Below, piece by piece: positions 1 to 64,000 of a DNA stretch of 64,000 nucleotides. A program made the position numbers and the translations under genes. Below the pieces are notes generated by a model that saw only the letters and a program-made list of their open reading frames with translations, had not been told where the DNA came from and ran no database searches. Source of the stretch: Scytonema millei VB511283 (GTDB taxonomy: Bacteria; Cyanobacteriota; Cyanobacteriia; Cyanobacteriales; Chroococcidiopsidaceae); assembly GCF_000817735.3 (NCBI RefSeq), contig NZ_JTJC03000005.1, positions 1-64,000 of the forward strand, in the 5' to 3' direction. Positions within the stretch are counted from its first letter, which is position 1. Every line of letters starts with the position of its first letter.

Positions 1-660
1 ACAATTTTATTTGTCAGTCATAGCATGAGTACGGTAGAATCTCTCTGCAATCGAGGTGTTTTACTTGAATCTGGTATTGTCAGTTTAAATGCTAGTTCTG
101 AAGAAGTTGTTAGAGCTTACCTCGAAAAAGCTTACGGTACAGCTAAAGAACTTGCCTTAAGTCAAAGAAGAGATCGCAGTGGTTCGGGAAGAATAAGAGT
201 TTCTAGTTTCAAGCTTTTAAACGAACAAGGCGAAGAAGAACCAGCATTACAATCGGGAAAAAACTATGATTTTGCAATTGGCTATTCAAATAATACGGGA
301 GAGCGTTTAAATAATGTTGTTGTTTGTGTAGATTTGATTGACGAGCGCGGAGTCAGAGTCATTTTATTAAAAAGTACTTTTACCAATCATAACCTCACGC
401 TGAATGCCGACCGAGGGTATATTTTATGTCGCGTCAAGAACTTTCCTTTAGTTCAAGGTATGTATCGAGTAACGTTACATCTAGCTCATGCTGACCGAGA
501 AGTACTCGACCACATAGAAGACGCTGCGAATGTTAGCGTTGATGGAGGCGATTTCTTTGGTACGGGTAATCCTGGTATTCCTAACCTCTGCAAGTTTTTA
601 GTTAATGCTGATTGGTCTACAACTGCGGCTAATTCCAACTCTTACACGCAATCGATTTAA
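1..660 (+). CDS. ABC transporter ATP-binding protein, C-terminal part (Wzt-like polysaccharide exporter), 5'-truncated by window edge
   Basis: The reading frame is open from base 1, before the first ATG at 25. It begins with TILFVSHSMSTVESLCNR, the H-loop (switch histidine) and following helix of an ABC ATPase of the polysaccharide/teichoic-acid export type. After a linker comes a beta-rich domain of about 140 residues (VSSFKLLNEQGEEEPAL onward) that matches the Wzt C-terminal carbohydrate-binding domain. In that family the domain recognises the finished glycan and couples it to the exporter. The Walker A, Q-loop and signature motifs must lie upstream of the window. The methyltransferase and pyruvyl transferase downstream on the same strand support a surface-polysaccharide locus. 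The ATG at 25 is internal and not the start. Confidence 0.88.
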   Translation, partial: TILFVSHSMSTVESLCNRGVLLESGIVSLNASSEEVVRAYLEKAYGTAKELALSQRRDRSGSGRIRVSSFKLLNEQGEEEPALQSGKNYDFAIGYSNNTGERLNNVVVCVDLIDERGVRVILLKSTFTNHNLTLNADRGYILCRVKNFPLVQGMYRVTLHLAHADREVLDHIEDAANVSVDGGDFFGTGNPGIPNLCKFLVNADWSTTAANSNSYTQSI

Positions 661-711
661 TTCTATCTTTTGACTTTTGGCTTCTTTCTTTGACTTACTT
701 AGGTATCAACT

Positions 712-1689
712 ATGGCTGTAGAATCGGTAACGGAAGATTTGTACTCGCTCGAACACTTATCCCATAGATTTCAAGTTACGCCAGAGCGAATCGCTCAAAT
801 TGCTACAGGAAGAAATTTAAAGCAACATCAAATTAGCGGTCAATTGTATTTACAAAAAAATGAAGTTCAGCAGTTAATTGAGGAGTTATTTCTAGATATT
901 AACGATAAAAGTCGCGGTTACGAAATACCAGAGTACTTACAAAATAGTCCTGATGCATGGGCAAAAACTGTAGTTAAAATGTATCGGGAAAAATTTACTT
1001 ATCCTGCTTCTGTTTCGCCATCGCAAGGTGAGTTTTTAAAATCTCTCACTTGCAATATTGCGCCAAGAAATGTGGTAGAAATTGGTTGTTTTACGGGAAT
1101 TTCTACAATTTGGCTAGCTGCTGGTTTAGAGCAAGCCGGAGGCGTGGGAAATATTAATTCAATCGATCTATTTGAGGATATCATACCCGCTCCCCCCTAT
1201 CATCGTGCCTACTTACCTAATCCACTAGAATACGCTCAAAATTCTATAGAAAATGCCCAACTAGCGCATCGAGTTAAGTTTCATAAATCGAACTCTGTAG
1301 CCGTAGGAGAAAGAATTCACGAAATTCTGAGCGAACCTATAGATTTTATCTATATTGACGGAGATCATACTAAAGAAGGGTGCGAACAAGATTTCTTGCT
1401 TTTTTATCCTCACGTATCAGTTGGTGGATATATCGTATTGCATGATATTTATCCAGAATATTGCAACTGGGATGGACCTCGATATGTTATTGATAAATAT
1501 ATTAAAACCTCTCCTCATTTCGAGTTAATGGAAGTCAAAACTAGTCCCTTTAATTTCGGAATGGCGGTGATTCGTAAAGTGAGTCAAGATAGAAGTTTGG
1601 AGTTGCGTACCAAGCTCAAAAATACAGCCTTGTGGCAAGGAATTAAAGATAAGCCATTGGGTAAATTTATTAAGAAAAATATCTTTTAA
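712..1689 (+). CDS. Class I SAM-dependent methyltransferase (Methyltransf_24 type) with an N-terminal helix-turn-helix-like segment
   Basis: The 325-residue protein has a Rossmann SAM-binding glycine motif near residue 120 (VVEIGCFTGISTIWLAAGL). The later IDFIYIDGDHTKEGCEQD and GGYIVLHD segments are typical of the Methyltransf_24/CmcI-like family, which O-methylates sugars or small molecules; the acidic DGDH region often binds a metal. Residues about 10-60 (LYSLEHLSHRFQVTPERIAQIA, then a short beta/helix pair) resemble a MerR/excisionase-type DNA-binding fold rather than methyltransferase sequence. The gene lies 51 bp after the Wzt-like ATPase and 55 bp before a pyruvyl transferase, so glycan modification is the likely role. 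The substrate cannot be read from the sequence. Confidence 0.82.
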   Translation: MAVESVTEDLYSLEHLSHRFQVTPERIAQIATGRNLKQHQISGQLYLQKNEVQQLIEELFLDINDKSRGYEIPEYLQNSPDAWAKTVVKMYREKFTYPASVSPSQGEFLKSLTCNIAPRNVVEIGCFTGISTIWLAAGLEQAGGVGNINSIDLFEDIIPAPPYHRAYLPNPLEYAQNSIENAQLAHRVKFHKSNSVAVGERIHEILSEPIDFIYIDGDHTKEGCEQDFLLFYPHVSVGGYIVLHDIYPEYCNWDGPRYVIDKYIKTSPHFELMEVKTSPFNFGMAVIRKVSQDRSLELRTKLKNTALWQGIKDKPLGKFIKKNIF

Positions 1690-1744
1690 GGTTTGTATTC
1701 TTCGTTCCTTTATACCCTCTACAAACTTAGAAAAGATATTTTGC

Positions 1745-3097
1745 ATGAATCAAAAGAAAAAAATCTATCTAAGAGGTGCATACAATTTATATAACTTTGG
1801 AGACGATCTGTTACTAATATCAAGTATAGAATTTTTTAGCAAACATCTGAAACTAACCAGAGAAAATTTAGAATTATATGGCTCGAAAAACTTTGAATCA
1901 CTATCACAACTCAAATTTAACAGCGATTTAGAGTTAAAACACTCAGTAGAATGGTCGGATATAATTTATCGAATTAACTTAAAACTAGAAAATTTAAAGA
2001 TACCAATTAAATTTCCCTTAGTCGTACACCAACTTCTCGGACATGTTTTAAGAGGAGAGTGGTTAGAACAATCGCGCTTTTTAAGTTTCTGTCAATTAGT
2101 GGCGATCGCAATTATTATTTTTACCGACATTATTTTATATAAATTATTTCAAAAAGCTCTGTTTACCAAAGAATATATTAATTTTTTAAAGCAACTAAAT
2201 GTCATTCACTACATGGGTGGAGGCTACCTTAACGAACGGTGGCTAGAAGTTATTATTTACGAATACATAACTATTAGCTTAGCACGCAGTTTTAATCCAA
2301 GTTTAAAAGTTATTGGCACGGGATTGGGTTTAGGACCTTTTAAAAGTAAAACAAGTCTCGTGATCTTTAAGCTTTTTGCTAAAAAATTCAATTATTTATT
2401 TGTGAGAGAAGCAACATCTTTATCGATAGTTAAAAATTTAAAAATTGACGTAAATACTAAAGTTTTAGGCGACGATGTTATTTTGCTTTTGCCTACACTG
2501 AATCAGCTAAAATTCGAGCCAGGCAAGTACAGGCGCAGTTCAAATTCCATTACAGCTATTAATCTAAAATCTTTTCCAGACTATAACTACGCTTTAATTA
2601 AGGCAGGACTAGAAAACTATCTCAAACAGTTGCTAGACAATCGAAGTTCTCGATCGGAATATTTTTGTTTTGGGAGAGAACCTGGTCCAGGCGATCGCAA
2701 TTTGCTCGAAATCTTCGAGCGCTATTATCGAGATAGTTTAGTGATCCGCGATCCTTATGAAGAGGGATGGCACAGTTTTTTAAGTCACTTGGCTACTGCT
2801 CGTGTAGGAATTGGTTGTGCTTACCACTTTAATATAATTCTAGCTCTGTCTAATATCCCGACTGTGGGAATTTATTCTGGAAGTTATTACAAACAAAAAA
2901 TCGTAGGAGTTATGCAACTCTTGAGCCAATATACACTCGTATTATCACTCGATGAGTTGGGATTGGAAAAAGATTTAGCCGAGGTTGTAAATGTAGCGAT
3001 TAATGCTCATACATCAGGAGAAAGGAAATCAGAGCAGATGTATGCAGCAATGAAGCGAGAATATATAAATGCTTATAAAAGTATTTTAATAAGTTAA
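1745..3097 (+). CDS. Polysaccharide pyruvyl transferase family protein
   Basis: The 450-residue protein shows the family pattern: an N-terminal YNLYNFGDDLLLISSIEFF segment, a central MGGGYLN glycine motif, GTGLGLGPFKSK, then REATSLSIVKNL and LGDDVILLL. A C-terminal half follows (VGIGCAYHFNIILALSNIPTVGIYSG) that resembles the donor-binding part of a GT-B-like fold. Members of this family (CsaB, WcaK, AmsJ) transfer pyruvate from phosphoenolpyruvate to glycan sugars. Residues about 115-140 are hydrophobic and could be membrane-associated, which is unusual. It is the last gene of the surface-polysaccharide run; an Eis-like gene follows after about 100 bp. The exact acceptor is unknown. Confidence 0.8.
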   Translation: MNQKKKIYLRGAYNLYNFGDDLLLISSIEFFSKHLKLTRENLELYGSKNFESLSQLKFNSDLELKHSVEWSDIIYRINLKLENLKIPIKFPLVVHQLLGHVLRGEWLEQSRFLSFCQLVAIAIIIFTDIILYKLFQKALFTKEYINFLKQLNVIHYMGGGYLNERWLEVIIYEYITISLARSFNPSLKVIGTGLGLGPFKSKTSLVIFKLFAKKFNYLFVREATSLSIVKNLKIDVNTKVLGDDVILLLPTLNQLKFEPGKYRRSSNSITAINLKSFPDYNYALIKAGLENYLKQLLDNRSSRSEYFCFGREPGPGDRNLLEIFERYYRDSLVIRDPYEEGWHSFLSHLATARVGIGCAYHFNIILALSNIPTVGIYSGSYYKQKIVGVMQLLSQYTLVLSLDELGLEKDLAEVVNVAINAHTSGERKSEQMYAAMKREYINAYKSILIS

Positions 3098-3198
3098 GTT
3101 GGGCGATCGAGTGCTAGAGTACGCTATTGCGAGAAAAAATTTAACACAAATCTCACTTGTAGTATAATTGTAGTTTGTTGCGGACTAGTAACAAACCC

Positions 3199-4374
3199 AT
3201 GATTCACGAATTCACCTACGGCAAGCTGACAGATGAGACAGAGAAGCGGCAACTGGGGCAGATTCTCGAACAATGCTTTATCGGCTCTCCCAGCGATACT
3301 GAGTCATATATTAACGGTATTGGGGTAGAAAATATTCGCGTTATCCGGCAAGCCAAAGAAGTTGTAGGAGGTTTGGGGCTGCTGCCGATGGGACAGTGGT
3401 ATGGTGGTGTCTGCGTGCCGATGACAGGAATTGCAGCTGTGGGGATCGCGCCAGAATATCGGGGTTCGGGGGCGGCGATCGCCTTGATGCAAAATGTAGT
3501 ACGGGAACTGCATTCGAGTGGAATACCGCTCTCGGTACTTTATCCAGCTACGCAACATTTATACAGAAAAGCTGGTTACGAACAAGGTGGAAGTCATTGC
3601 GGCTGGGAAATTCCGACTCAGAGTATTCAGGTAAAAGAGCAGCCGCTACCTGCTATACGTGTGGAACTAGATAATTTTGAATGGCAAAAGCTATATCAGC
3701 AGCAGGCAAAGTTAAACAACGGTAATCTCGAACGTCACCAGTCGATTTGGCAAAGGCTTATTGATTCAGATAAAGAAGAAACCGTTTATGCTTATTTACT
3801 AGGTTCATTAGATCGACCCCAAGGCTACATTATTTTTCGTCAACGTAGAGGAGAAAATAAGTCCTATTTGGTGGTGAAAGATTGGGCTATTCTTACCACA
3901 GCAGCAGCAAAAAGTTTTTGGGCTTTTCTTGCCAAACACCGTTCGCAAATCGATCAGGTGCAATGGCGGAGTTCAGTAGTTGAATCTTTGAGTTTATTGC
4001 TACCAGAGCAAAGTCTCAAACCTGAGTTTGTTCAGCGTTGGCTACTACGAATTGTGAGTGTAGAAAAGGCTTTATCTGCACGGGGTTATCCTTCTGGTAT
4101 CGAATCAGAACTGCATTTAGAAGTGCATGACGATTTGTTAGAAGCAAATCGGGGCAAGTTTATTCTGTCTGTAGCAAACGGACGGGGTGAGGTGACAAGA
4201 GGTGGTAGAGGTGAGATGAAGTTAGATGTGCGCGGTTTAGCACCGTTGTATACAAACTTATTCACTCCCCAACAACTACAGCAATCGGGATATCTCCAGG
4301 CTACTGAGATAGCGATCGCCACTGCAACCGCTCTATTTGCTAATTCATCGCCTTGGATGCCTGATTTCTTCTAG
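3199..4374 (+). CDS. GNAT family N-acetyltransferase, Eis-like with SCP2-type C-terminal domain
   Basis: The frame opens upstream at a TTG (3175), but the ATG at 3199 gives the family-like beginning MIHEFTYGKLTDETEKRQ (391 residues), so I prefer it. The acetyl-CoA pyrophosphate-binding signature VGIAPEYRGSGAAIALM lies near residue 90, followed by LSVLYPATQHLYRKAGYE, which is diagnostic for Eis-like double-GNAT proteins. A second, degenerate GNAT unit occupies the middle. The last 110 residues form a sterol-carrier-like domain (ELHLEVHDDLLEANRGKFIL). Eis homologues acetylate amines on small molecules or proteins; the substrate here is unknown. No neighbour appears functionally linked. Confidence 0.88.
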   Translation: MIHEFTYGKLTDETEKRQLGQILEQCFIGSPSDTESYINGIGVENIRVIRQAKEVVGGLGLLPMGQWYGGVCVPMTGIAAVGIAPEYRGSGAAIALMQNVVRELHSSGIPLSVLYPATQHLYRKAGYEQGGSHCGWEIPTQSIQVKEQPLPAIRVELDNFEWQKLYQQQAKLNNGNLERHQSIWQRLIDSDKEETVYAYLLGSLDRPQGYIIFRQRRGENKSYLVVKDWAILTTAAAKSFWAFLAKHRSQIDQVQWRSSVVESLSLLLPEQSLKPEFVQRWLLRIVSVEKALSARGYPSGIESELHLEVHDDLLEANRGKFILSVANGRGEVTRGGRGEMKLDVRGLAPLYTNLFTPQQLQQSGYLQATEIAIATATALFANSSPWMPDFF

Positions 4375-4678
4375 TGAAAGTCCTGTTTTAGCAAGATCGA
4401 AAAAAATCGCAAGCCTATCGAAACAATTCTCATAGTAAGGCTTGCTGGATTTTTATAAGCTTTTCTCTAGCGGACAAAATAAAAGTCAGTTATCAGTTGA
4501 CAGTTATCAGTTATCAGTGACCAGTTAATTCTGACTTGCGACTTGCGACTAGTAACCAGTAACCAGTTATCAGTGACCTGTTAACCGTCAACCGTCAACC
4601 GTTAACCGTCAACTACCAATTACCACGCACCACTCCATCAATCCCTGTTTGCATCCCAAATATCTTTTAGCTCTCCGT
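4375..4678. repeat. Intergenic region with heptanucleotide-type repeats
   Basis: There is no gene here. From about 4483 to 4630 the DNA is a patchwork of near-7-bp direct repeats based on CAGTTATCAGT, CCGTCAA and GTAACCA variants. These are short tandemly repeated repetitive sequences common in filamentous and Chroococcidiopsis-type cyanobacteria. The segment 4381-4460 before them shows no recognisable signal. The trpEG promoter must lie within this stretch, but I cannot point to a convincing -35/-10 pair. Confidence 0.6.
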
Positions 4679-6874
4679 ATGATCCCTGATTCCCACTGCT
4701 ATATAACCGAAGGCGGTATTCGCGTTTCTTACTCTACCACTGAGATTCCAGTCGATTCTGCGATCGCAGAGGTGTTATTGCAACTCAATTCTCAGCGGGG
4801 AGGGGTATTGACGAGTAGCTATGAGTATCCTGGGCGTTACAAGCGATGGGCGATTGGCTTTGTCAATCCACCCTTGGAACTTGCTACCCGTGAGAATGCT
4901 TTTACTCTGACGGCGCATAACGATCGCGGTGCGGTTTTATTGCCATATTTGGCGGCGCGTTTATCTGAAGACGCACAATTAGAAACAGTTCAGCTAGAAA
5001 ACAGTTGTATTGTTGGCACGGTTAAATTAGCTGAAAGATTATATTCTGAGGAAGAACGCAGCAGACAACCATCTGTCTTCACCGTAATTCGTCAGTTGTT
5101 ACATACTTTTCACAGTAGCGAAGACGATCGCTTAGGCTTGTATGGTGCTTTCGGCTACGACTTAGTATTTCAGTTTGAGTCGATGCCGAAGTTGCATTCT
5201 CGTCCCACCGACCAACGAGACTTAGTATTATATTTGCCGGACGAACTGGTCGTTGTCGATCGCTATCAACAAAGTGCGTTTCGCTATCAGTACGAGTTTG
5301 AGATAGACAACAGCAGCACCAGAGGTTTACCGCGTACAGGTGAATCTATGGATTATCAGGGTCAACATTTAACTCCAACTCAAGATTGCGATCGCGCCCC
5401 TGGTGAATATGCTCAACTAGTACGAGAAGCACTAGGCTACTTTCAAAGAGGCGATCTATTTGAAGTTGTTCCCAGCCAAACTTTTTTTGCTGCTTGCGAA
5501 GCGTCTCCCTCGCAATTATTTCAAACATTACAGCAAGTCAATCCCAGTCCCTACGGGTTTATTTTTAACTTAGGTCACGAATATTTAATTGGTTCGTCTC
5601 CAGAAATGTTCGTGCGGGTGGAAGGTAAGCATATTGAAACCTGCCCGATTAGCGGCACAATCGAGCGCGGACAGGATGCGATCGAAGATGCGGAACAAAT
5701 TCGTCAGTTGCTCAACTCCCGCAAAGATGAAGCCGAACTAACGATGTGTACTGATGTCGATCGCAACGATAAATCGCGGATTTGCGAACCCGGATCGGTA
5801 CAAGTGATCGGTCGCCGCCAGATCGAATTGTACAGTCACCTGATTCATACAGTCGATCACGTAGAAGGACAACTGCGACCGGAGTTCGATGCTTTAGATG
5901 CCTTTTTAACACACACTTGGGCAGTAACGGTGACAGGCGCACCCAAACGCGCTGCAATGCAGTTTATCGAGCGGCACGAACCGAGTTCTCGGCGTTGGTA
6001 TGGCGGTGCAGTTGGCTGGTTAAACTTCAACGGTAACTTAAATACAGGGCTGATTTTACGCACGATTAGATTGCAAGATGCGATCGCCGAAGTCAGAGTT
6101 GGCGCTACCGTCTTGTATGACTCAATTCCAGAGGCAGAAGCGCAAGAAACTATTACGAAAGCTGCTGCCATGTTTGAAACCATCAACCGCGCTCATCAGA
6201 TCGGCGACGATTTGTCAAGTAAAACAAAAAAATTAACAAGCGATCGCCCTCAACAGCGTCCATACGTGCTGCTGATTGACTACGAAGACTCCTTCGTTCA
6301 CACCCTCGCGAACTACATTCGCCAAACTGGGGCGATCGTCAAAACGCTACGCCACGGCTTTAGCGAAACAGTTTTCGACACCGAGCGTCCAGATTTGGTA
6401 GTGTTTTCGCCGGGTCCTGGCAGACCGAGTGATTTTCGCGTTCCAGAAACAGTTTTAGCCTGTGTCAAGCGGCAACTTCCGATCTTTGGTGTTTGTCTAG
6501 GACTGCAAGGAATTGTCGAAGCTTTTGGCGGAGAACTAGGAGTCTTGAATTACCCTCAACACGGCAAAGTTTCTCGCGTGTTTGTTACGGATTCAGAGTC
6601 TCATTTGTTCGAGGACTTACCAACATCATTTGAAGTGGGTAGATACCATTCATTATTTGCGCTACCAAAACTTTTACCTTCAGATTTAAAAGTTACAGCA
6701 ATTTCTCATGACGACGTAATTATGGGCATCGAACATAGAGAAATGCCAATTGCCGCAGTTCAATTTCACCCCGAATCAATCATGACCCTAACCGGAGACA
6801 TTGGTTTAAAAATTGTCACAAATATTGTTGGCAATTATGCAAAACTGCAAGCATCAAAATCTGTTGTTAGGTAA
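4679..6874 (+). CDS. trpE: Anthranilate synthase, fused TrpE-TrpG (component I plus glutamine amidotransferase)
   Basis: This single 731-residue protein converts chorismate and glutamine to anthranilate. Residues 1 to about 520 are the chorismate-binding component I, with SSYEYPGRYKRWAIGF near residue 50, PISGTIERG, DVDRNDKSRICEPGSV and VTGAPKRAAMQ. After a short linker, residues from about 535 form a class I glutamine amidotransferase (LLIDYEDSFVHTLANYI, SPGPGRPSD, nucleophile Cys in FGVCLGLQG, His-Glu in QFHPES). Fused TrpEG is known from rhizobia and some cyanobacteria. The frame opens at a TTG (4649), but the ATG at 4679 gives the family start MIPDSHCYITEGGIRVS. It heads a co-directional cluster with trpC, trpA, trpB, a DAHP synthase and trpD. 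Confidence 0.96.
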   Translation: MIPDSHCYITEGGIRVSYSTTEIPVDSAIAEVLLQLNSQRGGVLTSSYEYPGRYKRWAIGFVNPPLELATRENAFTLTAHNDRGAVLLPYLAARLSEDAQLETVQLENSCIVGTVKLAERLYSEEERSRQPSVFTVIRQLLHTFHSSEDDRLGLYGAFGYDLVFQFESMPKLHSRPTDQRDLVLYLPDELVVVDRYQQSAFRYQYEFEIDNSSTRGLPRTGESMDYQGQHLTPTQDCDRAPGEYAQLVREALGYFQRGDLFEVVPSQTFFAACEASPSQLFQTLQQVNPSPYGFIFNLGHEYLIGSSPEMFVRVEGKHIETCPISGTIERGQDAIEDAEQIRQLLNSRKDEAELTMCTDVDRNDKSRICEPGSVQVIGRRQIELYSHLIHTVDHVEGQLRPEFDALDAFLTHTWAVTVTGAPKRAAMQFIERHEPSSRRWYGGAVGWLNFNGNLNTGLILRTIRLQDAIAEVRVGATVLYDSIPEAEAQETITKAAAMFETINRAHQIGDDLSSKTKKLTSDRPQQRPYVLLIDYEDSFVHTLANYIRQTGAIVKTLRHGFSETVFDTERPDLVVFSPGPGRPSDFRVPETVLACVKRQLPIFGVCLGLQGIVEAFGGELGVLNYPQHGKVSRVFVTDSESHLFEDLPTSFEVGRYHSLFALPKLLPSDLKVTAISHDDVIMGIEHREMPIAAVQFHPESIMTLTGDIGLKIVTNIVGNYAKLQASKSVVR

Positions 6875-6920
6875 TTGGTAATTGGTAATTACAAGTAGTT
6901 AGTAACTAATTTTGACTTTT

Positions 6921-6983
6921 GTACGGGCGGGTTTACCAAAAAACTATGACTTCGACAAAGATTGCGGGTGAACCCGCCCCTAC
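6921..6983. repeat. Small dispersed inverted-repeat element (GGGCGGGTTTA family), copy 1
   Basis: This 63-bp segment has arms GTACGGGCGGGTTTACC and, inverted, GGTGAACCCGCCCCTAC, around an A/T-rich centre. Similar elements lie at 11298-11364 and 51561-51623. It sits in the trpEG-trpC gap and could form a hairpin in the transcript. No coding content. Confidence 0.75.
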
Positions 6984-7031
6984 GATTTTTGACTTTTGAC
7001 TTTTGACTTACCTCTCACACCCGAATTTTCA

Positions 7032-7892
7032 ATGGCTACTATTGAAATCAATCATCAGGTTGCATCTAACAGTAAATCGCGTCATATTTTGACTGAAATT
7101 GTGTGGCATAAACAGCAAGAAGTCGCGCAAATGCAGGCAGATATGCCATTAGCTGAGTTACAAAAACAGGTCAGCGATACACCGTGGGCAGAAGACTTTT
7201 TGATGGCGATCGAGCAAAGCGATCGCCAACCAAGTTTGATTGCCGAAGTCAAAAAAGCATCGCCAAGTAAAGGAGTTATCTGTGCTGACTTCGACCCGGT
7301 AAAAATTGCCCAAGCATACCAACAAAGCGGCGCAACCTGTATTTCAGTTTTGACCGATCGCAAATTCTTTCAAGGCAGTTTTGACAATCTGCGGAAAATT
7401 CGGCAAAGCATGGCACTACCGCTCTTATGCAAAGAGTTCGTTATCGATCCGTATCAAATTTATTTGGCGCGGGCTGCTGGAGCAGATGCAGTATTGCTAA
7501 TTGCAGCCATTTTATCAGATAGCAGTTTGCAAAACTTTTTAAAAATAGCTCATGAATTGGGCATGACTGCTCTAGTTGAAGTACACACACTTGGCGAACT
7601 CGATCGCGTGCTAGCACTATCCGATGTGCGCCTGATTGGAATTAACAATCGCAATCTAGAAAACTTTCACGTCGATTTGGAAACAACACGGCTACTGATG
7701 GCACAGCGTCGGCAACAAATTAGCGATTTGGGCATTACCGTTGTCAGCGAGTCTGGTTTACATACATCTGAAGATTTATCCCTGGTTGCCAACGCTGGCG
7801 TTCGTGCAGTCTTAGTCGGAGAGTCGCTCGTTAAACAACCCGATATCGAACAAGCTGTACGGAAACTGTTGAAAACAGGGAGCAGGGAGTAG
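7032..7892 (+). CDS. trpC: Indole-3-glycerol phosphate synthase
   Basis: The 286-residue TIM-barrel enzyme closes the indole ring in tryptophan biosynthesis (CdRP to indole-3-glycerol phosphate). Visible family motifs are [15 protein letters not shown] with the catalytic lysine, [59 protein letters not shown] and [13 protein letters not shown]. The frame opens at a TTG at 6996, but those codons come from repeat DNA; the ATG at 7032 gives [15 protein letters not shown], a normal beginning. Its length is normal for a stand-alone TrpC, so there is no trpF fusion, and no trpF is present in the cluster. Confidence 0.97.
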
Positions 7893-7991
7893 GGAGCAGG
7901 GAGCAGAGATGAGTAAATTTTCTCTCCCTTGTCTCCTTGTCCCCTTGTCCCCTTGTCCCCTTGTCCCCTAATTCTTTCCCTAGCCCCTCTT

Positions 7992-8804
7992 ATGATCTCC
8001 GATCGCTTCCAATCTTTACGCAGCCGCCAAGAGTGCGCTTTGATTCCTTTTATTACAGCTGGCGATCCTTACTTAGAAACGACGGCTGAAGCTTTATATA
8101 TTCTCGATCGCCACGGCGCAGATTTCATCGAGTTGGGCGTTCCCTATGCCGATCCACTGGCTGATGGACCCGTCATTCAAGCAGCGGCGACCCGTGCGTT
8201 GCAAAGAGGTACGCGCTTAGAGCAGGTGCTAGAAATGGTAGCAACTGTCAGCCCTAACCTCAAAGCACCGTTGATTTTATTTACCTACTACAACCCGATT
8301 TTAAACCGAGGCGTTCGTGCCTTTTGCCAACAAATTGCCAGCGCTGGGGTGCGGGGGTTAGTCGTGCCAGATTTACCTCTAGAAGAAGCGACAGAGTTAA
8401 TTCAAGCTGCGGCTGATTCTGGCATTGAGACCACCTTACTCGTAGCACCTACCAGCTCTCCCGAAAGGATAGCCGCGATCGCTCGTCAATCGCAAGGTTT
8501 TATCTACCTGGTCAGCGTTACGGGTGTAACGGGGGTGCGATCGCACCTACAAGAACGGGTCAAAACTTTGCTAACAGATATGCGCCGCATTACCGATAAA
8601 CCGATTGGTGTTGGTTTTGGGATTTCTGGAGCCGAACAAGCGCGTCAGGTCAAAGATTGGGGCGCAGATGCGGCGATCGTCGGTAGTGCATTTGTCAAAC
8701 ATTTAGCAGCCGCAAACTCAACTGAAGGATTGCAGGCGATCGCTCAATTGTGTCGAGAACTAAAAGCGGCAGTTACAACTACTTCGCTCATGGTTAACAG
8801 TTAA
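7992..8804 (+). CDS. trpA: Tryptophan synthase alpha subunit
   Basis: The 270-residue TIM barrel cleaves indole-3-glycerol phosphate to indole, which is channelled to TrpB. The catalytic glutamate lies in [20 protein letters not shown] and the catalytic aspartate in the usual family position. [38 protein letters not shown] and [11 protein letters not shown] are all family motifs. The open frame extends upstream to 7929 through a CCCCTTGT repeat, but that is not protein-like; the ATG at 7992 ([20 protein letters not shown]) is the family start. It lies 99 bp after trpC and 85 bp before trpB. Confidence 0.97.
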
Positions 8805-8889
8805 CAGTTGACAGTTAACCGTCAACCGTCAACTGTTTTCACGGAGCGTAGCGAGCGCGTTTACCGTCAACCTATTACCAATAAAAACC

Positions 8890-10137
8890 GTGGTTAGCAT
8901 CAGAGAAACTCATAATCTTTCAGCACAAGTACAACCCGATTCCCTGGGTCGGTTTGGGCGTTTCGGTGGTAAGTACGTGCCGGAAACATTAATGCCTGCA
9001 TTAACCGAGCTAGAAGCAGCCTACGCGCAATATCGGGTCGATCCCAGCTTTCAGGCTGAGTTGCAACAACTACTGCATGATTATGTTGGCAGACCTACCC
9101 CTTTGTATTTTGCCGAGCGTCTGACTCAACACTACCAGCGACCCGATGGCACGGGAGCGCAGATTTATTTAAAGCGGGAAGACTTAAACCATACAGGCGC
9201 TCACAAAATTAACAATGCTCTCGCTCAAGTTTTATTAGCAAAACGGATGGGCAAGCAAAGAATTATTGCCGAGACGGGAGCGGGTCAGCATGGAGTTGCA
9301 ACTGCTACTGTTTGCGCTCGCTTTGGCTTGCAGTGCATCGTCTACATGGGCATCCACGATATGGAACGGCAAGCCCTGAACGTATTTCGGATGCGGCTGA
9401 TGGGGACGGAGGTGCGCCCAGTAGAGGCAGGTACGGGAACTTTAAAAGATGCAACTTCGGAGGCAATTCGAGATTGGGTCACAAACGTAGAATCAACTCA
9501 TTATATTTTGGGTTCTGTCGCTGGTCCTCATCCCTATCCGATGATGGTACGAGACTTTCATGCCGTTATTGGTACAGAAACTCGCGCCCAATGTCAGCAA
9601 AAATGGGGCGGGTTGCCAGATATTCTCTTAGCCTGCGTCGGGGGAGGTTCTAACGCAATTGGAATGTTTTACGAATTTGTCAACGAACCAACAGTCCGGT
9701 TAATTGGAGTTGAAGCAGCAGGGGAAGGAGTCAGCACGGCAAAACACGCAGCAACTCTCACGCAAGGACGAATTGGCGTGTTGCATGGTGCAATGAGCTA
9801 CTTACTTCAAGACGAAGACGGTCAAGTTGTAGAAGCACATTCAATTAGTGCTGGACTAGACTATCCAGGAGTGGGTCCCGAACACAGCTATTTAAAGGAT
9901 ATCGGACGCGGCGAATATTACAGCGTCACGGACGCACAAGCATTAGATGCATTCAAGAATTTGGCTCAATTAGAAGGGATTATTCCAGCTTTAGAAACTG
10001 CCCACGCGATCGCTTATTTAGATATTCTCTGTCCGCAATTAAGTGGCAGTCCGCGTATTGTCATCAACTGCTCTGGACGTGGCGATAAGGACGTACAAAC
10101 TGTCGTGAAGTTAGGGACAGTTATCAGTGACGAGTGA
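8890..10137 (+). CDS. trpB: Tryptophan synthase beta subunit
   Basis: The 415-residue PLP enzyme condenses indole with serine. The PLP lysine sits in [20 protein letters not shown], the phosphate-binding glycine loop is [12 protein letters not shown], and [30 protein letters not shown] and [11 protein letters not shown] are TrpB1-type signatures. The start is GTG at 8890; the extra 20 or so residues before [17 protein letters not shown] are normal for cyanobacterial TrpB. It directly follows trpA on the same strand, so an alpha2beta2 complex encoded by neighbouring genes is expected. The intergenic 8805-8889 is a repeat patchwork (TTAACAG/CCGTCAA units). Confidence 0.97.
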
Positions 10138-10208
10138 CCAGTTATTAGGGAGCAGGGAGCAGGGAGTAGGGAGCAGTTATCAATTACCAATTTAGTAGGA
10201 AAATTCAC

Positions 10209-11291
10209 ATGATCGTAGTATTAAAAAATGGTACGCCAGAAATGGAAATTACTCACCTCAGCGACGAGTTGAGTAGTTGGGGTTTGAAAGTAGAAAAAAG
10301 TGTTGGCAAACACAAAATTGTCCTCGGTTTAGTTGGGAACACAGTTGAATTAGATCCGTTTCGAGTCCAAGAACTCAGCCCTTGGATCGAACAAGTCGTG
10401 CGGGTCGAACAACCATTCAAGCGCGTCAGCCGCGAGTTTCGCCACGGCGAACCCAGTGAAGTCGTTGTATCAACTCCAAATGGTTTCGTCCCTTTTGGAG
10501 AACACCACCCGCTCGTAACGATCGCAGGTCCTTGCTCGGTAGAAAACGAAGAGATGATCGTGTATACCGCACAAAGAGTCAAGGCAGCGGGCGCAAAGTT
10601 CCTGCGCGGTGGTGCTTACAAACCTCGTACATCCCCTTATGCATTTCAAGGTCATGGCGAGAGTGCTTTAAATTTACTTATTGCAGCCCGCGATGCAACG
10701 GGTTTAGGAATTATCACTGAAGTCATGGACACTGCCGATCTAGACAAAGTTGCAGCCGTGGCTGATATCGTACAGGTTGGGGCGAGAAATATGCAGAATT
10801 TTCCCCTCCTCAAGAAGGTAGGAGCGCAAGATAAACCAGTCTTCCTCAAGCGGGGAATGTCAGCCACGATTGAAGAGTGGCTGATGGCAGCCGAATATAT
10901 TATGGCAGCAGGCAACCCGAATGTAATTCTCTGCGAACGGGGTATTCGCGGTTTCGATCGCCAGTACGCACGCAATACACTCGATTTATCAGTTATTCCC
11001 GTGTTGCGATCGCTCACCCATCTACCAATCGCGATCGATCCCAGCCACGGTACGGGTAAAGCCGAGTACGTCCCCTCAATGGCAATGGCAGCGATCGCAG
11101 CAGGTACTGACTCACTCATGATCGAAGTCCATCCCAATCCCGCCAAAGCTTTATCCGATGGACCTCAATCACTCACTCCCGAACGGTTCGATTCCTTGAT
11201 GCAAGAACTCGCCGTTGTCGGTAAAGCCATGAATCGCTGGACGCAAAAATCAGTTAACAATTATCAGTTACCAGTGGTCAGTGGAAAGTGA
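10209..11291 (+). CDS. aroF: 3-deoxy-7-phosphoheptulonate synthase (DAHP synthase, AroF type I-beta)
   Basis: The 360-residue enzyme joins phosphoenolpyruvate and erythrose-4-phosphate, the first step of the shikimate pathway. Residues 1-75 form the ferredoxin-like N-terminal domain (MIVVLKNGTPEMEITHLSDE). The catalytic barrel follows with VTIAGPCSVENEEMIVYTA, KFLRGGAYKPRTSPYAFQG, DIVQVGARNMQNFPLL, KRGMSATIEEW and IDPSHGTGK. Its place between trpB and trpD suggests a dedicated isoform that raises chorismate supply for tryptophan or a tryptophan-derived product. The start has AGGAAAATTCAC just upstream. The last 10 codons (VNNYQLPVVSGK) come from repeat DNA, so the natural C-terminus may have been extended. 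Confidence 0.96.
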   Translation: MIVVLKNGTPEMEITHLSDELSSWGLKVEKSVGKHKIVLGLVGNTVELDPFRVQELSPWIEQVVRVEQPFKRVSREFRHGEPSEVVVSTPNGFVPFGEHHPLVTIAGPCSVENEEMIVYTAQRVKAAGAKFLRGGAYKPRTSPYAFQGHGESALNLLIAARDATGLGIITEVMDTADLDKVAAVADIVQVGARNMQNFPLLKKVGAQDKPVFLKRGMSATIEEWLMAAEYIMAAGNPNVILCERGIRGFDRQYARNTLDLSVIPVLRSLTHLPIAIDPSHGTGKAEYVPSMAMAAIAAGTDSLMIEVHPNPAKALSDGPQSLTPERFDSLMQELAVVGKAMNRWTQKSVNNYQLPVVSGK

Positions 11292-11297
11292 GTAGTC

Positions 11298-11364
11298 GTA
11301 GGGGCGGGTTTAGCAAAAAAATTACGGTTCCAGCAATCAATCTTCGCTCAAAACCCGCCCGTAC
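11298..11364. repeat. Small dispersed inverted-repeat element (GGGCGGGTTTA family), copy 2
   Basis: The arms are GTAGGGGCGGGTTTAGC and CAAAACCCGCCCGTAC around an A/T-rich 30-bp centre. It lies between the DAHP synthase and trpD genes. The arms match copy 1 (6921-6983) and copy 3 (51561-51623), while the centre differs more. No coding content is apparent. Confidence 0.75.
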
Positions 11365-11408
11365 AGAATGTGCATTGTCAATTGTAAATCGATCCCCTAG
11401 CCCCTCAT

Positions 11409-12404
11409 ATGATGCAAATACCGCGATCGCGAGAACAAGCACGTCAGGTGATGGAATATCTCTTGTCGGGTGAAGCTGAATTAAATGAAATTATCAGCTT
11501 TTTACAAACTCGACCAGTAGCGGATGCTCAAACTCAAGAACTACTGGGATATCGCGATGTCCTTTGGGATAGAAGGCGACGGGCGAACTTTGGGCATGTC
11601 GATATTGATATTGTTGGTACTGGCGGGGTACGCCGACCGCGCTATAACGTTTCTACCACGGCAGCATTTATTGTCGCTGCTTTGGGGATTCGAGTTGCTA
11701 AGCATGGTAATCGAGGCTCGGTTAAACCTAATGGTTCCTGCGATCTGCTGGAAGTTTTGGGAATTTCTTTAACAACGATGACAGCGCGTGCTGTTGAAAG
11801 TTTGGCAACCACTGGGTTGAGTTTTCTATTTGCGCGGGATTGGCATCCAGCTTTTAAGGCGATCGCAGCTGCTAGAGCTGAAGTCGGTTATCCTACTGTG
11901 TTTAATCTATTAGGACCATTACTCAATCCCAGCCAACCCAAACATCAACTTGTCGGTTGTGGCGATCCAGCAGTAGCGCAAATTATTGCGGAAACTTTGA
12001 TGGAGTTGGGGATAGAGGCTTTAGTTGTTACCGGTTCAGATGGACTAGATGAAATCACCTTAGCAGGTGCTTCTCAAGTTATAGAAGTACGGGGCGATCG
12101 CATCAGTGTAAAACAAATCGTACCTGAAGAGTTCGGTATGGAAACTGTCCCAGAATTGGAGTTAGCTGGAGGCAATGCTACAGATAACGCCGCAGAATTT
12201 CTCGCTATTCTTAGTGGACAGGGACGAAAATCGCTAGTCGATCTTGTAACCTTAAATGCAGCCTTTGCACTGTGCCTAGTAGATAAAAATTACGATGTAG
12301 AATCAGCAATTCGTACTATCAGAAATGTATTGATTGATAGTACTGCCAAGACATTTTTTCTCCAGTTTCGCGAGTTCGTCATGGCTAAGCAATTAGCTAT
12401 TTAG
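11409..12404 (+). CDS. trpD: Anthranilate phosphoribosyltransferase family protein (divergent TrpD)
   Basis: The 331-residue protein has the fold signatures of TrpD: NVSTTAAFIVAALGIRVAKHGNRGS, PNGSCDLLEVLGI, GLSFLFARDWHPAFKAI, GYPTVFNLLGPLLNP and ALVVTGSDGLDEITLAG. TrpD attaches phosphoribosyl from PRPP to anthranilate. The PRPP-binding loop, normally GTGGDG followed by x-F/V-NIST, reads GTGGVRRPRYNVST here, so the usual Asp-Gly is replaced by Val-Arg. It may be a paralogue with altered kinetics or substrate. The ATG-ATG start at 11409 follows a CCCCTCAT stretch; no strong Shine-Dalgarno is seen. It closes the aromatic cluster. Confidence 0.85.
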   Translation: MMQIPRSREQARQVMEYLLSGEAELNEIISFLQTRPVADAQTQELLGYRDVLWDRRRRANFGHVDIDIVGTGGVRRPRYNVSTTAAFIVAALGIRVAKHGNRGSVKPNGSCDLLEVLGISLTTMTARAVESLATTGLSFLFARDWHPAFKAIAAARAEVGYPTVFNLLGPLLNPSQPKHQLVGCGDPAVAQIIAETLMELGIEALVVTGSDGLDEITLAGASQVIEVRGDRISVKQIVPEEFGMETVPELELAGGNATDNAAEFLAILSGQGRKSLVDLVTLNAAFALCLVDKNYDVESAIRTIRNVLIDSTAKTFFLQFREFVMAKQLAI

Positions 12405-12488
12405 TGGCTGGCGGCTAGGATTTCGATTCAATTCTAGTTACTAGCCACTGATAACTGATAACTGATAACTGAAAAGAGGTAAGTTTTC

Positions 12489-13193
12489 ATGGCTCAATCT
12501 AATAGTGAAGATTTTTGGTTTAGTCCGCTTTTCCGCATAGCTGGTTATGTTTTATTGGCTTTGTCGCTTTTAGATATTATTAGTGTTTTTATTCCTCCAG
12601 GTTTTACCAATCCTGCATGGGAATTTCAAATGGCAAGCCATCTAGTTGAGCGATCGCCTGTGCCATTAATTGGATTAGTTTTTCTCTTGATTGGCGAGAA
12701 AAACTTTAAAATCTTCAAGTTTTTGTCTAGAGCGGCTTTGGTAGCTGGCATATTGTTTCTATTGCTACTACCTCTAATTGTCAGTTCTGCTTGGCGAATA
12801 CACGAAGGAGGCGATCGCCAAATTGCCCAACAATCAGCACAGCTTCAAAGTATCAAGCAACAACTCAGTCAAGCTCAAACAGATAGAGAAATTACAGATA
12901 CATTGTCTCGGTTTAATCTACGAATTAATGCACCGAAAGCTCAAAATCCTCAGCAATTAAAAAGTCAAATTCTTGCTGGAATTGTTAATTCTGAGAAGAA
13001 ATTCCAAGCACAAGCAGCACAAAATACAGCCAATAGTCTTAACTTGACAAAAAATGTCATAAAAACTGGCTTGGGAACCTTAATTGCTGGAGCTTTTTTC
13101 CTAATGGTTTGGCGCGGTACTGCCAATACAGTCAAAGGTAGTCAAAAAAGCAAGCAAAAACTTAGTAATAATCTGCCACTTGTAAACGAATAA
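12489..13193 (+). CDS. HpsJ-like membrane protein
   Basis: The 234-residue protein has N-terminal hydrophobic segments at about 14-35, 58-72 and 83-103, a middle coiled-coil-like Gln-rich stretch (QQSAQLQSIKQQLSQAQTDRE) and a last membrane segment near 190-210. The opening FWFSPLFRIAGYVLLALSLLDIISVFIPP followed by NPAWEFQMASHLVERSPVPLIGLVFL is characteristic of the HpsJ family, named from hormogonium polysaccharide loci and often found with cyanobacterial exosortase systems. The exact role is unknown. The start has AAGAGGTAAG 8-10 nt upstream. Only 6 bp separate its stop from the next gene, which suggests co-transcription with the acidic protein there. Confidence 0.72.
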   Translation: MAQSNSEDFWFSPLFRIAGYVLLALSLLDIISVFIPPGFTNPAWEFQMASHLVERSPVPLIGLVFLLIGEKNFKIFKFLSRAALVAGILFLLLLPLIVSSAWRIHEGGDRQIAQQSAQLQSIKQQLSQAQTDREITDTLSRFNLRINAPKAQNPQQLKSQILAGIVNSEKKFQAQAAQNTANSLNLTKNVIKTGLGTLIAGAFFLMVWRGTANTVKGSQKSKQKLSNNLPLVNE

Positions 13194-13199
13194 CATAGT

Positions 13200-13646
13200 A
13201 TGCTTGACAACAGCAGTGCTGCTAGTGATGACACTGGTAATAACAGCGATACTTTGCTAGGTTCGCCTTTCGACCGCTTCAGTGAATCTCTCGAACTAGA
13301 CGGTTCGAGTGACATTTTTGGTAGTAGCGATTCGTTCGATCGCAATGCCAATGATGAAGATATTTCTCCTATGAGTAACGATTTACTCTATGGTGGCAAT
13401 CCTTTTGCTGGTGACAATTTTTGGAATATCTTTGCTGACGAGAACAATCCGAATAGTGGCAATTTTCCCGATCCGATTGGCAGCGAGTGGAATTTCAGTG
13501 GTGCAGCTACTCCGAGTCAAATCTTAACTATTAGTAATGACGCGATCGTAGTTCCTCATAGCGATGAGTACAATAATTTATTGCTAAATGCATCTCAAGC
13601 TCAAGCCAGTCTCAACACAAATTCAGATTCGGTAATTTGGCTATAA
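13200..13646 (+). CDS. Acidic Asn/Ser/Asp-rich protein of unknown function, short paralogue of the GNGNW-repeat protein
   Basis: I do not recognise a known family. The 148-residue product is acidic and rich in Ser, Asp, Asn and Gly, with no membrane segment or signal peptide. Residues 64-79 (YGGNPFAGDNFWNIFA) are identical to residues 74-89 of the 602-residue protein encoded downstream. Its SPFDRFSESLELDGSSDIFG segment corresponds to the SPFGxLSEVL...IFSG modules of that protein. It starts 6 bp after the HpsJ-like gene, so it probably shares its mRNA. It looks like a head-only version lacking the 14-residue repeats. Low complexity makes function prediction unsafe. Confidence 0.65.
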   Translation: MLDNSSAASDDTGNNSDTLLGSPFDRFSESLELDGSSDIFGSSDSFDRNANDEDISPMSNDLLYGGNPFAGDNFWNIFADENNPNSGNFPDPIGSEWNFSGAATPSQILTISNDAIVVPHSDEYNNLLLNASQAQASLNTNSDSVIWL

Positions 13647-14009
13647 CCATATTAGAGACGTTGCAAGACGTAATTTGAAATAACCAATAAGCTGCATCAT
13701 GACTTGCGGTTTATTGGTTTTAGATCGATTAGAAAAAAATAAATAACAAATTACTCGAAAGATTCGTCACTGACAATCATGTCTTACGAAGTATAGACTA
13801 TTTTAGGATCGAATACAGTATTAATTAATACTGCAATTATACTCGTATTTCAATTACCAACTCTTAGCAAATCAGTTCTGATAGCAAAAGAAGTATTTTT
13901 TGCAAAGACAACGCGCGAAAAGTCAGCAATTAATACTAGTTAATTTCTGGACATATAGAATATTTTTGCCATTTAGAACTCTGTACTAGTAATTAGGAGA
14001 AGTAGTTTC
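13647..14009. other. 363-bp A/T-rich gap between the two acidic-protein genes
   Basis: I see no gene in this stretch. It is A/T-rich, and some short direct and inverted similarities (AATAACCAATAA, TTTATTGGTTTT) are visible. The 3' end carries a good ribosome-binding site, AGGAGAAG, 10-12 nt before the ATG at 14010. This suggests that the 602-residue protein has its own promoter within the gap, although no clear -10/-35 pair can be assigned. Confidence 0.5.
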
Positions 14010-15818
14010 ATGTCCACCTCTGAGTCTAACTCTTTTGAACCAGAGAATGATGGTTCCTCTGGCGACGCAAACGATTTACTACTACAATCACCTTTTGGTC
14101 GCTTAAGTGAAGTCTTAGATGTTGAGGATCTTGCCAATATTTTTAGTGGTGTTGGTGATGCTGCTGATAGCAGTAACGCAGAGAATCCATTTGCTGGTGA
14201 TAACCCCAATTCAGAAAGCGATTTAGCTTACGGTGGCAATCCTTTTGCTGGTGATAACTTTTGGAATATCTTCGCTGGTGGTGTTAATCCAGGTGCAGGG
14301 GATAATCCATTTACTAGTGCTGAAAGTCCTCTAGTTAGCGAAGACAATACTACTAGTAGCGATAATCTCGTCCCTACTCAAAACGATCTTTCCTCTACCG
14401 ATTTAAATAACCTACTGCAACAGTCGCCATTTGGTCCTTTAAGTGAAGTTCTAGGCGATGAAGGTCTTACAACCATCTTTAGCGGTATTGGTACTCCTCC
14501 TGAAGGCAGTACCGATTCCTCTACTGACAGCAACAATCCACCTACAGGTAGCGGAGATAGCAACCCGCTTGCTGGAGGTAGCAATCCTTTTATCAATACT
14601 GATAGCCTGAGTACCAGTGGTAGTAGCACGTACCATGACAATAACAACACTATTACTGGTAGCGGTAATTGGATATTTGCTAATGGAGACTGGCAGCAAT
14701 TAATCGATCCTAATTCCTCTAGTGAGGGTAACTCGCCTTTTGGTAACGACCCCACCCTTCAGGGTGCGATCGCATACTTCAAAGGTAACGGCTCAACCCC
14801 TGATGATACATCGTCTTCTAGCGATAGTCATAGCAACCTTGCCTTTAACAATCTACCCATACCTATTAATAATAGTGACTGGCTGAAGAGTCTTACCGAT
14901 TTAGCCGATCCTGAAAGTGCGGCTAGTGCTACTAATAATAGAACTATTGGCAATGGCAACTGGCATTATGGTAGTGGTAATGAAGTTGTTGGTAACGGTA
15001 ACTGGCTTTTTGCTAGTTATAACGATCTGCTTGGTAACGGCAACTGGTATTACGCTGACGATAACGCAACTGTTGGCAATGGTAACTGGTACTTTGGCGG
15101 GGAGAATGCAACCATTGGTAACGGTAATTGGCTTTTTGCTGATGTCAACGAAACTATTGGTAACGGTAACTGGTACTTTGATGATGCTAATAAAACCGTT
15201 GGAAATGGCAACTGGCATTTCGGTAGCGACAATGCAACGATTGGCAATGGCAACTGGTATTTCGGCAGCGGTAATGCAACGATTGGCAATGGCAACAGGT
15301 TCAGTGGTAACGATAACTTAGTTATTGGTAATCCTTTAGCGAATGGCTTCAAGGATATTGGTGACAGGAAGCTAGTCATTGGTAACAGCGATTGGACGTT
15401 TGTTACCGATCGCAATGCTATTAGCGATGAGGTTGACAGCTTGCTAACGAGTAGTTTGGGAAATTTCTATAGTAGCGATGCCGATAATAACCAAATTAGT
15501 CAAGGTATTGACTCGCTGATCGATCGAGTCGGTAAAGACTTTTTGAGTTTACTCGGTAGTGGTTGGACTGCCGATCCATCAACAACGACTCCAAGTATTG
15601 ACATGAATGAAAGCATTTTTAGCGATCGCCCAGCTAATACCGAACTAGATATTAGCATTAACTCTTTAGCCGAACAAATCAAACAAGATTTACTCACGTC
15701 GCTTGGTAGCGGTTCCCCTTCTGGGCAAACAGAATTGACTCAAACCACAGAAGGCAACCTCTTCAATAGCGAGAATTTTCTCGCCTCTTTTAACTCCGAT
15801 CTCACAACTACTAACTAA
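14010..15818 (+). CDS. GNGNW-repeat protein: acidic protein with nine tandem 14-residue repeats, unknown function
   Basis: I do not recognise a named family. The 602-residue product begins with acidic low-complexity sequence holding two copies of an SPFGxLSEVL...IFSG module (about residues 28-46 and 131-150) and the YGGNPFAGDNFWNIFA motif at 74-89. From residue 312 to 437 there are nine consecutive 14-residue units, consensus T-I/V-GNGNW-Y/H/L-F-x4-NA, then degenerate copies to about 465. Such regular Gly-Asn-aromatic repeats suggest a beta-roll or beta-solenoid, which is inference. The C-terminal third has two similar amphipathic segments (EVDSLLTSSLGNF, GIDSLIDRVGKDFLSLLGSG, SINSLAEQIKQDLLTSLGSG). 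There is no signal peptide and no membrane segment. AGGAGAAG upstream supports the ATG. Possible roles are secreted matrix or filament protein. Confidence 0.75.
   Translation: MSTSESNSFEPENDGSSGDANDLLLQSPFGRLSEVLDVEDLANIFSGVGDAADSSNAENPFAGDNPNSESDLAYGGNPFAGDNFWNIFAGGVNPGAGDNPFTSAESPLVSEDNTTSSDNLVPTQNDLSSTDLNNLLQQSPFGPLSEVLGDEGLTTIFSGIGTPPEGSTDSSTDSNNPPTGSGDSNPLAGGSNPFINTDSLSTSGSSTYHDNNNTITGSGNWIFANGDWQQLIDPNSSSEGNSPFGNDPTLQGAIAYFKGNGSTPDDTSSSSDSHSNLAFNNLPIPINNSDWLKSLTDLADPESAASATNNRTIGNGNWHYGSGNEVVGNGNWLFASYNDLLGNGNWYYADDNATVGNGNWYFGGENATIGNGNWLFADVNETIGNGNWYFDDANKTVGNGNWHFGSDNATIGNGNWYFGSGNATIGNGNRFSGNDNLVIGNPLANGFKDIGDRKLVIGNSDWTFVTDRNAISDEVDSLLTSSLGNFYSSDADNNQISQGIDSLIDRVGKDFLSLLGSGWTADPSTTTPSIDMNESIFSDRPANTELDISINSLAEQIKQDLLTSLGSGSPSGQTELTQTTEGNLFNSENFLASFNSDLTTTN
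14943..15320 (+). repeat. Nine tandem 42-bp units encoding 14-residue GNGNW repeats
   Basis: The units are exactly 42 bp with no indels. They encode residues 312-437 of the acidic protein. The invariant core is G-N-G-N-W (G-N-G-N-R in the ninth), preceded by two aliphatic or Thr residues and followed by an aromatic pair and a variable Asx/Gly-rich tail. Codon choices differ between units (GGTAACGGTAAC and GGCAATGGCAAC alternate), so the array is not a very recent expansion; selection seems to keep the protein pattern. Confidence 0.9.
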
Positions 15819-15825
15819 AAATCGG

Positions 15826-15867
15826 TTTTCCTGTAGAGACGTTCCATGGAACGTCTCTACAGGAAAA
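15826..15867. terminator. Perfect 42-bp palindrome 8 bp after the GNGNW-repeat gene
   Basis: Both 21-bp arms are fully complementary, with the centre at CCATGG (TAGAGACGTTCC inverted to GGAACGTCTCTA). An A-run follows on the plus strand and a T-rich flank lies on the other side, so it could act as a bidirectional terminator. The same TAGAGACGTT core recurs at 18381-18406, 24826-24853 and 41823-41852, so it belongs to a dispersed palindromic family. Confidence 0.8.
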
Positions 15868-16009
15868 AATTTGTAAATCAAATAGGACTGATATAGCGAG
15901 TCTAAGTGAATCGCGATCAAGCATCGTAGTTTTTAAAATCAGGAAGATTAAAGAGTTTTAAGTCAACAAAAAGCTAAGTTTTGCGGCGGAGTACTCCGAC
16001 CGCAAATAC

Positions 16010-16600
16010 TTAGAGCTGAAACAGACGTTTAACGCTCTTAAAACTTTTCCCAAAACGATAAAATCTTCTGAGCAGAGTTTTCAGTTGTAACCAAATAGCT
16101 TCAACTGGATTTTCTTGAGGTGCATAAGGAGCAAATCGAATCCAGGTAATTTTCCAATTTTCAGGAGAAACTCCTTCATTTTGTTCAGCGAGAAAATCTC
16201 TCATTACTTGCCCTCGATGATAACTAGCTCCATCCCAAATCAATAAAATTCTAGAGCTGGGATGTTTCGCTATTAATTTTTTGACAAATTCTACTGTTAA
16301 TTCTCCATTAGCTGTTGATTCAGAAACCAGAATAAACTCTTGAGTGAATTCTAACGCGCCATAATAAGTTTGTCGTTCTTTGGGATTGAGAATAGGAATT
16401 TTTTGAGGATTTTTTATCAAATTCCAAATATAGCCGACTAGATCGTTCCAAAGAAGATGGCATTCATCTATAATATACACAACTAGCTCTCCAGATTGAA
16501 TCTGGGTTCGATGCTTCTCTAGTAACTCCGCAATTTCTCGGTTTTTTTTGAGATGGCTTCTGGATCTTGACGCGGATGAGTTTGTTCTCCTTTTTGCCAA
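16010..16600 (-). CDS. IS630 transposase, downstream frame (DDE catalytic part)
   Basis: The frame holds the RNase H-like catalytic core. The first Asp lies in VVYIIDECHLLW, the second in ILLIWDGASYHRG and the Glu in APYAPQENPVEAIWLQLK, the DDE pattern of IS630. The frame is in the -1 register relative to the upstream frame. The first 30 or so residues of the open frame (MAKRRTNSSASRSRSH) are out-of-frame translation upstream of the slip site and are probably not made. The real protein would run from the upstream ATG through the A8 slippery run into LKKNREIAELLEKHR. It ends 119 bp before the left terminal repeat. Confidence 0.85.
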   Translation of the reverse strand: MAKRRTNSSASRSRSHLKKNREIAELLEKHRTQIQSGELVVYIIDECHLLWNDLVGYIWNLIKNPQKIPILNPKERQTYYGALEFTQEFILVSESTANGELTVEFVKKLIAKHPSSRILLIWDGASYHRGQVMRDFLAEQNEGVSPENWKITWIRFAPYAPQENPVEAIWLQLKTLLRRFYRFGKSFKSVKRLFQL

Positions 16601-17001
16601 GTTATTCGCGCTTCTTTCAAGATTTGATAATAACTCTGTCGGGATTGGAAAACTACATCATACTGTTCAATTAGATGAATTTCTAAATCTGAAATATCCC
16701 AAGCTTTTTGCTCGATTAACCAGTCAATTACCGCTTGTCTTTCAATTTGAGTTAAATAACCTTTTCCTCCTTGATAGGAAGACTTTAAAGCGGTCAATCC
16801 TCCTGACTTAAAAGCTTGATTCCATTTAGTAATAAATCCTCCAGAAACTTCTAAAATTTTGCTTATCTGTCGATATTTATAGCCTTCTATAGCTAGTTTA
16901 ACAGCTAAAGCTCTCCCCATCTCTTTTTCATCTGGATGACTTTTAATGAAATCTTTTAAAAGCTGAATTTGTTGCTCTTTGGATAGATGGTTTAGCTTCA
17001 T
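16519..17001 (-). CDS. IS630 transposase, upstream frame (helix-turn-helix part)
   Basis: This 160-residue frame starts at the ATG at 17001 and carries two helix-turn-helix regions. One is seen in EGYKYRQISKILEVSGGFITKWNQAFK (residues about 54-80), the type that binds terminal repeats; a second lies in the winged-helix-like segment about 95-140. It ends shortly after an A8 run in the coding strand (around 16551-16558), where the catalytic frame overlaps by about 80 bp. A -1 slip on A AAA AAA would join the two into a product of about 330 residues, the normal IS630 length. Alternatively the break could be a simple frameshift mutation. Confidence 0.85.
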   Translation of the reverse strand: MKLNHLSKEQQIQLLKDFIKSHPDEKEMGRALAVKLAIEGYKYRQISKILEVSGGFITKWNQAFKSGGLTALKSSYQGGKGYLTQIERQAVIDWLIEQKAWDISDLEIHLIEQYDVVFQSRQSYYQILKEARITWQKGEQTHPRQDPEAISKKTEKLRSY

Positions 17002-17193
17002 GTAAGTTTTTAACAGGTTTTGATATCAACATTTTCATTTTACCTGTTTATCTCTAACTTCTGTTCACGATTGGCTTAGACTCGCTATATAGAAGAGGAA
17101 AGATAGGAGCGATCGCATAACTATTCTATATGCAATTAAAACAAGCTCCCACAACGGAGTTAAAAAGGAGGCGAGAGATTCCCCCTTTTTAAG

Positions 17194-18353
17194 GGCAGGG
17201 CTGATCTATGGAAAAAAGGAAAATAGACGGCGCATATCGTGAGCTAAATGACGTATCCCTTGGGTAATCGAGTCAAAGCCATTGAAGCGCAAAAGATTGA
17301 GCGCAATGGTTCGCACAATCGCAAAATTGACAGTGGCATGACCATCACATCAGGGAGAGTAATCTTCCTGAAGTAACACATCTTTAATCCAATGGAGGCG
17401 ATTTTCAATCTGCAACGCGAGAACGAATTAGTTGTGCAAAATCAGCCGCATCAACTGCCAAAGAACTGAGATAAAACATCGTTTCGCTCAACGGCTGGTT
17501 TGCTCTGGTGCCAGCACGTTCGACCCGAATCATCCGTTGTACTCCCAACCAATGCGGTTCGATACCAGCCATCGTGTCCAAAATACTGACTGTCCTTTGA
17601 GTGCATCGGTCGCGGCACTGTTCGGTTTGGATGTCTACACTCAGAGGCGGCATTTGCTCAAACTGAGTCCTCAAATACGCCAGTAATTTCGGTTGGTTGG
17701 CTTTAACGGCGATGACATAGTGATTGCCACTAGCGATGATTTGCCCGACTGTTTTTTTGGGTGTGTAGCGCATCCAAACTGAAGCAAACACCCTCCAGTT
17801 GTAGCTTGTTCAACAACAGCTCAACTGTTTTTCTTTCACTGGTTTGATGATTTCGCATCGATTCTAAACCTATCACCACACCTTGAGCGACACTAAAAGC
17901 AGATACCACACTGACAAAATCTTGATAGCAGGAGTCGTAGTCGCTCAAACTGGCTTTGATGCTCTTGCCATCGGTGGCAATTTGCTCATGGGGCATCGGC
18001 ACAAACGTCTCTTGCATCCATGCATTAAATGCTTCGGTTAATGACTCAAAATCTACCCTGACCATGATTCGGCGAATCGTCGATAAGCTGGGCAGTCGTC
18101 GGTTCGGCAACCCCAACAACTCTAACAATACCGCTTGATGGCGTGACACACAGTCGGCTAAAGGGCGATATCCATTGCAACCACTCATCTTTCCCATTGT
18201 GATTAACACTAACACCACCCATAAGGGATATCGCGGCTGAGCGCGCAAATCTTTGACTTGTTGAAGATGCGAGTAGCAGGCTCATTAGACCAAGGATGCG
18301 ATTTAACTACTCCTCCATTATTGATTTTCTCTGGTCAATAGATCAGCCCTGCC
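17194..18353 (-). mobile_element. ISAs1-family insertion sequence remnant, about 1.16 kb
   Basis: The ends are perfect 16-bp inverted repeats, GGCAGGGCTGATCTAT at 17194-17209 and its complement at 18338-18353, which fit ISAs1-type termini. The flanks are the two halves of a CCCCCTTTTTAAGG/GGGGGTTAGGGGGGATC dispersed repeat, so the IS seems to have inserted into one. I see no clean target duplication. The transposase inside is broken at three places, so the copy is unlikely to move by itself. Confidence 0.85.
17206..18269 (-). pseudogene. ISAs1-family transposase pseudogene
   Basis: Reading on the minus strand, HLQQVKDLRAQPRYPLWVVL and MGKMSGCNGYRPLADCV begin a typical ISAs1/H-repeat transposase, followed by ATDGKSIKAS with a catalytic Asp and CFSLDALHTQK. 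A frame change in an A7 run near 17755 moves to KTVGQIIASGNHYVIAVKAN. A second frame change near 17405 leads to ENRLHWIKDVLLQEDYSP. That is followed by an in-frame TGA near 17357, then a recognisable tail (FNGFDSITQGIRHLAHDMRR) ending at 17206. No ATG is found at the expected N-terminus. The three lesions make it non-functional unless frameshifting is invoked more than once. Confidence 0.85.
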
Positions 18354-18361
18354 TTCAAAAG

Positions 18362-18425
18362 GGGGTTAGGGGGGATCTAGTAGAGACGTTACGTGTAACG
18401 TCTCTACTAGATCCCCCCTAACCCC
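18362..18425. repeat. 64-bp near-perfect palindrome (31-bp arms, 2-nt loop) upstream of psbH
   Basis: The left arm 18362-18392 begins GGGGTTAGGGGGGATCTAG and ends GACGTTAC; the right arm 18395-18425 is its exact complement. The inner part is a TAGAGACGTTAC-family palindrome. The outer part is the GGGGGGATC end of the repeat that the ISAs1 copy entered. It would form a very stable hairpin or cruciform and probably terminates transcription coming from the IS. Confidence 0.85.
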
Positions 18426-18445
18426 TCACTCCTCACCCCTCATTT

Positions 18446-18655
18446 ATGCAACAACCAAAATATCAACCTAAAAAAACTGCCCCCGTGCAGTACTTTTTCA
18501 GAAATTTCAATTCAGAAGCTGGTAAGGTTGCCCCTGGTTGGGGTACAACACCGTTAATGGTGGCTTTAATGGTGTTGTTTTTCTTGTTTTTATTAATCAT
18601 TTTGGAGCTTGCCAACGCCTCGCTCATGGTTCGAGGTATTCATGTAGGTTGGTAG
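18446..18655 (+). CDS. psbH: Photosystem II protein PsbH (divergent copy)
   Basis: The 69-residue thylakoid protein carries the unmistakable PsbH signature [17 protein letters not shown], followed by one transmembrane helix ([18 protein letters not shown]) and a short lumenal tail ending in GIHVGW. PsbH stabilises the CP47/D2 side of photosystem II. The N-terminus ([20 protein letters not shown]) is unlike the usual TWLGD-type start, and the tail differs from the common LLEGVNVDW, so this may be a paralogue rather than the housekeeping gene. No psbN lies opposite it, unlike in many cyanobacteria. It is followed after 59 bp by another small membrane protein. Confidence 0.9.
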
Positions 18656-18714
18656 AAACTCGGATAGATCGCCTTGCTGCGATCGCATCAAAATGTTGAC
18701 TTTGAGGTAGTTTC

Positions 18715-18861
18715 ATGAATCACATCTATTATTTTGCCTACGGTGAAGGGCAATTCGCTTCAACTGCAACTGGAGTTTTATTTGGTTTATTAGTAGCTTT
18801 TTTCTTGTGCGTTCTGTTAATTGTATATGCATCGAGTACGTATCCCGCAGATCGCCGTTAG
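18715..18861 (+). CDS. 48-residue single-pass membrane protein, unknown, downstream of psbH
   Basis: The ATG at 18715 is preceded by GAGGTAG at a spacing of 5-6 nt. The product has a polar N-terminus (MNHIYYFAYGEGQFASTATG), one helix (VLFGLLVAFFLCVLLIVYA) and a short tail STYPADRR. Size, topology and position right after psbH resemble photosystem small subunits, but I cannot match it to PsbI, J, K, L, M, N, T, X, Y, Z, Psb30, PetG, L, M, N or PsaI, J, M, X from memory. Co-transcription with psbH is likely (59-bp gap, same strand). A role in photosystem II assembly or structure is inference. Confidence 0.65.
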   Translation: MNHIYYFAYGEGQFASTATGVLFGLLVAFFLCVLLIVYASSTYPADRR

Positions 18862-18935
18862 CATTGGTGCGATCGCCTGGTTCAGACAAAAAACCTGACT
18901 TGACAAGAATCCAGGTTCAAAATCCTTAATGTTTC

Positions 18936-19027
18936 AAAGCGGTTTTCAATTGGGTAAAATACACGTCCGTAGGGGCGCACGGCTGTGCGCTCCTACCCGT
19001 GTCACGCATACAATCGAAAATTGCTAT
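18936..19027. repeat. About 92-bp dispersed element with GGGGCGCAC hairpin core, copy 1
   Basis: The outer ends AAAGCGGTTTTCAATTG and CAATCGAAAATTGCTAT are imperfect inverted repeats, and the centre holds GTAGGGGCGCACGGCTGTGC and its complement. Related copies lie at about 23943-24035, 37385-37477 (reversed) and 37686-37776. It sits upstream of the AraC-type gene. A further AGTCCGC/GCGGACT hairpin follows at 19031-19051. Confidence 0.8.
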
Positions 19028-19118
19028 CAAGAGTCCGCACCAGCGGACTTTGTTTGCTTATTCGTATCAACCTATACCTGACAAAGTACAATTAAGGCAG
19101 ACTTTGAAATAGTAGAGT

Positions 19119-20039
19119 ATGCCAATGTCTGATGCGATTAAAGCTTACAACTCCATGTCTGAGTTTTATGCATCAATGGGTGGAACCCTAAAACAAGACG
19201 TTGATTTTACGATTCATCAGCTTGAGCTAGTTCATAGCAATGTGCCGATCGAGTCTCCCCTATTTCGCGCTAACTATTACTCGATCTTGCTCATTCGTAA
19301 AGGGCGGGGTTGCTACATTCTTGATGGTCAATCTTATGAAATCAAGGACAGGACGATTTACTTTACTAATCCCGGTCACGTTAAGGGATTTAAGATTTAC
19401 GAACTATCGCATGGCTACGTAATTACGTTTTCAGAATCATTTCTGAAGCAATACGTCCATGAAAATATTTTCGATGATTTTCCGTTTTTAATTGCCGAGA
19501 TTGTGCCACCGCACTATCCCGATCGCGAAGTCTTTCAAATTTTTGACGACTTGGGAACGCAACTTTTACAGGAATACCAATCAAATTCTGCTTACAAATT
19601 CAAAATCATCGGCAGTTTGACAGTTGTACTACTGTTCAAAATTAAAGAGCAGTTTTGGAATACTTATAATCCTTTGGCTGAATCGCAAATGGGTTCAGAG
19701 ATTGTCATGACATTCAAGCGCAACTTGGAAGCTCATTTTCGCGATCTTGCGATGGGAAAACTCGATCGCCCATATCGAGTGCAAGACTTTGCCCAAGCGC
19801 AGCATCTTCACCCTGGTTATTTCAGTACGGTGATTAAAAGCAAAACAGGTAAATCTGTCAATGCCTGGATGATTGAAAAAACGCTAGCCGAAGCCCAAGC
19901 AATGCTGTCGAGATCGACTGAATCCGTGCAGGAAATTGCCTTTCGACTTGGCTTTAATGACGCAGCATACTTTTCTCGCTTCTTTAAAAAACATACTGCG
20001 ACCACTCCTTCTAGCTTTCGCCAGAGTCTAAAAGCTTGA
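19119..20039 (+). CDS. AraC family transcriptional regulator
   Basis: The 306-residue protein has an N-terminal cupin-like ligand domain (SILLIRKGRGCYILDGQSYEIKD near residue 55, then YFTNPGHVKGFKIYELSHGYVITFSE). Its C-terminal AraC/XylS DNA-binding domain has two helix-turn-helices (VQDFAQAQHLHPGYFSTVIKSKTGKSVNAWM and VQEIAFRLGFNDAAYFSRFFKKHTATTPSSFRQ). The final FxDxxYFSRxFKKxxGxTPxxFR pattern is diagnostic. The ligand and targets are unknown, and no obvious target operon is adjacent; the neighbours are a repeat element and convergent lepB. The ATG at 19119 has a second ATG at 19125. Confidence 0.92.
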   Translation: MPMSDAIKAYNSMSEFYASMGGTLKQDVDFTIHQLELVHSNVPIESPLFRANYYSILLIRKGRGCYILDGQSYEIKDRTIYFTNPGHVKGFKIYELSHGYVITFSESFLKQYVHENIFDDFPFLIAEIVPPHYPDREVFQIFDDLGTQLLQEYQSNSAYKFKIIGSLTVVLLFKIKEQFWNTYNPLAESQMGSEIVMTFKRNLEAHFRDLAMGKLDRPYRVQDFAQAQHLHPGYFSTVIKSKTGKSVNAWMIEKTLAEAQAMLSRSTESVQEIAFRLGFNDAAYFSRFFKKHTATTPSSFRQSLKA

Positions 20040-20094
20040 AGATCCAGCATTCCACGCCAAGAGACTAGCTGCTTTGTTTTGCCTGAAAATCGCG

Positions 20095-20709
20095 CTAGTT
20101 TGAGATAAATCCCATGCGATCGAGGGGGAAGAAACGGAATACGGCGCGACCGATGATATTTTCTTGAGGTAAAAAGCCCCAAACGTGAGAATCGTTACTA
20201 TCGTTGCGGTTGTCTCCCATGACGAAGTAAGATTCTGCTGGAACTTGGACTGAGTTGAGTTGATAGGCGGGTGGTTCGGCAATATAATCTTCCGAGAGCG
20301 ATCGCCCGTTGAGATAAACTAGACCGTTCTTCACGCTGACTGTATCCCCAGGTTGACCGATAACTCGTTTGATAAAAACTTGGTTTTTGTGATAACCCAT
20401 GCTTTGCAACTGTGCGGGTGGTTCAAACACTACAATATCGCCTGTTTCAGCCGGGTGAAACCAGTATGAGACTTTTTCGACTACCAAGCGATCGCCTGTA
20501 TGTAAGGTGGGTATCATCGAATCTGAGGGAATATAGCGCGGTTCCGCCACAAAAATGCGGATTATCAGCGCCATCACTAGAGCGATCGCAACTAGGCGAA
20601 TATTTTCCTGTTGCGATCGCCATAGTCGCAACAATCCAGATGTTTCTGATGTTTTTGTTTCTTGAGTTGTCGTTGCTGGATCTGGCGAATTCGTCTTCTG
20701 AGATGTCAT
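20095..20709 (-). CDS. lepB: Signal peptidase I
   Basis: The 204-residue membrane-anchored serine protease removes signal peptides from exported proteins on the outer side of the plasma or thylakoid membrane. One transmembrane helix (LVAIALVMALIIRIFVA, residues about 39-55) precedes box B with the catalytic Ser64 in YIPSDSMIPTL, and the general-base Lys114 lies in VFIKRVIGQPGD. Box E is VMGDNRNDSNDSHVWG. The N-terminal 24 residues are Thr/Ser-rich and cytoplasmic. The length is typical for cyanobacterial LepB. It is convergent with the AraC gene (55-bp gap). Confidence 0.96.
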   Translation of the reverse strand: MTSQKTNSPDPATTTQETKTSETSGLLRLWRSQQENIRLVAIALVMALIIRIFVAEPRYIPSDSMIPTLHTGDRLVVEKVSYWFHPAETGDIVVFEPPAQLQSMGYHKNQVFIKRVIGQPGDTVSVKNGLVYLNGRSLSEDYIAEPPAYQLNSVQVPAESYFVMGDNRNDSNDSHVWGFLPQENIIGRAVFRFFPLDRMGFISN

Positions 20710-21085
20710 AAACTGTGGTGCGCTCTTGCGTGGTGCGTGAAATACTTCTAACTTCTGGCTCCTAGCTGTGATGCGGAACTACGTTTCTCTATAAAGTACA
20801 ATAATACCTTTATTTAGTTAGCTAGTTATTACTTATGTCACTTTGTCTGCAAGTAAGTTTGAAGTGATTTTTTATACTAAAGTTTGCAGGTCGTTGGCGC
20901 TGAAAGACAGACTTTGACAGGAAAAAGTGATTTTTATTACAGAAATTTTTGTTTCGATTACATCGGTAGCCAAAAATACCAAATCTACATTATGGTACAG
21001 GTGGCAATAAACTCAGAAATGCCAAGCTGGGCTAGGAATTTCTATATTTCTGGCACGACAGCTAAAGCAAAGGAGACAGTAAAAT
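20710..21085. other. 376-bp region between lepB and the secreted Thr/Pro-rich protein
   Basis: This is the divergent promoter region of lepB (minus) and the gene at 21086 (plus). The sequence is A/T-rich with no repeat array. The only clear signal is the ribosome-binding site AAAGGAGACAG 8-12 nt before the ATG at 21086. I see no further gene here. Confidence 0.5.
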
Positions 21086-21592
21086 ATGCTCAAACAGTTT
21101 TTGACAGGTGGTTCTGTTCTCGCCCTATTGCTCGTAGGCGGTTTCTCAGCTCAAGCAAAGCCACAAACATCAGTCTTATTACAAGCTCAAACCCAGGAAG
21201 TACCTACTACTCCCGATACTCAAACAACTCCACCGGCAGGGACACTTGATCCTGGTACAAGCCCAGAAGGAACGACTACACCGGATACGACTGTACCTGA
21301 TGCAACTACACCGGATACGACTACACCGGATACGACTGTACCTGATGCAACTACACCGGATACGACTACACCGGATACGACTACGCCTGACGTAACTCCT
21401 GATGCAGGTACGCCCGAAACCACGAGTCCTGATGCTACGACTAGCCCCGATGCTAGCGATACGTCTACCCCTGAGTCGCAAACCTCAACTCCTGACTCTA
21501 ATACCGATAGAGCTGCAATATTTTGCGAATCCAATCCGGTAAATAGTCCAACTGGAGGCGGCGCGCGACAATTTCGTGAATGCCAGCAATAG
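21086..21592 (+). CDS. Secreted Thr-Pro-Asp-rich low-complexity protein
   Basis: The 168-residue product has a clear signal peptide (MLKQFLTGGSVLALLLVGGF, cleavage probably after SAQA at about residue 24). A spacer region follows, built almost entirely of T-T-P-D-T and V-P-D-A units (residues about 40-140), and then a short C-terminal part with two cysteines (IFCESNPVNSPTGGGARQFRECQQ) that could form a disulfide. The repeat unit at DNA level is ACTACACCGGATACG, repeated several times. An extracytoplasmic linker or wall-associated function is plausible but unproven. A strong AAAGGAGACAG Shine-Dalgarno supports the start. Confidence 0.8.
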   Translation: MLKQFLTGGSVLALLLVGGFSAQAKPQTSVLLQAQTQEVPTTPDTQTTPPAGTLDPGTSPEGTTTPDTTVPDATTPDTTTPDTTVPDATTPDTTTPDTTTPDVTPDAGTPETTSPDATTSPDASDTSTPESQTSTPDSNTDRAAIFCESNPVNSPTGGGARQFRECQQ

Positions 21593-21681
21593 TAGCGTGC
21601 GGTAAGGCTTGCGTCTAGATTTGTAATTGTAAAGGGCAGGAGACAGAAGAAATCTTTTTCAGATTCTGCCTCTTGCTCTCT

Positions 21682-23610
21682 TTACCGCTTCAACCAACGC
21701 CAGCAAGAAACAAAGATGTAGTGGCTAATCCCCAGACAGCAACTAGAGATCGCGGCGATCGCGCTAAAAAAGATAGCATACACCTGAAGCTCAAGCCAAC
21801 TTGGTTGCGGGCTAAGATGAAAAATTAGGGCTGGGAAAAGATTGAGCCGAATCAGAATAGTAAAGACGATCGCCGTACTAACAGCAGCAACGGTGGCATG
21901 AAAAAAGCGATGACGGCGCAAACCCAAGCCGGAGACGAGAAAGGCGATCGCCACGCCGACAGTTGCAGGGAAGCTCCAAATTCCAATGTAAGGTGTAATT
22001 AAAGTCCAACACAACCAGCCCAAAACATAACCACTAGCACCTAGCAAGGCAGAAATTAAGTAGCGTCGTCGTTGGTCAAAAGCTCCCAATGCAGTCAATC
22101 CTACGGCTGTAAATAACCCCGCCGATGCAAACACAATCGATTCTACTTCTGTGGCAATTTGCGAGTTTGTCATCAGTTGGGGTAGGTATTCTACTAGGAA
22201 GCTATTGACTGCGATTCCCAGGGGAGAAAAATAACCAAACATAAAGCCGATACTAGTGCCGACAACAGCCGCGATCGCGCTCCACACAATAGCTCGGATA
22301 GTATCTATTCCAGCTTGTCCTACCTGGGTAGTCAATCGCCATAGAGAACGAGTTATATTCGCTAGGCTGCTACCGATCTTGGTAACAACAGGTATGGACG
22401 CAAAGCGGCTGGTCGATGGTCTGCGCTGGGTTGCTTGTCGTAGAGTCTGCGATCCCTGGGGGGTGGTATTGTGAGTTTGAAAGGTTGATGGCGGCGATTG
22501 CTTCCTAATGGTTTCAGCGAAAAAATTCGTCGTTCGCACAGCAATCTGATGCATTTGATTCACAAGTTGGGGCGATCGCTGTTTGCTAATTTGCGCTAAG
22601 CGGTGAGTTAAGTAGGTAGCTATGAGTTGCGATCGCTTCCAGCCATTCAAACTCAGTTGATGAATCGCTTGATATACCGATGGTTGCGTTTCGATCGACG
22701 GACTTTGTAATAACCTTTGTTCGATCGCCGTAGCATTAGATGGACGCAGGCGGGCATCTTCCTGCACTAATTCATCCAGGAGATCGGCAAATGCTGGGCT
22801 AACTTGGACTAAATGTCGCCAACTCAGCTCTTTGGTTACGGGGTCTTCCAACTCAGAGGGAGGCTGACCAGTGAGTAATTCAATTGTCGTTCTACCCAAA
22901 GCATAGAAATCGGCAGCCGGTTCCACATCCCGTCCCGAAGATTGTTCTGGAGGGCTATAGCCAGGGGAATAGAGACGAGTTGAGCTTTCTACGGCTGACA
23001 CGGAATGCTGACGCGATCGCCTTTTTTTAGCTCCACCAAAATCGATCAAGACTAGTCGATTTGTTTCTTGGCGTAACATTAAATTTGAGGGTTTCAGGTC
23101 GCGATGGATAATTTGCCTGCTGTGCAATACCTGAAGAATTTCTAAAGCTTGTCCGAACCAATCTCGCACCATTTCTTCAGGACAACCTCGGTCGTACTTG
23201 TCGAGGATAGCCTCTAAAGTCTGACCGTCAATTTTTTCCATGACCAGACAAAATAGATCCCGCTTGGAATTGCTGGCGGGTAGGTGAAAATAGCCGTCTG
23301 GCTCGACTCTAGGAACGCCAGGATGCTTGAGACCGATCAAAATTGCCGCTTCCTGCTGAAACAATTGTCTTGCTTTAGCGCCATTTTCTAACAAAATCTT
23401 TAACACTCGTTCGGTCTGAGTTTGCAGATCCCAAACGGTGTAAATTACAGAAAATCCACCCGTCCCTAATTTTTTGAGTGCAATATAACGCTCTCGCAAC
23501 GCGATCGCCGCGCCGCACGTAGTACAAAACTTGTTTCCCCCTGCTTGGACGTGTGGATGCTGGGGGTCACTAGGATTGATACAGAGAGTAACGCTAGGCT
23601 GATAAGGCAC
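21682..23610 (-). CDS. Serine/threonine protein kinase with N-terminal Cys motif and C-terminal membrane domain
   Basis: The 642-residue protein starts with a zinc-ribbon-like prefix (C10, then C29-TT-C32-G), common in cyanobacterial Hanks-type kinases. The kinase domain spans about residues 43-310: glycine loop KKLGTGGFSVIYTVWD, Lys in RVLKILLENG, catalytic loop IIHRDLKPSNLML, metal-binding DFGGAKK and activation segment YSPGYSPPEQS. After a Ser/Gln-rich linker, the last 210 residues contain about five to six hydrophobic helices, so the enzyme is membrane-anchored by its C-terminus. Input signal and targets are not evident. A cluster of 7-bp repeats lies just upstream of its start. Confidence 0.93.
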   Translation of the reverse strand: MPYQPSVTLCINPSDPQHPHVQAGGNKFCTTCGAAIALRERYIALKKLGTGGFSVIYTVWDLQTQTERVLKILLENGAKARQLFQQEAAILIGLKHPGVPRVEPDGYFHLPASNSKRDLFCLVMEKIDGQTLEAILDKYDRGCPEEMVRDWFGQALEILQVLHSRQIIHRDLKPSNLMLRQETNRLVLIDFGGAKKRRSRQHSVSAVESSTRLYSPGYSPPEQSSGRDVEPAADFYALGRTTIELLTGQPPSELEDPVTKELSWRHLVQVSPAFADLLDELVQEDARLRPSNATAIEQRLLQSPSIETQPSVYQAIHQLSLNGWKRSQLIATYLTHRLAQISKQRSPQLVNQMHQIAVRTTNFFAETIRKQSPPSTFQTHNTTPQGSQTLRQATQRRPSTSRFASIPVVTKIGSSLANITRSLWRLTTQVGQAGIDTIRAIVWSAIAAVVGTSIGFMFGYFSPLGIAVNSFLVEYLPQLMTNSQIATEVESIVFASAGLFTAVGLTALGAFDQRRRYLISALLGASGYVLGWLCWTLITPYIGIWSFPATVGVAIAFLVSGLGLRRHRFFHATVAAVSTAIVFTILIRLNLFPALIFHLSPQPSWLELQVYAIFFSAIAAISSCCLGISHYIFVSCWRWLKR

Positions 23611-23650
23611 AATCAGCTGTGGATGCAGGCTGTTTAGATTTTACATTAGT

Positions 23651-23710
23651 CAGTTATCAGTTATCAGTTATCAGTTATCAGTTATCAGTTATCAGTTATC
23701 AGTTATCAGT
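23651..23710. repeat. Tandem heptanucleotide repeat (CAGTTAT), about 8.5 copies
   Basis: Uninterrupted 7-bp units CAGTTAT run from 23651 to about 23710 between the kinase and the Uma2 remnant. The same heptamer appears in shorter runs at 4490-4580, 35545-35575, 40795-40815, 43730-43750 and, as its complement, at 46005-46025, 57550-57595 and 62405-62430. This is a short tandem repeat class typical of heterocystous-type cyanobacteria. Confidence 0.9.
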
Positions 23711-23752
23711 GACCAATGCCAAAATAAAGTATCTCCTGCGCAGGGTTGTCCT

Positions 23753-24082
23753 ATGCTTACAGATCGCCAATTGCAAACCTACACGCTTGAAGAGTTTCTA
23801 GAGCTGGATTTGCTAGAAGACGGGGAGTACGAGCTGATTAATGGGATACTAGTACCGATGGCACAACCTTCTGGAAAGCATGAAAATCTTCGCACTGGGT
23901 TATTAGTCTCTCTATTCTGGTTGAAACCGAATACCGCTTTACGAGCCGTTTTTAATTGGATGAAATACGTAGGCTGTAGGGGCGCTTTCTCTGTGCGCCC
24001 CTACCAATGTCATGTACGCAATCGAGAATCGCTATTAGATTTGACTGTAGAACGAATTATGGGTTTTGGTGCGGGAATTTAA
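23753..24082 (+). pseudogene. Uma2 family (DUF820) nuclease-like gene, truncated by a repeat element
   Basis: The first 60 or so residues (MLTDRQLQTYTLEEFLELD, then DGEYELINGILVPMAQPSGKH) are the N-terminus of the Uma2/DUF820 family, a PD-(D/E)XK-like fold very abundant in cyanobacteria. Intact members have about 190 residues. Here the frame runs into a dispersed GGGGCGC hairpin element at about 23943-24035 and ends after 109 codons, and the catalytic core residues are absent. The remaining residues (GCRGAFSVRPYQCHVRNRES) are repeat-derived. The gene is therefore a remnant. Confidence 0.8.
23943..24035. repeat. About 92-bp dispersed element with GGGGCGC hairpin core, copy 2, inside the Uma2 remnant
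   Basis: The sequence GTTTTTAATTGGATGAAATAC and the end CAATCGAGAATCGCTAT match the ends of copy 1 at 18936-19027, and the centre has GTAGGGGCGC and GCGCCCCTAC. It replaces the C-terminal part of the Uma2 gene. Confidence 0.8.
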
Positions 24083-24370
24083 AACTGTACGTTTGAGTAA
24101 TGACAAAACAGCTACCTCTGTAGTCACCATAAGATCGTCTTCCTTTGTGCAGACATTATAAGTGCGGCATTAAAAATATTTTTAACGTTATCTCTGAATT
24201 CCGAATTCCGAATTCCGAATTCTCCCATCCCTATCTTTGGATAGAGTGCGATCGCAGTTATATAAGTTGAATTAGAGAATATAGAGGTTGACTTTTTCAA
24301 TAACAAGAATTTGTACTTAGTGACGGGAGAAATAGCGAGTATGGATGCCATGAAAATGGAGAGAACGAAC

Positions 24371-24826
24371 ATGGCAGAGCGTTATTGCGCTCTAGTTCTT
24401 GGAATTACTTTTTTGATTCTCGGTATTGCTGGGTTTATTCCAGCTTTAGTTAACTTACCTGGAACGAATGCCTCATACGTTCCAGCAGATATTGCGCCTG
24501 GAGCATATTCTGCCGGATTTGGTTATTTATTTGGGATATTTCCTACCAATTTCTTACACAATTTAGTCCATTGTGCTGTAGGAATTTTTGGGATTGCTTC
24601 CTATACCAGTGCTAGCAGCGCGCGGGTATTTAACCGCTTTTTTGCTGTCTCTTACATCTTAATCGCTCTTTTAGGAGTCATTCCTGCAACCAACACAGTA
24701 TTTGGGTTGATGCCAATTTTTGGTGGCAACGTTTTGCTGAACGGTTTAACAGCAGTTGCGGCTTTATATTACGGCATTATTTTACCTGCAAAAGTCAATG
24801 ACGTTGGAGTAGCACGAAATATTTAG
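24371..24826 (+). CDS. DUF4383 family membrane protein
   Basis: The 151-residue protein has four hydrophobic helices: YCALVLGITFLILGIAGFI, LHNLVHCAVGIFGIASY, FFAVSYILIALLGVI and LNGLTAVAALYYGII. The FGIFPTNFLHNLVHCAVGI segment is diagnostic for DUF4383, a family of small bacterial membrane proteins of unknown role, often stress-associated. The frame is open from a TTG at 24311 and there is an ATG at 24341. The ATG at 24371 (MAERYCALVLG) matches the usual family beginning and has GGAGAGAACG 5-12 nt upstream, so I prefer it. The stop overlaps a palindromic element shared with the convergent PLD gene. Confidence 0.85.
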   Translation: MAERYCALVLGITFLILGIAGFIPALVNLPGTNASYVPADIAPGAYSAGFGYLFGIFPTNFLHNLVHCAVGIFGIASYTSASSARVFNRFFAVSYILIALLGVIPATNTVFGLMPIFGGNVLLNGLTAVAALYYGIILPAKVNDVGVARNI

Positions 24827-24853
24827 TAGAGACACAAAATTTTGTATTTCTAC
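24826..24853. terminator. TAGAGAC-type palindrome at the convergent gene ends
   Basis: GTAGAGACACAAAAT is followed by its imperfect complement TTTGTATTTCTAC. The last G of the upstream TAG stop is the first base of the element, and the convergent PLD gene ends inside it at 24850. It probably serves as a bidirectional terminator for both genes. Confidence 0.7.
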
Positions 24854-26142
24854 AGTTGCGATTCAAAAAAGAGAACAATTTTAGCTAACGCTCTTTGCCA
24901 TAAAGGGCGTTTTTTCCATTCACTGAAGCTGACTTGTTTAGACTTAGCGAATCCTTGTAAAAATATTTTCTCAACGTGCTTAACTAAGCGAATATCAGAA
25001 GTAGAAATATCTAACTCGTCATTATGAAAAAAACTACGCGGATCGAAATTAGCACTACCAGTACTGAGCCAGCGATTGTCTAACAATAATGCTTTAGCGT
25101 GCATCATACTGGGTTGATATTCATAAATTTCTACGCCAGCAGCGAGGAGATCGCGATATTGTTCGCAGGAAGCAAAATAAACAAACCTCTTGTCCGAGCG
25201 AATTCCATTCGTGAATATTTTGACATCAACCCCCCGCTTTCTAGCATCAACTAGCGCAATGCGGATATTTTTATCGGCAAGAAAATAGGGGCTGGCAATC
25301 CAAACCTGCTGTCTAGCGGCGTGAATGCTAACTTGAAATAAAGCTTTAACTGATGCAGAACGATAGGAAGGATCGTCGCCTGCGGTAACGAGAATTGTTG
25401 GGTTGCTCGACGCTCCCAGATGGGAAACTGTAGTCGATAAGTCAGCAGTACCATGCACGTAAGTCCAGTGTTGCATGAACATACCTTCTAACACCGCGAC
25501 AACTTCGCCTTCTAGCCGCGTTTCAAAGTCGTACCAAGGATGAGTCCCGCGAATATTATCTCTGCCATCCCAATAATCGGAGACACCTGCACCACCAATT
25601 AAGGCAAATTCGCCATCAATAATTAGCAACTTGCGGTGACTGCGGGCAAAATAATCGATGGGCGATCGCCAGTTAAAATCATTGAAGAACCTAACTTCGA
25701 CTCCAGCAGCTTTCAGTCGTCTCCAGTAACGCTGCGGTAAAGTTTTGACCCCATACTTATCGACAATGACCTGTACTTTAACACCCGCTTGGGCTTTTTC
25801 GGCGATCGCGGCGGCGAAATCGTTCGCCCTGCGCCCAGGAGTCATGAAAAATGTCTCGAAGTGAATCGTATGTTTGGCACTGCGGACGGCTTCTAGTCGT
25901 GCAGCATTGATTTCTTCTGCTTCCAGCCAAAAATCTGTCGAACGTCCGCTGGTAACGACAGAGTTGGATAAGCTAGCTAGGGCAAGGGAAAAGCGTGCAT
26001 CTTGAGGCGCGGGAACATTTTCAACTTTGTATTCAATGCGATCGCGAAATGTGCCTCGAAAATATAGAATTACGAAGACACCGATAATGGCGGTTAAACA
26101 GCCACCACTAATCCACCATAATAGCGGGAAAAGTTGGGTCAT
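24850..26142 (-). CDS. Phospholipase D-like protein, cardiolipin synthase family
   Basis: The 430-residue protein has one N-terminal transmembrane helix (LLWWISGGCLTAIIGVFVILYF) and two HKD catalytic motifs. These are HRKLLIIDGEFALIGGAG near residue 170 and HAKALLLDNRWLSTGSANFD near residue 350. Two HKD motifs in one chain of this length are typical of ClsA/ClsB-type cardiolipin synthases and related phosphatidyltransferases acting at the membrane. Substrate specificity cannot be read, and some cyanobacteria lack cardiolipin, so a different phosphodiesterase role is possible. It is convergent with the DUF4383 gene and ends inside the shared palindrome. Confidence 0.9.
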   Translation of the reverse strand: MTQLFPLLWWISGGCLTAIIGVFVILYFRGTFRDRIEYKVENVPAPQDARFSLALASLSNSVVTSGRSTDFWLEAEEINAARLEAVRSAKHTIHFETFFMTPGRRANDFAAAIAEKAQAGVKVQVIVDKYGVKTLPQRYWRRLKAAGVEVRFFNDFNWRSPIDYFARSHRKLLIIDGEFALIGGAGVSDYWDGRDNIRGTHPWYDFETRLEGEVVAVLEGMFMQHWTYVHGTADLSTTVSHLGASSNPTILVTAGDDPSYRSASVKALFQVSIHAARQQVWIASPYFLADKNIRIALVDARKRGVDVKIFTNGIRSDKRFVYFASCEQYRDLLAAGVEIYEYQPSMMHAKALLLDNRWLSTGSANFDPRSFFHNDELDISTSDIRLVKHVEKIFLQGFAKSKQVSFSEWKKRPLWQRALAKIVLFFESQL

Positions 26143-26278
26143 TGGTCAGTCATTGGTCATTTGTCATTGGTCATTTGTTGTGGATAAACGCAATCCTAAT
26201 CGAGGATAAAAAAATGCTATCAGACTTAGCCTGGTAGCAATGAAGATTATCTAGCTGTATCTGAGTTGGGCGATCCGC

Positions 26279-26830
26279 TTATTCGGCATTCTTAGGTGGT
26301 TCTGTGATGTTGGAACTCAACTCTTCCATACCTTTGACTACGAAATTAGCCATTTGCTCTTGTCCCATAGATTTGAGGGAATTGAAGACTTGCATTGCTT
26401 CCGCTGAGGGGCTGTAATCGCTGGGAATGGCAACGATTCCATTTCCTAGTTTTTGTGCAAAAAGATACCAAACCGCCAACTTAGATTCAGGATTTAGCTT
26501 GCCATATTCCCCTGTAGGAACTTCTGATTTACCTTGGAGTAATTCAGGTAGTGCCTTAGCAGGATTAGGATCGAGCATAGTTTCGTCTTGATCTGTTTTG
26601 TTGGCTGGCAACAAATCGCGTAGAGCATTTATCTGCTCTTCAGAGGACATTTTTTGTACGCTTCCGACGATGCTTTGAACATCACTAGAGCTTGTTGGTA
26701 AACTATCAGATGGAATCGAACTAGCAATTTCTATGTAGATTAAAGCCATTACTCCTAGCTGGTCATCGATATCTAGGCTCGTAAATTGTTTTGCTAGTGG
26801 CTTCAGATCGTTAACGTTTGTAGATGCCAT
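26279..26830 (-). CDS. Helical carotenoid protein (OCP N-terminal domain homologue), divergent
   Basis: The 183-residue all-helical protein belongs to the orange-carotenoid-protein N-domain family (SLDIDDQLGVMALIYIEIA, KLAVWYLFAQKLGNGIVAIP, SAEAMQVFNSL). These proteins bind a keto-carotenoid and quench singlet oxygen or phycobilisome energy. Of the carotenoid-contacting residues known from OCP, the Trp110-Tyr111 pair is kept (VWYLF), but the Trp41 position is Ala and the Arg155 position looks like Lys. A loop insertion (TDQDETMLDPNPAKALPELL) is also unusual. Pigment binding may be altered. It follows 81 bp after the second helical carotenoid gene on the same strand, so they are probably co-transcribed. 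Confidence 0.88.
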   Translation of the reverse strand: MASTNVNDLKPLAKQFTSLDIDDQLGVMALIYIEIASSIPSDSLPTSSSDVQSIVGSVQKMSSEEQINALRDLLPANKTDQDETMLDPNPAKALPELLQGKSEVPTGEYGKLNPESKLAVWYLFAQKLGNGIVAIPSDYSPSAEAMQVFNSLKSMGQEQMANFVVKGMEELSSNITEPPKNAE

Positions 26831-26911
26831 ATTTGCCTCTTTACTGTTAATTTTGGTTTGTAACTTCGTTCCAGAATCTTTCGAGGCGCGAAATTTCGCG
26901 CCCTTGCATCT

Positions 26912-27403
26912 CTATACTTCCGCACCTTGCTTAGGTTCAGCGCCCATCGGCGATACATAGTCGCGGAATAGAGTAATTTGTTGCTCGAAATCTATCCCTT
27001 CGAGCTGGTTTAATATCTCTTTTGATTCACTGGAAAGCTCGTAGTTTGGAGGCATAGGACTGATAACGTTGCTGTCCATTCCTTGAGCTAGACGATACCA
27101 AAATAGTAGTTTAGTAGTATCGCTCATCGAACCATACATCCGCGTGTACTCGTTATCAGCCTTATTAATTAAGTCCCGTTGAAATTGTAGTTGTTCTTCG
27201 TGAGACTTTTCTTTAATTTGGTTAAATAAACCTTCAGCTACATCCGCAGATGCAGTACTAGCTCCTGGTGCGGCTGGGGTAACAGAATCACCCATTTTCT
27301 TGTAAATGAAGTAGAACAAAGCTAATTGATCGTCTACATTTAATTTCTGAATTGAAGCAACAAATTGACTAAGATTCTGGTCGTTGCTTTGAGTAAATGT
27401 CAT
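26912..27403 (-). CDS. Helical carotenoid protein (OCP N-terminal domain homologue)
   Basis: The 163-residue protein is a stand-alone OCP N-domain: LNVDDQLALFYFIYKKMGD, APGASTASADVAEGL, LLFWYRLAQGMDSNVISPMP, YELSSESKEILNQLEG and QQITLFRDYVSPMG. The Trp110 and Arg155 equivalents (FWYR, FRDYV) are present and the Trp41 position is Tyr. Stand-alone N-domains bind carotenoid permanently and act as singlet-oxygen quenchers, carotenoid carriers or phycobilisome quenchers, depending on the clade. There is no C-terminal-domain homologue or FRP gene in the window. AGAAGGAGTTAAT precedes the ATG, a strong ribosome-binding site. Upstream of it is the carotenoid oxygenase, also on the minus strand. Confidence 0.93.
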   Translation of the reverse strand: MTFTQSNDQNLSQFVASIQKLNVDDQLALFYFIYKKMGDSVTPAAPGASTASADVAEGLFNQIKEKSHEEQLQFQRDLINKADNEYTRMYGSMSDTTKLLFWYRLAQGMDSNVISPMPPNYELSSESKEILNQLEGIDFEQQITLFRDYVSPMGAEPKQGAEV

Positions 27404-27817
27404 ATTAACTCCTTCTAAACTTCTTCGGCTGATTTTATCTTTGTCGTCAGCAGATTATGGCTAACCTTTTGCACAGTAACAAAGATTATTAACTTGCTTA
27501 AACCTACTGAAGATAGAAGTAGAAAACCTGACTACAGGCAGAGGAAAAATCAAATCTATCGAGAGTTAGGCAGTCGATCTCTTCCCAACTCCTTTTTAAA
27601 GGCAGGATGATTTTATACAAGAGAGGACAAAACCCAATCAATACTTCTCGGTTAGATCACATAGCCCTTGGAGATCCCCCCAACCCCCCTTATTAAAGGG
27701 GGCTAGGGGGGACGAATTTTAACCGAGAAGTGTTGGGACAAAACCCCCTTATTAAGGCGGCTGGGAGATCGGTAAGATCTTGTCATTCCTAACCGAGATC
27801 TATTTGGATTTGCCCTA
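27404..27817. other. 414-bp gap between the carotenoid oxygenase and helical carotenoid protein genes
   Basis: The right two-thirds are a dispersed element (27636-27735) and C/G-tract repeats of the ACCCCCTTATTAAAGGGGG type. The part nearest the helical carotenoid gene (27404-27540) contains its leader and probably its promoter, but I cannot assign one with confidence. No gene is visible. Confidence 0.5.
27636..27735. repeat. 100-bp mobile-type inverted-repeat element (TTCTCGGTTA family), copy 1
   Basis: The ends CAATACTTCTCGGTTA and TAACCGAGAAGTGTTG are inverted, with GATCCCCCCAACCCCC and its mirror in the middle. The element is flanked by the direct repeat GGACAAAACCC at 27625-27635 and 27736-27746, which looks like a target duplication. 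A relative lies at 38903-39028. Confidence 0.75.
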
Positions 27818-29212
27818 CTACACGGAAGCATCCAACTGCTGTTGAGATACCCAAGTTCCGTGAAAGCCATAAGGTACGCGCTGAGGAATTAATACCCGCG
27901 CCACAGGATCGCTACTCAAATCTTGGGCATTTAGCACCAATAATTCAGAAGTATCTGCATCAGTATCGTAGACAAAGGTAACTAACCACCCATCATCCTC
28001 TACAGTTGCATCAGGACGCGGAACGAATACAGTCTCACCACCATAGCGTCCCTTACCGTACTCGTAGGTTTGAGCATAACCTGCTTGAAGGTCGTATTTG
28101 ATCGAACCATCAAACAAAGGTAGAGGGGTAGGAACTATTTTCCCTGCATAACCGAAGCGAGTTTTGCGTCCTAACAAATTTTCGTTAACGCGGGGAAACT
28201 CTATAGGTACGTCATCTAGCATTTCCTCTCGCACTGTTCCGGTGCTGAGATTGAACCGCCAACTATGCAAACGGGGAATATCGCTATCTGGATCGGTTGG
28301 TTTGAGTTGCGGAGTCACAATAGTGGTAGAACTCATGCGACAGGCAACTAGTACAACTTCGTCTCCCTCTTCGTAAGCATTGAAGGTATGAAAGACATAG
28401 CAGGAAGGAGACTCAAACCAACGAATACTGTTACTGTCGCCGTGACGGGGGAGAATACCAAAACGGCTGGGGCGATCGCGTTCAAACATTAACCCAGGTT
28501 CGCCACGCTGCATCCGTGCGGGGTTAAACGTCATCGGCAGATCCATAAATATCGTGTAATTGGCAGTGATGGCAAAGTCATGCATCATCACCCCCATCGG
28601 CAAATCTATGGGTATCGTGCGCAATAACTCGCCTTGTGGAGAAACAATACTGTATTTGACAAATGGCGGAGCAAACGAGTAACCAAAAAACATCATCTCG
28701 CCCGTCACCGGATCGACTTTAGGATGGGCAGTAAAAGCAGAAGCTAACTTACCGTTATAGGTAGACTCGCCCTTCGTCTCTAACTGGGGAACCTCGATCG
28801 CATGGGGCGCACCTCCTTCCCAAGTGGCTAGAAGTTGCCCTGCGTGCCATACCAAGGCAGTATTCGCAGCGTTTTTGTAGCCGTCGCTGTCAGGCTGAGG
28901 TGGTTCTAATATGCCACCCCAAACCGCTTTACCCGCTTTTTGCTCGATTTCAAAGCCTCGCGTTCTGACGTAGCGGTTGCGATAGCTAGCTTTGCCATGA
29001 CGAATTTCGACTCCGTGCAACATCCCATCTCCATCAAACCAGTGATACTGTCCGATGGGTGTCCACTGAGGATTGGGACCATTGCGCACGAACATCCCCG
29101 ATAAATCGGTAGGAAGTTCGCCAATAACTTTGAGCGGATCGGAGGTAATTTCTTCGCGCACGGGCGCAAAGTTACCCTCAAGAAAGGGATTAACTGCTGT
29201 TGTTGTTTCCAT
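27818..29212 (-). CDS. Carotenoid cleavage oxygenase (apocarotenoid 15,15'-oxygenase type)
   Basis: The 464-residue seven-bladed propeller enzyme carries the four iron-binding histidines in their family contexts: AFTAHPKVDPVTGEM, GVMMHDFAITANYTIFMDLP, YVFHTFNAYEEGDEVVL and YGFHGTWVS near the C-terminus. The start VREEITSDPLKVIGELP and MFVRNGPNPQW are also typical. Cyanobacterial members cleave carotenoids or apocarotenals, giving retinal-type or C20 products. Next to two helical carotenoid proteins on the same strand, it could trim or recycle their pigment, but this is only suggested by position. The start ATG at 29212 is followed by ACAACAACAGCAG codons. Confidence 0.95.
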   Translation of the reverse strand: METTTAVNPFLEGNFAPVREEITSDPLKVIGELPTDLSGMFVRNGPNPQWTPIGQYHWFDGDGMLHGVEIRHGKASYRNRYVRTRGFEIEQKAGKAVWGGILEPPQPDSDGYKNAANTALVWHAGQLLATWEGGAPHAIEVPQLETKGESTYNGKLASAFTAHPKVDPVTGEMMFFGYSFAPPFVKYSIVSPQGELLRTIPIDLPMGVMMHDFAITANYTIFMDLPMTFNPARMQRGEPGLMFERDRPSRFGILPRHGDSNSIRWFESPSCYVFHTFNAYEEGDEVVLVACRMSSTTIVTPQLKPTDPDSDIPRLHSWRFNLSTGTVREEMLDDVPIEFPRVNENLLGRKTRFGYAGKIVPTPLPLFDGSIKYDLQAGYAQTYEYGKGRYGGETVFVPRPDATVEDDGWLVTFVYDTDADTSELLVLNAQDLSSDPVARVLIPQRVPYGFHGTWVSQQQLDASV

Positions 29213-29285
29213 TCTGCCTGTTCTGCATACGCCATCGCACTTTTTTCAATATAGGCGCGATCGCGGCGATCGGCTACGCGAGCAA

Positions 29286-29807
29286 TTACTTCAAGTCCAA
29301 TAATCCTTGTTCTTTGAGCTTAGGATTAAACCGTAATTGCATTTGCAAACCGCGAGTTTGTAATTGAGATAAAATTTCTGCTTCAACTCGTCTTGCCGCA
29401 GTTTTTAAGATCTTCATTTGAGTCAATTCATCGCCATCTGCTAAACTTTTTTGTTCTTCAGATGTTAGCGATAATTTAGCATCAATTGGCTGAGTCCATA
29501 CCGTTTCGTCAGCGCCATTTCCAGGCGGAAGCGAGCCATTTTCCTCAATCCACTCTTGGCGAATATTTTCCAAAACTGTCCGGTTAGGACGGTCGATAGT
29601 TTCTATCTTCAGCCAATAACATTTTTGTAGCTGGCGAACGAGATGCTGTTGCAAACTGAGATAAACATCGCGAGAATACCCGATATATTGCAGTACCTTG
29701 TCCGAGTCAAAAATTGCATAGACTCCTACTTTACCTTGATACTGTGCTGGTAATTGACCGTCTGCATCAATATATGGAGTTATTTCTAAATCTGTGAGAG
29801 GGGTCAT
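29286..29807 (-). CDS. GIY-YIG nuclease family protein
   Basis: The 173-residue protein has the short GIY-YIG core near residue 28: VGVYAIFDSDKVLQYIGYSRDV, where GVY and YIG are the two signature strands. It continues with a helix and LENIRQEWIEENG, carrying a possible catalytic Glu. Related stand-alone proteins are common in cyanobacteria and plastids (a plant homologue is chloroplast-located), but their function is not settled. The C-terminal half (TSEEQKSLADGDELTQMKILKTAARRVEAEIL) is helical. It starts at the ATG at 29807, close to a TTGGTAG repeat run. There is a 73-bp gap to the carotenoid oxygenase gene on the same strand. Confidence 0.85.
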   Translation of the reverse strand: MTPLTDLEITPYIDADGQLPAQYQGKVGVYAIFDSDKVLQYIGYSRDVYLSLQQHLVRQLQKCYWLKIETIDRPNRTVLENIRQEWIEENGSLPPGNGADETVWTQPIDAKLSLTSEEQKSLADGDELTQMKILKTAARRVEAEILSQLQTRGLQMQLRFNPKLKEQGLLDLK

Positions 29808-29940
29808 TGATAATTGGTAGTTGGTAGTTGGTAGTTGGTTGTTGGTTGTTGACGGTTGACAGTTGCTCTTTCTCCCTCAGCTGGGCGACTCTCCCTCAGC
29901 ACTCTTCCCCCTACTCCCTGCTCCCTGCTCCCTGCTCCCT

Positions 29941-30192
29941 CTACTTTCTCACTCGCACGCCTAGCTTTTCATCCCACTGTAGCGGTTTGCTGGCTCTGGG
30001 TAAAGGTGCTTCTGGAACTTGCCCTACAGATATGCCATATTTCCAATCTGGCAGACAAATGGCAATGTAGCGGGCATAGCCTCCCGTACCACCTTGAAAT
30101 TTAGGATAGCCGATCGCGACTAGCGCTCCTGTTTCCGGTACTTTATCTAGATTAGCAACTACCTCAGCCTGACTGTATCCGTTATGCAGCAA
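29941..30192 (-). CDS. Small conserved-looking protein of unknown function with a TTG start
   Basis: I do not recognise the family. The 83-residue frame has no ATG. Counting back from the stop, the frame reaches an upstream TAG near 30245, and the only start-like codon with a ribosome-binding site is the TTG at 30192, preceded by AAGGAG at 8 nt. The product (HNGYSQAEVVANLDKVPETG, then GYPKFQGGTGGYARYIAICL) is soluble, with a basic C-terminus. The composition looks like a real protein rather than a shadow, but it could also be the tail of a decayed gene. It lies between tRNA-Cys and the GIY-YIG gene. Confidence 0.5.
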   Translation of the reverse strand: MLHNGYSQAEVVANLDKVPETGALVAIGYPKFQGGTGGYARYIAICLPDWKYGISVGQVPEAPLPRASKPLQWDEKLGVRVRK

Positions 30193-30272
30193 CCAGACTT
30201 CTCCTTCTAAAAATAGTACGAGCGTCCTAGTATAATGAACCTAGAGAACGCCGTTATGGGCTGGACTTCTTA

Positions 30273-30344
<72 letters not shown>

Positions 30345-30521
30345 GACATCTTTGCAGGCAATATATTATATCACTTTTTAGAACTTTGGATCTACTGGCG
30401 GTTTGGTATTGTGCCAGAAAGTGACGAGATCTCAGTCGGGCAAGCAAGAGCCGCCGCATCAACCTCGTCCTACCTTACCGTAAGGCTCGATGCTTACGCA
30501 ACTTTTGACGCAATTTTGAAT

Positions 30522-31115
30522 TTAGGCAATTTTTACCTCATCGGCATAGCTGTGCCAGCGAACAAAGTAAAATGGTCCCGCCACTGAACCCCATACGTGT
30601 TCGTCAGTTTCGGGGTCGCGTCCGCGATCGCGACTGATAAATTTATCGCCATCAATTTCAAATTCGCTGTCGAGATAGGTGGTTTTGCCTTTACGCACGA
30701 CCATACAACACTTGCCAGGTTCAACTGTACCTTTGAAGCCATTGTCTACCCATTGGACGATCATGTTACACCCTGGTAGCTTTTCCAGGCGATCGGCTGA
30801 TAATGCTTGCAGACGTTTGAGATCGCGGGATGCACCGTGAAACTCTTCTTCTTGCTTAATGGTGTAATTTTCAATTTCAATGCGATCGCTTGCCTGCAAT
30901 AACTTTAATACTCGTACCCGATATGGGTTGCCGAGCATGTAATCATAGGCTTGTTCTACGTAAAAGCTAACCCCGGATAATAGATTCAGGGGAAGGGGAC
31001 GCATACAAACGCGAATATGGGCAAAAAAAGGAGGATTTTCAAAAGCTTGCGCTTGATTGCTAAAATCAGCTGCCATCCAGCGAGCTAGTGTCTCAATATC
31101 CGTAGAATGGGTCAT
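30522..31115 (-). CDS. Chromophore lyase CpcT/CpeT family protein
   Basis: The 197-residue protein matches the CpcT/CpeT beta-barrel bilin lyases: DIETLARWMAADFSNQAQAF, FFAHIRVCMRPLP, SGVSFYVEQAYDYMLGNPYR, LPGCNMIVQW and SEFEIDGDKFISRDRGRDPE. CpcT attaches phycocyanobilin to Cys155 of the phycocyanin beta subunit, and paralogues act on phycoerythrocyanin or phycoerythrin. The length and the conserved Tyr, Arg and Cys positions fit an active member. No phycobilisome gene lies nearby, which is common for cpcT. It is divergent from the TPR gene at 31173, with only 57 bp between the starts. Confidence 0.93.
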   Translation of the reverse strand: MTHSTDIETLARWMAADFSNQAQAFENPPFFAHIRVCMRPLPLNLLSGVSFYVEQAYDYMLGNPYRVRVLKLLQASDRIEIENYTIKQEEEFHGASRDLKRLQALSADRLEKLPGCNMIVQWVDNGFKGTVEPGKCCMVVRKGKTTYLDSEFEIDGDKFISRDRGRDPETDEHVWGSVAGPFYFVRWHSYADEVKIA

Positions 31116-31172
31116 TAGTAGAAATTACTCGAAAGCCAACGACTTACTATTGCCAGTATTTTAAAACTTCCT

Positions 31173-32570
<1,398 letters not shown>

Positions 32571-32597
32571 AGTTTTACAAAGATAGTTGTACTGACT

Positions 32598-33452
32598 TTA
32601 TTTCTGAAAAAAGCCCAATTTTTTGCCAATGATTCTATCCAGCCATCGCTCGGGTAAAGCGGTAGGAATTATCCAATCTAGTAAAAGATTAGGGACGATC
32701 GCATATTTAGTTTTCGGTTTGGGAGTTTCAAACACTTTCCGAATAAATTTGCCAAAAACCTCTGGAGGATAACCTTTTTTACCTTGTTGGACGAAATGCT
32801 TTTGAAAAGTCGTTACTGATTCCGCATAGTCAGTAGTCAGATATTTGCTAACATCTTGAGCTGATTCTTTATCCCAAATTGCCGTGCTAACTGCTCCAGG
32901 CGCAATAATAATTACGTCTATACCATATAATTGTAATTCTCGGCGTAAGCTGTGGGAAATTCCTTCAAAGGCGTGTTTGCTACCAACATAAGCACCAAGA
33001 AAAGGAACAGCTAATTTTCCCACGACGGAACTGATATTAATAATTCTACCTGGTTGTTTGCCATTGTTATTTGCCCTGGCTCCCAATAAAGGTAAAAAGG
33101 CTTGAGTTACGGCAATTTGCCCGACAACATTCACTTCAAGCTGCAATCGAATTTCTTCGAGTGGTTGATGCATTAAAGTACCACTCGTAGCCATTCCTGC
33201 ATTATTAATTAATCCACTCAAATTGCGATCGCCAAGAATTTTTTCTACTTGGCAAGCCGCAGATCGTACAGCCTTACTATCTGTAATATCAAAAATCAGC
33301 GGCGTGAAATTATCCCCTAAGTCAGCTTGTAACCTTCTAGCATCAGCTTCTCGTCGCACGCTACCAAATACGTGATAGCCATGATTCACAAATTCTTTTG
33401 CTGCACCAAACCCAATTCCTGTAGAAACTCCTGTAATGACGATATATTTCAT
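32598..33452 (-). CDS. Short-chain dehydrogenase/reductase family protein
   Basis: The 284-residue protein has the NAD(P)-binding TGVSTGIG motif at residues 7-14, NNAG at the usual place (SGLINNAGMATSG), the catalytic Ser in IINISSVVGKL and the Tyr-Lys pair in AYVGSKHAFEG. The Arg in FGSVRREADARRL at the end of the second strand suggests NADP preference. The C-terminal hydrophobic region (LLLDWIIPTALPERWLD) resembles SDRs of the DHRS7/retinol-dehydrogenase-like type that act on hydrophobic substrates, but the substrate is not known. It ends 27 bp from the convergent TPR gene. Confidence 0.93.
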   Translation of the reverse strand: MKYIVITGVSTGIGFGAAKEFVNHGYHVFGSVRREADARRLQADLGDNFTPLIFDITDSKAVRSAACQVEKILGDRNLSGLINNAGMATSGTLMHQPLEEIRLQLEVNVVGQIAVTQAFLPLLGARANNNGKQPGRIINISSVVGKLAVPFLGAYVGSKHAFEGISHSLRRELQLYGIDVIIIAPGAVSTAIWDKESAQDVSKYLTTDYAESVTTFQKHFVQQGKKGYPPEVFGKFIRKVFETPKPKTKYAIVPNLLLDWIIPTALPERWLDRIIGKKLGFFQK

Positions 33453-33615
33453 TTATGCTCCCGAATTAGCGGGCGATCGCTTCCAGTATAAAACTTTTCA
33501 GTTCAGAATAGTCTCCCAACTTTCTTTTTTAAGGGAGGGAACTAATGCCCCCTTTTTAAGGGGGTTGGGGATCTTCTCTATCGCAGTCAAAAAGTAAATT
33601 AGCATCAGCGATCGA

Positions 33616-35526
33616 CTACAAAATTGTCGGGATTTCCTTCAAATAAACTCGGCTAAATGGTTCATCTACACCCAAAGTATATTGTTCGAGTAATCCCTGA
33701 CGGCGAATTGAAACATTATCTCCCTGCTTGATGATTATAGTAGAGTCCTCAAAAACATCTCGCGCCAACATCATTTCAATTTCTGTAGGATTATCTAAAA
33801 CAACCATATTACTGCCGTAATAAAACATTCCTTGAGCAGCTAAAACATCTTCCTCATACTCGACTATTAGTAAATCGAGTTTGGGATTGCGCAACAAATT
33901 TTGAACGTTTGTATTGTAATCTCGATGTAAAATCTTTTCTGCACGGTTGATATAAACGCCATTTCGACACACAGCACCAATGACCCAATCGGGGTGGTGA
34001 GATAAAATTTGGTCGATAGTTGTTTGTAGTTCTGCCACCCTAATCCGGTTAAAGGTAACTATCGGTATCCTAGCTTCAGTTCCTCCGTCAAAAAAGGTTT
34101 CTAAAATCTTTTCGGGTACGTCCACACTCTCGCCTACGGCGGGGTTAAGATGCATAAAAATTCCAGGCGCAGCATTAATTTCAAGAATGCTAAAGCTGCT
34201 ATCTTTCCAAGATTTTGCTAAATCTTCAGAAATGACATCAATTCCCAAACAAGTGAGGCGAAAATGCTGGGCGACATCCTGCGCCAGAATCATATTATCG
34301 GGATGAACTGTAGGTGTTGCGTCAATACTTACACCACCAGAGGAAAGGTTGGCAACTTTACGCAAATACACTCTCCGTCCTTCTTTAATAACGCTGTCAA
34401 GAGATAAGCCTTGCTCCTCCAAATACATATCCATTGCTTCATCGAGCTGGATTTTACTCATGGCAGAAGTTGGCGTGTCTCTACGTGCATCGGAACGGTT
34501 TTCGCGATCGATCAGTTCTGAAATCGTTGAATATCCATCCCCAACTACTGAAGCGGGACGGCGTTCGGTTGCCGCGACAAATCGACCGTTGACGCACAGC
34601 AAGCGGAAATCAGCACCAGAAATGCTTTTTTCAACAATGATCCGAATTGGCTGTTCTTCTGGAACTGCTTTGACAGCGCGATTAAAAGCGGCTCTTAGCT
34701 CCTCAGAGTCTCTGACATCGGCGGTTACGCCAATCCCTTTATGACCGACAACAGGTTTGATAGCGACGGGATAGCCAATATCCTCCGCTGCATCTAAAGC
34801 TCCCTCGCGACTAGTGACGATTTCTCCGCCTGGAACTGGAAAGCCAAGGGTAGCTAGAAAAGCTTTACAGTCATCTTTACGGGTGGTAAAGTCCGAGTCT
34901 ATATGGCTGTCGCCGTCAAATGTGGTTGCTATGCCACGCACTTGCTTGCGACCGTAGCCGTATTGCATCAGTCCTTCATCCCACAAATAAAAAGTAGGAA
35001 TACCTTTTTCGTTAGCTTTGCGCAAGAGCGAGTAGACGGTAGGACCACCATAAACAGACCGACGAAAGATATTTTGTAGATTCCGCATCTGTTCGTCAAA
35101 GGCAATTTCTTCGTCTAATGTCATAGCTTCAAACCAGTCCCAGACGAAGTAAATAACCGATCGCGTCGTTCTAGTATGGAGAGACTGAACGCTAATTCTT
35201 GTCCCTCGTTCTAACGGTTTTACGTTCCAACAGTGGAAGTGCAAACCCATATCAAGTTTGCTAACTTCTGATAATGTCCATGCAAACAAATGAGCGTGAG
35301 ATTCATATTTTTCCTCGCGCAGGTGAGGATAGCGATCGCTAATTTTTTCTACGTAATCTGCGATTTCTAGTGGTTCTCGATATCCCGTCAAAGCAAAATC
35401 AAAAGTACATGCTGCCGTGTTTAAATCGGGATTAGAACCAATGTAATGTTTGAAGTTAAATAAATCGAATATATCGGTCTTTCTAGCATTAACGCGCACG
35501 ACATCAGTACTTGTATCTATTACCAT
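33616..35526 (-). CDS. cphA2: Cyanophycin synthetase-like protein, CphA2 type
   Basis: The 636-residue protein has an N-terminal domain (residues about 1-160) and then an ATP-grasp domain. The latter shows GFPVPGGEIVTSREGAL, YPVAIKPVVGHKGIGVT, IIVEKSISGADFRLLCVNGR and LEINAAPGIFMHLNP, very like CphA1. The Mur-ligase-like C-terminal part is short and lacks the P-loop and catalytic motifs of CphA1 (about 870-900 residues). This architecture matches CphA2, which polymerises beta-aspartyl-arginine dipeptides into cyanophycin. A cyanophycinase, whose product is that dipeptide, is encoded divergently at 36340. A TATCCTCC-complement (AGGAGGATA) Shine-Dalgarno precedes the start. Assignment rests on motifs and length; no alignment was run. 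Confidence 0.85.
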   Translation of the reverse strand: MVIDTSTDVVRVNARKTDIFDLFNFKHYIGSNPDLNTAACTFDFALTGYREPLEIADYVEKISDRYPHLREEKYESHAHLFAWTLSEVSKLDMGLHFHCWNVKPLERGTRISVQSLHTRTTRSVIYFVWDWFEAMTLDEEIAFDEQMRNLQNIFRRSVYGGPTVYSLLRKANEKGIPTFYLWDEGLMQYGYGRKQVRGIATTFDGDSHIDSDFTTRKDDCKAFLATLGFPVPGGEIVTSREGALDAAEDIGYPVAIKPVVGHKGIGVTADVRDSEELRAAFNRAVKAVPEEQPIRIIVEKSISGADFRLLCVNGRFVAATERRPASVVGDGYSTISELIDRENRSDARRDTPTSAMSKIQLDEAMDMYLEEQGLSLDSVIKEGRRVYLRKVANLSSGGVSIDATPTVHPDNMILAQDVAQHFRLTCLGIDVISEDLAKSWKDSSFSILEINAAPGIFMHLNPAVGESVDVPEKILETFFDGGTEARIPIVTFNRIRVAELQTTIDQILSHHPDWVIGAVCRNGVYINRAEKILHRDYNTNVQNLLRNPKLDLLIVEYEEDVLAAQGMFYYGSNMVVLDNPTEIEMMLARDVFEDSTIIIKQGDNVSIRRQGLLEQYTLGVDEPFSRVYLKEIPTIL

Positions 35527-35949
35527 TTTTATCCTCCTTTTTTCAGTTATCAGTTATCAGTTATCAGTTGTCAGTTATCTGTGAAGAAAGAGAGCAGAGG
35601 AGCTTCAGGCGCAGAGGAAGAGAATAGAGAATAATACTTGCTACTTCCTCTCACCCACCACGCACCACGATGCAGTTTCCGACGCGGAGAAACCGGATGC
35701 ACCACTCTCTTGCTGATAACTGTCAACTGTCAACCCTCTACTCGCTACGCACTTTCTATAGATATTCGAACTTTGGAAAAACTAATGACGAATGACAAAT
35801 AATCGCAATATCATCCGATTGGTATATTCCCACTTGCTAGTTATAGCAAATAATACGGTAGCGAAAAATACAACTTTGGAAAGGTGTAAGAACAAGCGAA
35901 AATTATATATAACTTAAAGAATAAATAAATTGTTTGGAATCGTTGACAT
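35527..35949. other. 423-bp divergent gap between cphA2 and a small conserved gene
   Basis: Near cphA2 there is a CAGTTAT heptamer run (35544-35580), followed by a C/A-rich unique stretch and an A/T-rich part from 35800. The promoters of cphA2 and of the plus-strand small gene must be here. No nitrogen-regulator NtcA box (GTA-N8-TAC) is evident to my eye. No gene is seen. Confidence 0.5.
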
Positions 35950-36153
35950 ATGAAAGGTACAGTAACCGATCTAAGAAACGAAGTCCGATATCTGGCGCAG
36001 GAAGCTTTTCACCGCAAACTGATTTCCGGCTACGGTGACGGTGCGAATGAAAAAGAGTACCAAATTGTATTTAATGGTAAGCCCCGACATCTTTCTCTGG
36101 CACAAGCGCGCTCTTTTCTGAGCGATTTAGTTTATCAGCGCGATCGCAATTAA
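35950..36153 (+). CDS. Small conserved cyanobacterial protein of unknown function (67 aa)
   Basis: The product is a soluble mixed helix/strand protein with a helical start (TVTDLRNEVRYLAQEAFHRKLI), a charged turn (SGYGDGANEKEYQIVFNGKPR) and a helical end (LSLAQARSFLSDLVYQRDRN). The composition and a dedicated terminator right after it argue for a true gene. I do not know its function. There is no good Shine-Dalgarno before the ATG at 35950 (TCGTTGACATATG), so translation may be leaderless or inefficient. It lies between cphA2 and cphB, on the same strand as cphB. Confidence 0.7.
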   Translation: MKGTVTDLRNEVRYLAQEAFHRKLISGYGDGANEKEYQIVFNGKPRHLSLAQARSFLSDLVYQRDRN

Positions 36154-36183
36154 AACTAAGAATTACATTACATTACTGGACGT

Positions 36184-36209
36184 AGACCCTTTACTAGGGG
36201 TCTTTTTTT
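36184..36209 (+). terminator. Intrinsic terminator after the 67-aa gene
   Basis: The stem AGACCC/GGGTCT closes an 8-nt loop (TTTACTAG) and is followed by a run of seven T. It lies 30 bp after the stop at 36153, so the small gene is probably transcribed separately from cphB. Confidence 0.85.
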
Positions 36210-36339
36210 GTCCGTGGCGATCGCAACCGAATCTGCTTACTATGTTAATTTTTATGATTCTGTATCGGAATCTACCAGAAGACGGTTTTAACTAGAATAT
36301 TTGTTATGTTTTCTTGAGAATACTCACTTAAAGTATGGT

Positions 36340-37227
36340 ATGGATACGAATATGAGTAACAATCGGGGGGCGCTAGTCATTATTGGCGGTGCAGAAGATA
36401 AAGAAGGTGAATGTCAGGTTTTGCGGGAATTCGTACGCCGTGCTGGAGGAACAAAAGCACGAATTGTTATTATGACGGCAGCCACGGAATTACCGAGAGA
36501 TGTAGGAGAAAACTATATCAGAGTATTTGAGCGTCTGGGCGCGGAAGATGCCCGTATAGTTGATACCGAAACCCGCGAAGATGCTAGATCTTCTACTGCC
36601 CTAGAAGCGATCGAAAAAGCTACAGGAATCTTTTTTACTGGCGGCGATCAAGCCCGGATCACCGATATTCTCAAAGATACAGACATAGATGCACTCATTC
36701 ACAAACGCTTTGGGGAAGGAGTGGTCGTAGGAGGTACGAGTGCGGGTGCAGCGGTGATGCCAGATGTGATGATTGTCGAAGGAGACGGAGAAACTCATCC
36801 CCGCATGGATACGGTGGAATTGGGACCAGGAATGGCATTTTTACCAGGAGTGGTAATAGACCAGCATTTTTCTCAGCGGGGACGGTTGGGACGCTTAATT
36901 TCTGCCTTAGCGCAGCAACCTGCCGTTTTGGGTTTTGGGATTGATGAAAATACCGCTATGGTAGTAACCGATAATCAATTTGAAGTGATTGGGCAAGGTT
37001 CTGTCACCATAGTTGATGAATCAGAAGCAACTTACACTAACGTGAGCGAGATCTTAAAAGATGAACCGCTGGCAATATGTGGCTCAAGACTGCACATTTT
37101 GCCCCACGGTTACAAATTCGATCTGAAAACTCGTAAGCCAATTCTGGAAAATTTAACCTCGGATAATTCAAATTTGAATACCGTTGCGACTAATGGAAAT
37201 GTAGCAACTAGTCAGGCAACTGTCTAA
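36340..37227 (+). CDS. cphB: Cyanophycinase
   Basis: The 295-residue serine-type exopeptidase hydrolyses cyanophycin to beta-Asp-Arg dipeptides. The nucleophile Ser135 lies in VVGGTSAGAAVMP, with upstream ALVIIGGAEDKEGE, IVIMTAATELPRD and FFTGGDQARI, then FLPGVVIDQHFSQRGRLGRL and GFGIDENTAMVV. The frame opens at a TTG (36301), but the ATG at 36340 or 36352 fits better, since the family begins just before GALVIIGG. It is divergent from the CphA2-type synthetase, not next to a CphA1 gene as in the classic cphBA operon. Confidence 0.96.
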   Translation: MDTNMSNNRGALVIIGGAEDKEGECQVLREFVRRAGGTKARIVIMTAATELPRDVGENYIRVFERLGAEDARIVDTETREDARSSTALEAIEKATGIFFTGGDQARITDILKDTDIDALIHKRFGEGVVVGGTSAGAAVMPDVMIVEGDGETHPRMDTVELGPGMAFLPGVVIDQHFSQRGRLGRLISALAQQPAVLGFGIDENTAMVVTDNQFEVIGQGSVTIVDESEATYTNVSEILKDEPLAICGSRLHILPHGYKFDLKTRKPILENLTSDNSNLNTVATNGNVATSQATV

Positions 37228-37245
37228 AATCTCTAAAGGCATATA

Positions 37246-37348
37246 GAATTCGCAGCTAGACAAACAAAGTCCGCCGGCGCGGACTTACAGAAAACTAAGT
37301 CTTCAAACCCGCACACCATCCGGGTTTTGTCTGTGTAGTCGCGAATTC
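37246..37348. repeat. Inverted-repeat element with GAATTCGC ends and an AGTCCGC hairpin
   Basis: The outer GAATTCGC (37246-37253) and GCGAATTC (37341-37348) are inverted. Inside, AAGTCCGCCGGCGCGGACTT (37267-37286) forms a strong hairpin, a relative of the AGTCCGC/GCGGACT hairpin at 19031-19051. It lies 18 bp after cphB and could terminate it. Confidence 0.65.
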
Positions 37349-37384
37349 CATTCGCTTTTATAAAATTTTTATCAAACTTGTATA

Positions 37385-37477
37385 ATAGCAATTCTCGATT
37401 GCGTAGATGACGTTGGTAGGGGCGCACAGCTGTGCGCTCCTACCAATCATATATTTCACCCAATTGAAAACCGCTAT
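37385..37477. repeat. About 92-bp GGGGCGCAC hairpin element, copy 3 (reverse orientation)
   Basis: It begins ATAGCAATTCTCGATTG and ends CAATTGAAAACCGCTAT, so it is the reverse complement arrangement of copies 1, 2 and 4. The core is GTAGGGGCGCACAGCTGTGC and its complement. It faces copy 4 across about 200 bp. Confidence 0.85.
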
Positions 37478-37685
37478 AAAACGGTAAAATCGCTTGATGT
37501 CATTCTCTAGTATGACGCGATCGCCCGATTTCTGTAGAGAAAATTGTCGTATTTTGTCATACTCTTTCTTCTGTCACCTTAACGGAAGAAAAAGCTAGAA
37601 GCCTTGCTATATCTAGGATTTGCTCTTTTGTCATTTTGAAATTGGCAAAATAAAAAACTCCCACTGTGTAAGGGTTTCAGAACTA

Positions 37686-37776
37686 ATAGCAGTTTTCAAT
37701 TGGATAAAACACACGATCTAGGGGCGCAAGGCTGTGCGCCCCTACAGATGTCACGCACGCAATCGAGAATTGCTAT
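37686..37776. repeat. About 91-bp GGGGCGCAC hairpin element, copy 4, at the broken end of the kinase-TPR pseudogene
   Basis: It begins ATAGCAGTTTTCAATTG and ends CAATCGAGAATTGCTAT, with the core TAGGGGCGCAAGGCTGTGC. The kinase-like reading frame begins only a few bases after its end, so the element marks the point where the 5' part of that gene was lost. Confidence 0.85.
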
Positions 37777-37782
37777 AAAAAG

Positions 37783-39084
37783 GACTGTAATTTACCGAAA
37801 AATACCAACCATTTTCTTGAAAATCAATTTGTACAACAGATTTTAGTGGTTTTAAACACGCTACATCAACAAAACATTATTCATCGTGACATCAAACCAT
37901 CTAACATCATTAAAAGAGAATGCGATAATCAATTTGTTTTAATTGATTTTGGTGCAGTCAAACAATTAGATACTAATTCTCAATTCCCCGAACAACCAAC
38001 TCAGACTAAAATTATTACATCCGAATACCTACCTCTAGAACAATGGGCGGGAAAACTCAGCTTCAACAGCGACATTTATGCGTTGGGAATTACAGCAGCT
38101 CAATTCTTGACGGGAAGTCATCGCAGCGAATTTAAACGAGACGATAAAGATAGGTTAGTTTTAACCGAGGCGATCGCACTTGCGATCTGTTAGCCGCTAT
38201 GTTAGTTAAGATGGTACACACTCATCCCGAGCGACGCTATCAATCTGTTACAGAGGTTCTGCAAGATTTACAGAAAATTTCAGCGGCAAATAGTTCGGTA
38301 AAAGTTGCAAGAACAGTAGGAATAAACTCCGGTGAAAAATAATCTAGATTTAAACAAGAAAAGATTTATCCTTGTATTGTAGTTGGACTGACTGCATTAA
38401 GTACTATAATCATTGGCGTAGAGTTTTTGATTTACCCGTTTATTCGACCTTTATATTATTTATATCAAGTAATAGTTTACTCGATCGCCGTCAGCCAGCA
38501 ATTGATTTCAATTTCTATGAAGCTTTAATGGGTAAAGGTAATACGCTAGTTTTGTTAGGAAAAAATAATTATTTAGATGCACTAATAGCCTACAATCAAG
38601 CAAGTAAAATTCGCCCTAAAGATTATCAAGTTTGGTACAATCGCGGGATACTTCTATCGCAACACTTAAAACGTCAAGGAGAAGCGATCGAATCTTTTGA
38701 CAAAGCCATACAACTCAGAGATAACTTTCATCCTGCTTGGCTGGGAAAAGGTATCGCTTTAACAGAAATAGCACGCTATCAGCCAGTCCTCGCAGCCTTT
38801 GACCAAGCAATTAAACGGCAACCACAAGATCCTTTTATTTGGGCGAATCGAGGAGATACTTTAACAGAACTAAAAAGATATCGAGAAGCACGGGATTCCT
38901 ATCCAATACATCTCGGTTAGTGATGCAAATATCTTGGAAGATCCCCCTAACCTTCCTTTTTAAGGGGGGAACTTAAAGCCCCCTTTTTAAGGGGGTTGGG
39001 GGATCTTGCCTTAACTAAAAAATATTGGATTCCTATCAACAGGCGATCGATTTAGGATTTCCCCGTGCAGAATTAGAGACTTAG
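37783..39084 (+). pseudogene. Ser/Thr kinase-TPR gene, decayed
   Basis: The surviving parts, in order, are: a kinase C-lobe (IIHRDIKPSNIIKRE, LIDFGAVKQL, YLPLEQWAGK); after a frame change near 38185, the end of the kinase domain (LVKMVHTHPERRYQSVTEVL); a stop near 38339; a frame-shifted hydrophobic membrane segment; and TPR units (KGNTLVLLGKNNYLDALIAYNQA, YNRGILLSQHLKRQGEAIESFDKAI, WANRGDTLTELKRYREARDSY). A 126-bp element then splits the last unit, which resumes as QQAIDLGFPRAELET to the stop at 39084. The kinase N-lobe with its glycine loop is missing. The order kinase-membrane-TPR is a standard cyanobacterial architecture. Clearly non-functional as one protein. Confidence 0.88.
38903..39028. 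repeat. 126-bp MITE-like element (TTCTCGGTTA family), copy 2, with 8-bp target duplication
   Basis: The element begins CCAATACATCTCGGTTAG and ends TTAACTAAAAAATATTGG, so the CCAATA/TATTGG tips are inverted. It is flanked by ATTCCTAT at 38895-38902 and 39029-39036. Removing the element and one ATTCCTAT restores the TPR reading frame, which shows that it is an insertion. The interior holds CCCCCTTTTTAAGGGGG-type palindromes. Confidence 0.9.
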
Positions 39085-39173
39085 TTAGCAAATGCTCAAA
39101 AACTAGCAGCAGATTGATGAGAATTCGGAATTCCGAATTCGGAATTGAAGACACACCAACTACCAATTACCGC

Positions 39174-40436
39174 TCACTTACTAAACTCCTGGTAAGCAGC
39201 ACGGGAGACTTGCCGGATCAATTCTTTTGCTTGTGCGTTATTGTGGGGGCGCTTGACCATAGCAACGGCAATATAGCGTTTACCACTGGGCAGATCGACT
39301 AAACCGACATCCCCTACCATTGAACCAATATCTCCGGTTTTGTGAGCAATTGTTGCCCCTGGTCCCAACCCTTTTGGTAATAGCGTAGCTGTATGCGTGC
39401 GGCGCATGATATTGAGTAGGCGATCGTGCGATTTGACAGAAATTAGATCTCCTTTTTGCACTGCTACCATTAATTGAGCCAACTCTTTAGGGCTAGTCGT
39501 GTTTGTCCCTTCCAAATCTGGTAGCAAGTTCCGCAATTCTGTTACGGTCAACCCCCAGTTTCTGAACCGCTGATTCAAAGCAGCGATGCCACCCAAACGT
39601 TCTATCAGTAAATTAGTTGCCGTGTTATCGCTGACAATAATCATCTGAGTTGCCGTCTCTAGGGCAGTAAACTGACTCCCCAACGGCTTGTATTGAAAGC
39701 CTCCCGCGCCACCACCAACTAATTCTTTTTTTAGAGTTAACTTCTCGTCTAATCGAATCTTTCCCGCGTCTACATCTTGAAAAAAAGCAACCAGGATGGG
39801 AAATTTAATCGTACTTGCAGCAGCAAAAGTTGTATCTCCATTCCAATCTAGATAAGCTCCTGTCTCGGGATCGATAAAAAACATCCCAGGAAACAATTTA
39901 GCGTTGCTCGTTGCCAACTGTTGCATCAGCGTTTTCAGTGCCGTAATTTCTTGGGTTGGCTGGAGTGGTGCAGCATGGGCAACAGTTTCTCTAGCTTGTA
40001 GCTGCGGCATCACTTCCATTGCCGTAATTGGTATTTCTTCAGAGGTGATGCGCGTGGTGGGATCTAAAGCCGATAGCACCGTACCCGCGATCGCGCTGAT
40101 GCCAATTCCCAAAATTAACAACCGCAAGGCGTATACAATCAATTTATTCTGGCGCTGCGGATGTTGTCTTTGCTTACTCTGTTTTCTGGTTGGTGTTGGC
40201 AGTGTCTCTCCCGTGATTCTGCTACCATTAGCCCCAGAGGAAGCCACTGTTTGGCTGCGGTTTTTCCTGTCACTGTTTCTAGGTTCCGAAGACAGTAGAC
40301 GACCATCTTGTGGTGAGAATCGCCCACGCGGGTTGTGCTTTTTAGCCTGTTCGCGCTGTTGCGAACTGCTTAGACCTTTTTTATGCCCAGCGTTTGACCG
40401 CTTACCTGAATTTGACGACCCGCTTTCTAATACCAT
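39174..40436 (-). CDS. Class A beta-lactamase-like serine hydrolase, membrane-anchored
   Basis: The 420-residue protein begins with about 100 basic, Ser/Gln/Arg-rich cytoplasmic residues, then one membrane helix (LIVYALRLLILGIGISAIAGTVL) and an external domain of about 260 residues. That domain has the penicillin-binding motifs: S-x-x-K in FAAASTIKFPILV, SDN in MIIVSDNTATNLL and KTG in IAHKTGDIGSMVG. The omega-loop region (LPDLEGTNTTSPKELAQL) lacks the standard E-x-E-LN pattern, so deacylation may be weak. Such proteins may be low-activity beta-lactamases or cell-wall peptidases; I cannot decide which from the sequence. Confidence 0.85.
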   Translation of the reverse strand: MVLESGSSNSGKRSNAGHKKGLSSSQQREQAKKHNPRGRFSPQDGRLLSSEPRNSDRKNRSQTVASSGANGSRITGETLPTPTRKQSKQRQHPQRQNKLIVYALRLLILGIGISAIAGTVLSALDPTTRITSEEIPITAMEVMPQLQARETVAHAAPLQPTQEITALKTLMQQLATSNAKLFPGMFFIDPETGAYLDWNGDTTFAAASTIKFPILVAFFQDVDAGKIRLDEKLTLKKELVGGGAGGFQYKPLGSQFTALETATQMIIVSDNTATNLLIERLGGIAALNQRFRNWGLTVTELRNLLPDLEGTNTTSPKELAQLMVAVQKGDLISVKSHDRLLNIMRRTHTATLLPKGLGPGATIAHKTGDIGSMVGDVGLVDLPSGKRYIAVAMVKRPHNNAQAKELIRQVSRAAYQEFSK

Positions 40437-40819
40437 TGGCTTACAGAAAACAACAAGGGCGAACTGGACTTGAACAATAACCTACCACTGCTTGCATGAG
40501 TTGTAAAAGCAAGTAGTATTGGGTCAAAGTTTATCTCAACCAATTTGGAATGGCGATAAAGCTTCAGGTGAAATATAGCCTATAAAACAAGAAATTGGAA
40601 AAATACAGAGACAAGCTGAACAAATCTCCAACTATAAAACTCACATTGATTTTTTGAAATCTACGTAGGTGCGTTAGCCTTTGGCGTAACGCACCCTACT
40701 ACCCATATTGAGCCACAAGTCGCAACTCGTAAGTCGCAAGTCAACCCCACACTTCCCACGCTACACCCCACGCCCTATTCTTCACTGATAACTGGTTGCT
40801 GATAACTGATAACTGGTTA
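40437..40819. other. 383-bp gap with small hairpin and heptamer repeats
   Basis: A hairpin GGTGCGTTA...TAACGCACC lies at 40669-40693, a known type of dispersed cyanobacterial repeat. From 40720 to 40815 there are AGTCGCA and GATAACTG/AACTGGT heptamer-like repeats. The part next to the beta-lactamase-like gene should carry its promoter. No gene is seen. Confidence 0.5.
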
Positions 40820-41683
40820 CTAATCACCGATCGCTTCCGAATTCCGACTGCCGAATTCCGACTTCCTCATAGCCCACTCCATCTGAGTTAATATTCCCCG
40901 CAACATTGCGACTTCAGTATTTTCTAACTGAGTGCGGTTAAATAGTTGACGAAATTTTTCCATGCGGCTAGTAGCAGTATGGGGATAAAGATAGCCAATT
41001 TTGAGTAGTAGCGCTTCGAGTTGTTGGTAAAACCCTTCTAAAGCTTCTACAGAGGCGTAGTCAACCGCGATCGCGCTCTTTTCATCATCAACTCCCAATT
41101 GGCTGTATTTCGCCAGTTCATAACAGCAAATCGCCACAGCCTGAGCTAGGTTCAATGAAGGATAGGCAGGGTTGGAGGGAATGCGGATAAAGCGCTGAGC
41201 GTAGTACATTTCCTCATTACTCAATCCTCGCGACTCGGGACCAAAGATCAAAGCCGTTGCTTGTTCTGAGGTTGAAATTAACCAAGGTAAAGCATCTTGA
41301 GGCTGCTCTAATTGAATGTCTAAGGTACGAGGACGAGCAGTCGTAGCGATCGCCCTCGTACACCCCTGCAAGGCGGCTGGTAGCGTTTCTACAACTTGGG
41401 CGGCTTGCAAGATATCGAAGGCATGGACTGCCATTTGTTGGGCTTCTAGCGACAGCGGATCGCACTGGGGATTGACTAACACCAACTGCTGCAAACCCAT
41501 ATTTTTCATGACGCGGGCGATCGCTCCCACATTCAGCGAACCCGCTGGTTCCACCAGCACAATTCTCACCGCTGCCAAGGGGTAGCCGGGGGCTGCCAGC
41601 CCATTTTTACTGTATGAGGGGGAAGTAGGCTCATTCACAATTCCGTAAAATTTAGATACTCTCTCAACAACTGTATATGGCAC
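40820..41683 (-). CDS. RNA methyltransferase, TrmH family group 1 (TrmJ-like)
   Basis: The protein has the SPOUT-fold signatures of TrmJ-type tRNA 2'-O-methyltransferases: [57 protein letters not shown] and [23 protein letters not shown], the last being the knotted SAM-binding region. In bacteria TrmJ methylates position 32 of tRNAs. The longest frame uses a GTG at 41683; a later GTG near 41632 is also possible, because the first 30 or so residues ([20 protein letters not shown]) are not family-like. The last 15 residues ([15 protein letters not shown]) derive from GGAATTC-type repeats. Confidence 0.93.
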
Positions 41684-41826
41684 GCACTCGATCTAAATCT
41701 GACCTACCAACAAAAATTTGTCCAGTGTGTCAACGCCCCTTCACCTGGCGGAAAAAATGGGCAGATTGTTGGGATGAGGTGAAATATTGTTCCGAACGCT
41801 GTCGTCGTCGCCGATCTTCAGTGTAA
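41677..41826 (+). CDS. DUF2256 domain-containing protein
   Basis: The 49-residue basic protein has two Cys pairs in the DUF2256 pattern: [16 protein letters not shown] near residue 14 and [11 protein letters not shown] near residue 37, a small zinc-ribbon-like fold. The function of DUF2256 is unknown. The gene is divergent from the TrmJ-like gene, and its ATG (41677) overlaps that gene's longest possible start (41683), so the true TrmJ start is probably further in. Its TAA stop lies inside a TAGAGAC-family palindrome. No clear Shine-Dalgarno is present. Confidence 0.88.
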
Positions 41827-41852
41827 AGACGTTACATGTAACGTTTCTATAC
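41823..41852. terminator. TAGAGAC-type palindrome overlapping the DUF2256 stop codon
   Basis: GTAAAGACGTTACATG pairs with the following TGTAACGTTTCTATAC. The TAA stop of the 49-aa gene lies within the left arm. It is a likely terminator and the third gene-end copy of this palindrome family in the window. Confidence 0.7.
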
Positions 41853-41877
41853 GGCGATCGCTCACTCACAAATAAAA

Positions 41878-41898
41878 AACCGCCAGGAGATGGCGGTT
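41878..41898 (-). terminator. Intrinsic terminator read on the minus strand
   Basis: AACCGCCA/TGGCGGTT forms the stem with a GGAGA loop. On the minus strand it is followed by TTTTTTATTTG, a good T-tract. It would end transcripts of the small minus-strand gene 42122-42502 (about 220 bp downstream of its stop). Confidence 0.75.
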
Positions 41899-42121
41899 GT
41901 TGAGCAATCGGAGGGTTTTCAACAGCTTACCGATTCAGATTGTAGAGATTTGTAATGTTGTTTACACCAAATCTGATTTCTGCCCTTTGATCTACCGTTA
42001 AATGTCAATATTTAATGGTTTTTTAATTAAGTGACCTGAAGCAATTTGGCAGTTTTCTAGATTTGGCAGTACCGCTAGTAGAATCAGCTGCTGGAAACCG
42101 AATCGAGTTCAACTCTTTATC

Positions 42122-42502
42122 TTAAGAAGATTTTCCTAATTGCACTTCCTGGCTGAGAAAATGCCGATTGTGATTGAGCCGATTCCTTTGTTTAGCGATC
42201 GCAATCTGCGCTGTTGCCTGTCGTGCCAACATGTCATACAAGTTCTTCCCATGATGCTTGTTGGTTGACTGCGTGGACATTCGATGTTCTGGTGTATGGG
42301 AGTCAATCCAGTCACGTTGTGCTTTCGCTTCCTGTTCCACTCTGGTAAGATACTGTTCGTCGCCCAGATCGCTAGCGCAGTGCATGGCGGCTGTTAGCAT
42401 ATGGTAAGCAGCTTCATAATGATTGCTCGTTAAAGCATTGTTGCTGAGTACCATTAAGCTTTCGTAGATCTCATCAATTTCTCTGCATTGTCGATCTTGC
42501 AT
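42122..42502 (-). CDS. Conserved-looking soluble protein of unknown function (126 aa)
   Basis: I do not recognise the family with certainty. The protein is helical, with a TPR-like or four-helix pattern: EIYESLMVLSNNALTSNHYE, AAYHMLTAAMHCASDLGDEQY, LTRVEQEAKAQRDWIDSHTP, then NLYDMLARQATAQIAIAKQR. A cysteine and many His/Gln residues are present but form no metal motif. It has an ATG start with AGAAAGAACAG upstream and is followed at a distance by an intrinsic terminator, both in favour of a real gene. The neighbours on the same strand are two coiled-coil proteins, but the 130-bp gap makes co-transcription uncertain. Confidence 0.7.
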   Translation of the reverse strand: MQDRQCREIDEIYESLMVLSNNALTSNHYEAAYHMLTAAMHCASDLGDEQYLTRVEQEAKAQRDWIDSHTPEHRMSTQSTNKHHGKNLYDMLARQATAQIAIAKQRNRLNHNRHFLSQEVQLGKSS

Positions 42503-42635
42503 CTGTTCTTTCTACTTCCATGCAGGCTAAATTGGTATGCTCGACTAGCTATAACCGCTCGCCTTTATCTCACCAAAACAATGATAGCTTGTTGCTTCAG
42601 GGCGAGCAACAAGCTTAAGTTATTGAGGAATGCAC

Positions 42636-43715
42636 TTACTTATTTTTCTGGGCGTTCTTAGCTTGCTCCAAAGCAATTTCTTTAACCGTTTGATAAGAAT
42701 TTACATTCGCTGCCCCTTCAATAGCTTTCACAGCTAAGTCTTGTACTTGTTTGGAAGTTGCCTCTAATTGTTTAGCAAGGCTTTGAAGCCGCGCTTCTTG
42801 ATTTTGAATAAGTTGTTCTAAAGATTGGACGCGCTGTTCGTAAAATCGCTTTTGTCCTTCGGCTTCTTTAGCATATAAATCCGATTTAATCTTTGCCTGA
42901 TAATGAGCGATGCCTTTTCCTTCTTCTGTTGCCTTTTTCAGTGCCGCTTCTTTTTCTTTAGGAAAGACTTCCACTTTAGCTTTTGCTTCTGCAAACTGAT
43001 TTTCACGTTCCGCGATCGCTTTTTCTCTTTCTGTCCATTGTTTCTCTTGTGTTTGCTGAAACTCCTCTAATTCCCGATAAATATTTTTTTGAGTCTGTTC
43101 ATATTCCTCTAGCGCTAATTTACGCTGCAATTCTAAATTATATTTATATTCTGTAATTTCTCTTTGACGAGTTTTCGCTTGAGTTTCATTTCGTTCTTTA
43201 ATCTTGACTTTATATTCTTCTTGCTCTTTATTCCATGCTTTGACTTTTGTTTCTACTTGCTGCTCTAAAGTGTCTCGTCTCTGACTAAACTCCTCGCCAA
43301 AAGCTTTTGAATTGTCTTCATAGCTCTCGATCGAGCTATCTAAAGTCTTGTCATCAATCTTTTTTAAACTATGTAGAATTTGTAATTGTTCTGTCTCAGT
43401 TGCCACATTACGACGAATTTCTTGTAATTTGGCAGCTTCTGTAGTGAGTTGCTCCGATAATTCGCTGACAGCACTACCAACTCCTAGTTGAATTTTGCCT
43501 AAGTTATCGATAATAGAATTCATTCTTTGTTGCACGGTTGCAGATTGATTCATAGCTAGTTTTGGCTCGGATACTGGTTTTGCTTGAACTACGAGAGTTT
43601 CCTTAGCTAATTTATCGAATTGAGATTTCAGAATAGTTTTTTCTTTTGACATCTCCTCATAAGCTGCTAGGATCTCAGCTTTCGTACTCTTTTCACTTAG
43701 TTTTCTTGCTACCAT
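42636..43715 (-). CDS. Coiled-coil protein, paralogue of the upstream coiled-coil protein
   Basis: The 359-residue product is mostly a long charged coiled coil (about residues 65-345), rich in Gln, Glu and Lys: VSELSEQLTTEAAKLQEIRRN, EEYEQTQKNIYRELEEFQQT and QSLEQLIQNQEARLQSLAKQ. A short N-terminal part precedes it (MVARKLSEKSTKAEILAAYE). It has no signal peptide or membrane segment. It shares order and motifs with the next upstream protein at 43840-44820, e.g. GLAELQLEFGGIVNGLSEKL versus LGKIQLGVGSAVSELSEQL, so they are tandem duplicates. Filament-forming cytoskeletal coiled-coil proteins are known in cyanobacteria; whether this is one is inference. AAAGGAGATGATT precedes the ATG. Confidence 0.82.
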   Translation of the reverse strand: MVARKLSEKSTKAEILAAYEEMSKEKTILKSQFDKLAKETLVVQAKPVSEPKLAMNQSATVQQRMNSIIDNLGKIQLGVGSAVSELSEQLTTEAAKLQEIRRNVATETEQLQILHSLKKIDDKTLDSSIESYEDNSKAFGEEFSQRRDTLEQQVETKVKAWNKEQEEYKVKIKERNETQAKTRQREITEYKYNLELQRKLALEEYEQTQKNIYRELEEFQQTQEKQWTEREKAIAERENQFAEAKAKVEVFPKEKEAALKKATEEGKGIAHYQAKIKSDLYAKEAEGQKRFYEQRVQSLEQLIQNQEARLQSLAKQLEATSKQVQDLAVKAIEGAANVNSYQTVKEIALEQAKNAQKNK

Positions 43716-43839
43716 AAATCATCTCCTTTTCAGTTATCAGTTATCAGCGAACAGGGAGTAGGGAGCAGGGAGCAGGGAGCAGGGTAAGAAAGAGGGTTCC
43801 TGACTTGTGACTTGTCTCCCTTATCTCTTCATTCTTCCC

Positions 43840-44820
43840 CTAACCTCTAGCTCCATTTTGAAAGGCTCTCAATGCTAGTTCTTGAGCTTGTTGCTGTGCG
43901 GCTTGCATTTGAGTTGTTAGGTTTTCAATTTGCTCGATTTGTTTAGTAATAACTTGCTCTAAAGACTGCACTTGTAATTCGTAACTCTGTTTTGCTGCTT
44001 GCCATTCTTTCTCAAATAGATCGGCTTTAACTTTTGCATCCCGATCGACATCTTTAATCGCTTCTTCTCTTGCTTTTTTAACTACTTCTTCCAATTCCGT
44101 AGGGAAAGCAGCAATTTGCTTTTGGTATTCTCCAAGCAATGACTGTTGTTCGGTTAAAACTTTCTCCCGTTCTGCCCAATCTTTTTCTTTAGATTGCGTT
44201 GTTTCTTGTGTTTCTCTTTCTAGCGTACGCTTTGTCAATTGGTAGGTATCAGCGTTAATTTTTTGTGTCTGTTCGAGTCGATATTGATATTCTTCTACTT
44301 CTCGCTGTCGTTCTTTAGTTAACAATTCGTTTTGTTCTTGAAGCTTTGTTTCAAAGTCTGCTTGTTCTTGCTGCCAAATCTTTCGCGTTTGCGTTATTTC
44401 TTTTTCTAAGTTTTCCTGTTGAATTGTTGCGTTTTGCTCAATTAATTTTAATTGCTCTTGATGCTCTTGATTTAAAATATACAGAGTATCGGTAACAACT
44501 CTAATTTGTTGTAATTCTTGTAAATTCTGAGCTTCTACTTCAATTGCACGTTTGAGTTCGTCTAACTTAGAAGTTTCTTTGGATAATTTTTCAGATAGTC
44601 CGTTAACAATTCCGCCAAACTCTAGTTGCAGTTCGGCTAAGCCTTTTACAATATTATCTACTGTATAGCTAGAAGCAGTTTGCAGAATTTGTTTATTCTT
44701 TTCTTTATCTGCCTCCTCTTGTTTAGTGGCAATTTTTAATGCCATATCCTTTCTTTCAGCCAGAATGCGTTGAAATGCAGACAAACGATCTGTGCTGTCT
44801 TTTGCTGCGAATTGATTCAT
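43840..44820 (-). CDS. Coiled-coil protein, tandem paralogue
   Basis: The 326-residue product is a nearly continuous coiled coil from about residue 70 to 315: LSEKLSKETSKLDELKRAIE, KLIEQNATIQQENLEKEITQ, EYQYRLEQTQKINADTYQLT and SLEQVITKQIEQIENLTTQM. It ends with AQQQAQELALRAFQNGARG, matching the TSKQVQDLAVKAIEGAAN end of its neighbour. It has no membrane or export signal. The two genes are separated by 124 bp containing AGGGAGC heptamer repeats. A structural role (filament or scaffold) is plausible but unproven; an alternative is a regulator of cell division or septum structure. Confidence 0.82.
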   Translation of the reverse strand: MNQFAAKDSTDRLSAFQRILAERKDMALKIATKQEEADKEKNKQILQTASSYTVDNIVKGLAELQLEFGGIVNGLSEKLSKETSKLDELKRAIEVEAQNLQELQQIRVVTDTLYILNQEHQEQLKLIEQNATIQQENLEKEITQTRKIWQQEQADFETKLQEQNELLTKERQREVEEYQYRLEQTQKINADTYQLTKRTLERETQETTQSKEKDWAEREKVLTEQQSLLGEYQKQIAAFPTELEEVVKKAREEAIKDVDRDAKVKADLFEKEWQAAKQSYELQVQSLEQVITKQIEQIENLTTQMQAAQQQAQELALRAFQNGARG

Positions 44821-45221
44821 ATTGCAACTCCTGCAATTAAATTTAAGGGAGATTTAAGTTAAAACGAATACCTGTGGCTATACCTTAGGACATAGATCCT
44901 AAGCTAGCCTTCCTTAAGGCGATCGCAAAGCAGTAAAATTGCTGAAATGACTGTAAGAACTGGCAAATAGCGCTTAGCAATTAACTCAAAGCTAAACGCT
45001 AACTGCAATCTGCCCGTTTATAGTACAGGTGTACTGTAAAAAATATATCTGTAGTGAATGCAGACTGTCAAGATCTGGAGTTCTATAGATTTCCGGGAAT
45101 TTGCAGTTGAAAGGATTTCGGATGTCTTCCGATTGGATAATAATGGTGCAAGAACAGATCGACAAAAACGATGTTTACTCGCGAATTGACCAACAGTTCC
45201 CCCAAGGTGGAAATCGGGCAC
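44821..45221. other. Divergent upstream region of the coiled-coil gene and the phosphate response regulator
   Basis: A hairpin CTTAGGA(44884-44890)/TCCTAAG(44897-44903) and the palindrome AGTACAGGTGTACT at 45021-45034 are visible. TTTAAGTTAAAAC near 44849 faintly resembles half of a cyanobacterial Pho box, but the three-fold repeat is absent. No gene is evident besides the out-of-frame ORF starts. Confidence 0.45.
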
Positions 45222-45923
45222 ATGAGCCGCATTCTGGTGGTAGAAGACGAAAACCTGATTCGGGAAATGCTCGTAATGGCTTTGGAGGCGGAAGGTTTTG
45301 CGATCGCTACTGCTGCTGACGGACGTACAGCTCTGACCTTACTTCAGAGTAGCGAACCTACCTTCGGAGACTTTCCCTTCGATCTGGTAATTTTAGACCT
45401 AATGCTGCCTCAGATCAATGGTTTAGATATCTGTCGCTTGCTCCGCCACCAAGGAAATCAAGTCCCAATCTTGATTTTGAGCGCCAAAGGCAGCGAAACC
45501 GATCGCGTCTTGGGTTTGGAAGTTGGCGCAGACGACTATCTGACTAAGCCTTTTAGTATGCGGGAGTTAGTCGCGCGGTGTCGTGCGTTGTTACGCCGCC
45601 AGCGCATAGGTGTATTACCACAAGTCCCGATTCTACAATTTAAAGATGTCACCCTTTATCCGCAAGAGTGTCGCGTGACCGTCAGAGCGCAAGAAGTCAG
45701 CCTTTCCCCTAAAGAATTCCGCTTGCTAGAACTCTTCATGACTTATCCGCGCCGCGTCTGGTCGCGAGAGCAATTGCTCGATCAAGTCTGGGGAGCAGAT
45801 TTTGTTGGAGACAGCAAAACTGTAGACGTTCACATTCGTTGGTTGCGGGAAAAACTCGAAAAAGACCCCAGCCACCCAGAATACTTGGTGACGGTGCGGG
45901 GGTTTGGCTATCGATTTGGATAG
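45222..45923 (+). CDS. sphR: OmpR/PhoB family response regulator (SphR-like)
   Basis: The 233-residue protein has a receiver domain, MSRILVVEDENLIREMLVMA, with the acidic pair at residues 9-10, phospho-acceptor Asp59 in FDLVILDLMLP and Lys in DYLTKPFSMRELVAR. A winged-helix DNA-binding domain follows (VSLSPKEFRLLELFM, WSREQLLDQVWG, KTVDVHIRWLREKLE, VTVRGFGYRFG). The open frame begins at 45171, but the ATG at 45222 is the standard receiver start. With a histidine kinase and PhoU directly downstream, this is most likely the phosphate regulator SphR, which binds Pho boxes to induce phosphatase and pst genes. Confidence 0.9.
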   Translation: MSRILVVEDENLIREMLVMALEAEGFAIATAADGRTALTLLQSSEPTFGDFPFDLVILDLMLPQINGLDICRLLRHQGNQVPILILSAKGSETDRVLGLEVGADDYLTKPFSMRELVARCRALLRRQRIGVLPQVPILQFKDVTLYPQECRVTVRAQEVSLSPKEFRLLELFMTYPRRVWSREQLLDQVWGADFVGDSKTVDVHIRWLREKLEKDPSHPEYLVTVRGFGYRFG

Positions 45924-46077
45924 GATATTGGTCATTGGTCATTGACAGTTGACGGTTGACAGTTGACGGTTGTTTTTTGCTCCCCCAACTTCCTCTGCTC
46001 CCTGATAACTGATAACTGATAACTGAAAGGAGGGGTTAAAGTGATAGTTAACTCACTTTCGATCCTGCACCTTTCTA

Positions 46078-47370
46078 ATGGTACTGCTGGCGTTTTTGCT
46101 GGGACTAGGGATAGGAATTTGCTTGTGGTTGTGGCAGTATACCCAATTGCAAGCTAGATTGCAGCGTTTACTGCGAACAGTATCTAATGATAGTGAGATG
46201 GCAACTTCCCTGGGAGCGATCCCTCGGTTGCGGCACGAAATTGTTTCGGCGCGACAGCAACGGGAAGAGTTGCAAGCTAAACTTCAAACCTGGGAGCAGC
46301 TGATGCGAGTCGCTCCTGTAGGATACTTGCAAGTAGACGAAGAAAATCAGCTGTTGTGGTGCAACCAACAGGCACAGCAGTTGCTAGGCTTGCAAAAATG
46401 GGAACCAGGACAAGTGCGCTTACTATTGGAGTGGGTGCGTTCCTACGAATTGGATCAGTTAATCGAGCAAACGCGAGAAAGACAGCAGCCACAGGTTAAA
46501 GAGTGGTTGTTTCATCGAACGAGTGCAGATGCCGCAGCGCTGAGTGAATTGAGAGCGCTGACAGTGAACGCAGCCACCTTACCTCTGCATAACGGACAGG
46601 TGGGGGTATTTTTGGAAAATCGCCAGCCTTTGCTCGATTTAGCGCGGACTCGCGATCGCTGGGTTTCCGATTTAGCACACGAACTCAAAACGCCATTGAC
46701 TTCAATTTTATTGGTGGTAGAAGCCTTACAGCAACAACTCGAACCACCATATAAACTTTGGGTCGATCGCCTCTTGCCTGAAGTGGAACGATTGATTAGT
46801 TTAGTGCAAAATTGGCTGGAATTAAGCCAACTGGAGTTAGATCCCAGCCGTCAGCTCAGCCGCAAACCAGTGGAATTGCGATCGCTGATTGATTCCGTAT
46901 GGCACACTATAGAACCTTTAGCACAGCGACAGCAAATCCGTTTATCCTATTCTGGTGCAGAAACTTTGTGGATCGAGGCAGACAAGTCTCGTCTAACGCA
47001 AGTGTTATTAAATTTACTCGATAACAGTATCAAATTTAGCCCTTTTCAAGGCACGATTTGGGTTAATGTCGAGCTAATTAATTCAGAGACTAAACTTAAT
47101 TACGTGCAGATAAATATTATTGACTCTGGCTGTGGCTTTCCACCGACCGATTTACCTTACGTATTTGAACGCCTTTATCGTGGGGATCTAGCTAGAGCTA
47201 GACAAACAATACCCGACTCAAAGAAAATTTCTACTTTTACAACTCATGGTAGTGGTTTGGGCTTAGCGATCGTCAAACAAATTGTCTCTGCACATGGTGG
47301 CACGGTAAAAGCCATGAACCATCCTGAAACTAAAGGTGCTTGGCTGCAAGTTGAGTTGCCAACTCATTGA
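46078..47370 (+). CDS. sphS: Sensor histidine kinase (SphS-like)
   Basis: The 430-residue protein has one short N-terminal membrane helix (LLAFLLGLGIGICLWLWQY), a PAS-like segment (MRVAPVGYLQVDEENQLLWC, residues about 78-130), the phospho-acceptor His201 in SDLAHELKTPLTSIL and an HATPase domain with N-box VLLNLLDNSIKFSP, G1 DSGCGFP, F-box YVFERLYRGD and G2 HGSGLGLAIV. A single helix with no periplasmic loop fits SphS/PhoR-type phosphate sensors, which sense through the Pst-PhoU complex. It lies between the response regulator and phoU, which supports this assignment. Upstream are heptamer repeats and AAAGGAGGGG at 46026. Confidence 0.9.
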   Translation: MVLLAFLLGLGIGICLWLWQYTQLQARLQRLLRTVSNDSEMATSLGAIPRLRHEIVSARQQREELQAKLQTWEQLMRVAPVGYLQVDEENQLLWCNQQAQQLLGLQKWEPGQVRLLLEWVRSYELDQLIEQTRERQQPQVKEWLFHRTSADAAALSELRALTVNAATLPLHNGQVGVFLENRQPLLDLARTRDRWVSDLAHELKTPLTSILLVVEALQQQLEPPYKLWVDRLLPEVERLISLVQNWLELSQLELDPSRQLSRKPVELRSLIDSVWHTIEPLAQRQQIRLSYSGAETLWIEADKSRLTQVLLNLLDNSIKFSPFQGTIWVNVELINSETKLNYVQINIIDSGCGFPPTDLPYVFERLYRGDLARARQTIPDSKKISTFTTHGSGLGLAIVKQIVSAHGGTVKAMNHPETKGAWLQVELPTH

Positions 47371-47520
47371 CGACAGAGCAGATGCTTATAATAGTAAATG
47401 TAGATGCTTATATCTAGTGAATATAGTTAGTAATTTACGTCACAATCTGCTTTTCCTGCCAGTGACAGATACAGTTAACAAGATTTATAACTAATAATAA
47501 AATCCTACCTTTATACTACG

Positions 47521-48210
47521 GTGTCAGAATTGCTCAACGTAGATGCTGTTCCTTTCCAACCTCACCAACCTAGCCGCACTCACTTTGAGCGTCGCCTCAA
47601 ACGTCTAGAGCGAGATATTTTGCGCATGGGAGCTTTGGTAGAAAACTCATTTCGCCTCAGTCATCAAGCACTGTTTGCCCGTAACCTATCAGCAGCCGAG
47701 GAACTACCGCTGCTCGACAAGCAAATTGACCAATTTTATCGCCACGTTGAGATTGAGTGCGCGGCGCTGCTAACTTTAGAAGCACCAGTAGCGAAGGATT
47801 TGCGCTTACTAAGTGCCTTTATGCAGCTCGTACGAGACCTAGAAAGAATTGGAGACTATGCTGAGGACTTAGGAGAAATTGCGATCAAGCTATTTCCCTA
47901 TCCTCCTCACAAATGCATCCCCCAGATCGAGATTATGTCTCACCATGCCCAAGCTATGTTAGCAGCTAGCTTGATGGCGCTAGCGGATCTAGATGCACAA
48001 GCAGGGTTAGCAGTCAAGCAATTAGACGACGCTGTAGACGACTCATACGAAAATCTTTATCACACTCTAGCAACAGAAAGAGATATCCAAGGAGTTTTAG
48101 AACCTTGGTTGTTGTTAGCTTTGGTAATTCGTCACTTAGAAAGGATGGCAGACCACGCTACCAACGTCGGTCAGCGAGTCGCTTACATCGTTACCGGACA
48201 ACGCTCTTAG
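47521..48210 (+). CDS. phoU: Phosphate signalling complex protein PhoU
   Basis: The 229-residue protein is built from two PhoU three-helix repeats, each with the metal-binding E/DxxxD pattern: DKQIDQFYRHVEIECAALL, RDLERIGDYAEDLGEIAIKL, and QLDDAVDDSYENLYHTLATE, RHLERMADHATNVGQRV. PhoU links the Pst phosphate transporter to the sensor kinase and keeps the Pho response off in high phosphate. The start is GTG at 47521 without a clear Shine-Dalgarno; its N-terminus QPHQPSRTHFERRLKRLERDIL is family-like. The 150-bp gap after the kinase may hold its own promoter. Confidence 0.95.
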   Translation: MSELLNVDAVPFQPHQPSRTHFERRLKRLERDILRMGALVENSFRLSHQALFARNLSAAEELPLLDKQIDQFYRHVEIECAALLTLEAPVAKDLRLLSAFMQLVRDLERIGDYAEDLGEIAIKLFPYPPHKCIPQIEIMSHHAQAMLAASLMALADLDAQAGLAVKQLDDAVDDSYENLYHTLATERDIQGVLEPWLLLALVIRHLERMADHATNVGQRVAYIVTGQRS

Positions 48211-48984
48211 CAGTGACCAGTGACTAGTGACTAGTTGTCAGCAATCTCTTCTTACGCGCCACACACGACGCACCGCGTACCACGCACCACTCAACTACCA
48301 ACTACCAACTACCAATTACCAATTACTAATCAATGCTGAGTTTTGACTCAGACTTCTAGTCGCTTTTTAATGAAAACTTACTGACTTCTTAAACTAAGGG
48401 TTTTAATATCTAGCTAACAAGTAGTAATAATAAAAGTTTAGTAATTAGAGACGTTTAGCCATAGAGCTTAGTGGTGAGATGTTGTAGGTAAGAGCGAGCA
48501 TGTGACTGATGAAGCTCAAGTGCCAAAATCCCCTAATGTCTTTGCTAGGGAAAGCGAGTGCGGTTGCACTTGAAAATATGGCTTCAGAAGTGCCAAGTTT
48601 CACGCTGTCATTTTTCCCATTGTTGTCTTGGCGATGGTTTAGCCAAAGGCAAGCGCGATCGCAAATCTTGCCCGATCTACCATCTAATAGTTTTATTTTT
48701 CTCAATGCGATTGCAATTTGGAATCGGACAATCAGTCTTTGCAATAGCTATAAATCTCCTCTGTCATACACCACAACAAGATCAAGCCACAGAAATTTCC
48801 TCACTAACCTCAGCAGGATGAAGCAGTGGAGAGCAGTTTTCTCTCCCCCTTGTCCCCCTTGTCCCCCTTGTCCCCCTTCTTCCCACTCCCTACCCTTCGG
48901 GAACGGCTTTGCCGAACGGTCGCGGGGAAGAGCGAGTTCCCCCTTGTCCCCCTTGTCCCCAAGTCTCCCCGATCCTCTCGTCTT
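48211..48984. other. 774-bp region without a convincing gene
   Basis: It begins with CCAACTA/CAATTAC heptamer repeats (48230-48335). From 48430 to 48830 there are open frames on both strands, but none has a recognisable protein pattern or a ribosome-binding site. The minus-strand frame at 48445-48744 (KDIRGFWHLSFISHMLALTY) has a transposase-like flavour and may be a remnant. 48835-48975 is a C-rich TGTCCCCCT repeat interrupted by a GAACGGCTTTGCCGAACGG piece. The Crp-type gene promoter must be in the last part. Confidence 0.5.
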
Positions 48985-49566
48985 ATGACAATCTCTACTA
49001 CAACTCCTAGCCTTGTTCCTCAGTCATCCCAACGACTCTTTGCTCGCCACGATCTGATTCCCTCTCGTCCAAATATTTTATGGCGGATTGAGCGCGGAGC
49101 CGTGCGCACTGTCACTTGGAGCGAAAGCGGCACGTTAATTACTCTGGGTTACTGGGGAGCAGGAGATCTAGTCGGTCAACCTTTATCGCGAGTCATTCCC
49201 TACCAAATTGAGTGTTTGACCAGCGTTGAAACAACTATAATTCCCCCTGAGTTATGGCATTTGACTGTAGAGGCAATGATGTCTCACGTTTGCCAAACAG
49301 AGGAATTGCTGAGCATTATTCACCGCAAACCCGTTTCACATAGATTGTGGCAGTTTTTAATCTGGCTAGGTCAAAAATTCGGTCGCGATGTCGATCTGGG
49401 AAGATTAATAGACGTTGCTGTTACCCATCAAGAAATAGCCGAAGTTATAAATACTACTAGGGTATCGGTAACGCGGATGCTACAGCAATTCGAGGAAGAA
49501 GAGCTGTTAACAAGACACCAACGGCGGATTATTCTACGCTTACCAATTGGAACAGCAAAAGTTTAA
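48985..49566 (+). CDS. Crp/Fnr family transcriptional regulator
   Basis: The 193-residue protein has a reduced cyclic-nucleotide-binding-like beta barrel (LWRIERGAVRTVTWSESGTLITLGYWGAGDLVGQPLSRV) and a C-terminal winged helix with the Crp recognition helix pattern VTHQEIAEVINTTRVSVTRMLQQFEEEELLTRHQRRI. It is shorter than NtcA and lacks typical cAMP contacts (no GELAL...RSAT phosphate-binding cassette), so its ligand, if any, is unclear. The frame is open from 48826, but the first 53 codons come from C-rich repeats; the ATG at 48985 is the logical start. The target may include the porin gene 200 bp downstream, which is inference. Confidence 0.9.
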   Translation: MTISTTTPSLVPQSSQRLFARHDLIPSRPNILWRIERGAVRTVTWSESGTLITLGYWGAGDLVGQPLSRVIPYQIECLTSVETTIIPPELWHLTVEAMMSHVCQTEELLSIIHRKPVSHRLWQFLIWLGQKFGRDVDLGRLIDVAVTHQEIAEVINTTRVSVTRMLQQFEEEELLTRHQRRIILRLPIGTAKV

Positions 49567-49767
49567 TTCCGGTTCTCATCCGCTTCTAATTTAGTCAACT
49601 AGTAGGAGGCGATCGCAGTGAAATTACGGTGAATTTACGATAGTGCATACACGGTTCCAATTTCAGTGAATTGGTGAGAATATTATAGATAGCCAAGAGC
49701 GATCGATAGCTGAAATCTCTCTTGAGTTGACAACAGCAACTATGCATTGGTGTGAGTGAGAAGATAT

Positions 49768-51414
49768 ATGTCGAAACTTATTTGGAATACTCTCAAACTA
49801 AGTCCCCTTTTACTAACAGCAACCCTGTTTGTAGCGACTCGGACTCAAGCTGCTGAACCCCTACCTCTGGAAGAAGTACAGCAAACATCTGTTACCCAGT
49901 TATCTGAAGAGAAAGCTCCAGAAACTCTAGCCCAAGTCACATCCGTTTCTCAGTTATCTGACGTACAGCCTACCGACTGGGCTTTTCAAGCGTTGCAGTC
50001 TTTAGTCGAGCGCTACGGTTGTATTGCTGGTTATCCCGATGGAACATATCGCGGCAATCGTGCCTTGACCCGTTATGAGTTTGCCGCAGGTTTAAACGCT
50101 TGTTTAGACCGCGTGAACGAACTGATTGCGACCGCTTCTGCCGATATGGTCAACAAAGAAGACCTGGCAACGTTACAGCGGCTACAGGAAGAATTTTCGG
50201 CGGAACTAGCTACCCTGCGCGGTCGCGTTGATGCTCTAGAAGCGCGGACGGCAGAACTAGAAGCAAATCAGTTCTCTACCACAACAAAACTGAGTGGGGA
50301 AGTGATTGTTGCCGTTTCTGACGTATTCGGTGGTAACGAGGCGGCTGCAACTGGTAGTGGCGAACCTACAGGTGATGACAACGATGTCAATACTGTTTTG
50401 GCAGACCGCGCTCGTCTGACGTTTAACACCAGCTTTACCGGAAAAGATGAGTTGAGAACTCGTCTGCAAGCTCGCAACGTTGTACCATTTGGCACGGGTC
50501 TGACGGGTACGAATATGACTCGTCTGGGCTTCGATGGCGATGAAGGTAACGATGTTGTCCTTGACGATTTCTATTACAAGTTCGCGCTCGGCGAAATTGC
50601 TGATATTAAAGTTGACTTTGACAACGGGGAGTTCAACGATAACGTTTTCACCTTCAACCCCCTACTAGAAAGCAGCGGTCGCGGTGCTATTTCTCGGTTC
50701 GGACGTTTCAACCCCATTTACCGTGCAGGTGATGGTGCTGGTTTAACAGTTAACATTAATCCCAAAGGTGTAATTAGCGCTTCTGCAAGCTATTTAGCTC
50801 GGAATGCTAACGATCCGACAAATTCTTTTGGTTTGTTTAACGGTGATTATGCCGCTCTGGGACAGATTGCCTTCCGTCCTAACGATAACATTGCGATCGG
50901 TGCGACCTACGTTCACACCTACGACAACTCCACCGTCAGCGACATTACGACTTCTAACGGTATTAGCGTTTCTGGCGCGACTGGTAGTGTCTTTTCTAAC
51001 AACCCCTTCAGCGGTGCGTCAACATCTACCAACCAGTACGCCGTACAAGCCAACGTTAAGTTGGGCGGCTTTACTGTTGGTGGCTGGGGCGGTTATACAG
51101 TAGCGCTGAATGAAGACAGCCCTTCACAAACTGCCGACATCTGGAACTGGGCGGCAACTCTGTCTTTACAAGATGTAGGTAAAGAAGGTAGCGTACTTGG
51201 TTTAGTCTTCGGTCAGCCACCAAGAACAGCTAAAAATGATTTTGGCGGTCGCCGCGACCAAGATACTTCTTATCACTTAGAAGGACTCTATCGCTTTCCG
51301 CTCACCGATAACATCGATGTGACTCCTGGTGTCATCGTCATCTTTAATCCAGAGCATAACGACAACAACGACACGGTTTATGTAGGTACGCTGAGAACGA
51401 CATTCCGCTTCTAA
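49768..51414 (+). CDS. SLH-domain iron-uptake porin (SomA/OprB-like outer-membrane protein)
   Basis: The 548-residue protein has a signal peptide (MSKLIWNTLKLSPLLLTATL, cleavage near TQAAEP) and one SLH domain (PTDWAFQALQSLVERYGCIAGYPDGTYRGNRALTRYEFAAGLNACLD region, residues about 70-120) that anchors to the pyruvylated wall polymer. A short coiled coil (LATLRGRVDALEARTAELEAN) follows, then a 16-strand beta-barrel region ending in TVYVGTLRTTFRF with C-terminal Phe. This is the main porin type of cyanobacterial outer membranes, moving ions such as iron. The frame opens at a GTG (49756), but the ATG at 49768 gives a normal signal peptide. It is followed by an intrinsic terminator. Confidence 0.95.
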   Translation: MSKLIWNTLKLSPLLLTATLFVATRTQAAEPLPLEEVQQTSVTQLSEEKAPETLAQVTSVSQLSDVQPTDWAFQALQSLVERYGCIAGYPDGTYRGNRALTRYEFAAGLNACLDRVNELIATASADMVNKEDLATLQRLQEEFSAELATLRGRVDALEARTAELEANQFSTTTKLSGEVIVAVSDVFGGNEAAATGSGEPTGDDNDVNTVLADRARLTFNTSFTGKDELRTRLQARNVVPFGTGLTGTNMTRLGFDGDEGNDVVLDDFYYKFALGEIADIKVDFDNGEFNDNVFTFNPLLESSGRGAISRFGRFNPIYRAGDGAGLTVNINPKGVISASASYLARNANDPTNSFGLFNGDYAALGQIAFRPNDNIAIGATYVHTYDNSTVSDITTSNGISVSGATGSVFSNNPFSGASTSTNQYAVQANVKLGGFTVGGWGGYTVALNEDSPSQTADIWNWAATLSLQDVGKEGSVLGLVFGQPPRTAKNDFGGRRDQDTSYHLEGLYRFPLTDNIDVTPGVIVIFNPEHNDNNDTVYVGTLRTTFRF

Positions 51415-51486
51415 TGCTATTTCCCCTTGCCAAGACAAGGGGATTCCAAGTTAGTTCGGATTCATCCGCATAAGCTATGTATTTTT

Positions 51487-51513
51487 AAGCCCGCTAGAAA
51501 GCGGGCTTTTTTT
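51487..51513 (+). terminator. Intrinsic terminator after the SLH porin gene
   Basis: The stem AAGCCCGC/GCGGGCTT encloses TAGAAA and is followed by a T-run on the plus strand; AAAA-flanks also make it usable from the other side. It lies 73 bp after the porin stop codon. Confidence 0.9.
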
Positions 51514-51560
51514 GCTCATACGTGCGTCTCCAAAACTCTACGACGCGCTGATTATATCTG

Positions 51561-51623
51561 GTCAGGGCGGGTTTATTGAGTTATTTCGTGCGGTACAGAG
51601 ATTGTTGGTGAACCCGCCCCTAC
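51561..51623. repeat. Small dispersed inverted-repeat element (GGGCGGGTTTA family), copy 3
   Basis: CAGGGCGGGTTTATT at the left and GGTGAACCCGCCCCTAC at the right are inverted around an A/T-rich centre. It lies immediately downstream of lptC (10 bp from its stop), between the convergent porin and lptC genes. Confidence 0.75.
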
Positions 51624-51633
51624 AGTCATCGCT

Positions 51634-52797
51634 TTACGGTTGCGGTACGAATTGTGTCGAAACCCTACCCCCACTAACGACAAAATTTTGCGCGTCCAAC
51701 TTGCCTACAGCTTTTTGTCCTTTCAGAATCGCTGGCGGCTGGAATTGTTGATAAACGACATTACCCGTTGCTTCCATTTGTTGGGTGGGAATGTACCAAG
51801 TTAGCGCGTCAGATGTAACAGTCTGCTGTTTTTGCCCTACACCTTTGACATTGCCATTCATGTAGGCAACTTGTTTTTCCGTTTCTAGCCTACCGCGATC
51901 GGCGCTTACGGTGACTTGCTGCTGGCGCTGCACGACGCGCACGGGTTGGTCTGCAATTACAGTTTTAGTATCAACGTTCCACTTGAGCGAATTGCCATTC
52001 ACTTGTAGCGGTGGCTCTAGTAAAGAAATCTGAGCATTTTGCGCCAAGGTAGCAATGTTTGTTTTCAGATCGTACTCGCCACGACCTGCCGTCCCTCGAT
52101 CGGTAATTTTATTATTTTGGTAGCGATCGAATTTTATCGGGCGATCGCCAATTAACTTTTGGGCGCGAAACTGCCAAGTTAGCCGTTCCGTCTGCATTTG
52201 CACGTTTGATTCTTTTGCGGTTGCCTGAACTCCATCCAGAAACTCAACGATCCCCGCTCGGCTTCTGACTTTAGCTTCTTTGGCAACGGTTTGCATTTGG
52301 GGATGTTCTCCCGTCAGGCGATCGCGTACGATTAATAAATCTTGGTTTGGTTGCCACTCCAGCTCGTTGCCGCGCAATACCAAATTGTATGCAGGAGCTT
52401 TAGCAACAATTTCACCCTTGAGCAATAACTTTGCTCCATCTTGCTGGATCTCTCCTGTTTTTGCCGTAATATCGTATACGGGTTTGCCGTCTTGAAACAG
52501 TTGACCAACAGGGTTTTCTACTTGAGCGGTTTTACGATCTTTACTATACGTTGCTTGCTTCGATTTAACTTTCCAAAACAATTGTCCCTGCTTATCTGAC
52601 TGCTCTAAGATCACATCATTAAAAGTTAAGTCACGCTGCACTTGCTGAGGAGGCGAGGAGGGAGCTTGAGCAACTGTTTCTGCTGTCTGAGTTCGCTGCT
52701 CGCAGCCAAATAGTAACAGTGTCAGTAATACACCGATTAATGGTGCTGTCATGCAGCGATACAACACGAACAATTGATGAAAGATATTATTTTTCAT
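51634..52797 (-). CDS. lptC: LPS export ABC transporter periplasmic protein LptC
   Basis: The 387-residue protein has a lipoprotein signal ending in LLLFGC (lipobox-like near residue 32), followed by a Thr/Gln-rich linker. A long series of beta-jellyroll strands follows: LTFNDVILEQSDKQGQLFWKVKS, GQLFQDGKPVYDITAKTGEI, AYNLVLRGNELEWQPNQDLL and RGRLETEKQVAYMNGNVKGV. It is twice the length of E. coli LptC, as is usual in cyanobacteria. It carries lipopolysaccharide from LptBFG toward the periplasmic bridge. The lipobox Cys suggests a lipid anchor instead of the usual membrane helix. The next gene upstream on this strand codes for a NYN-domain protein. Confidence 0.93.
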   Translation of the reverse strand: MKNNIFHQLFVLYRCMTAPLIGVLLTLLLFGCEQRTQTAETVAQAPSSPPQQVQRDLTFNDVILEQSDKQGQLFWKVKSKQATYSKDRKTAQVENPVGQLFQDGKPVYDITAKTGEIQQDGAKLLLKGEIVAKAPAYNLVLRGNELEWQPNQDLLIVRDRLTGEHPQMQTVAKEAKVRSRAGIVEFLDGVQATAKESNVQMQTERLTWQFRAQKLIGDRPIKFDRYQNNKITDRGTAGRGEYDLKTNIATLAQNAQISLLEPPLQVNGNSLKWNVDTKTVIADQPVRVVQRQQQVTVSADRGRLETEKQVAYMNGNVKGVGQKQQTVTSDALTWYIPTQQMEATGNVVYQQFQPPAILKGQKAVGKLDAQNFVVSGGRVSTQFVPQP

Positions 52798-52983
52798 GCC
52801 TCCATCTTGGCAAAAAAATAGGGAGTCGGGAGTCGAACAAGAGCGTGATGCGTGATGAACGGGGTGTAGGGTGTGGGGTGTAGAGAATTTTGAATTTTGA
52901 ATGCGTGAATTTTGAATTGTTTTGCTCCCTCAGCTCCCTCAGCTCCCTCAGCTGGGCGACTCTCTCTTCCCCCTGCTCCCTAG

Positions 52984-53625
52984 TTAAGTGTCTGAAGTTT
53001 CGATCGTATCTAAACCATCGGGGGATGGTTGCTCGACAAGATCTAGGCTGGAGAGAGGACGATAGGTATAACCGGAACGTGGTGTTTTTTGAATATCTTC
53101 TTTGATCGTTTCTAAATCGATATAGCGATCGCTAACATTGATCAAACTATCACTGGTCATCGATCGCAAGCTGACAACCTCAACTCTCGCCCCACGATAG
53201 CTGACAGCGTTTACGGCATAAGCCAAATCTCCATCACCGCTGACTAATACTGCTGTATCATATGCACCAACTAAAGCCATCATATCAACGGCAATCTCGA
53301 CATCTAGGTTAGCTTTTTTAGAACCATCTGGTAGCTGAACCAGATCTTTAGCAATCACGCGGTAGCCATTGCGCCGCATCCATAACAGAAACCCCTGCTG
53401 TTTATCATTGGTACGGTCTACGCCTGTATAGAAAAACGAGCGCAACAATCGCGATCCTGCCGTTAGCCGACATAAAAGCTTGGTGTAATCAATCTCAATT
53501 CCCAACTGTAACGCTGCATAAAATAGATTTGACCCATCAATAAAGATGGCTACCTTACCTCGATTTTCTAAAACTTGTTCGGGGGTAAAGATCGAACTAT
53601 TTTCAAAATCTCTATTACTCAACAT
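52984..53625 (-). CDS. LabA-like NYN domain protein
   Basis: The 213-residue protein has the NYN/LabA-DUF88 core: VAIFIDGSNLFYAALQLG with the first catalytic Asp, FFYTGVDR, KANLDVEIAVDMMALVGAYDTAVLVSGDGDLAYAVNAV with further acidic residues, and SLRSMTSDSLINVSDRYID. The NYN fold is a PIN-like nuclease domain. In cyanobacteria LabA itself takes part in circadian feedback, but most paralogues are uncharacterised. The C-terminal 35 residues (TPRSGYTYRPLSSLDLVEQP) are probably disordered. A TTGAGGTATAAAAATC stretch precedes the ATG. Confidence 0.92.
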   Translation of the reverse strand: MLSNRDFENSSIFTPEQVLENRGKVAIFIDGSNLFYAALQLGIEIDYTKLLCRLTAGSRLLRSFFYTGVDRTNDKQQGFLLWMRRNGYRVIAKDLVQLPDGSKKANLDVEIAVDMMALVGAYDTAVLVSGDGDLAYAVNAVSYRGARVEVVSLRSMTSDSLINVSDRYIDLETIKEDIQKTPRSGYTYRPLSSLDLVEQPSPDGLDTIETSDT

Positions 53626-53796
53626 GATTTTTATACCTCAAGCTTTTATTAAAAAAAGAAAAATTGTTATTTTTGAAAGTTCTTATTGCCTTGATTCTAG
53701 CAAACGCCCCTGCTAACACTAAACTAAATAAAATAACGAGGTCGATCGCTCAAATGTTTATTAATAGCTATCGACCCTGTAAGCTTTACTTATTAG

Positions 53797-55392
53797 TTAA
53801 ACCTTTTGGGCTAATTCTATGCGTTGAAAAACTGGTCTAGGCTCCCCCAATTGTTGCTTATCGCTCAGTATCCCCCAATTTGAGTGACTGCTGAATGGAG
53901 TAGCAATGAAAGTTTGAGTTTTGTGATTAAAATCAACCGCAAATCCTAATTGTTTGTAAATTTCAGTGCAAGTATGTGGGATAATTGGGGCTAGTAAATA
54001 GGCTGCTAATCTAACTGATTCCAACACAGCATACAATACTTCTTCCACTTCTGTCTGTCTCTTTTGTTTGTAGAGACTCCACGGGGCTTGCTCATCAATA
54101 AATTTATTACTTGCTCTGACGAGATCGAGAATCGCTTCACAAGCGCGATCGAAGGCTAGGACTTCGTAGTATTGTTTCACTTCCTGTCCTAAAGAGGTAG
54201 CGATCGCCTTTAGAGGATGCTCGGCAGCTAGTTCTCCTACACTCGGTACTTTGCCAGCGCAGTACTTACGCACCATGCTCAGGGTGCGATTTAACAAGTT
54301 ACCTAAGTTATCTGCTAAATCTGCGTTGACCGTATTGATGAATCGAGTTTCGCTAAAGTCTCCATCTTTACCAAACTCAATCGTTTTGAGGAAGTAATAG
54401 CGTACGGCATCGGAACCATATTGCTTCACCAAAGCCACGGGATCGATTGTATTTCCCATCGTTTTTCCCATTTTCTGCCCGTCTTTGGTTAAAAAGCCGT
54501 GTCCGAAAACTCGTCCTGGTAATGGGAAACCAGCAGACATCAACATCGCAGGCCAATAAACAGCATGGAAGCGGAGAATATCTTTACCAATAATATGTAT
54601 GTTAATGGGCCACCACTGAGCTAAAGCATTTTCCAAAGTTGCTTCGCTATCAGGATCGAGCAGTGCCGTCACGTATCCCAACAATGCATCAAACCAGACA
54701 TAGAGCGTCTGTTCTGGCGCGACGGGAACGGGAAAACCCCAATCTACATTCACCCGCGAAATCGAAAAATCCTGTAAGCCTTGACTGACAAAGTTCAGCA
54801 CTTCGTTGCGACGGCTGACTGGCTGAATAAAATCGGGATATTTTTGATAATGTGCTTCTAGTTGTTCTTGGTAGCGCGACAAGCGAAAAAAGTAATTTTG
54901 TTCGTCCCGCCACTCTACCTGTTTATTTGGGTGCAGCGGGCAGTAATTTCCCTCTAATAATTCTCGTTCCTCTTTAAATTCTTCGCAGGAAACGCAATAC
55001 CATCCTTGCTGGCGATCGCTATAGATATCTCCTGCATCCCAAACTCGTCCAAAAAATTCTTTGACTATGGCTTCATGTTGAGTTGCAGTCGTCCGACTAA
55101 AGCGGTCGTATTGTATATTCAACAACTCCCATAAAGAGACAAAGCTAGATGAAATTCGATCGCAGTATTCTTGAGGCGATCGCCCGTGACTCTCTGCCGC
55201 TCGTTGAATTTTTTGCCCGTGTTCGTCCGTGCCTGTAATCATGAGTACGGACTTGCCCAACAATCGCTCAAACCGAGCCAGCGCATCTGCTGCCATCGTT
55301 GGATAAGCACTGCCGATATGAGGTAAGTCGTTGACGTAATATAGTGGCGTTGTAACAGCGAATGTGTCTTTGCTGCGATCGGCAAAATTCAT
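53797..55392 (-). CDS. metG: Methionyl-tRNA synthetase
   Basis: The 531-residue class I synthetase charges tRNA-Met. Its HIGH motif is LPHIGSAYPTMAADAL near residue 25. KMSKS is present as the KMGKT variant (KDGQKMGKTMGNTIDP), and the zinc-like knuckle is WYCVSCEEFKEERELLEGNYCPLHP. FVSQGLQDFSISRVNVDWGFPVP is also diagnostic. The C-terminal anticodon-binding helix bundle runs from ADNLGNLLNRTLSMVRKYC. No appended tRNA-binding domain is present, so it is the short bacterial form. The gene appears monocistronic, with a 404-bp upstream gap. Confidence 0.97.
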   Translation of the reverse strand: MNFADRSKDTFAVTTPLYYVNDLPHIGSAYPTMAADALARFERLLGKSVLMITGTDEHGQKIQRAAESHGRSPQEYCDRISSSFVSLWELLNIQYDRFSRTTATQHEAIVKEFFGRVWDAGDIYSDRQQGWYCVSCEEFKEERELLEGNYCPLHPNKQVEWRDEQNYFFRLSRYQEQLEAHYQKYPDFIQPVSRRNEVLNFVSQGLQDFSISRVNVDWGFPVPVAPEQTLYVWFDALLGYVTALLDPDSEATLENALAQWWPINIHIIGKDILRFHAVYWPAMLMSAGFPLPGRVFGHGFLTKDGQKMGKTMGNTIDPVALVKQYGSDAVRYYFLKTIEFGKDGDFSETRFINTVNADLADNLGNLLNRTLSMVRKYCAGKVPSVGELAAEHPLKAIATSLGQEVKQYYEVLAFDRACEAILDLVRASNKFIDEQAPWSLYKQKRQTEVEEVLYAVLESVRLAAYLLAPIIPHTCTEIYKQLGFAVDFNHKTQTFIATPFSSHSNWGILSDKQQLGEPRPVFQRIELAQKV

Positions 55393-55795
55393 GAATCTTA
55401 AGCAGAGGATCTAAAAAAACTCCCTCTATCATATATCAGCCTTGGTAGTTATATATTTTCATCGCTTTTAACGCAACTACATAAATACTTGATTTATGAC
55501 TCTTGCAATCGCGATCGAATAATTAATTCCTGTAAAATTAGCTCAATTTCTGATAGAAACTGTATAAGTCGGAATTTGGTAGTTGGTAGTTGGTAGTTGG
55601 TAGTTGGTAGTTGCCCCGCGACTCACCTCAGCTCCCTCAGCTCTCTTTTCCCCTCGCTCCTCGCTCCTCACTCCTATTCCTAAAGACATGCGCTCAGGTT
55701 CGCAAAGAAATGTAAAAATAGATTAAGTACAGCAGCAACTCGTTCGCGCGATCGCCGGCTGCCGATCTCATCAGAGAACTATATAAATGTAGTGC
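55393..55795. other. 403-bp upstream region of metG and of the acyltransferase gene
   Basis: A TTGGTAG heptamer run (55575-55612) and a C/T-rich repeat (55620-55680) occupy the centre. The two divergent promoters should be in the outer parts. A T-box riboswitch is not expected in cyanobacteria and none is seen. No gene is visible. Confidence 0.5.
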
Positions 55796-56545
55796 ATGAG
55801 TGGAAACAGCCCCCTGCAAATTTCCGATTGGTTTCTGGCTTCGATGGGAACCAAACAGTTTCTCTATTACGAAGACCGTATTCCTCGCGATAGTGCCGTG
55901 TTGGTCGTGAGCAATCACCGTAGCTTCATGGATGCACCGCTATTGATGAAGGCAGTGGAACGTCCAATCCGCTTTGCTTGCCATCATTACATGGGACAAG
56001 TACCAGTCATGCGCGAGATTGTCACGGGTCAATTAGGGTGTTTTCCTTTAGAGACCCCCCAATATCGCCAACAAAGCTTTTTTAATCAAGCGATTGAATT
56101 GCTGCAACATCGGCAAGTAGTGGGAGTCTTCCCTGAAGGGACAAAGCCAATGGTGCAATTTAGTCAACCTTACCAGATGCAAAAGTTTCAGCGCGGATTT
56201 GCTCACTTAGCAATTCGCGCAGCTGCGGGCGGAGAGATTCATAAACCAGTCAAGGACTTGGCAGTTTTACCAGTGGCGATCGCCTCTTTAGAAGAAGTTA
56301 ACACCTCCGCCGTACCGCTACGGCTGCTGAGTGTATTTGACCCTTCAGAACCTTTATTCGATCGCGCTGGCTGGCATCCATTGGTAATTTATCGCCGCGT
56401 TGCCCTTCTCGTCGGTCGTCCCTTGTGGATTACGCCTCAGCAGGTGAAACAATATCAGGGCAAACAAGCAAAAGCTGTTGTATCAGAATTGACCGAGCGC
56501 TGCGAGACAGAAATCGAGACGCTGTTACGTCAAGGATGTTACTAG
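55796..56545 (+). CDS. Lysophospholipid acyltransferase (PlsC-like)
   Basis: The 249-residue protein has the acyltransferase blocks: the catalytic histidine in VVSNHRSFMDAPLL (H-x4-D near residue 41), the phosphate-binding FPEGTKPM and later PVAIASLEE. It acylates lysophospholipid or an alcohol acceptor at the membrane; no clear membrane helix is present, so it is probably peripheral. Its stop is only 2 nt from the start of an alpha/beta hydrolase that resembles the hydrolase half of phytyl ester synthases. The two proteins may work as one enzyme pair. It could also be an ordinary PlsC paralogue. Confidence 0.9.
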   Translation: MSGNSPLQISDWFLASMGTKQFLYYEDRIPRDSAVLVVSNHRSFMDAPLLMKAVERPIRFACHHYMGQVPVMREIVTGQLGCFPLETPQYRQQSFFNQAIELLQHRQVVGVFPEGTKPMVQFSQPYQMQKFQRGFAHLAIRAAAGGEIHKPVKDLAVLPVAIASLEEVNTSAVPLRLLSVFDPSEPLFDRAGWHPLVIYRRVALLVGRPLWITPQQVKQYQGKQAKAVVSELTERCETEIETLLRQGCY

Positions 56546-56547
56546 TT

Positions 56548-57504
56548 ATGAATGATAAAGGAGCAGAGGAGCAATTCAAAATTCAAAATTCAAAATTCAA
56601 AATTCAAAATTCAAAATTCCCCGACTCCCGACTTCCTAGTAGGGGCGCACAGCAGCGCGCCCCTACCGACTCCCGACTCCCTACAACAACACCAATAGTG
56701 ACCAACCGTCCCTGTTTCCTCAGTCCGAAAAAACTCCAGCCGGAGTATCCGCTATTCGTATTTTTACCAGGAATGGATGGAACGGGGCAGTTATTGCGAT
56801 CGCAAACTGAAGGTTTAGAAGTTGCCTTTGACGTGCGTTGTTTGATGATTCCGCCAGAGGATGTGTCCGATTGGGATGTTTTGAGCGCGCAAGTGATTCA
56901 GCTGATTCACAAAGAACTTGCCAAAAATCCTCAAAGAGAAGTTTACTTGTGCGGGGAGTCATTCGGTGGCTGTCTAGCAATGAAAGTAGCAGTCAAAGCA
57001 CCAGAGCTATTTAGCCGCATTATTTTGGTCAATCCTGCTTCTTCCGTACAACTTCGTCCTTTCTTGGCGTGGGGTTCGCAATTTGCAAATCTAGTGCCGT
57101 CTTGTTTCTTCCGATTTGGGGCAGTGGGATTGTTACCGTTTCTTGCCTCCTTGGGGAGAGTAACTAAAAGCGATCGTCGCGAAATGCTTAAAGTCATTCG
57201 TTCAGTACCCCCAGAAACAGTTCTCTGGCGAATTACTTTAGTCAGAGATTTTGATGTAGACGAAACACAGTTAAAGCAACTGACACAACCAATACTCATT
57301 ATTGCCAGCGCTCAAGATCGTCTTTTACCCTCAATCACAGAAGCCGAACGATTGCTCGGAATTTTACCAAATTCCCGTTTAGTTGTCCTACCCTACAGCG
57401 GACACGCCTGCTTGCTCGAATCAGAGACAAATCTTTACGATGTCATGCGATCGCAGCATTTTTTAGATGCACATGTGGAGCAAATAGCTGCTCGTAAGTC
57501 GTAA
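56548..57504 (+). CDS. Alpha/beta hydrolase related to phytyl-ester/diacylglycerol acyltransferase hydrolase domains
   Basis: The 318-residue protein begins with about 50 repeat-derived residues (KIQNSKF repeats from ATTCAAA heptamers, then DSRLPSRGAQQ) and continues with the hydrolase fold. LFVFLPGMDGTGQLLRSQ, the nucleophile elbow YLCGESFGGCLAMKVA, the late acid in IIASAQDRLLPS and the catalytic His in LPYSGHACLLES are visible. LPG-DGTG and GESFGGCLA are strong signatures of the PES1/PES2 and slr2103-like hydrolases that make phytyl or acyl esters. The gene directly follows an acyltransferase. The ATG at 56548 is the only reasonable start, although the repeats suggest that the original start was further down. 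Confidence 0.87.
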   Translation: MNDKGAEEQFKIQNSKFKIQNSKFPDSRLPSRGAQQRAPTDSRLPTTTPIVTNRPCFLSPKKLQPEYPLFVFLPGMDGTGQLLRSQTEGLEVAFDVRCLMIPPEDVSDWDVLSAQVIQLIHKELAKNPQREVYLCGESFGGCLAMKVAVKAPELFSRIILVNPASSVQLRPFLAWGSQFANLVPSCFFRFGAVGLLPFLASLGRVTKSDRREMLKVIRSVPPETVLWRITLVRDFDVDETQLKQLTQPILIIASAQDRLLPSITEAERLLGILPNSRLVVLPYSGHACLLESETNLYDVMRSQHFLDAHVEQIAARKS

Positions 57505-57705
57505 GTCGTAAATCGTAAGTCGTAAATCGTAAGTCGTAAGTCAGAATGAACTGATAACTGATAACTGATAACTGATAACTGATAACTGATAAAAATGTAA
57601 CGAATATTACAGAAATTTAGTTAGTTTTGATCGTGGAAGGATAGGCTAGAGATTAAGAGATAATCGATCGCAATTGGGCGATCGCAATTAAATAGAGGAA
57701 AAAAT

Positions 57706-58995
57706 ATGGTTTCTACATCACCACTGCCGCTAGAAACTCCCTCTCCGGCTCATATTTGCCCTTACGACCAAGCGTGTAGCTATCTAGAACAAGCAGCAAA
57801 AGAATTAAGGTTAGACCAAAACCTACTCGTGATGCTGAGTCACCCGCGCAAAGTTATCACCGTATCAATTCCAGTTAAACTCGATAGCGGTGAAGTGCAA
57901 GTACTGGCGGGGCATCGCGTACAGCATTGTGATATTTTAGGACCTTATAAAGGTGGAACTCGTTACCATCCAGCTGTAACGCTGCGAGAAGTTTCGGCAT
58001 TGGCAATGTTGATGACATGGAAGTGTGCTTTGCTGGGCATTCCCTACGGTGGAGCAAAAGGCGGAATTGCGATCGATCCTAGTCGCTATAGTGTGGGAGA
58101 ACTAGAACGCATTACCAGGCGTTATACGAGCGAACTGATCAAGGATATTGGACCATCTGTAGATATTCCCGCCCCAGACATGGGGACTTCCGCACGGGAA
58201 ATGGCGTGGATGATGGATACGTATTCTGTCAACGTCGGTCACGCCGTACCGGGGATCGTGACTGGAAAGCCGATTTCGGTAGGTGGATCGCGGGGTCGGG
58301 AAATGGCAACGGGACGAGGTACAATGATTGCCGTACGAGAGGCACTTGCCGAACGGGGTAAGTCTTTGGCGGGATCGCGAATCGCGATTCAAGGTTTTGG
58401 GAATGTTGGCGGTGCGGCGGCTTTGTTACTCCATCAAGCAGGTGCAAAAGTTGTTGCTGTGTCTACTGGCGCTGGGGGAGTCTATGCCGAAAATGGTTTA
58501 GATATTCCCGCACTTAAGAGTTTTGCGGCTCAAAATCACCGCAGTTTGAAGGGTTTTCCCAACGCCATGCCAATTAGTAATGCTCAGTTGCTAACTTTGC
58601 CCTGCGACGTGCTGATTCCTGCTGCATTGGAAAATCAGATTACTGAAGATAATGCTAACCAAATTCAAGCTGAGATCGTCGCAGAAGCAGCGAATGGACC
58701 GACAACCCTAGAAGCAGACCGCATCTTAGAAGCGCGAGGGATAACAGTATTACCCGATATTCTGGCAAATGCTGGCGGAGTCGTGGTGAGTTACTTGGAA
58801 TGGGTGCAAGGGCTGTCTTATGTATTTTGGGATGAGGAGCGCGTCAACCGAGAATTAGAACACTTGATGGTGCAAGCATATCAGCAAGTGTCTCAAAAAT
58901 CTCGGCAGCGGGAAATATCCTTGCGAGGGGCTGCATATATGCTGGGTGTCGGTCGTGTTGCTCAAGCACTCAGCGATCGCGGTTTGTATCCATAA
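57706..58995 (+). CDS. gdhA: Glu/Leu/Phe/Val dehydrogenase family protein (glutamate dehydrogenase)
   Basis: The 429-residue protein has the GDH substrate domain (KVITVSIPVKLDSGEVQVLAG, GPYKGGTRYHP) with catalytic Lys118 in GIPYGGAKGGIAIDP. DIPAPDMGTSAREMAWMMDTY and the NAD(P)-binding motif RIAIQGFGNVGGAAALLLHQ follow. It interconverts glutamate and 2-oxoglutarate plus ammonium. In cyanobacteria GDH is mostly a catabolic or anaplerotic enzyme next to GS-GOGAT. The start has GAGGAAAAAAT 5-9 nt upstream, a good ribosome-binding site. The gene appears monocistronic; 57545-57595 upstream is a GATAACT heptamer run. Confidence 0.95.
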   Translation: MVSTSPLPLETPSPAHICPYDQACSYLEQAAKELRLDQNLLVMLSHPRKVITVSIPVKLDSGEVQVLAGHRVQHCDILGPYKGGTRYHPAVTLREVSALAMLMTWKCALLGIPYGGAKGGIAIDPSRYSVGELERITRRYTSELIKDIGPSVDIPAPDMGTSAREMAWMMDTYSVNVGHAVPGIVTGKPISVGGSRGREMATGRGTMIAVREALAERGKSLAGSRIAIQGFGNVGGAAALLLHQAGAKVVAVSTGAGGVYAENGLDIPALKSFAAQNHRSLKGFPNAMPISNAQLLTLPCDVLIPAALENQITEDNANQIQAEIVAEAANGPTTLEADRILEARGITVLPDILANAGGVVVSYLEWVQGLSYVFWDEERVNRELEHLMVQAYQQVSQKSRQREISLRGAAYMLGVGRVAQALSDRGLYP

Positions 58996-59078
58996 TATTT
59001 TTATATCTAAATTCAGGCTTGTGTAGGGGCGCACAGACGTGCGCTTCTACTGTTATGAAGGCGTGATAGATCGTGCTT

Positions 59079-60929
59079 CTACAAAGCAAACTCATCAAAC
59101 TTAACTACATCTGAACCCGGGGATCGCGTGTCAAATCGATAGCTGCTAATCGTACCTGTTGCCGTATTGAAAATACTAAAAACTGTAATATCGTTGCTGG
59201 CAATATAAGGCTGTGGTTCGCCGTCTTCACCTCGTAAAGGAGCAATCGTCGGTACTATAGGTTGTAATCCATTTGGATCGCCTAGCCCAATATAATCCTC
59301 ATCATTGCCGGGTGGAACTTTTCGCCTTTTATTTCCCACAGATGCACCGTAAGTATTGCCAACATTCGATGTTTCTAAAAAGTGCGTACCATTGTTACTA
59401 ATAAAACGATTCCAGAGATGAGAATGCCCGTAAAAAACTAATTGCACCCCAGCTGCCTCTAACAAAGGTACGACATCGCGAATGATGTAATCTGATTCTA
59501 TAGGGTATTCGTATCGCACTGCTGTAAGGCTACCATCCGTAGCGCGATCGCGAATTTGTACCGGATCGGTATAAGCAGGAACGATATTATCTCCTAAAGA
59601 ATGGGGCGGATGGTGGAACATGACAATCTTGTATTTCGCTTGTTGGAATTCCTGACTTTTAAGTTCCGCTTCCAACCAGTTATATTGCGGACTACCTTTG
59701 GCAATTTCACCAAAAATGACTTGTCCGTAGCCCCACTTTTCAGGGCGATCTAGATCTTGTTGGCGTTCTTGGTACTTTCCTCTTACATCTGGCGTGAGAT
59801 TGTAAGACCGCCACATATTTGTCACGTACAGCACTACTAAGCGCACATCACCAAAAGTAATGGCGTAGTATGTCTTTCCGCCTGAACTCGTTTGAGGAAG
59901 CGTAAAAATTTCTTCGTATGTATTCGTATTAAAGGAACGATCCTTCAACCATTGTTCTGTTTGAGTTTCTGTTTGTTCAGAATAAAGTTTTTTAGCGATC
60001 GCGCGCGGAATAGAACTCTCGAATTCTTCATCCAAACTGCTACCACTGCCATATCTACCCATTACCTCATGATTGCCGATCGCGGGAAATATAGGAGCAT
60101 TTTGAGCGATCGCCCCACCGCGATACACTGTCTTAGCAATCTCGTATTTTGCCCTTCCTTGCAAGCAGGGAAAAAACGCACCGCCACGATGATCGTCGAA
60201 CCATTCGGAAGCGCGATCGGGAATATTAATTAAATCTCCAGCAAAGAAAACCCCATCTACTCTCCCTACCATCTCTACTACTTTTTGCAAGTTTGCTGCT
60301 GTCATCGGTTTGAGTTGATGATCCGAGGTGAGTAAAATTTTGAGTGCCGTTCCAGATTCAGGCAGGGAAGCAAGGGTATATTCACCGCTACTGACTGTCG
60401 TGCCATCTTCACGCACGCTAGACACGCGATAGGGGACGCGCACGCCAGCACTTAACCCCGTCACTTCTGCTTCGTGTCGCCAAATATCTCGCAGTTTGAT
60501 GTTTTGGTATTGTTCGGTTTCAGTTAGTGCGCCGACATGGGACTCTCGATCTTCTCGCGTGCGGCTGAGTTTAACTGTAGAGGCGATCGCAGTTTGTTTC
60601 AGTCCTGCACCATAAGCAACCGCGTGCTGACTGCCTGCAAATTCTGTAAACCAAACCACCCGTACAGAGTTGGCAGTTGGTAGTTGTAAAAATGGCTCTG
60701 TAAGTAACTGGGGTGGTGCAGGTTGCATCGCTGGCTCTCTGTTGAGTAGCACTCCTAGCAGCGTCAGCATCAAGATTAGCAAAAAACCAATAATGGCGAA
60801 GATGGCAAAACGAAGCGCTTTCGGCAGTGCATTCCACCCGACTCTCGACTCTCCTAGCCTTGACCGAGTAGAAAACATCATTTCTTTAAAGTATAGTGGT
60901 GCATCTTCATCATTTCTTGATGACAGCAA
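59079..60929 (-). CDS. Metallophosphoesterase, purple-acid-phosphatase-like, membrane-anchored
   Basis: The 616-residue protein has one N-terminal membrane helix (LRFAIFAIIGFLLILMLTLLGVLL) after about 35 cytoplasmic residues. A fibronectin-like N-domain follows (LQLPTANSVRVVWFTEFAGS), then the binuclear metal site: LLTSDHQL, GVFFAGDLINIP, FPAIGNHEVMGRY, IVMFHHPPHS and VFYGHSHLWNR. This arrangement matches exported PhoD/purple acid phosphatase-type enzymes hydrolysing phosphate esters outside the plasma membrane. The acidic loop region (HRGGAFFPCLQGRAKY) is an addition. It is the only phosphatase in the window and could be a Pho-regulon member, but no Pho box was recognised. Confidence 0.92.
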   Translation of the reverse strand: MLSSRNDEDAPLYFKEMMFSTRSRLGESRVGWNALPKALRFAIFAIIGFLLILMLTLLGVLLNREPAMQPAPPQLLTEPFLQLPTANSVRVVWFTEFAGSQHAVAYGAGLKQTAIASTVKLSRTREDRESHVGALTETEQYQNIKLRDIWRHEAEVTGLSAGVRVPYRVSSVREDGTTVSSGEYTLASLPESGTALKILLTSDHQLKPMTAANLQKVVEMVGRVDGVFFAGDLINIPDRASEWFDDHRGGAFFPCLQGRAKYEIAKTVYRGGAIAQNAPIFPAIGNHEVMGRYGSGSSLDEEFESSIPRAIAKKLYSEQTETQTEQWLKDRSFNTNTYEEIFTLPQTSSGGKTYYAITFGDVRLVVLYVTNMWRSYNLTPDVRGKYQERQQDLDRPEKWGYGQVIFGEIAKGSPQYNWLEAELKSQEFQQAKYKIVMFHHPPHSLGDNIVPAYTDPVQIRDRATDGSLTAVRYEYPIESDYIIRDVVPLLEAAGVQLVFYGHSHLWNRFISNNGTHFLETSNVGNTYGASVGNKRRKVPPGNDEDYIGLGDPNGLQPIVPTIAPLRGEDGEPQPYIASNDITVFSIFNTATGTISSYRFDTRSPGSDVVKFDEFAL

Positions 60930-61375
60930 GATAGAGTAAGTTTTACAGTTTATATAGAGTAAACAAGCAAAAGTTTACTAGACACCAAACCGAATATCCC
61001 CAGCTCTAATACTATACTTAAGTAATTATCGTTAAGCATAAACCCGTCGGTAATCTAATTTACCCACGGGTTTTATAATTTGTGGTCATCGATCCTTGGT
61101 CGTTTGTCTTTTGTGAGTCGTGAGTCACTGCTAACGCTAAATCAACCCTCCTAGAAACTCTACATAACTTATCAGAGTTGACTTGATAGCTGTCTTTGGC
61201 AATTCACAAATGACCAATGACAAAAGACGAATGACAAATTCTGTATCATAAACTACTGCAAGCAGGCACTCAGGTAATTGTTAAAATTAGTTACCAATAG
61301 CAGCGAGCTTTCTAGAAATCTTGCTGCCCCCACTTCTCTCTCTCATCTATATTTCAATCTACAGGAGTGTTTCGC
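60930..61375. other. 446-bp divergent gap with an orphan hairpin
   Basis: A terminator-like stem AAACCCGT/ACGGGTTT (61040-61073) lies between divergent starts, where no annotated transcript should end. The region also has TTGTCATTGGTC-like repeats at 61100-61240 on both strands. No protein-coding gene is visible. See the findings for the possible small RNA. Confidence 0.5.
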
Positions 61376-61813
61376 GTGAATGCAGCCGAGCAAGCGATTA
61401 ATCTGGAGTTTACAAGTAAGATTGCTACGGTGGTAAATTTACTCAAAGCAGAGTTTCCTGAAATTAGAGCCGATCTCAAACCTTGGACAAATGACCCAGA
61501 AACTTTGGAGTTGGTAGATCCAGACTCAATCGATATTGGCTTTCATTTTCCTGGTTGGAGTAAAGCGTTTCAGAGTCGCAGTATCTTAATTCAAATTCGG
61601 TTTTATCAAGATCCTCTTAGCGATGTCCGGCGTTGCATCGGCGTGGAAGCGGCTGGATTCGATCATCGTGGCAAACAGTGGCAATTTTCTACTGTTGAGG
61701 AATGGCGTTGTGAAGGCGAAATAAAACCCAAACCGGAATCTAGGGACAAGTTAAAGCAGATTTGCCGCAAGATCATGGAGGTATTTAATAGTCAAGGGAG
61801 TAGAGAGCAGTGA
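61376..61813 (+). CDS. Conserved-looking protein of unknown function (145 aa)
   Basis: I do not recognise a characterised family. The soluble mixed alpha/beta protein reads NAAEQAINLEFTSKIATVVN, LLKAEFPEIRADLKPWTND, DIGFHFPGWSKAFQSRSILI and GVEAAGFDHRGKQWQFSTVE. The GTG at 61376 follows CAGGAG at 8-9 nt, a better start than the GTG at 61367. It ends in a heptamer repeat region (CAGTTAC). Trp- and His-containing strands suggest a compact enzyme or binding protein. The composition is normal for the genome. Confidence 0.7.
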   Translation: MNAAEQAINLEFTSKIATVVNLLKAEFPEIRADLKPWTNDPETLELVDPDSIDIGFHFPGWSKAFQSRSILIQIRFYQDPLSDVRRCIGVEAAGFDHRGKQWQFSTVEEWRCEGEIKPKPESRDKLKQICRKIMEVFNSQGSREQ

Positions 61814-61906
61814 CCAGTTACCAGTTACCAGTTACCAGTGACTAGTTACCATTTCATTCCGACTTCTGACTTCTGACTACTATTTTTTGAATTTTGAATT
61901 GCTCCC

Positions 61907-62356
61907 TCAATTCTCTTTCCCGACTTCCGACTCTCGACTCCCGACTTCCCCAGAAGCGCAGCCACAATCGGCAGTATATACTGTCTGATATGTCGTATCG
62001 CGTTTGCCAAATAGAGTGTAGCGGTTATCGCGAATTTGCTCGTAAGTGCGATCGCCGATCCATTTTAAGCCAGGTAGAGAACGATAAGCATTGACAAATA
62101 TTTCACCCATCGGTAATAGTCTGCCAATTTCTTCAGCGGCAGCTGTACCTTGCCAACGACGATTGGGAGTATTAGCATCAATTAAAATCATCCCCAATTC
62201 GCAATCTTGAGATGTAATCCCCCACTGTTGCAAGGCAGTTTCATCTTGCATGGATACATAGCGAAATTTTTGTCCTTGGTCTAGTTTTTCTAATAATTGA
62301 ACCAGAGTAGTACAAAGATTGCAATTGCCATCAAAGATAACGATATATTGGTTCAT
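61907..62356 (-). CDS. Thiol-disulfide oxidoreductase, DCC (DUF393) family
   Basis: The 149-residue protein starts with the family signature VIFDGNCNLCTTLVQLLEKL, whose DGxCxLC gives the family name. It continues through FRYVSMQDETALQQWGI, MILIDANTPNRRWQGTAAAEEI and SLPGLKWIGDRTYEQIRDNRYTLFGKRD. DCC proteins are small thioredoxin-like proteins with a redox-active CxxC. The C-terminal tail SGEVGSRESEVGKEN is repeat-derived (GACTCCCGACTT-like DNA), and a natural C-terminus probably ended near CGCA. It shares its strand with the aspartic protease-like gene 75 bp upstream. Confidence 0.92.
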   Translation of the reverse strand: MNQYIVIFDGNCNLCTTLVQLLEKLDQGQKFRYVSMQDETALQQWGITSQDCELGMILIDANTPNRRWQGTAAAEEIGRLLPMGEIFVNAYRSLPGLKWIGDRTYEQIRDNRYTLFGKRDTTYQTVYTADCGCASGEVGSRESEVGKEN

Positions 62357-62431
62357 TGGCGTGGTAATAGGTAATGGGAAGTTGTAAGTCGTAAGTTGGA
62401 ATTAGCTGATAACTGATAACTGATAACTGAA

Positions 62432-62884
62432 TTAGATCCGAAAAACGGGCTGGTCGGGATGAGCGGGATTGGGAATTAAACGCTGATTTTTACAGTCTAC
62501 TAGTAAATCTAATGTTTCTAATACAGTTTGACCAATTAAGACTTCATCCCCAGTTACTAACACCGCTTCAGTTGTTTCCCGTCCCATAATTTCAATAATT
62601 ACAGGGCTAGTTATTCCTACCATTTCCTCTCTACCATCAGCATATTTCGCAAGCTGCTGAGCGCGAATTCTTAATCCTAATTGCTGCACGATCGCCATAG
62701 GTACAACAGTGCGAACTGCACCAGTGTCTACTAGTGCTTCAATCTCATACACGCGCAATCTATCGGGATTCAGTAATCCTCGACTAATTAAATCTTCATC
62801 AACAGCATTCGTAAGCTTGACTGGTACTCGGACTGCTCCCATATGCTCGCTAACTGCAACATCAATTCGATTGAAACTTATCAT
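62432..62884 (-). CDS. Retropepsin-like aspartic protease family protein (clan AA)
   Basis: The 150-residue protein has one Asp-Thr-Gly motif in YEIEALVDTGAVRTVVPM near residue 53 and the hydrophobic-hydrophobic-Gly pair DEVLIGQTVLETLDLLVD near residue 117, matching one lobe of a pepsin/retropepsin fold. Such proteins work as homodimers. They are common in cyanobacteria, often in toxin-like or small standalone loci, but the substrate is unknown. The ATG at 62884 begins with MISFNRIDVAVSEH. It has AGAGAGGCAATTAAATT upstream. It may be co-transcribed with the DCC protein. Confidence 0.9.
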   Translation of the reverse strand: MISFNRIDVAVSEHMGAVRVPVKLTNAVDEDLISRGLLNPDRLRVYEIEALVDTGAVRTVVPMAIVQQLGLRIRAQQLAKYADGREEMVGITSPVIIEIMGRETTEAVLVTGDEVLIGQTVLETLDLLVDCKNQRLIPNPAHPDQPVFRI

Positions 62885-63136
62885 AATTTAATTGCCTCTC
62901 TCATAAAGACTTTACTTTTTGATGATTTTATGGTAGCTCTGACAAAATATATTAGGCAGACAATTTAGACGAAAAACAAGGTATAAATTAAGTAATTTGC
63001 ATGAGTCTGTGCTGTTCGATTTTAGTGGCGGAAATAACTAAATAGATACTCTTAAAAGTTCGAGAGCTATATAGAAAACTCAGAAATAGAGTGTACGGGC
63101 TGGTCATAGTGTCCTCACAGCAAGCAGAAAAACGAC

Positions 63137-64000
63137 ATGAGCCAAGAAATCCTGGGAATTCACCATGTAACTGCGATCGCCTCAGACCCACAAAAAAATC
63201 TCAATTTCTACGCAGGGTTTTTGGGGCTGCGTCTAGTCAAAGTTACTGTCAATTTTGACGATCCTGAAACGTACCACTTCTATTACGGCGATGAATTAGG
63301 ACGACCTGGTACGATTATGACGTTTTTTGTCTGGTCTGATGCGCCCAAGGGTCGCCAAGGAACGGGACAAGCGACGATTGTATCCTTTGCCATTCCCCAA
63401 GCATCGTTAGGTTATTGGATCGAGCGTTGTATTAAATATGGCATCCGCTATGAAAGTCCTGAAGAACGGTTTGGCGAGTCTGTCTTGAGTTTTAAAGACC
63501 CAGATGGATTGATGTTAGAACTAGTAGCTACAGCCAATCCTCAAACTTCGTCGCCTTGGTCTACTAGCGGCATTCCAGCAGAACACGCGATCCGGGGAAT
63601 TCATACAGTCATGCTATGTGAGGATGGCTACGAACTGACGGCAAAGTTGCTGACAGAAACGCTGGGGTGGAATTTTCAGCAACAAGAAGGGAACATATTT
63701 CGCTACCAAATTGGGGCAGGAGGATCGGGAAAAATTGTCGATGTCAGGTGTGCGCCAGATTTTTGGAAAGGTGCGGTAGCAGTGGGGACAGTCCATCATG
63801 TAGCGTGGCGGACTCGTAACGATGAGGCACAAACAGCTTGGAGAAGCGCGATCGCTAATTTAGGATTTAACGTTACTCCAGTCTTAGATCGTCAGTATTT
63901 CCACTCAGTTTACTTTCAAGAACCAGGGGGAATTATTTTTGAATTAGCTACCGATGCCCCAGGTTTTACCGTTGATGAACCACCAGCAGAATTGGGAACT
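63137..64000 (+). CDS. VOC-family ring-cleaving dioxygenase (MhqO-like), 3'-truncated by window edge
   Basis: The frame starts at the ATG at 63137 (MSQEILGIHHVTAIASDPQK) and stays open to the last base, giving at least 288 residues. It consists of two vicinal-oxygen-chelate units: HHVTAIASDPQKNLNFYAGF, DDPETYHFYYGDELGRPGT, LSFKDPDGLMLELVA, then IRGIHTVMLCEDGYELTAKL, TVHHVAWRTRND and YFQEPGGIIFELATDAPGF. The H/E metal ligands fit MhqO/glyoxalase-type dioxygenases, which detoxify quinones in other bacteria. The substrate here is unknown. The remaining part lies beyond the window. Confidence 0.93.
   Translation, partial: MSQEILGIHHVTAIASDPQKNLNFYAGFLGLRLVKVTVNFDDPETYHFYYGDELGRPGTIMTFFVWSDAPKGRQGTGQATIVSFAIPQASLGYWIERCIKYGIRYESPEERFGESVLSFKDPDGLMLELVATANPQTSSPWSTSGIPAEHAIRGIHTVMLCEDGYELTAKLLTETLGWNFQQQEGNIFRYQIGAGGSGKIVDVRCAPDFWKGAVAVGTVHHVAWRTRNDEAQTAWRSAIANLGFNVTPVLDRQYFHSVYFQEPGGIIFELATDAPGFTVDEPPAELGT

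Follow-up and report, generated by a model that had tools for sequence, protein, structure and literature searches.

Scytonemin is a widespread extracellular sunscreen of cyanobacteria. Redundant trp and aro genes make up the downstream half of its gene cluster (PMC2726228), N. punctiforme depends on cyanoexosortase B for scytonemin, and the pathway by which the pigment is exported, including the outer-membrane route, is undefined (PMC12188702); genes beyond the known ones may also be involved (Bennett and Soule 2022, PMC8879130). The described genes comprise scyA-F, the ebo genes, the trp/aro module, and NpR1259, which closes the N. punctiforme cluster and encodes a membrane protein for which two transmembrane segments are predicted, and none of those in the literature searched encodes a protein like the one reported here. 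Two further groups of proteins are close to it in other respects. YadA-type heads (YadA, BoaA, BpaC, UspA1, AtaA, and CbpF) are left-handed parallel beta-rolls in which each 14-residue layer contains an invariant glycine and adds a rise of 4.8 Å (PMC9543794), while PEP-CTERM proteins, the substrates of exosortases, include ScyD, ScyE, and ScyF and carry signal peptides in 97% of cases (Haft et al., PMC1569441).

The gene studied here, P2, lies in a window of 64,000 nucleotides from Scytonema millei VB511283 (the whole stretch of DNA analyzed), and its family shares clusters, direction, and genomes with the scytonemin genes. On the forward strand, the window carries a TrpE-clade anthranilate synthase of the scytonemin-type aromatic module (TrpEG fusion, 4649..6874; TIGR01815, 1183 bits), trpC (6996..7892), trpA (7929..8804), trpB (8890..10137, identified by its translation and by a search for copies; redundant, with a second, 85% identical one elsewhere in the genome), the DAHP synthase gene aroG (10209..11291), and trpD (11409..12404). 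These are followed, on the same strand, by an HpsJ-like, cyanoexosortase A-associated gene (12489..13193; NF050013, E = 7e-63, 212 bits against a cut-off of 140), by P1 (13200..13646), which encodes a 148-amino-acid partner with a NPFAGDNFWNIF motif, and last by P2 (14010..15818), which encodes an acidic protein of 602 residues with a GNGNW array and has AGGAG just 5' of its ATG. The block from trpE to trpD is the detached half of the scytonemin cluster, with P2 at its end. The scyA-B-C-E-F-ebo core of the same genome is on another contig, C7, where scyB, scyC, and eboB-F were named by order and appearance and where the exosortase CrtA is also found with its own HpsJ. This link to the scytonemin gene cluster, which the first-pass annotation missed and which emerged from the neighbors of P2 and its relatives, is the main point of our analysis. 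NpR1259 may correspond to the HpsJ-like neighbor of the P1-P2 pair, which is a guess on our part.

The same association recurs in other arrangements. Aliterella has the order scyF-P1-P2-eboA-eboB-eboC (ScyF 538 bits, cut-off 350), and in Microseira a fusion of P1 and P2, also seen in UBA11371, comes next after scyF. The pair follows trp/aro genes in Nostoc sp. JL33 (L043), Dendronalium (L060), Nostoc sp. CHAB 5844 (L061), Rivularia (L041), and Plectonema (L062), and in many Nostoc genomes the P2 gene is distant from the scy cluster. P1 stands ahead of P2 in most loci. The gap between them (13646-14010) is 115 bp in Aliterella, whereas the window and many Nostoc loci share a length of about 350-365 bp; it is possibly a conserved regulatory region, and since it had no match in Rfam, an RNA element was not found there. 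A second, related pair on contig C6 of the same genome (L073:8121-9649, G000:C6) encodes proteins of 156 and 310 residues, a weaker paralog whose repeats read T-D/S/N-GNGNW, the Ile ahead of the glycine being replaced by polar residues, and whose neighbors include no scytonemin genes.

On the other side of P2, a perfect, terminator-like 42-bp palindrome lies just 3' of the stop codon (15826..15867, forward strand); a related half-site is present at 18380-18400, and the palindrome may be terminator-like or a dispersed element. Two insertion-sequence remnants directly 3' of P2 (15891-17090, starting 73 bp after the P2 stop codon, and 17182-18365) have terminal inverted repeats with arms of 29 and 41 nt and split transposase ORFs. 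Further downstream, at 21086-21592, a small, secreted-looking protein carries a Thr/Pro-rich repeat, TTPDTTxPDA, with a 15-bp DNA period.

P2 has 79 Asp/Glu residues against 14 Lys/Arg and a pI of 4.05. Its N-terminal region, residues 1-311 (14010..14942, forward strand), is mostly disordered by prediction (pLDDT under 50), contains short helical QSPFGxLSEVL segments and no signal peptide, and is itself P1-like, sharing a NPFAGDNFWNIFA motif with P1 (homology to P1, E = 1e-12). The array spans residues 312-437 (14943..15320, forward strand), and the C-terminal region, residues 438-602 (15321..15815, forward strand), begins with decayed IGN units beyond residue 437, continues with two helical segments, SLIDRVGKDFLSLLGSG and SLAEQIKQDLLTSLGSG, and ends without a PEP-CTERM tail. 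The nine units of 14 residues without indels that had first been described in this acidic frame were confirmed: GNGN starts at residues 314, 328, 342, 356, 370, 384, 398, 412, and 426, every interval is 14, zero indels separate the units, and when the residues of the protein were shuffled 2000 times, GNGN occurred 0.14 times on average and at most twice. The GNGNW consensus originally given applies to eight units, the ninth reading GNGNR, and a stray GSGNW occurs at residues 216-220. The exact period applies to the window protein, whereas relatives also have 16-residue units (36 of 185 distinct units), with the 2 extra residues in the loop after the Phe.

Selection rather than recent copying had been proposed to keep this pattern, and the codons agree. 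At sites with the same residue, codons differ in 48% of cases between adjacent units and 51% between nonadjacent ones, compared to 52% for random draws from the gene. With codon choice between units close to random, the array is old, and a recent tandem duplication of units is rejected because the codons are saturated. In comparisons with two congeners, the array has a dN/dS of 0.07 and the rest of P2 one of 0.17-0.23, and purifying selection maintains the old array. The dS of the array against the congeners, 0.42-0.47, is 2-4 times that of the remaining gene (0.12-0.22), which is perhaps due to gene conversion between units.

No named family accounts for the repeat, in line with the first-pass annotation: the whole protein had zero matches in Pfam at E values up to 10, zero matching models in NCBIfam, and zero relatives among solved sequences, and a literature search found "GNGNW" in no relevant paper. 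The P2 family is undescribed in the protein-family libraries and literature searched. A profile of the array built from 29 relatives and run against solved sequences gave weak matches, the best being the ice-binding protein of Lolium perenne (top, E = 0.05), AtaA, and BoaA, with EibD and UspA1 lower, and all of these are left-handed beta-rolls. In AlphaFold2 predictions of the array with the C-terminal region (five single-chain models, mean pLDDT 50 to 81), the array reaches a pLDDT of about 92, with short strands recurring at intervals of about 7 residues. The array model aligns with CbpF at Z 16.1, with the Lolium protein (3ult) at Z 14.6, and with YadA at Z 13.7, the YadA-type heads falling at Z 12-16; 3ult is the closest solved fold by rmsd (1.1 Å over 111 residues, 28% identity), and both it and the P2 model have two N-x-x-x-G half turns per coil. 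The full-length AlphaFold model has a mean pLDDT of 42, with the array and a few helices emerging and the N-terminal half disordered, and for this reason we make no claim on the fold of that half. From these models and the weak profile matches, the array is very probably a left-handed beta-roll, and the original guess of a beta-roll or solenoid is well supported. The register of the Lolium and YadA proteins, applied to P2, would place T(-2) and x5 inward and Trp4 and Phe6 outward, although the often polar x5 argues for the opposite.

The lead toward YadA-type autotransporters, also given at first, stands for the fold of the head and fails for membership. What P2 has in common with these proteins is a left-handed beta-roll head of 14-residue coils, seen in AlphaFold prediction only. 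A trimeric autotransporter is rejected because the signal is absent and so is the YadA anchor barrel, with no Pfam match and a C terminus predicted to be helical or disordered. P2 further differs from YadA-type heads in its Trp/Phe strand, in the PEP-CTERM-like C-terminal tail of its relatives, and in its cyanobacterial scytonemin context. From the Lolium protein it differs in having aromatic rather than small residues in one strand, in its multipart architecture, and in kingdom, and the sequence similarity between the two is not significant (E = 0.05).

Relatives of P2 occur in the same genus (two congeners, 92-93% identity), Aliterella, many Nostoc, Rivularia, Plectonema, Microseira, and others, and have in common low-complexity NPFAGG arms, the array, and a helical segment, SLIGKIGQxF. 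The absence of a motif, signal peptide, or membrane segment noted for the window copy is correct for that copy, whereas its relatives usually end in a PEP/transmembrane tail: 35 of 43 have a hydrophobic C-terminal segment followed by basic (Lys/Arg) residues, usually with VPEP, intact or decayed, ahead of the segment. Four relatives were scanned with the TIGR02595 PEP-CTERM model; L007 and L012 reach the cut-off, L046 is just under it, and L013 matches only a different CTERM model, and weakly. At the Nostoc loci L032-L056, the PEP motif is degraded to SEP, PES, TES, or SES and the Glu, the hydrophobic helix, and a KKQQxC tail are retained. The window protein, its two congeners, Rivularia, and Plectonema lack the tail; the window genus has lost it, and P2 there would be a released or nonanchored form.

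The PEP-type motif, hydrophobic helix, and basic tail of its relatives, together with a gene placed beside scyF or near HpsJ, make the P2 family resemble the exosortase substrates. In contrast to the large majority of PEP-CTERM proteins, none of the 43 members has a signal peptide or a hydrophobic N-terminal stretch, with ScyF positive as a control by the same measure. Shine-Dalgarno-like sequences precede the chosen start in 41 of 43, which makes missed starts unlikely. The window genome encodes the exosortase CrtA (C7:91548-92333, 260 bits, cut-off 150). CrtA co-occurs only weakly with the array (5 of 11 array genomes); a specific tie of P2 to cyanoexosortase A is weak and is set aside, even though HpsJ_A adjoins it here.

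Across genomes, the array follows the scytonemin genes. Among 386 genomes sampled from the phylum, array and ScyF occur together in 9, the array alone in 2, ScyF alone in 2, and neither in 373 (P = 6e-15), and among 193 Nostocaceae, counting strong array matches, the corresponding numbers are 79, 2, 18, and 94 (P = 1e-33), both P values being too small since they ignore the relatedness of genomes. Independent of these values is the repeated physical linkage in differing arrangements: in 36 of the 81 Nostocaceae genomes with the array, 14-30 kb separate it from scyF. All three genomes with the array and without ScyF have ScyA, which in G199 and G527 is 4 and 14 kb from the array, respectively; in G287, ScyA has three stop codons and the array gene is short, and both look decayed. 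A strong array is absent from 18 of the 97 Nostocaceae genomes with ScyF, and P2 is therefore probably dispensable for making scytonemin. Given its place in or at the end of clusters in several lineages and this co-occurrence, we are highly confident that P2 is tied to the scytonemin gene system.

We lean toward the reading that P2 belongs to the scytonemin system as a protein of the cell surface or sheath, where it retains the pigment or lays it down. This reading is suggested by the combination of a narrow rod of aromatic repeats, flexible arms, and helical ends with a link to a system whose flat pigment is stored in exopolysaccharide. Judging from the tails of its relatives and from its neighbors, P2 is likely to be located outside the cytoplasmic membrane. 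Each 14-residue unit would form one coil, at 4.8 Å per coil by analogy with solved rolls, and nine coils would stack to a length of about 4 nm, a rod along which Trp and Phe/Tyr form columns and which is set between the flexible low-complexity N-terminal arm and the helical segments. P2 and its partner P1, aided by the HpsJ/cyanoexosortase machinery, would reside at the cell surface or in the sheath, where we hypothesize that P2 binds exopolysaccharide and/or the flat aromatic pigment; such binding would keep or deposit scytonemin in the sheath. The matrix or surface role first suggested is plausible and is favored by the HpsJ neighbor and by the PEP-CTERM tails seen in relatives. Several findings weaken the sheath reading: the absence of a signal peptide in all 43 members, which leaves export unexplained, the lack of a PEP-CTERM tail in the window protein, the weak co-occurrence with CrtA, the ScyF genomes without a strong array, the many Nostoc P2 genes far from the scy cluster, and the C6 paralog. 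More speculatively, and with considerable doubt, the exported beta-roll may be a dedicated scytonemin scaffold whose columns of regularly spaced Trp and Phe residues hold the planar indolic pigment in stacks and anchor it in the sheath, leaving the cell by an exosortase-linked route that is free of signal peptides.

An accessory role in scytonemin maturation or export, played in the periplasm or at the outer membrane as a partner of ScyE/ScyF or of an outer-membrane route and not as part of the sheath, appears unlikely. It would agree with the position of P2 between scyF and eboA in Aliterella, both periplasm-facing modules, and with the dimerization of scytonemin, which is periplasmic and ScyE dependent and is followed by the undefined export route (PMC12188702). 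Nevertheless, P2 has no enzyme-like domain, its low-complexity arms and repeat rod look structural, and it is missing where ScyF is present in the 18 genomes above, whereas ScyE is essential in N. punctiforme. Somewhat less likely again is that P2 serves as a general exopolysaccharide or surface matrix protein whose link to scytonemin arises merely because its hosts live on exposed surfaces. Both HpsJ and PEP-CTERM systems have ties to exopolysaccharide, and the C6 paralog has no scytonemin neighbors, but shared habitat alone hardly explains linkage within 30 kb of scyF in varied arrangements, and the joint decay in G287 is hard to obtain from it.

That P2 works inside the cytoplasm, or on the inner face of the cytoplasmic membrane, aiding precursor supply beside the trp/aro genes is very unlikely: a signal peptide is found in no relative and the window protein has no membrane tail, but the charge pattern of the PEP/hydrophobic/Lys-rich tail of the relatives places the preceding domain outside, and P2 is also found beside scyF and ebo and not only beside trp genes. 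Most improbable is a Lolium-like beta-roll that binds ice or protects against freezing or desiccation, since, although 3ult is its closest solved fold and top profile match, the second strand of the P2 roll carries Trp and Phe, whereas small Thr, Val, or Ser residues are typical of ice-binding faces, and the distribution of P2 tracks the scytonemin genes.

The P2 family puts a YadA-type roll outside the autotransporters and is a rare PEP-CTERM-like group that lacks signal peptides, a combination relevant to the means by which exosortase substrates can be exported. Conserved, clustered with the scytonemin genes, and unannotated, this family is a direct candidate for the steps by which scytonemin leaves the periplasm and is retained in the sheath.
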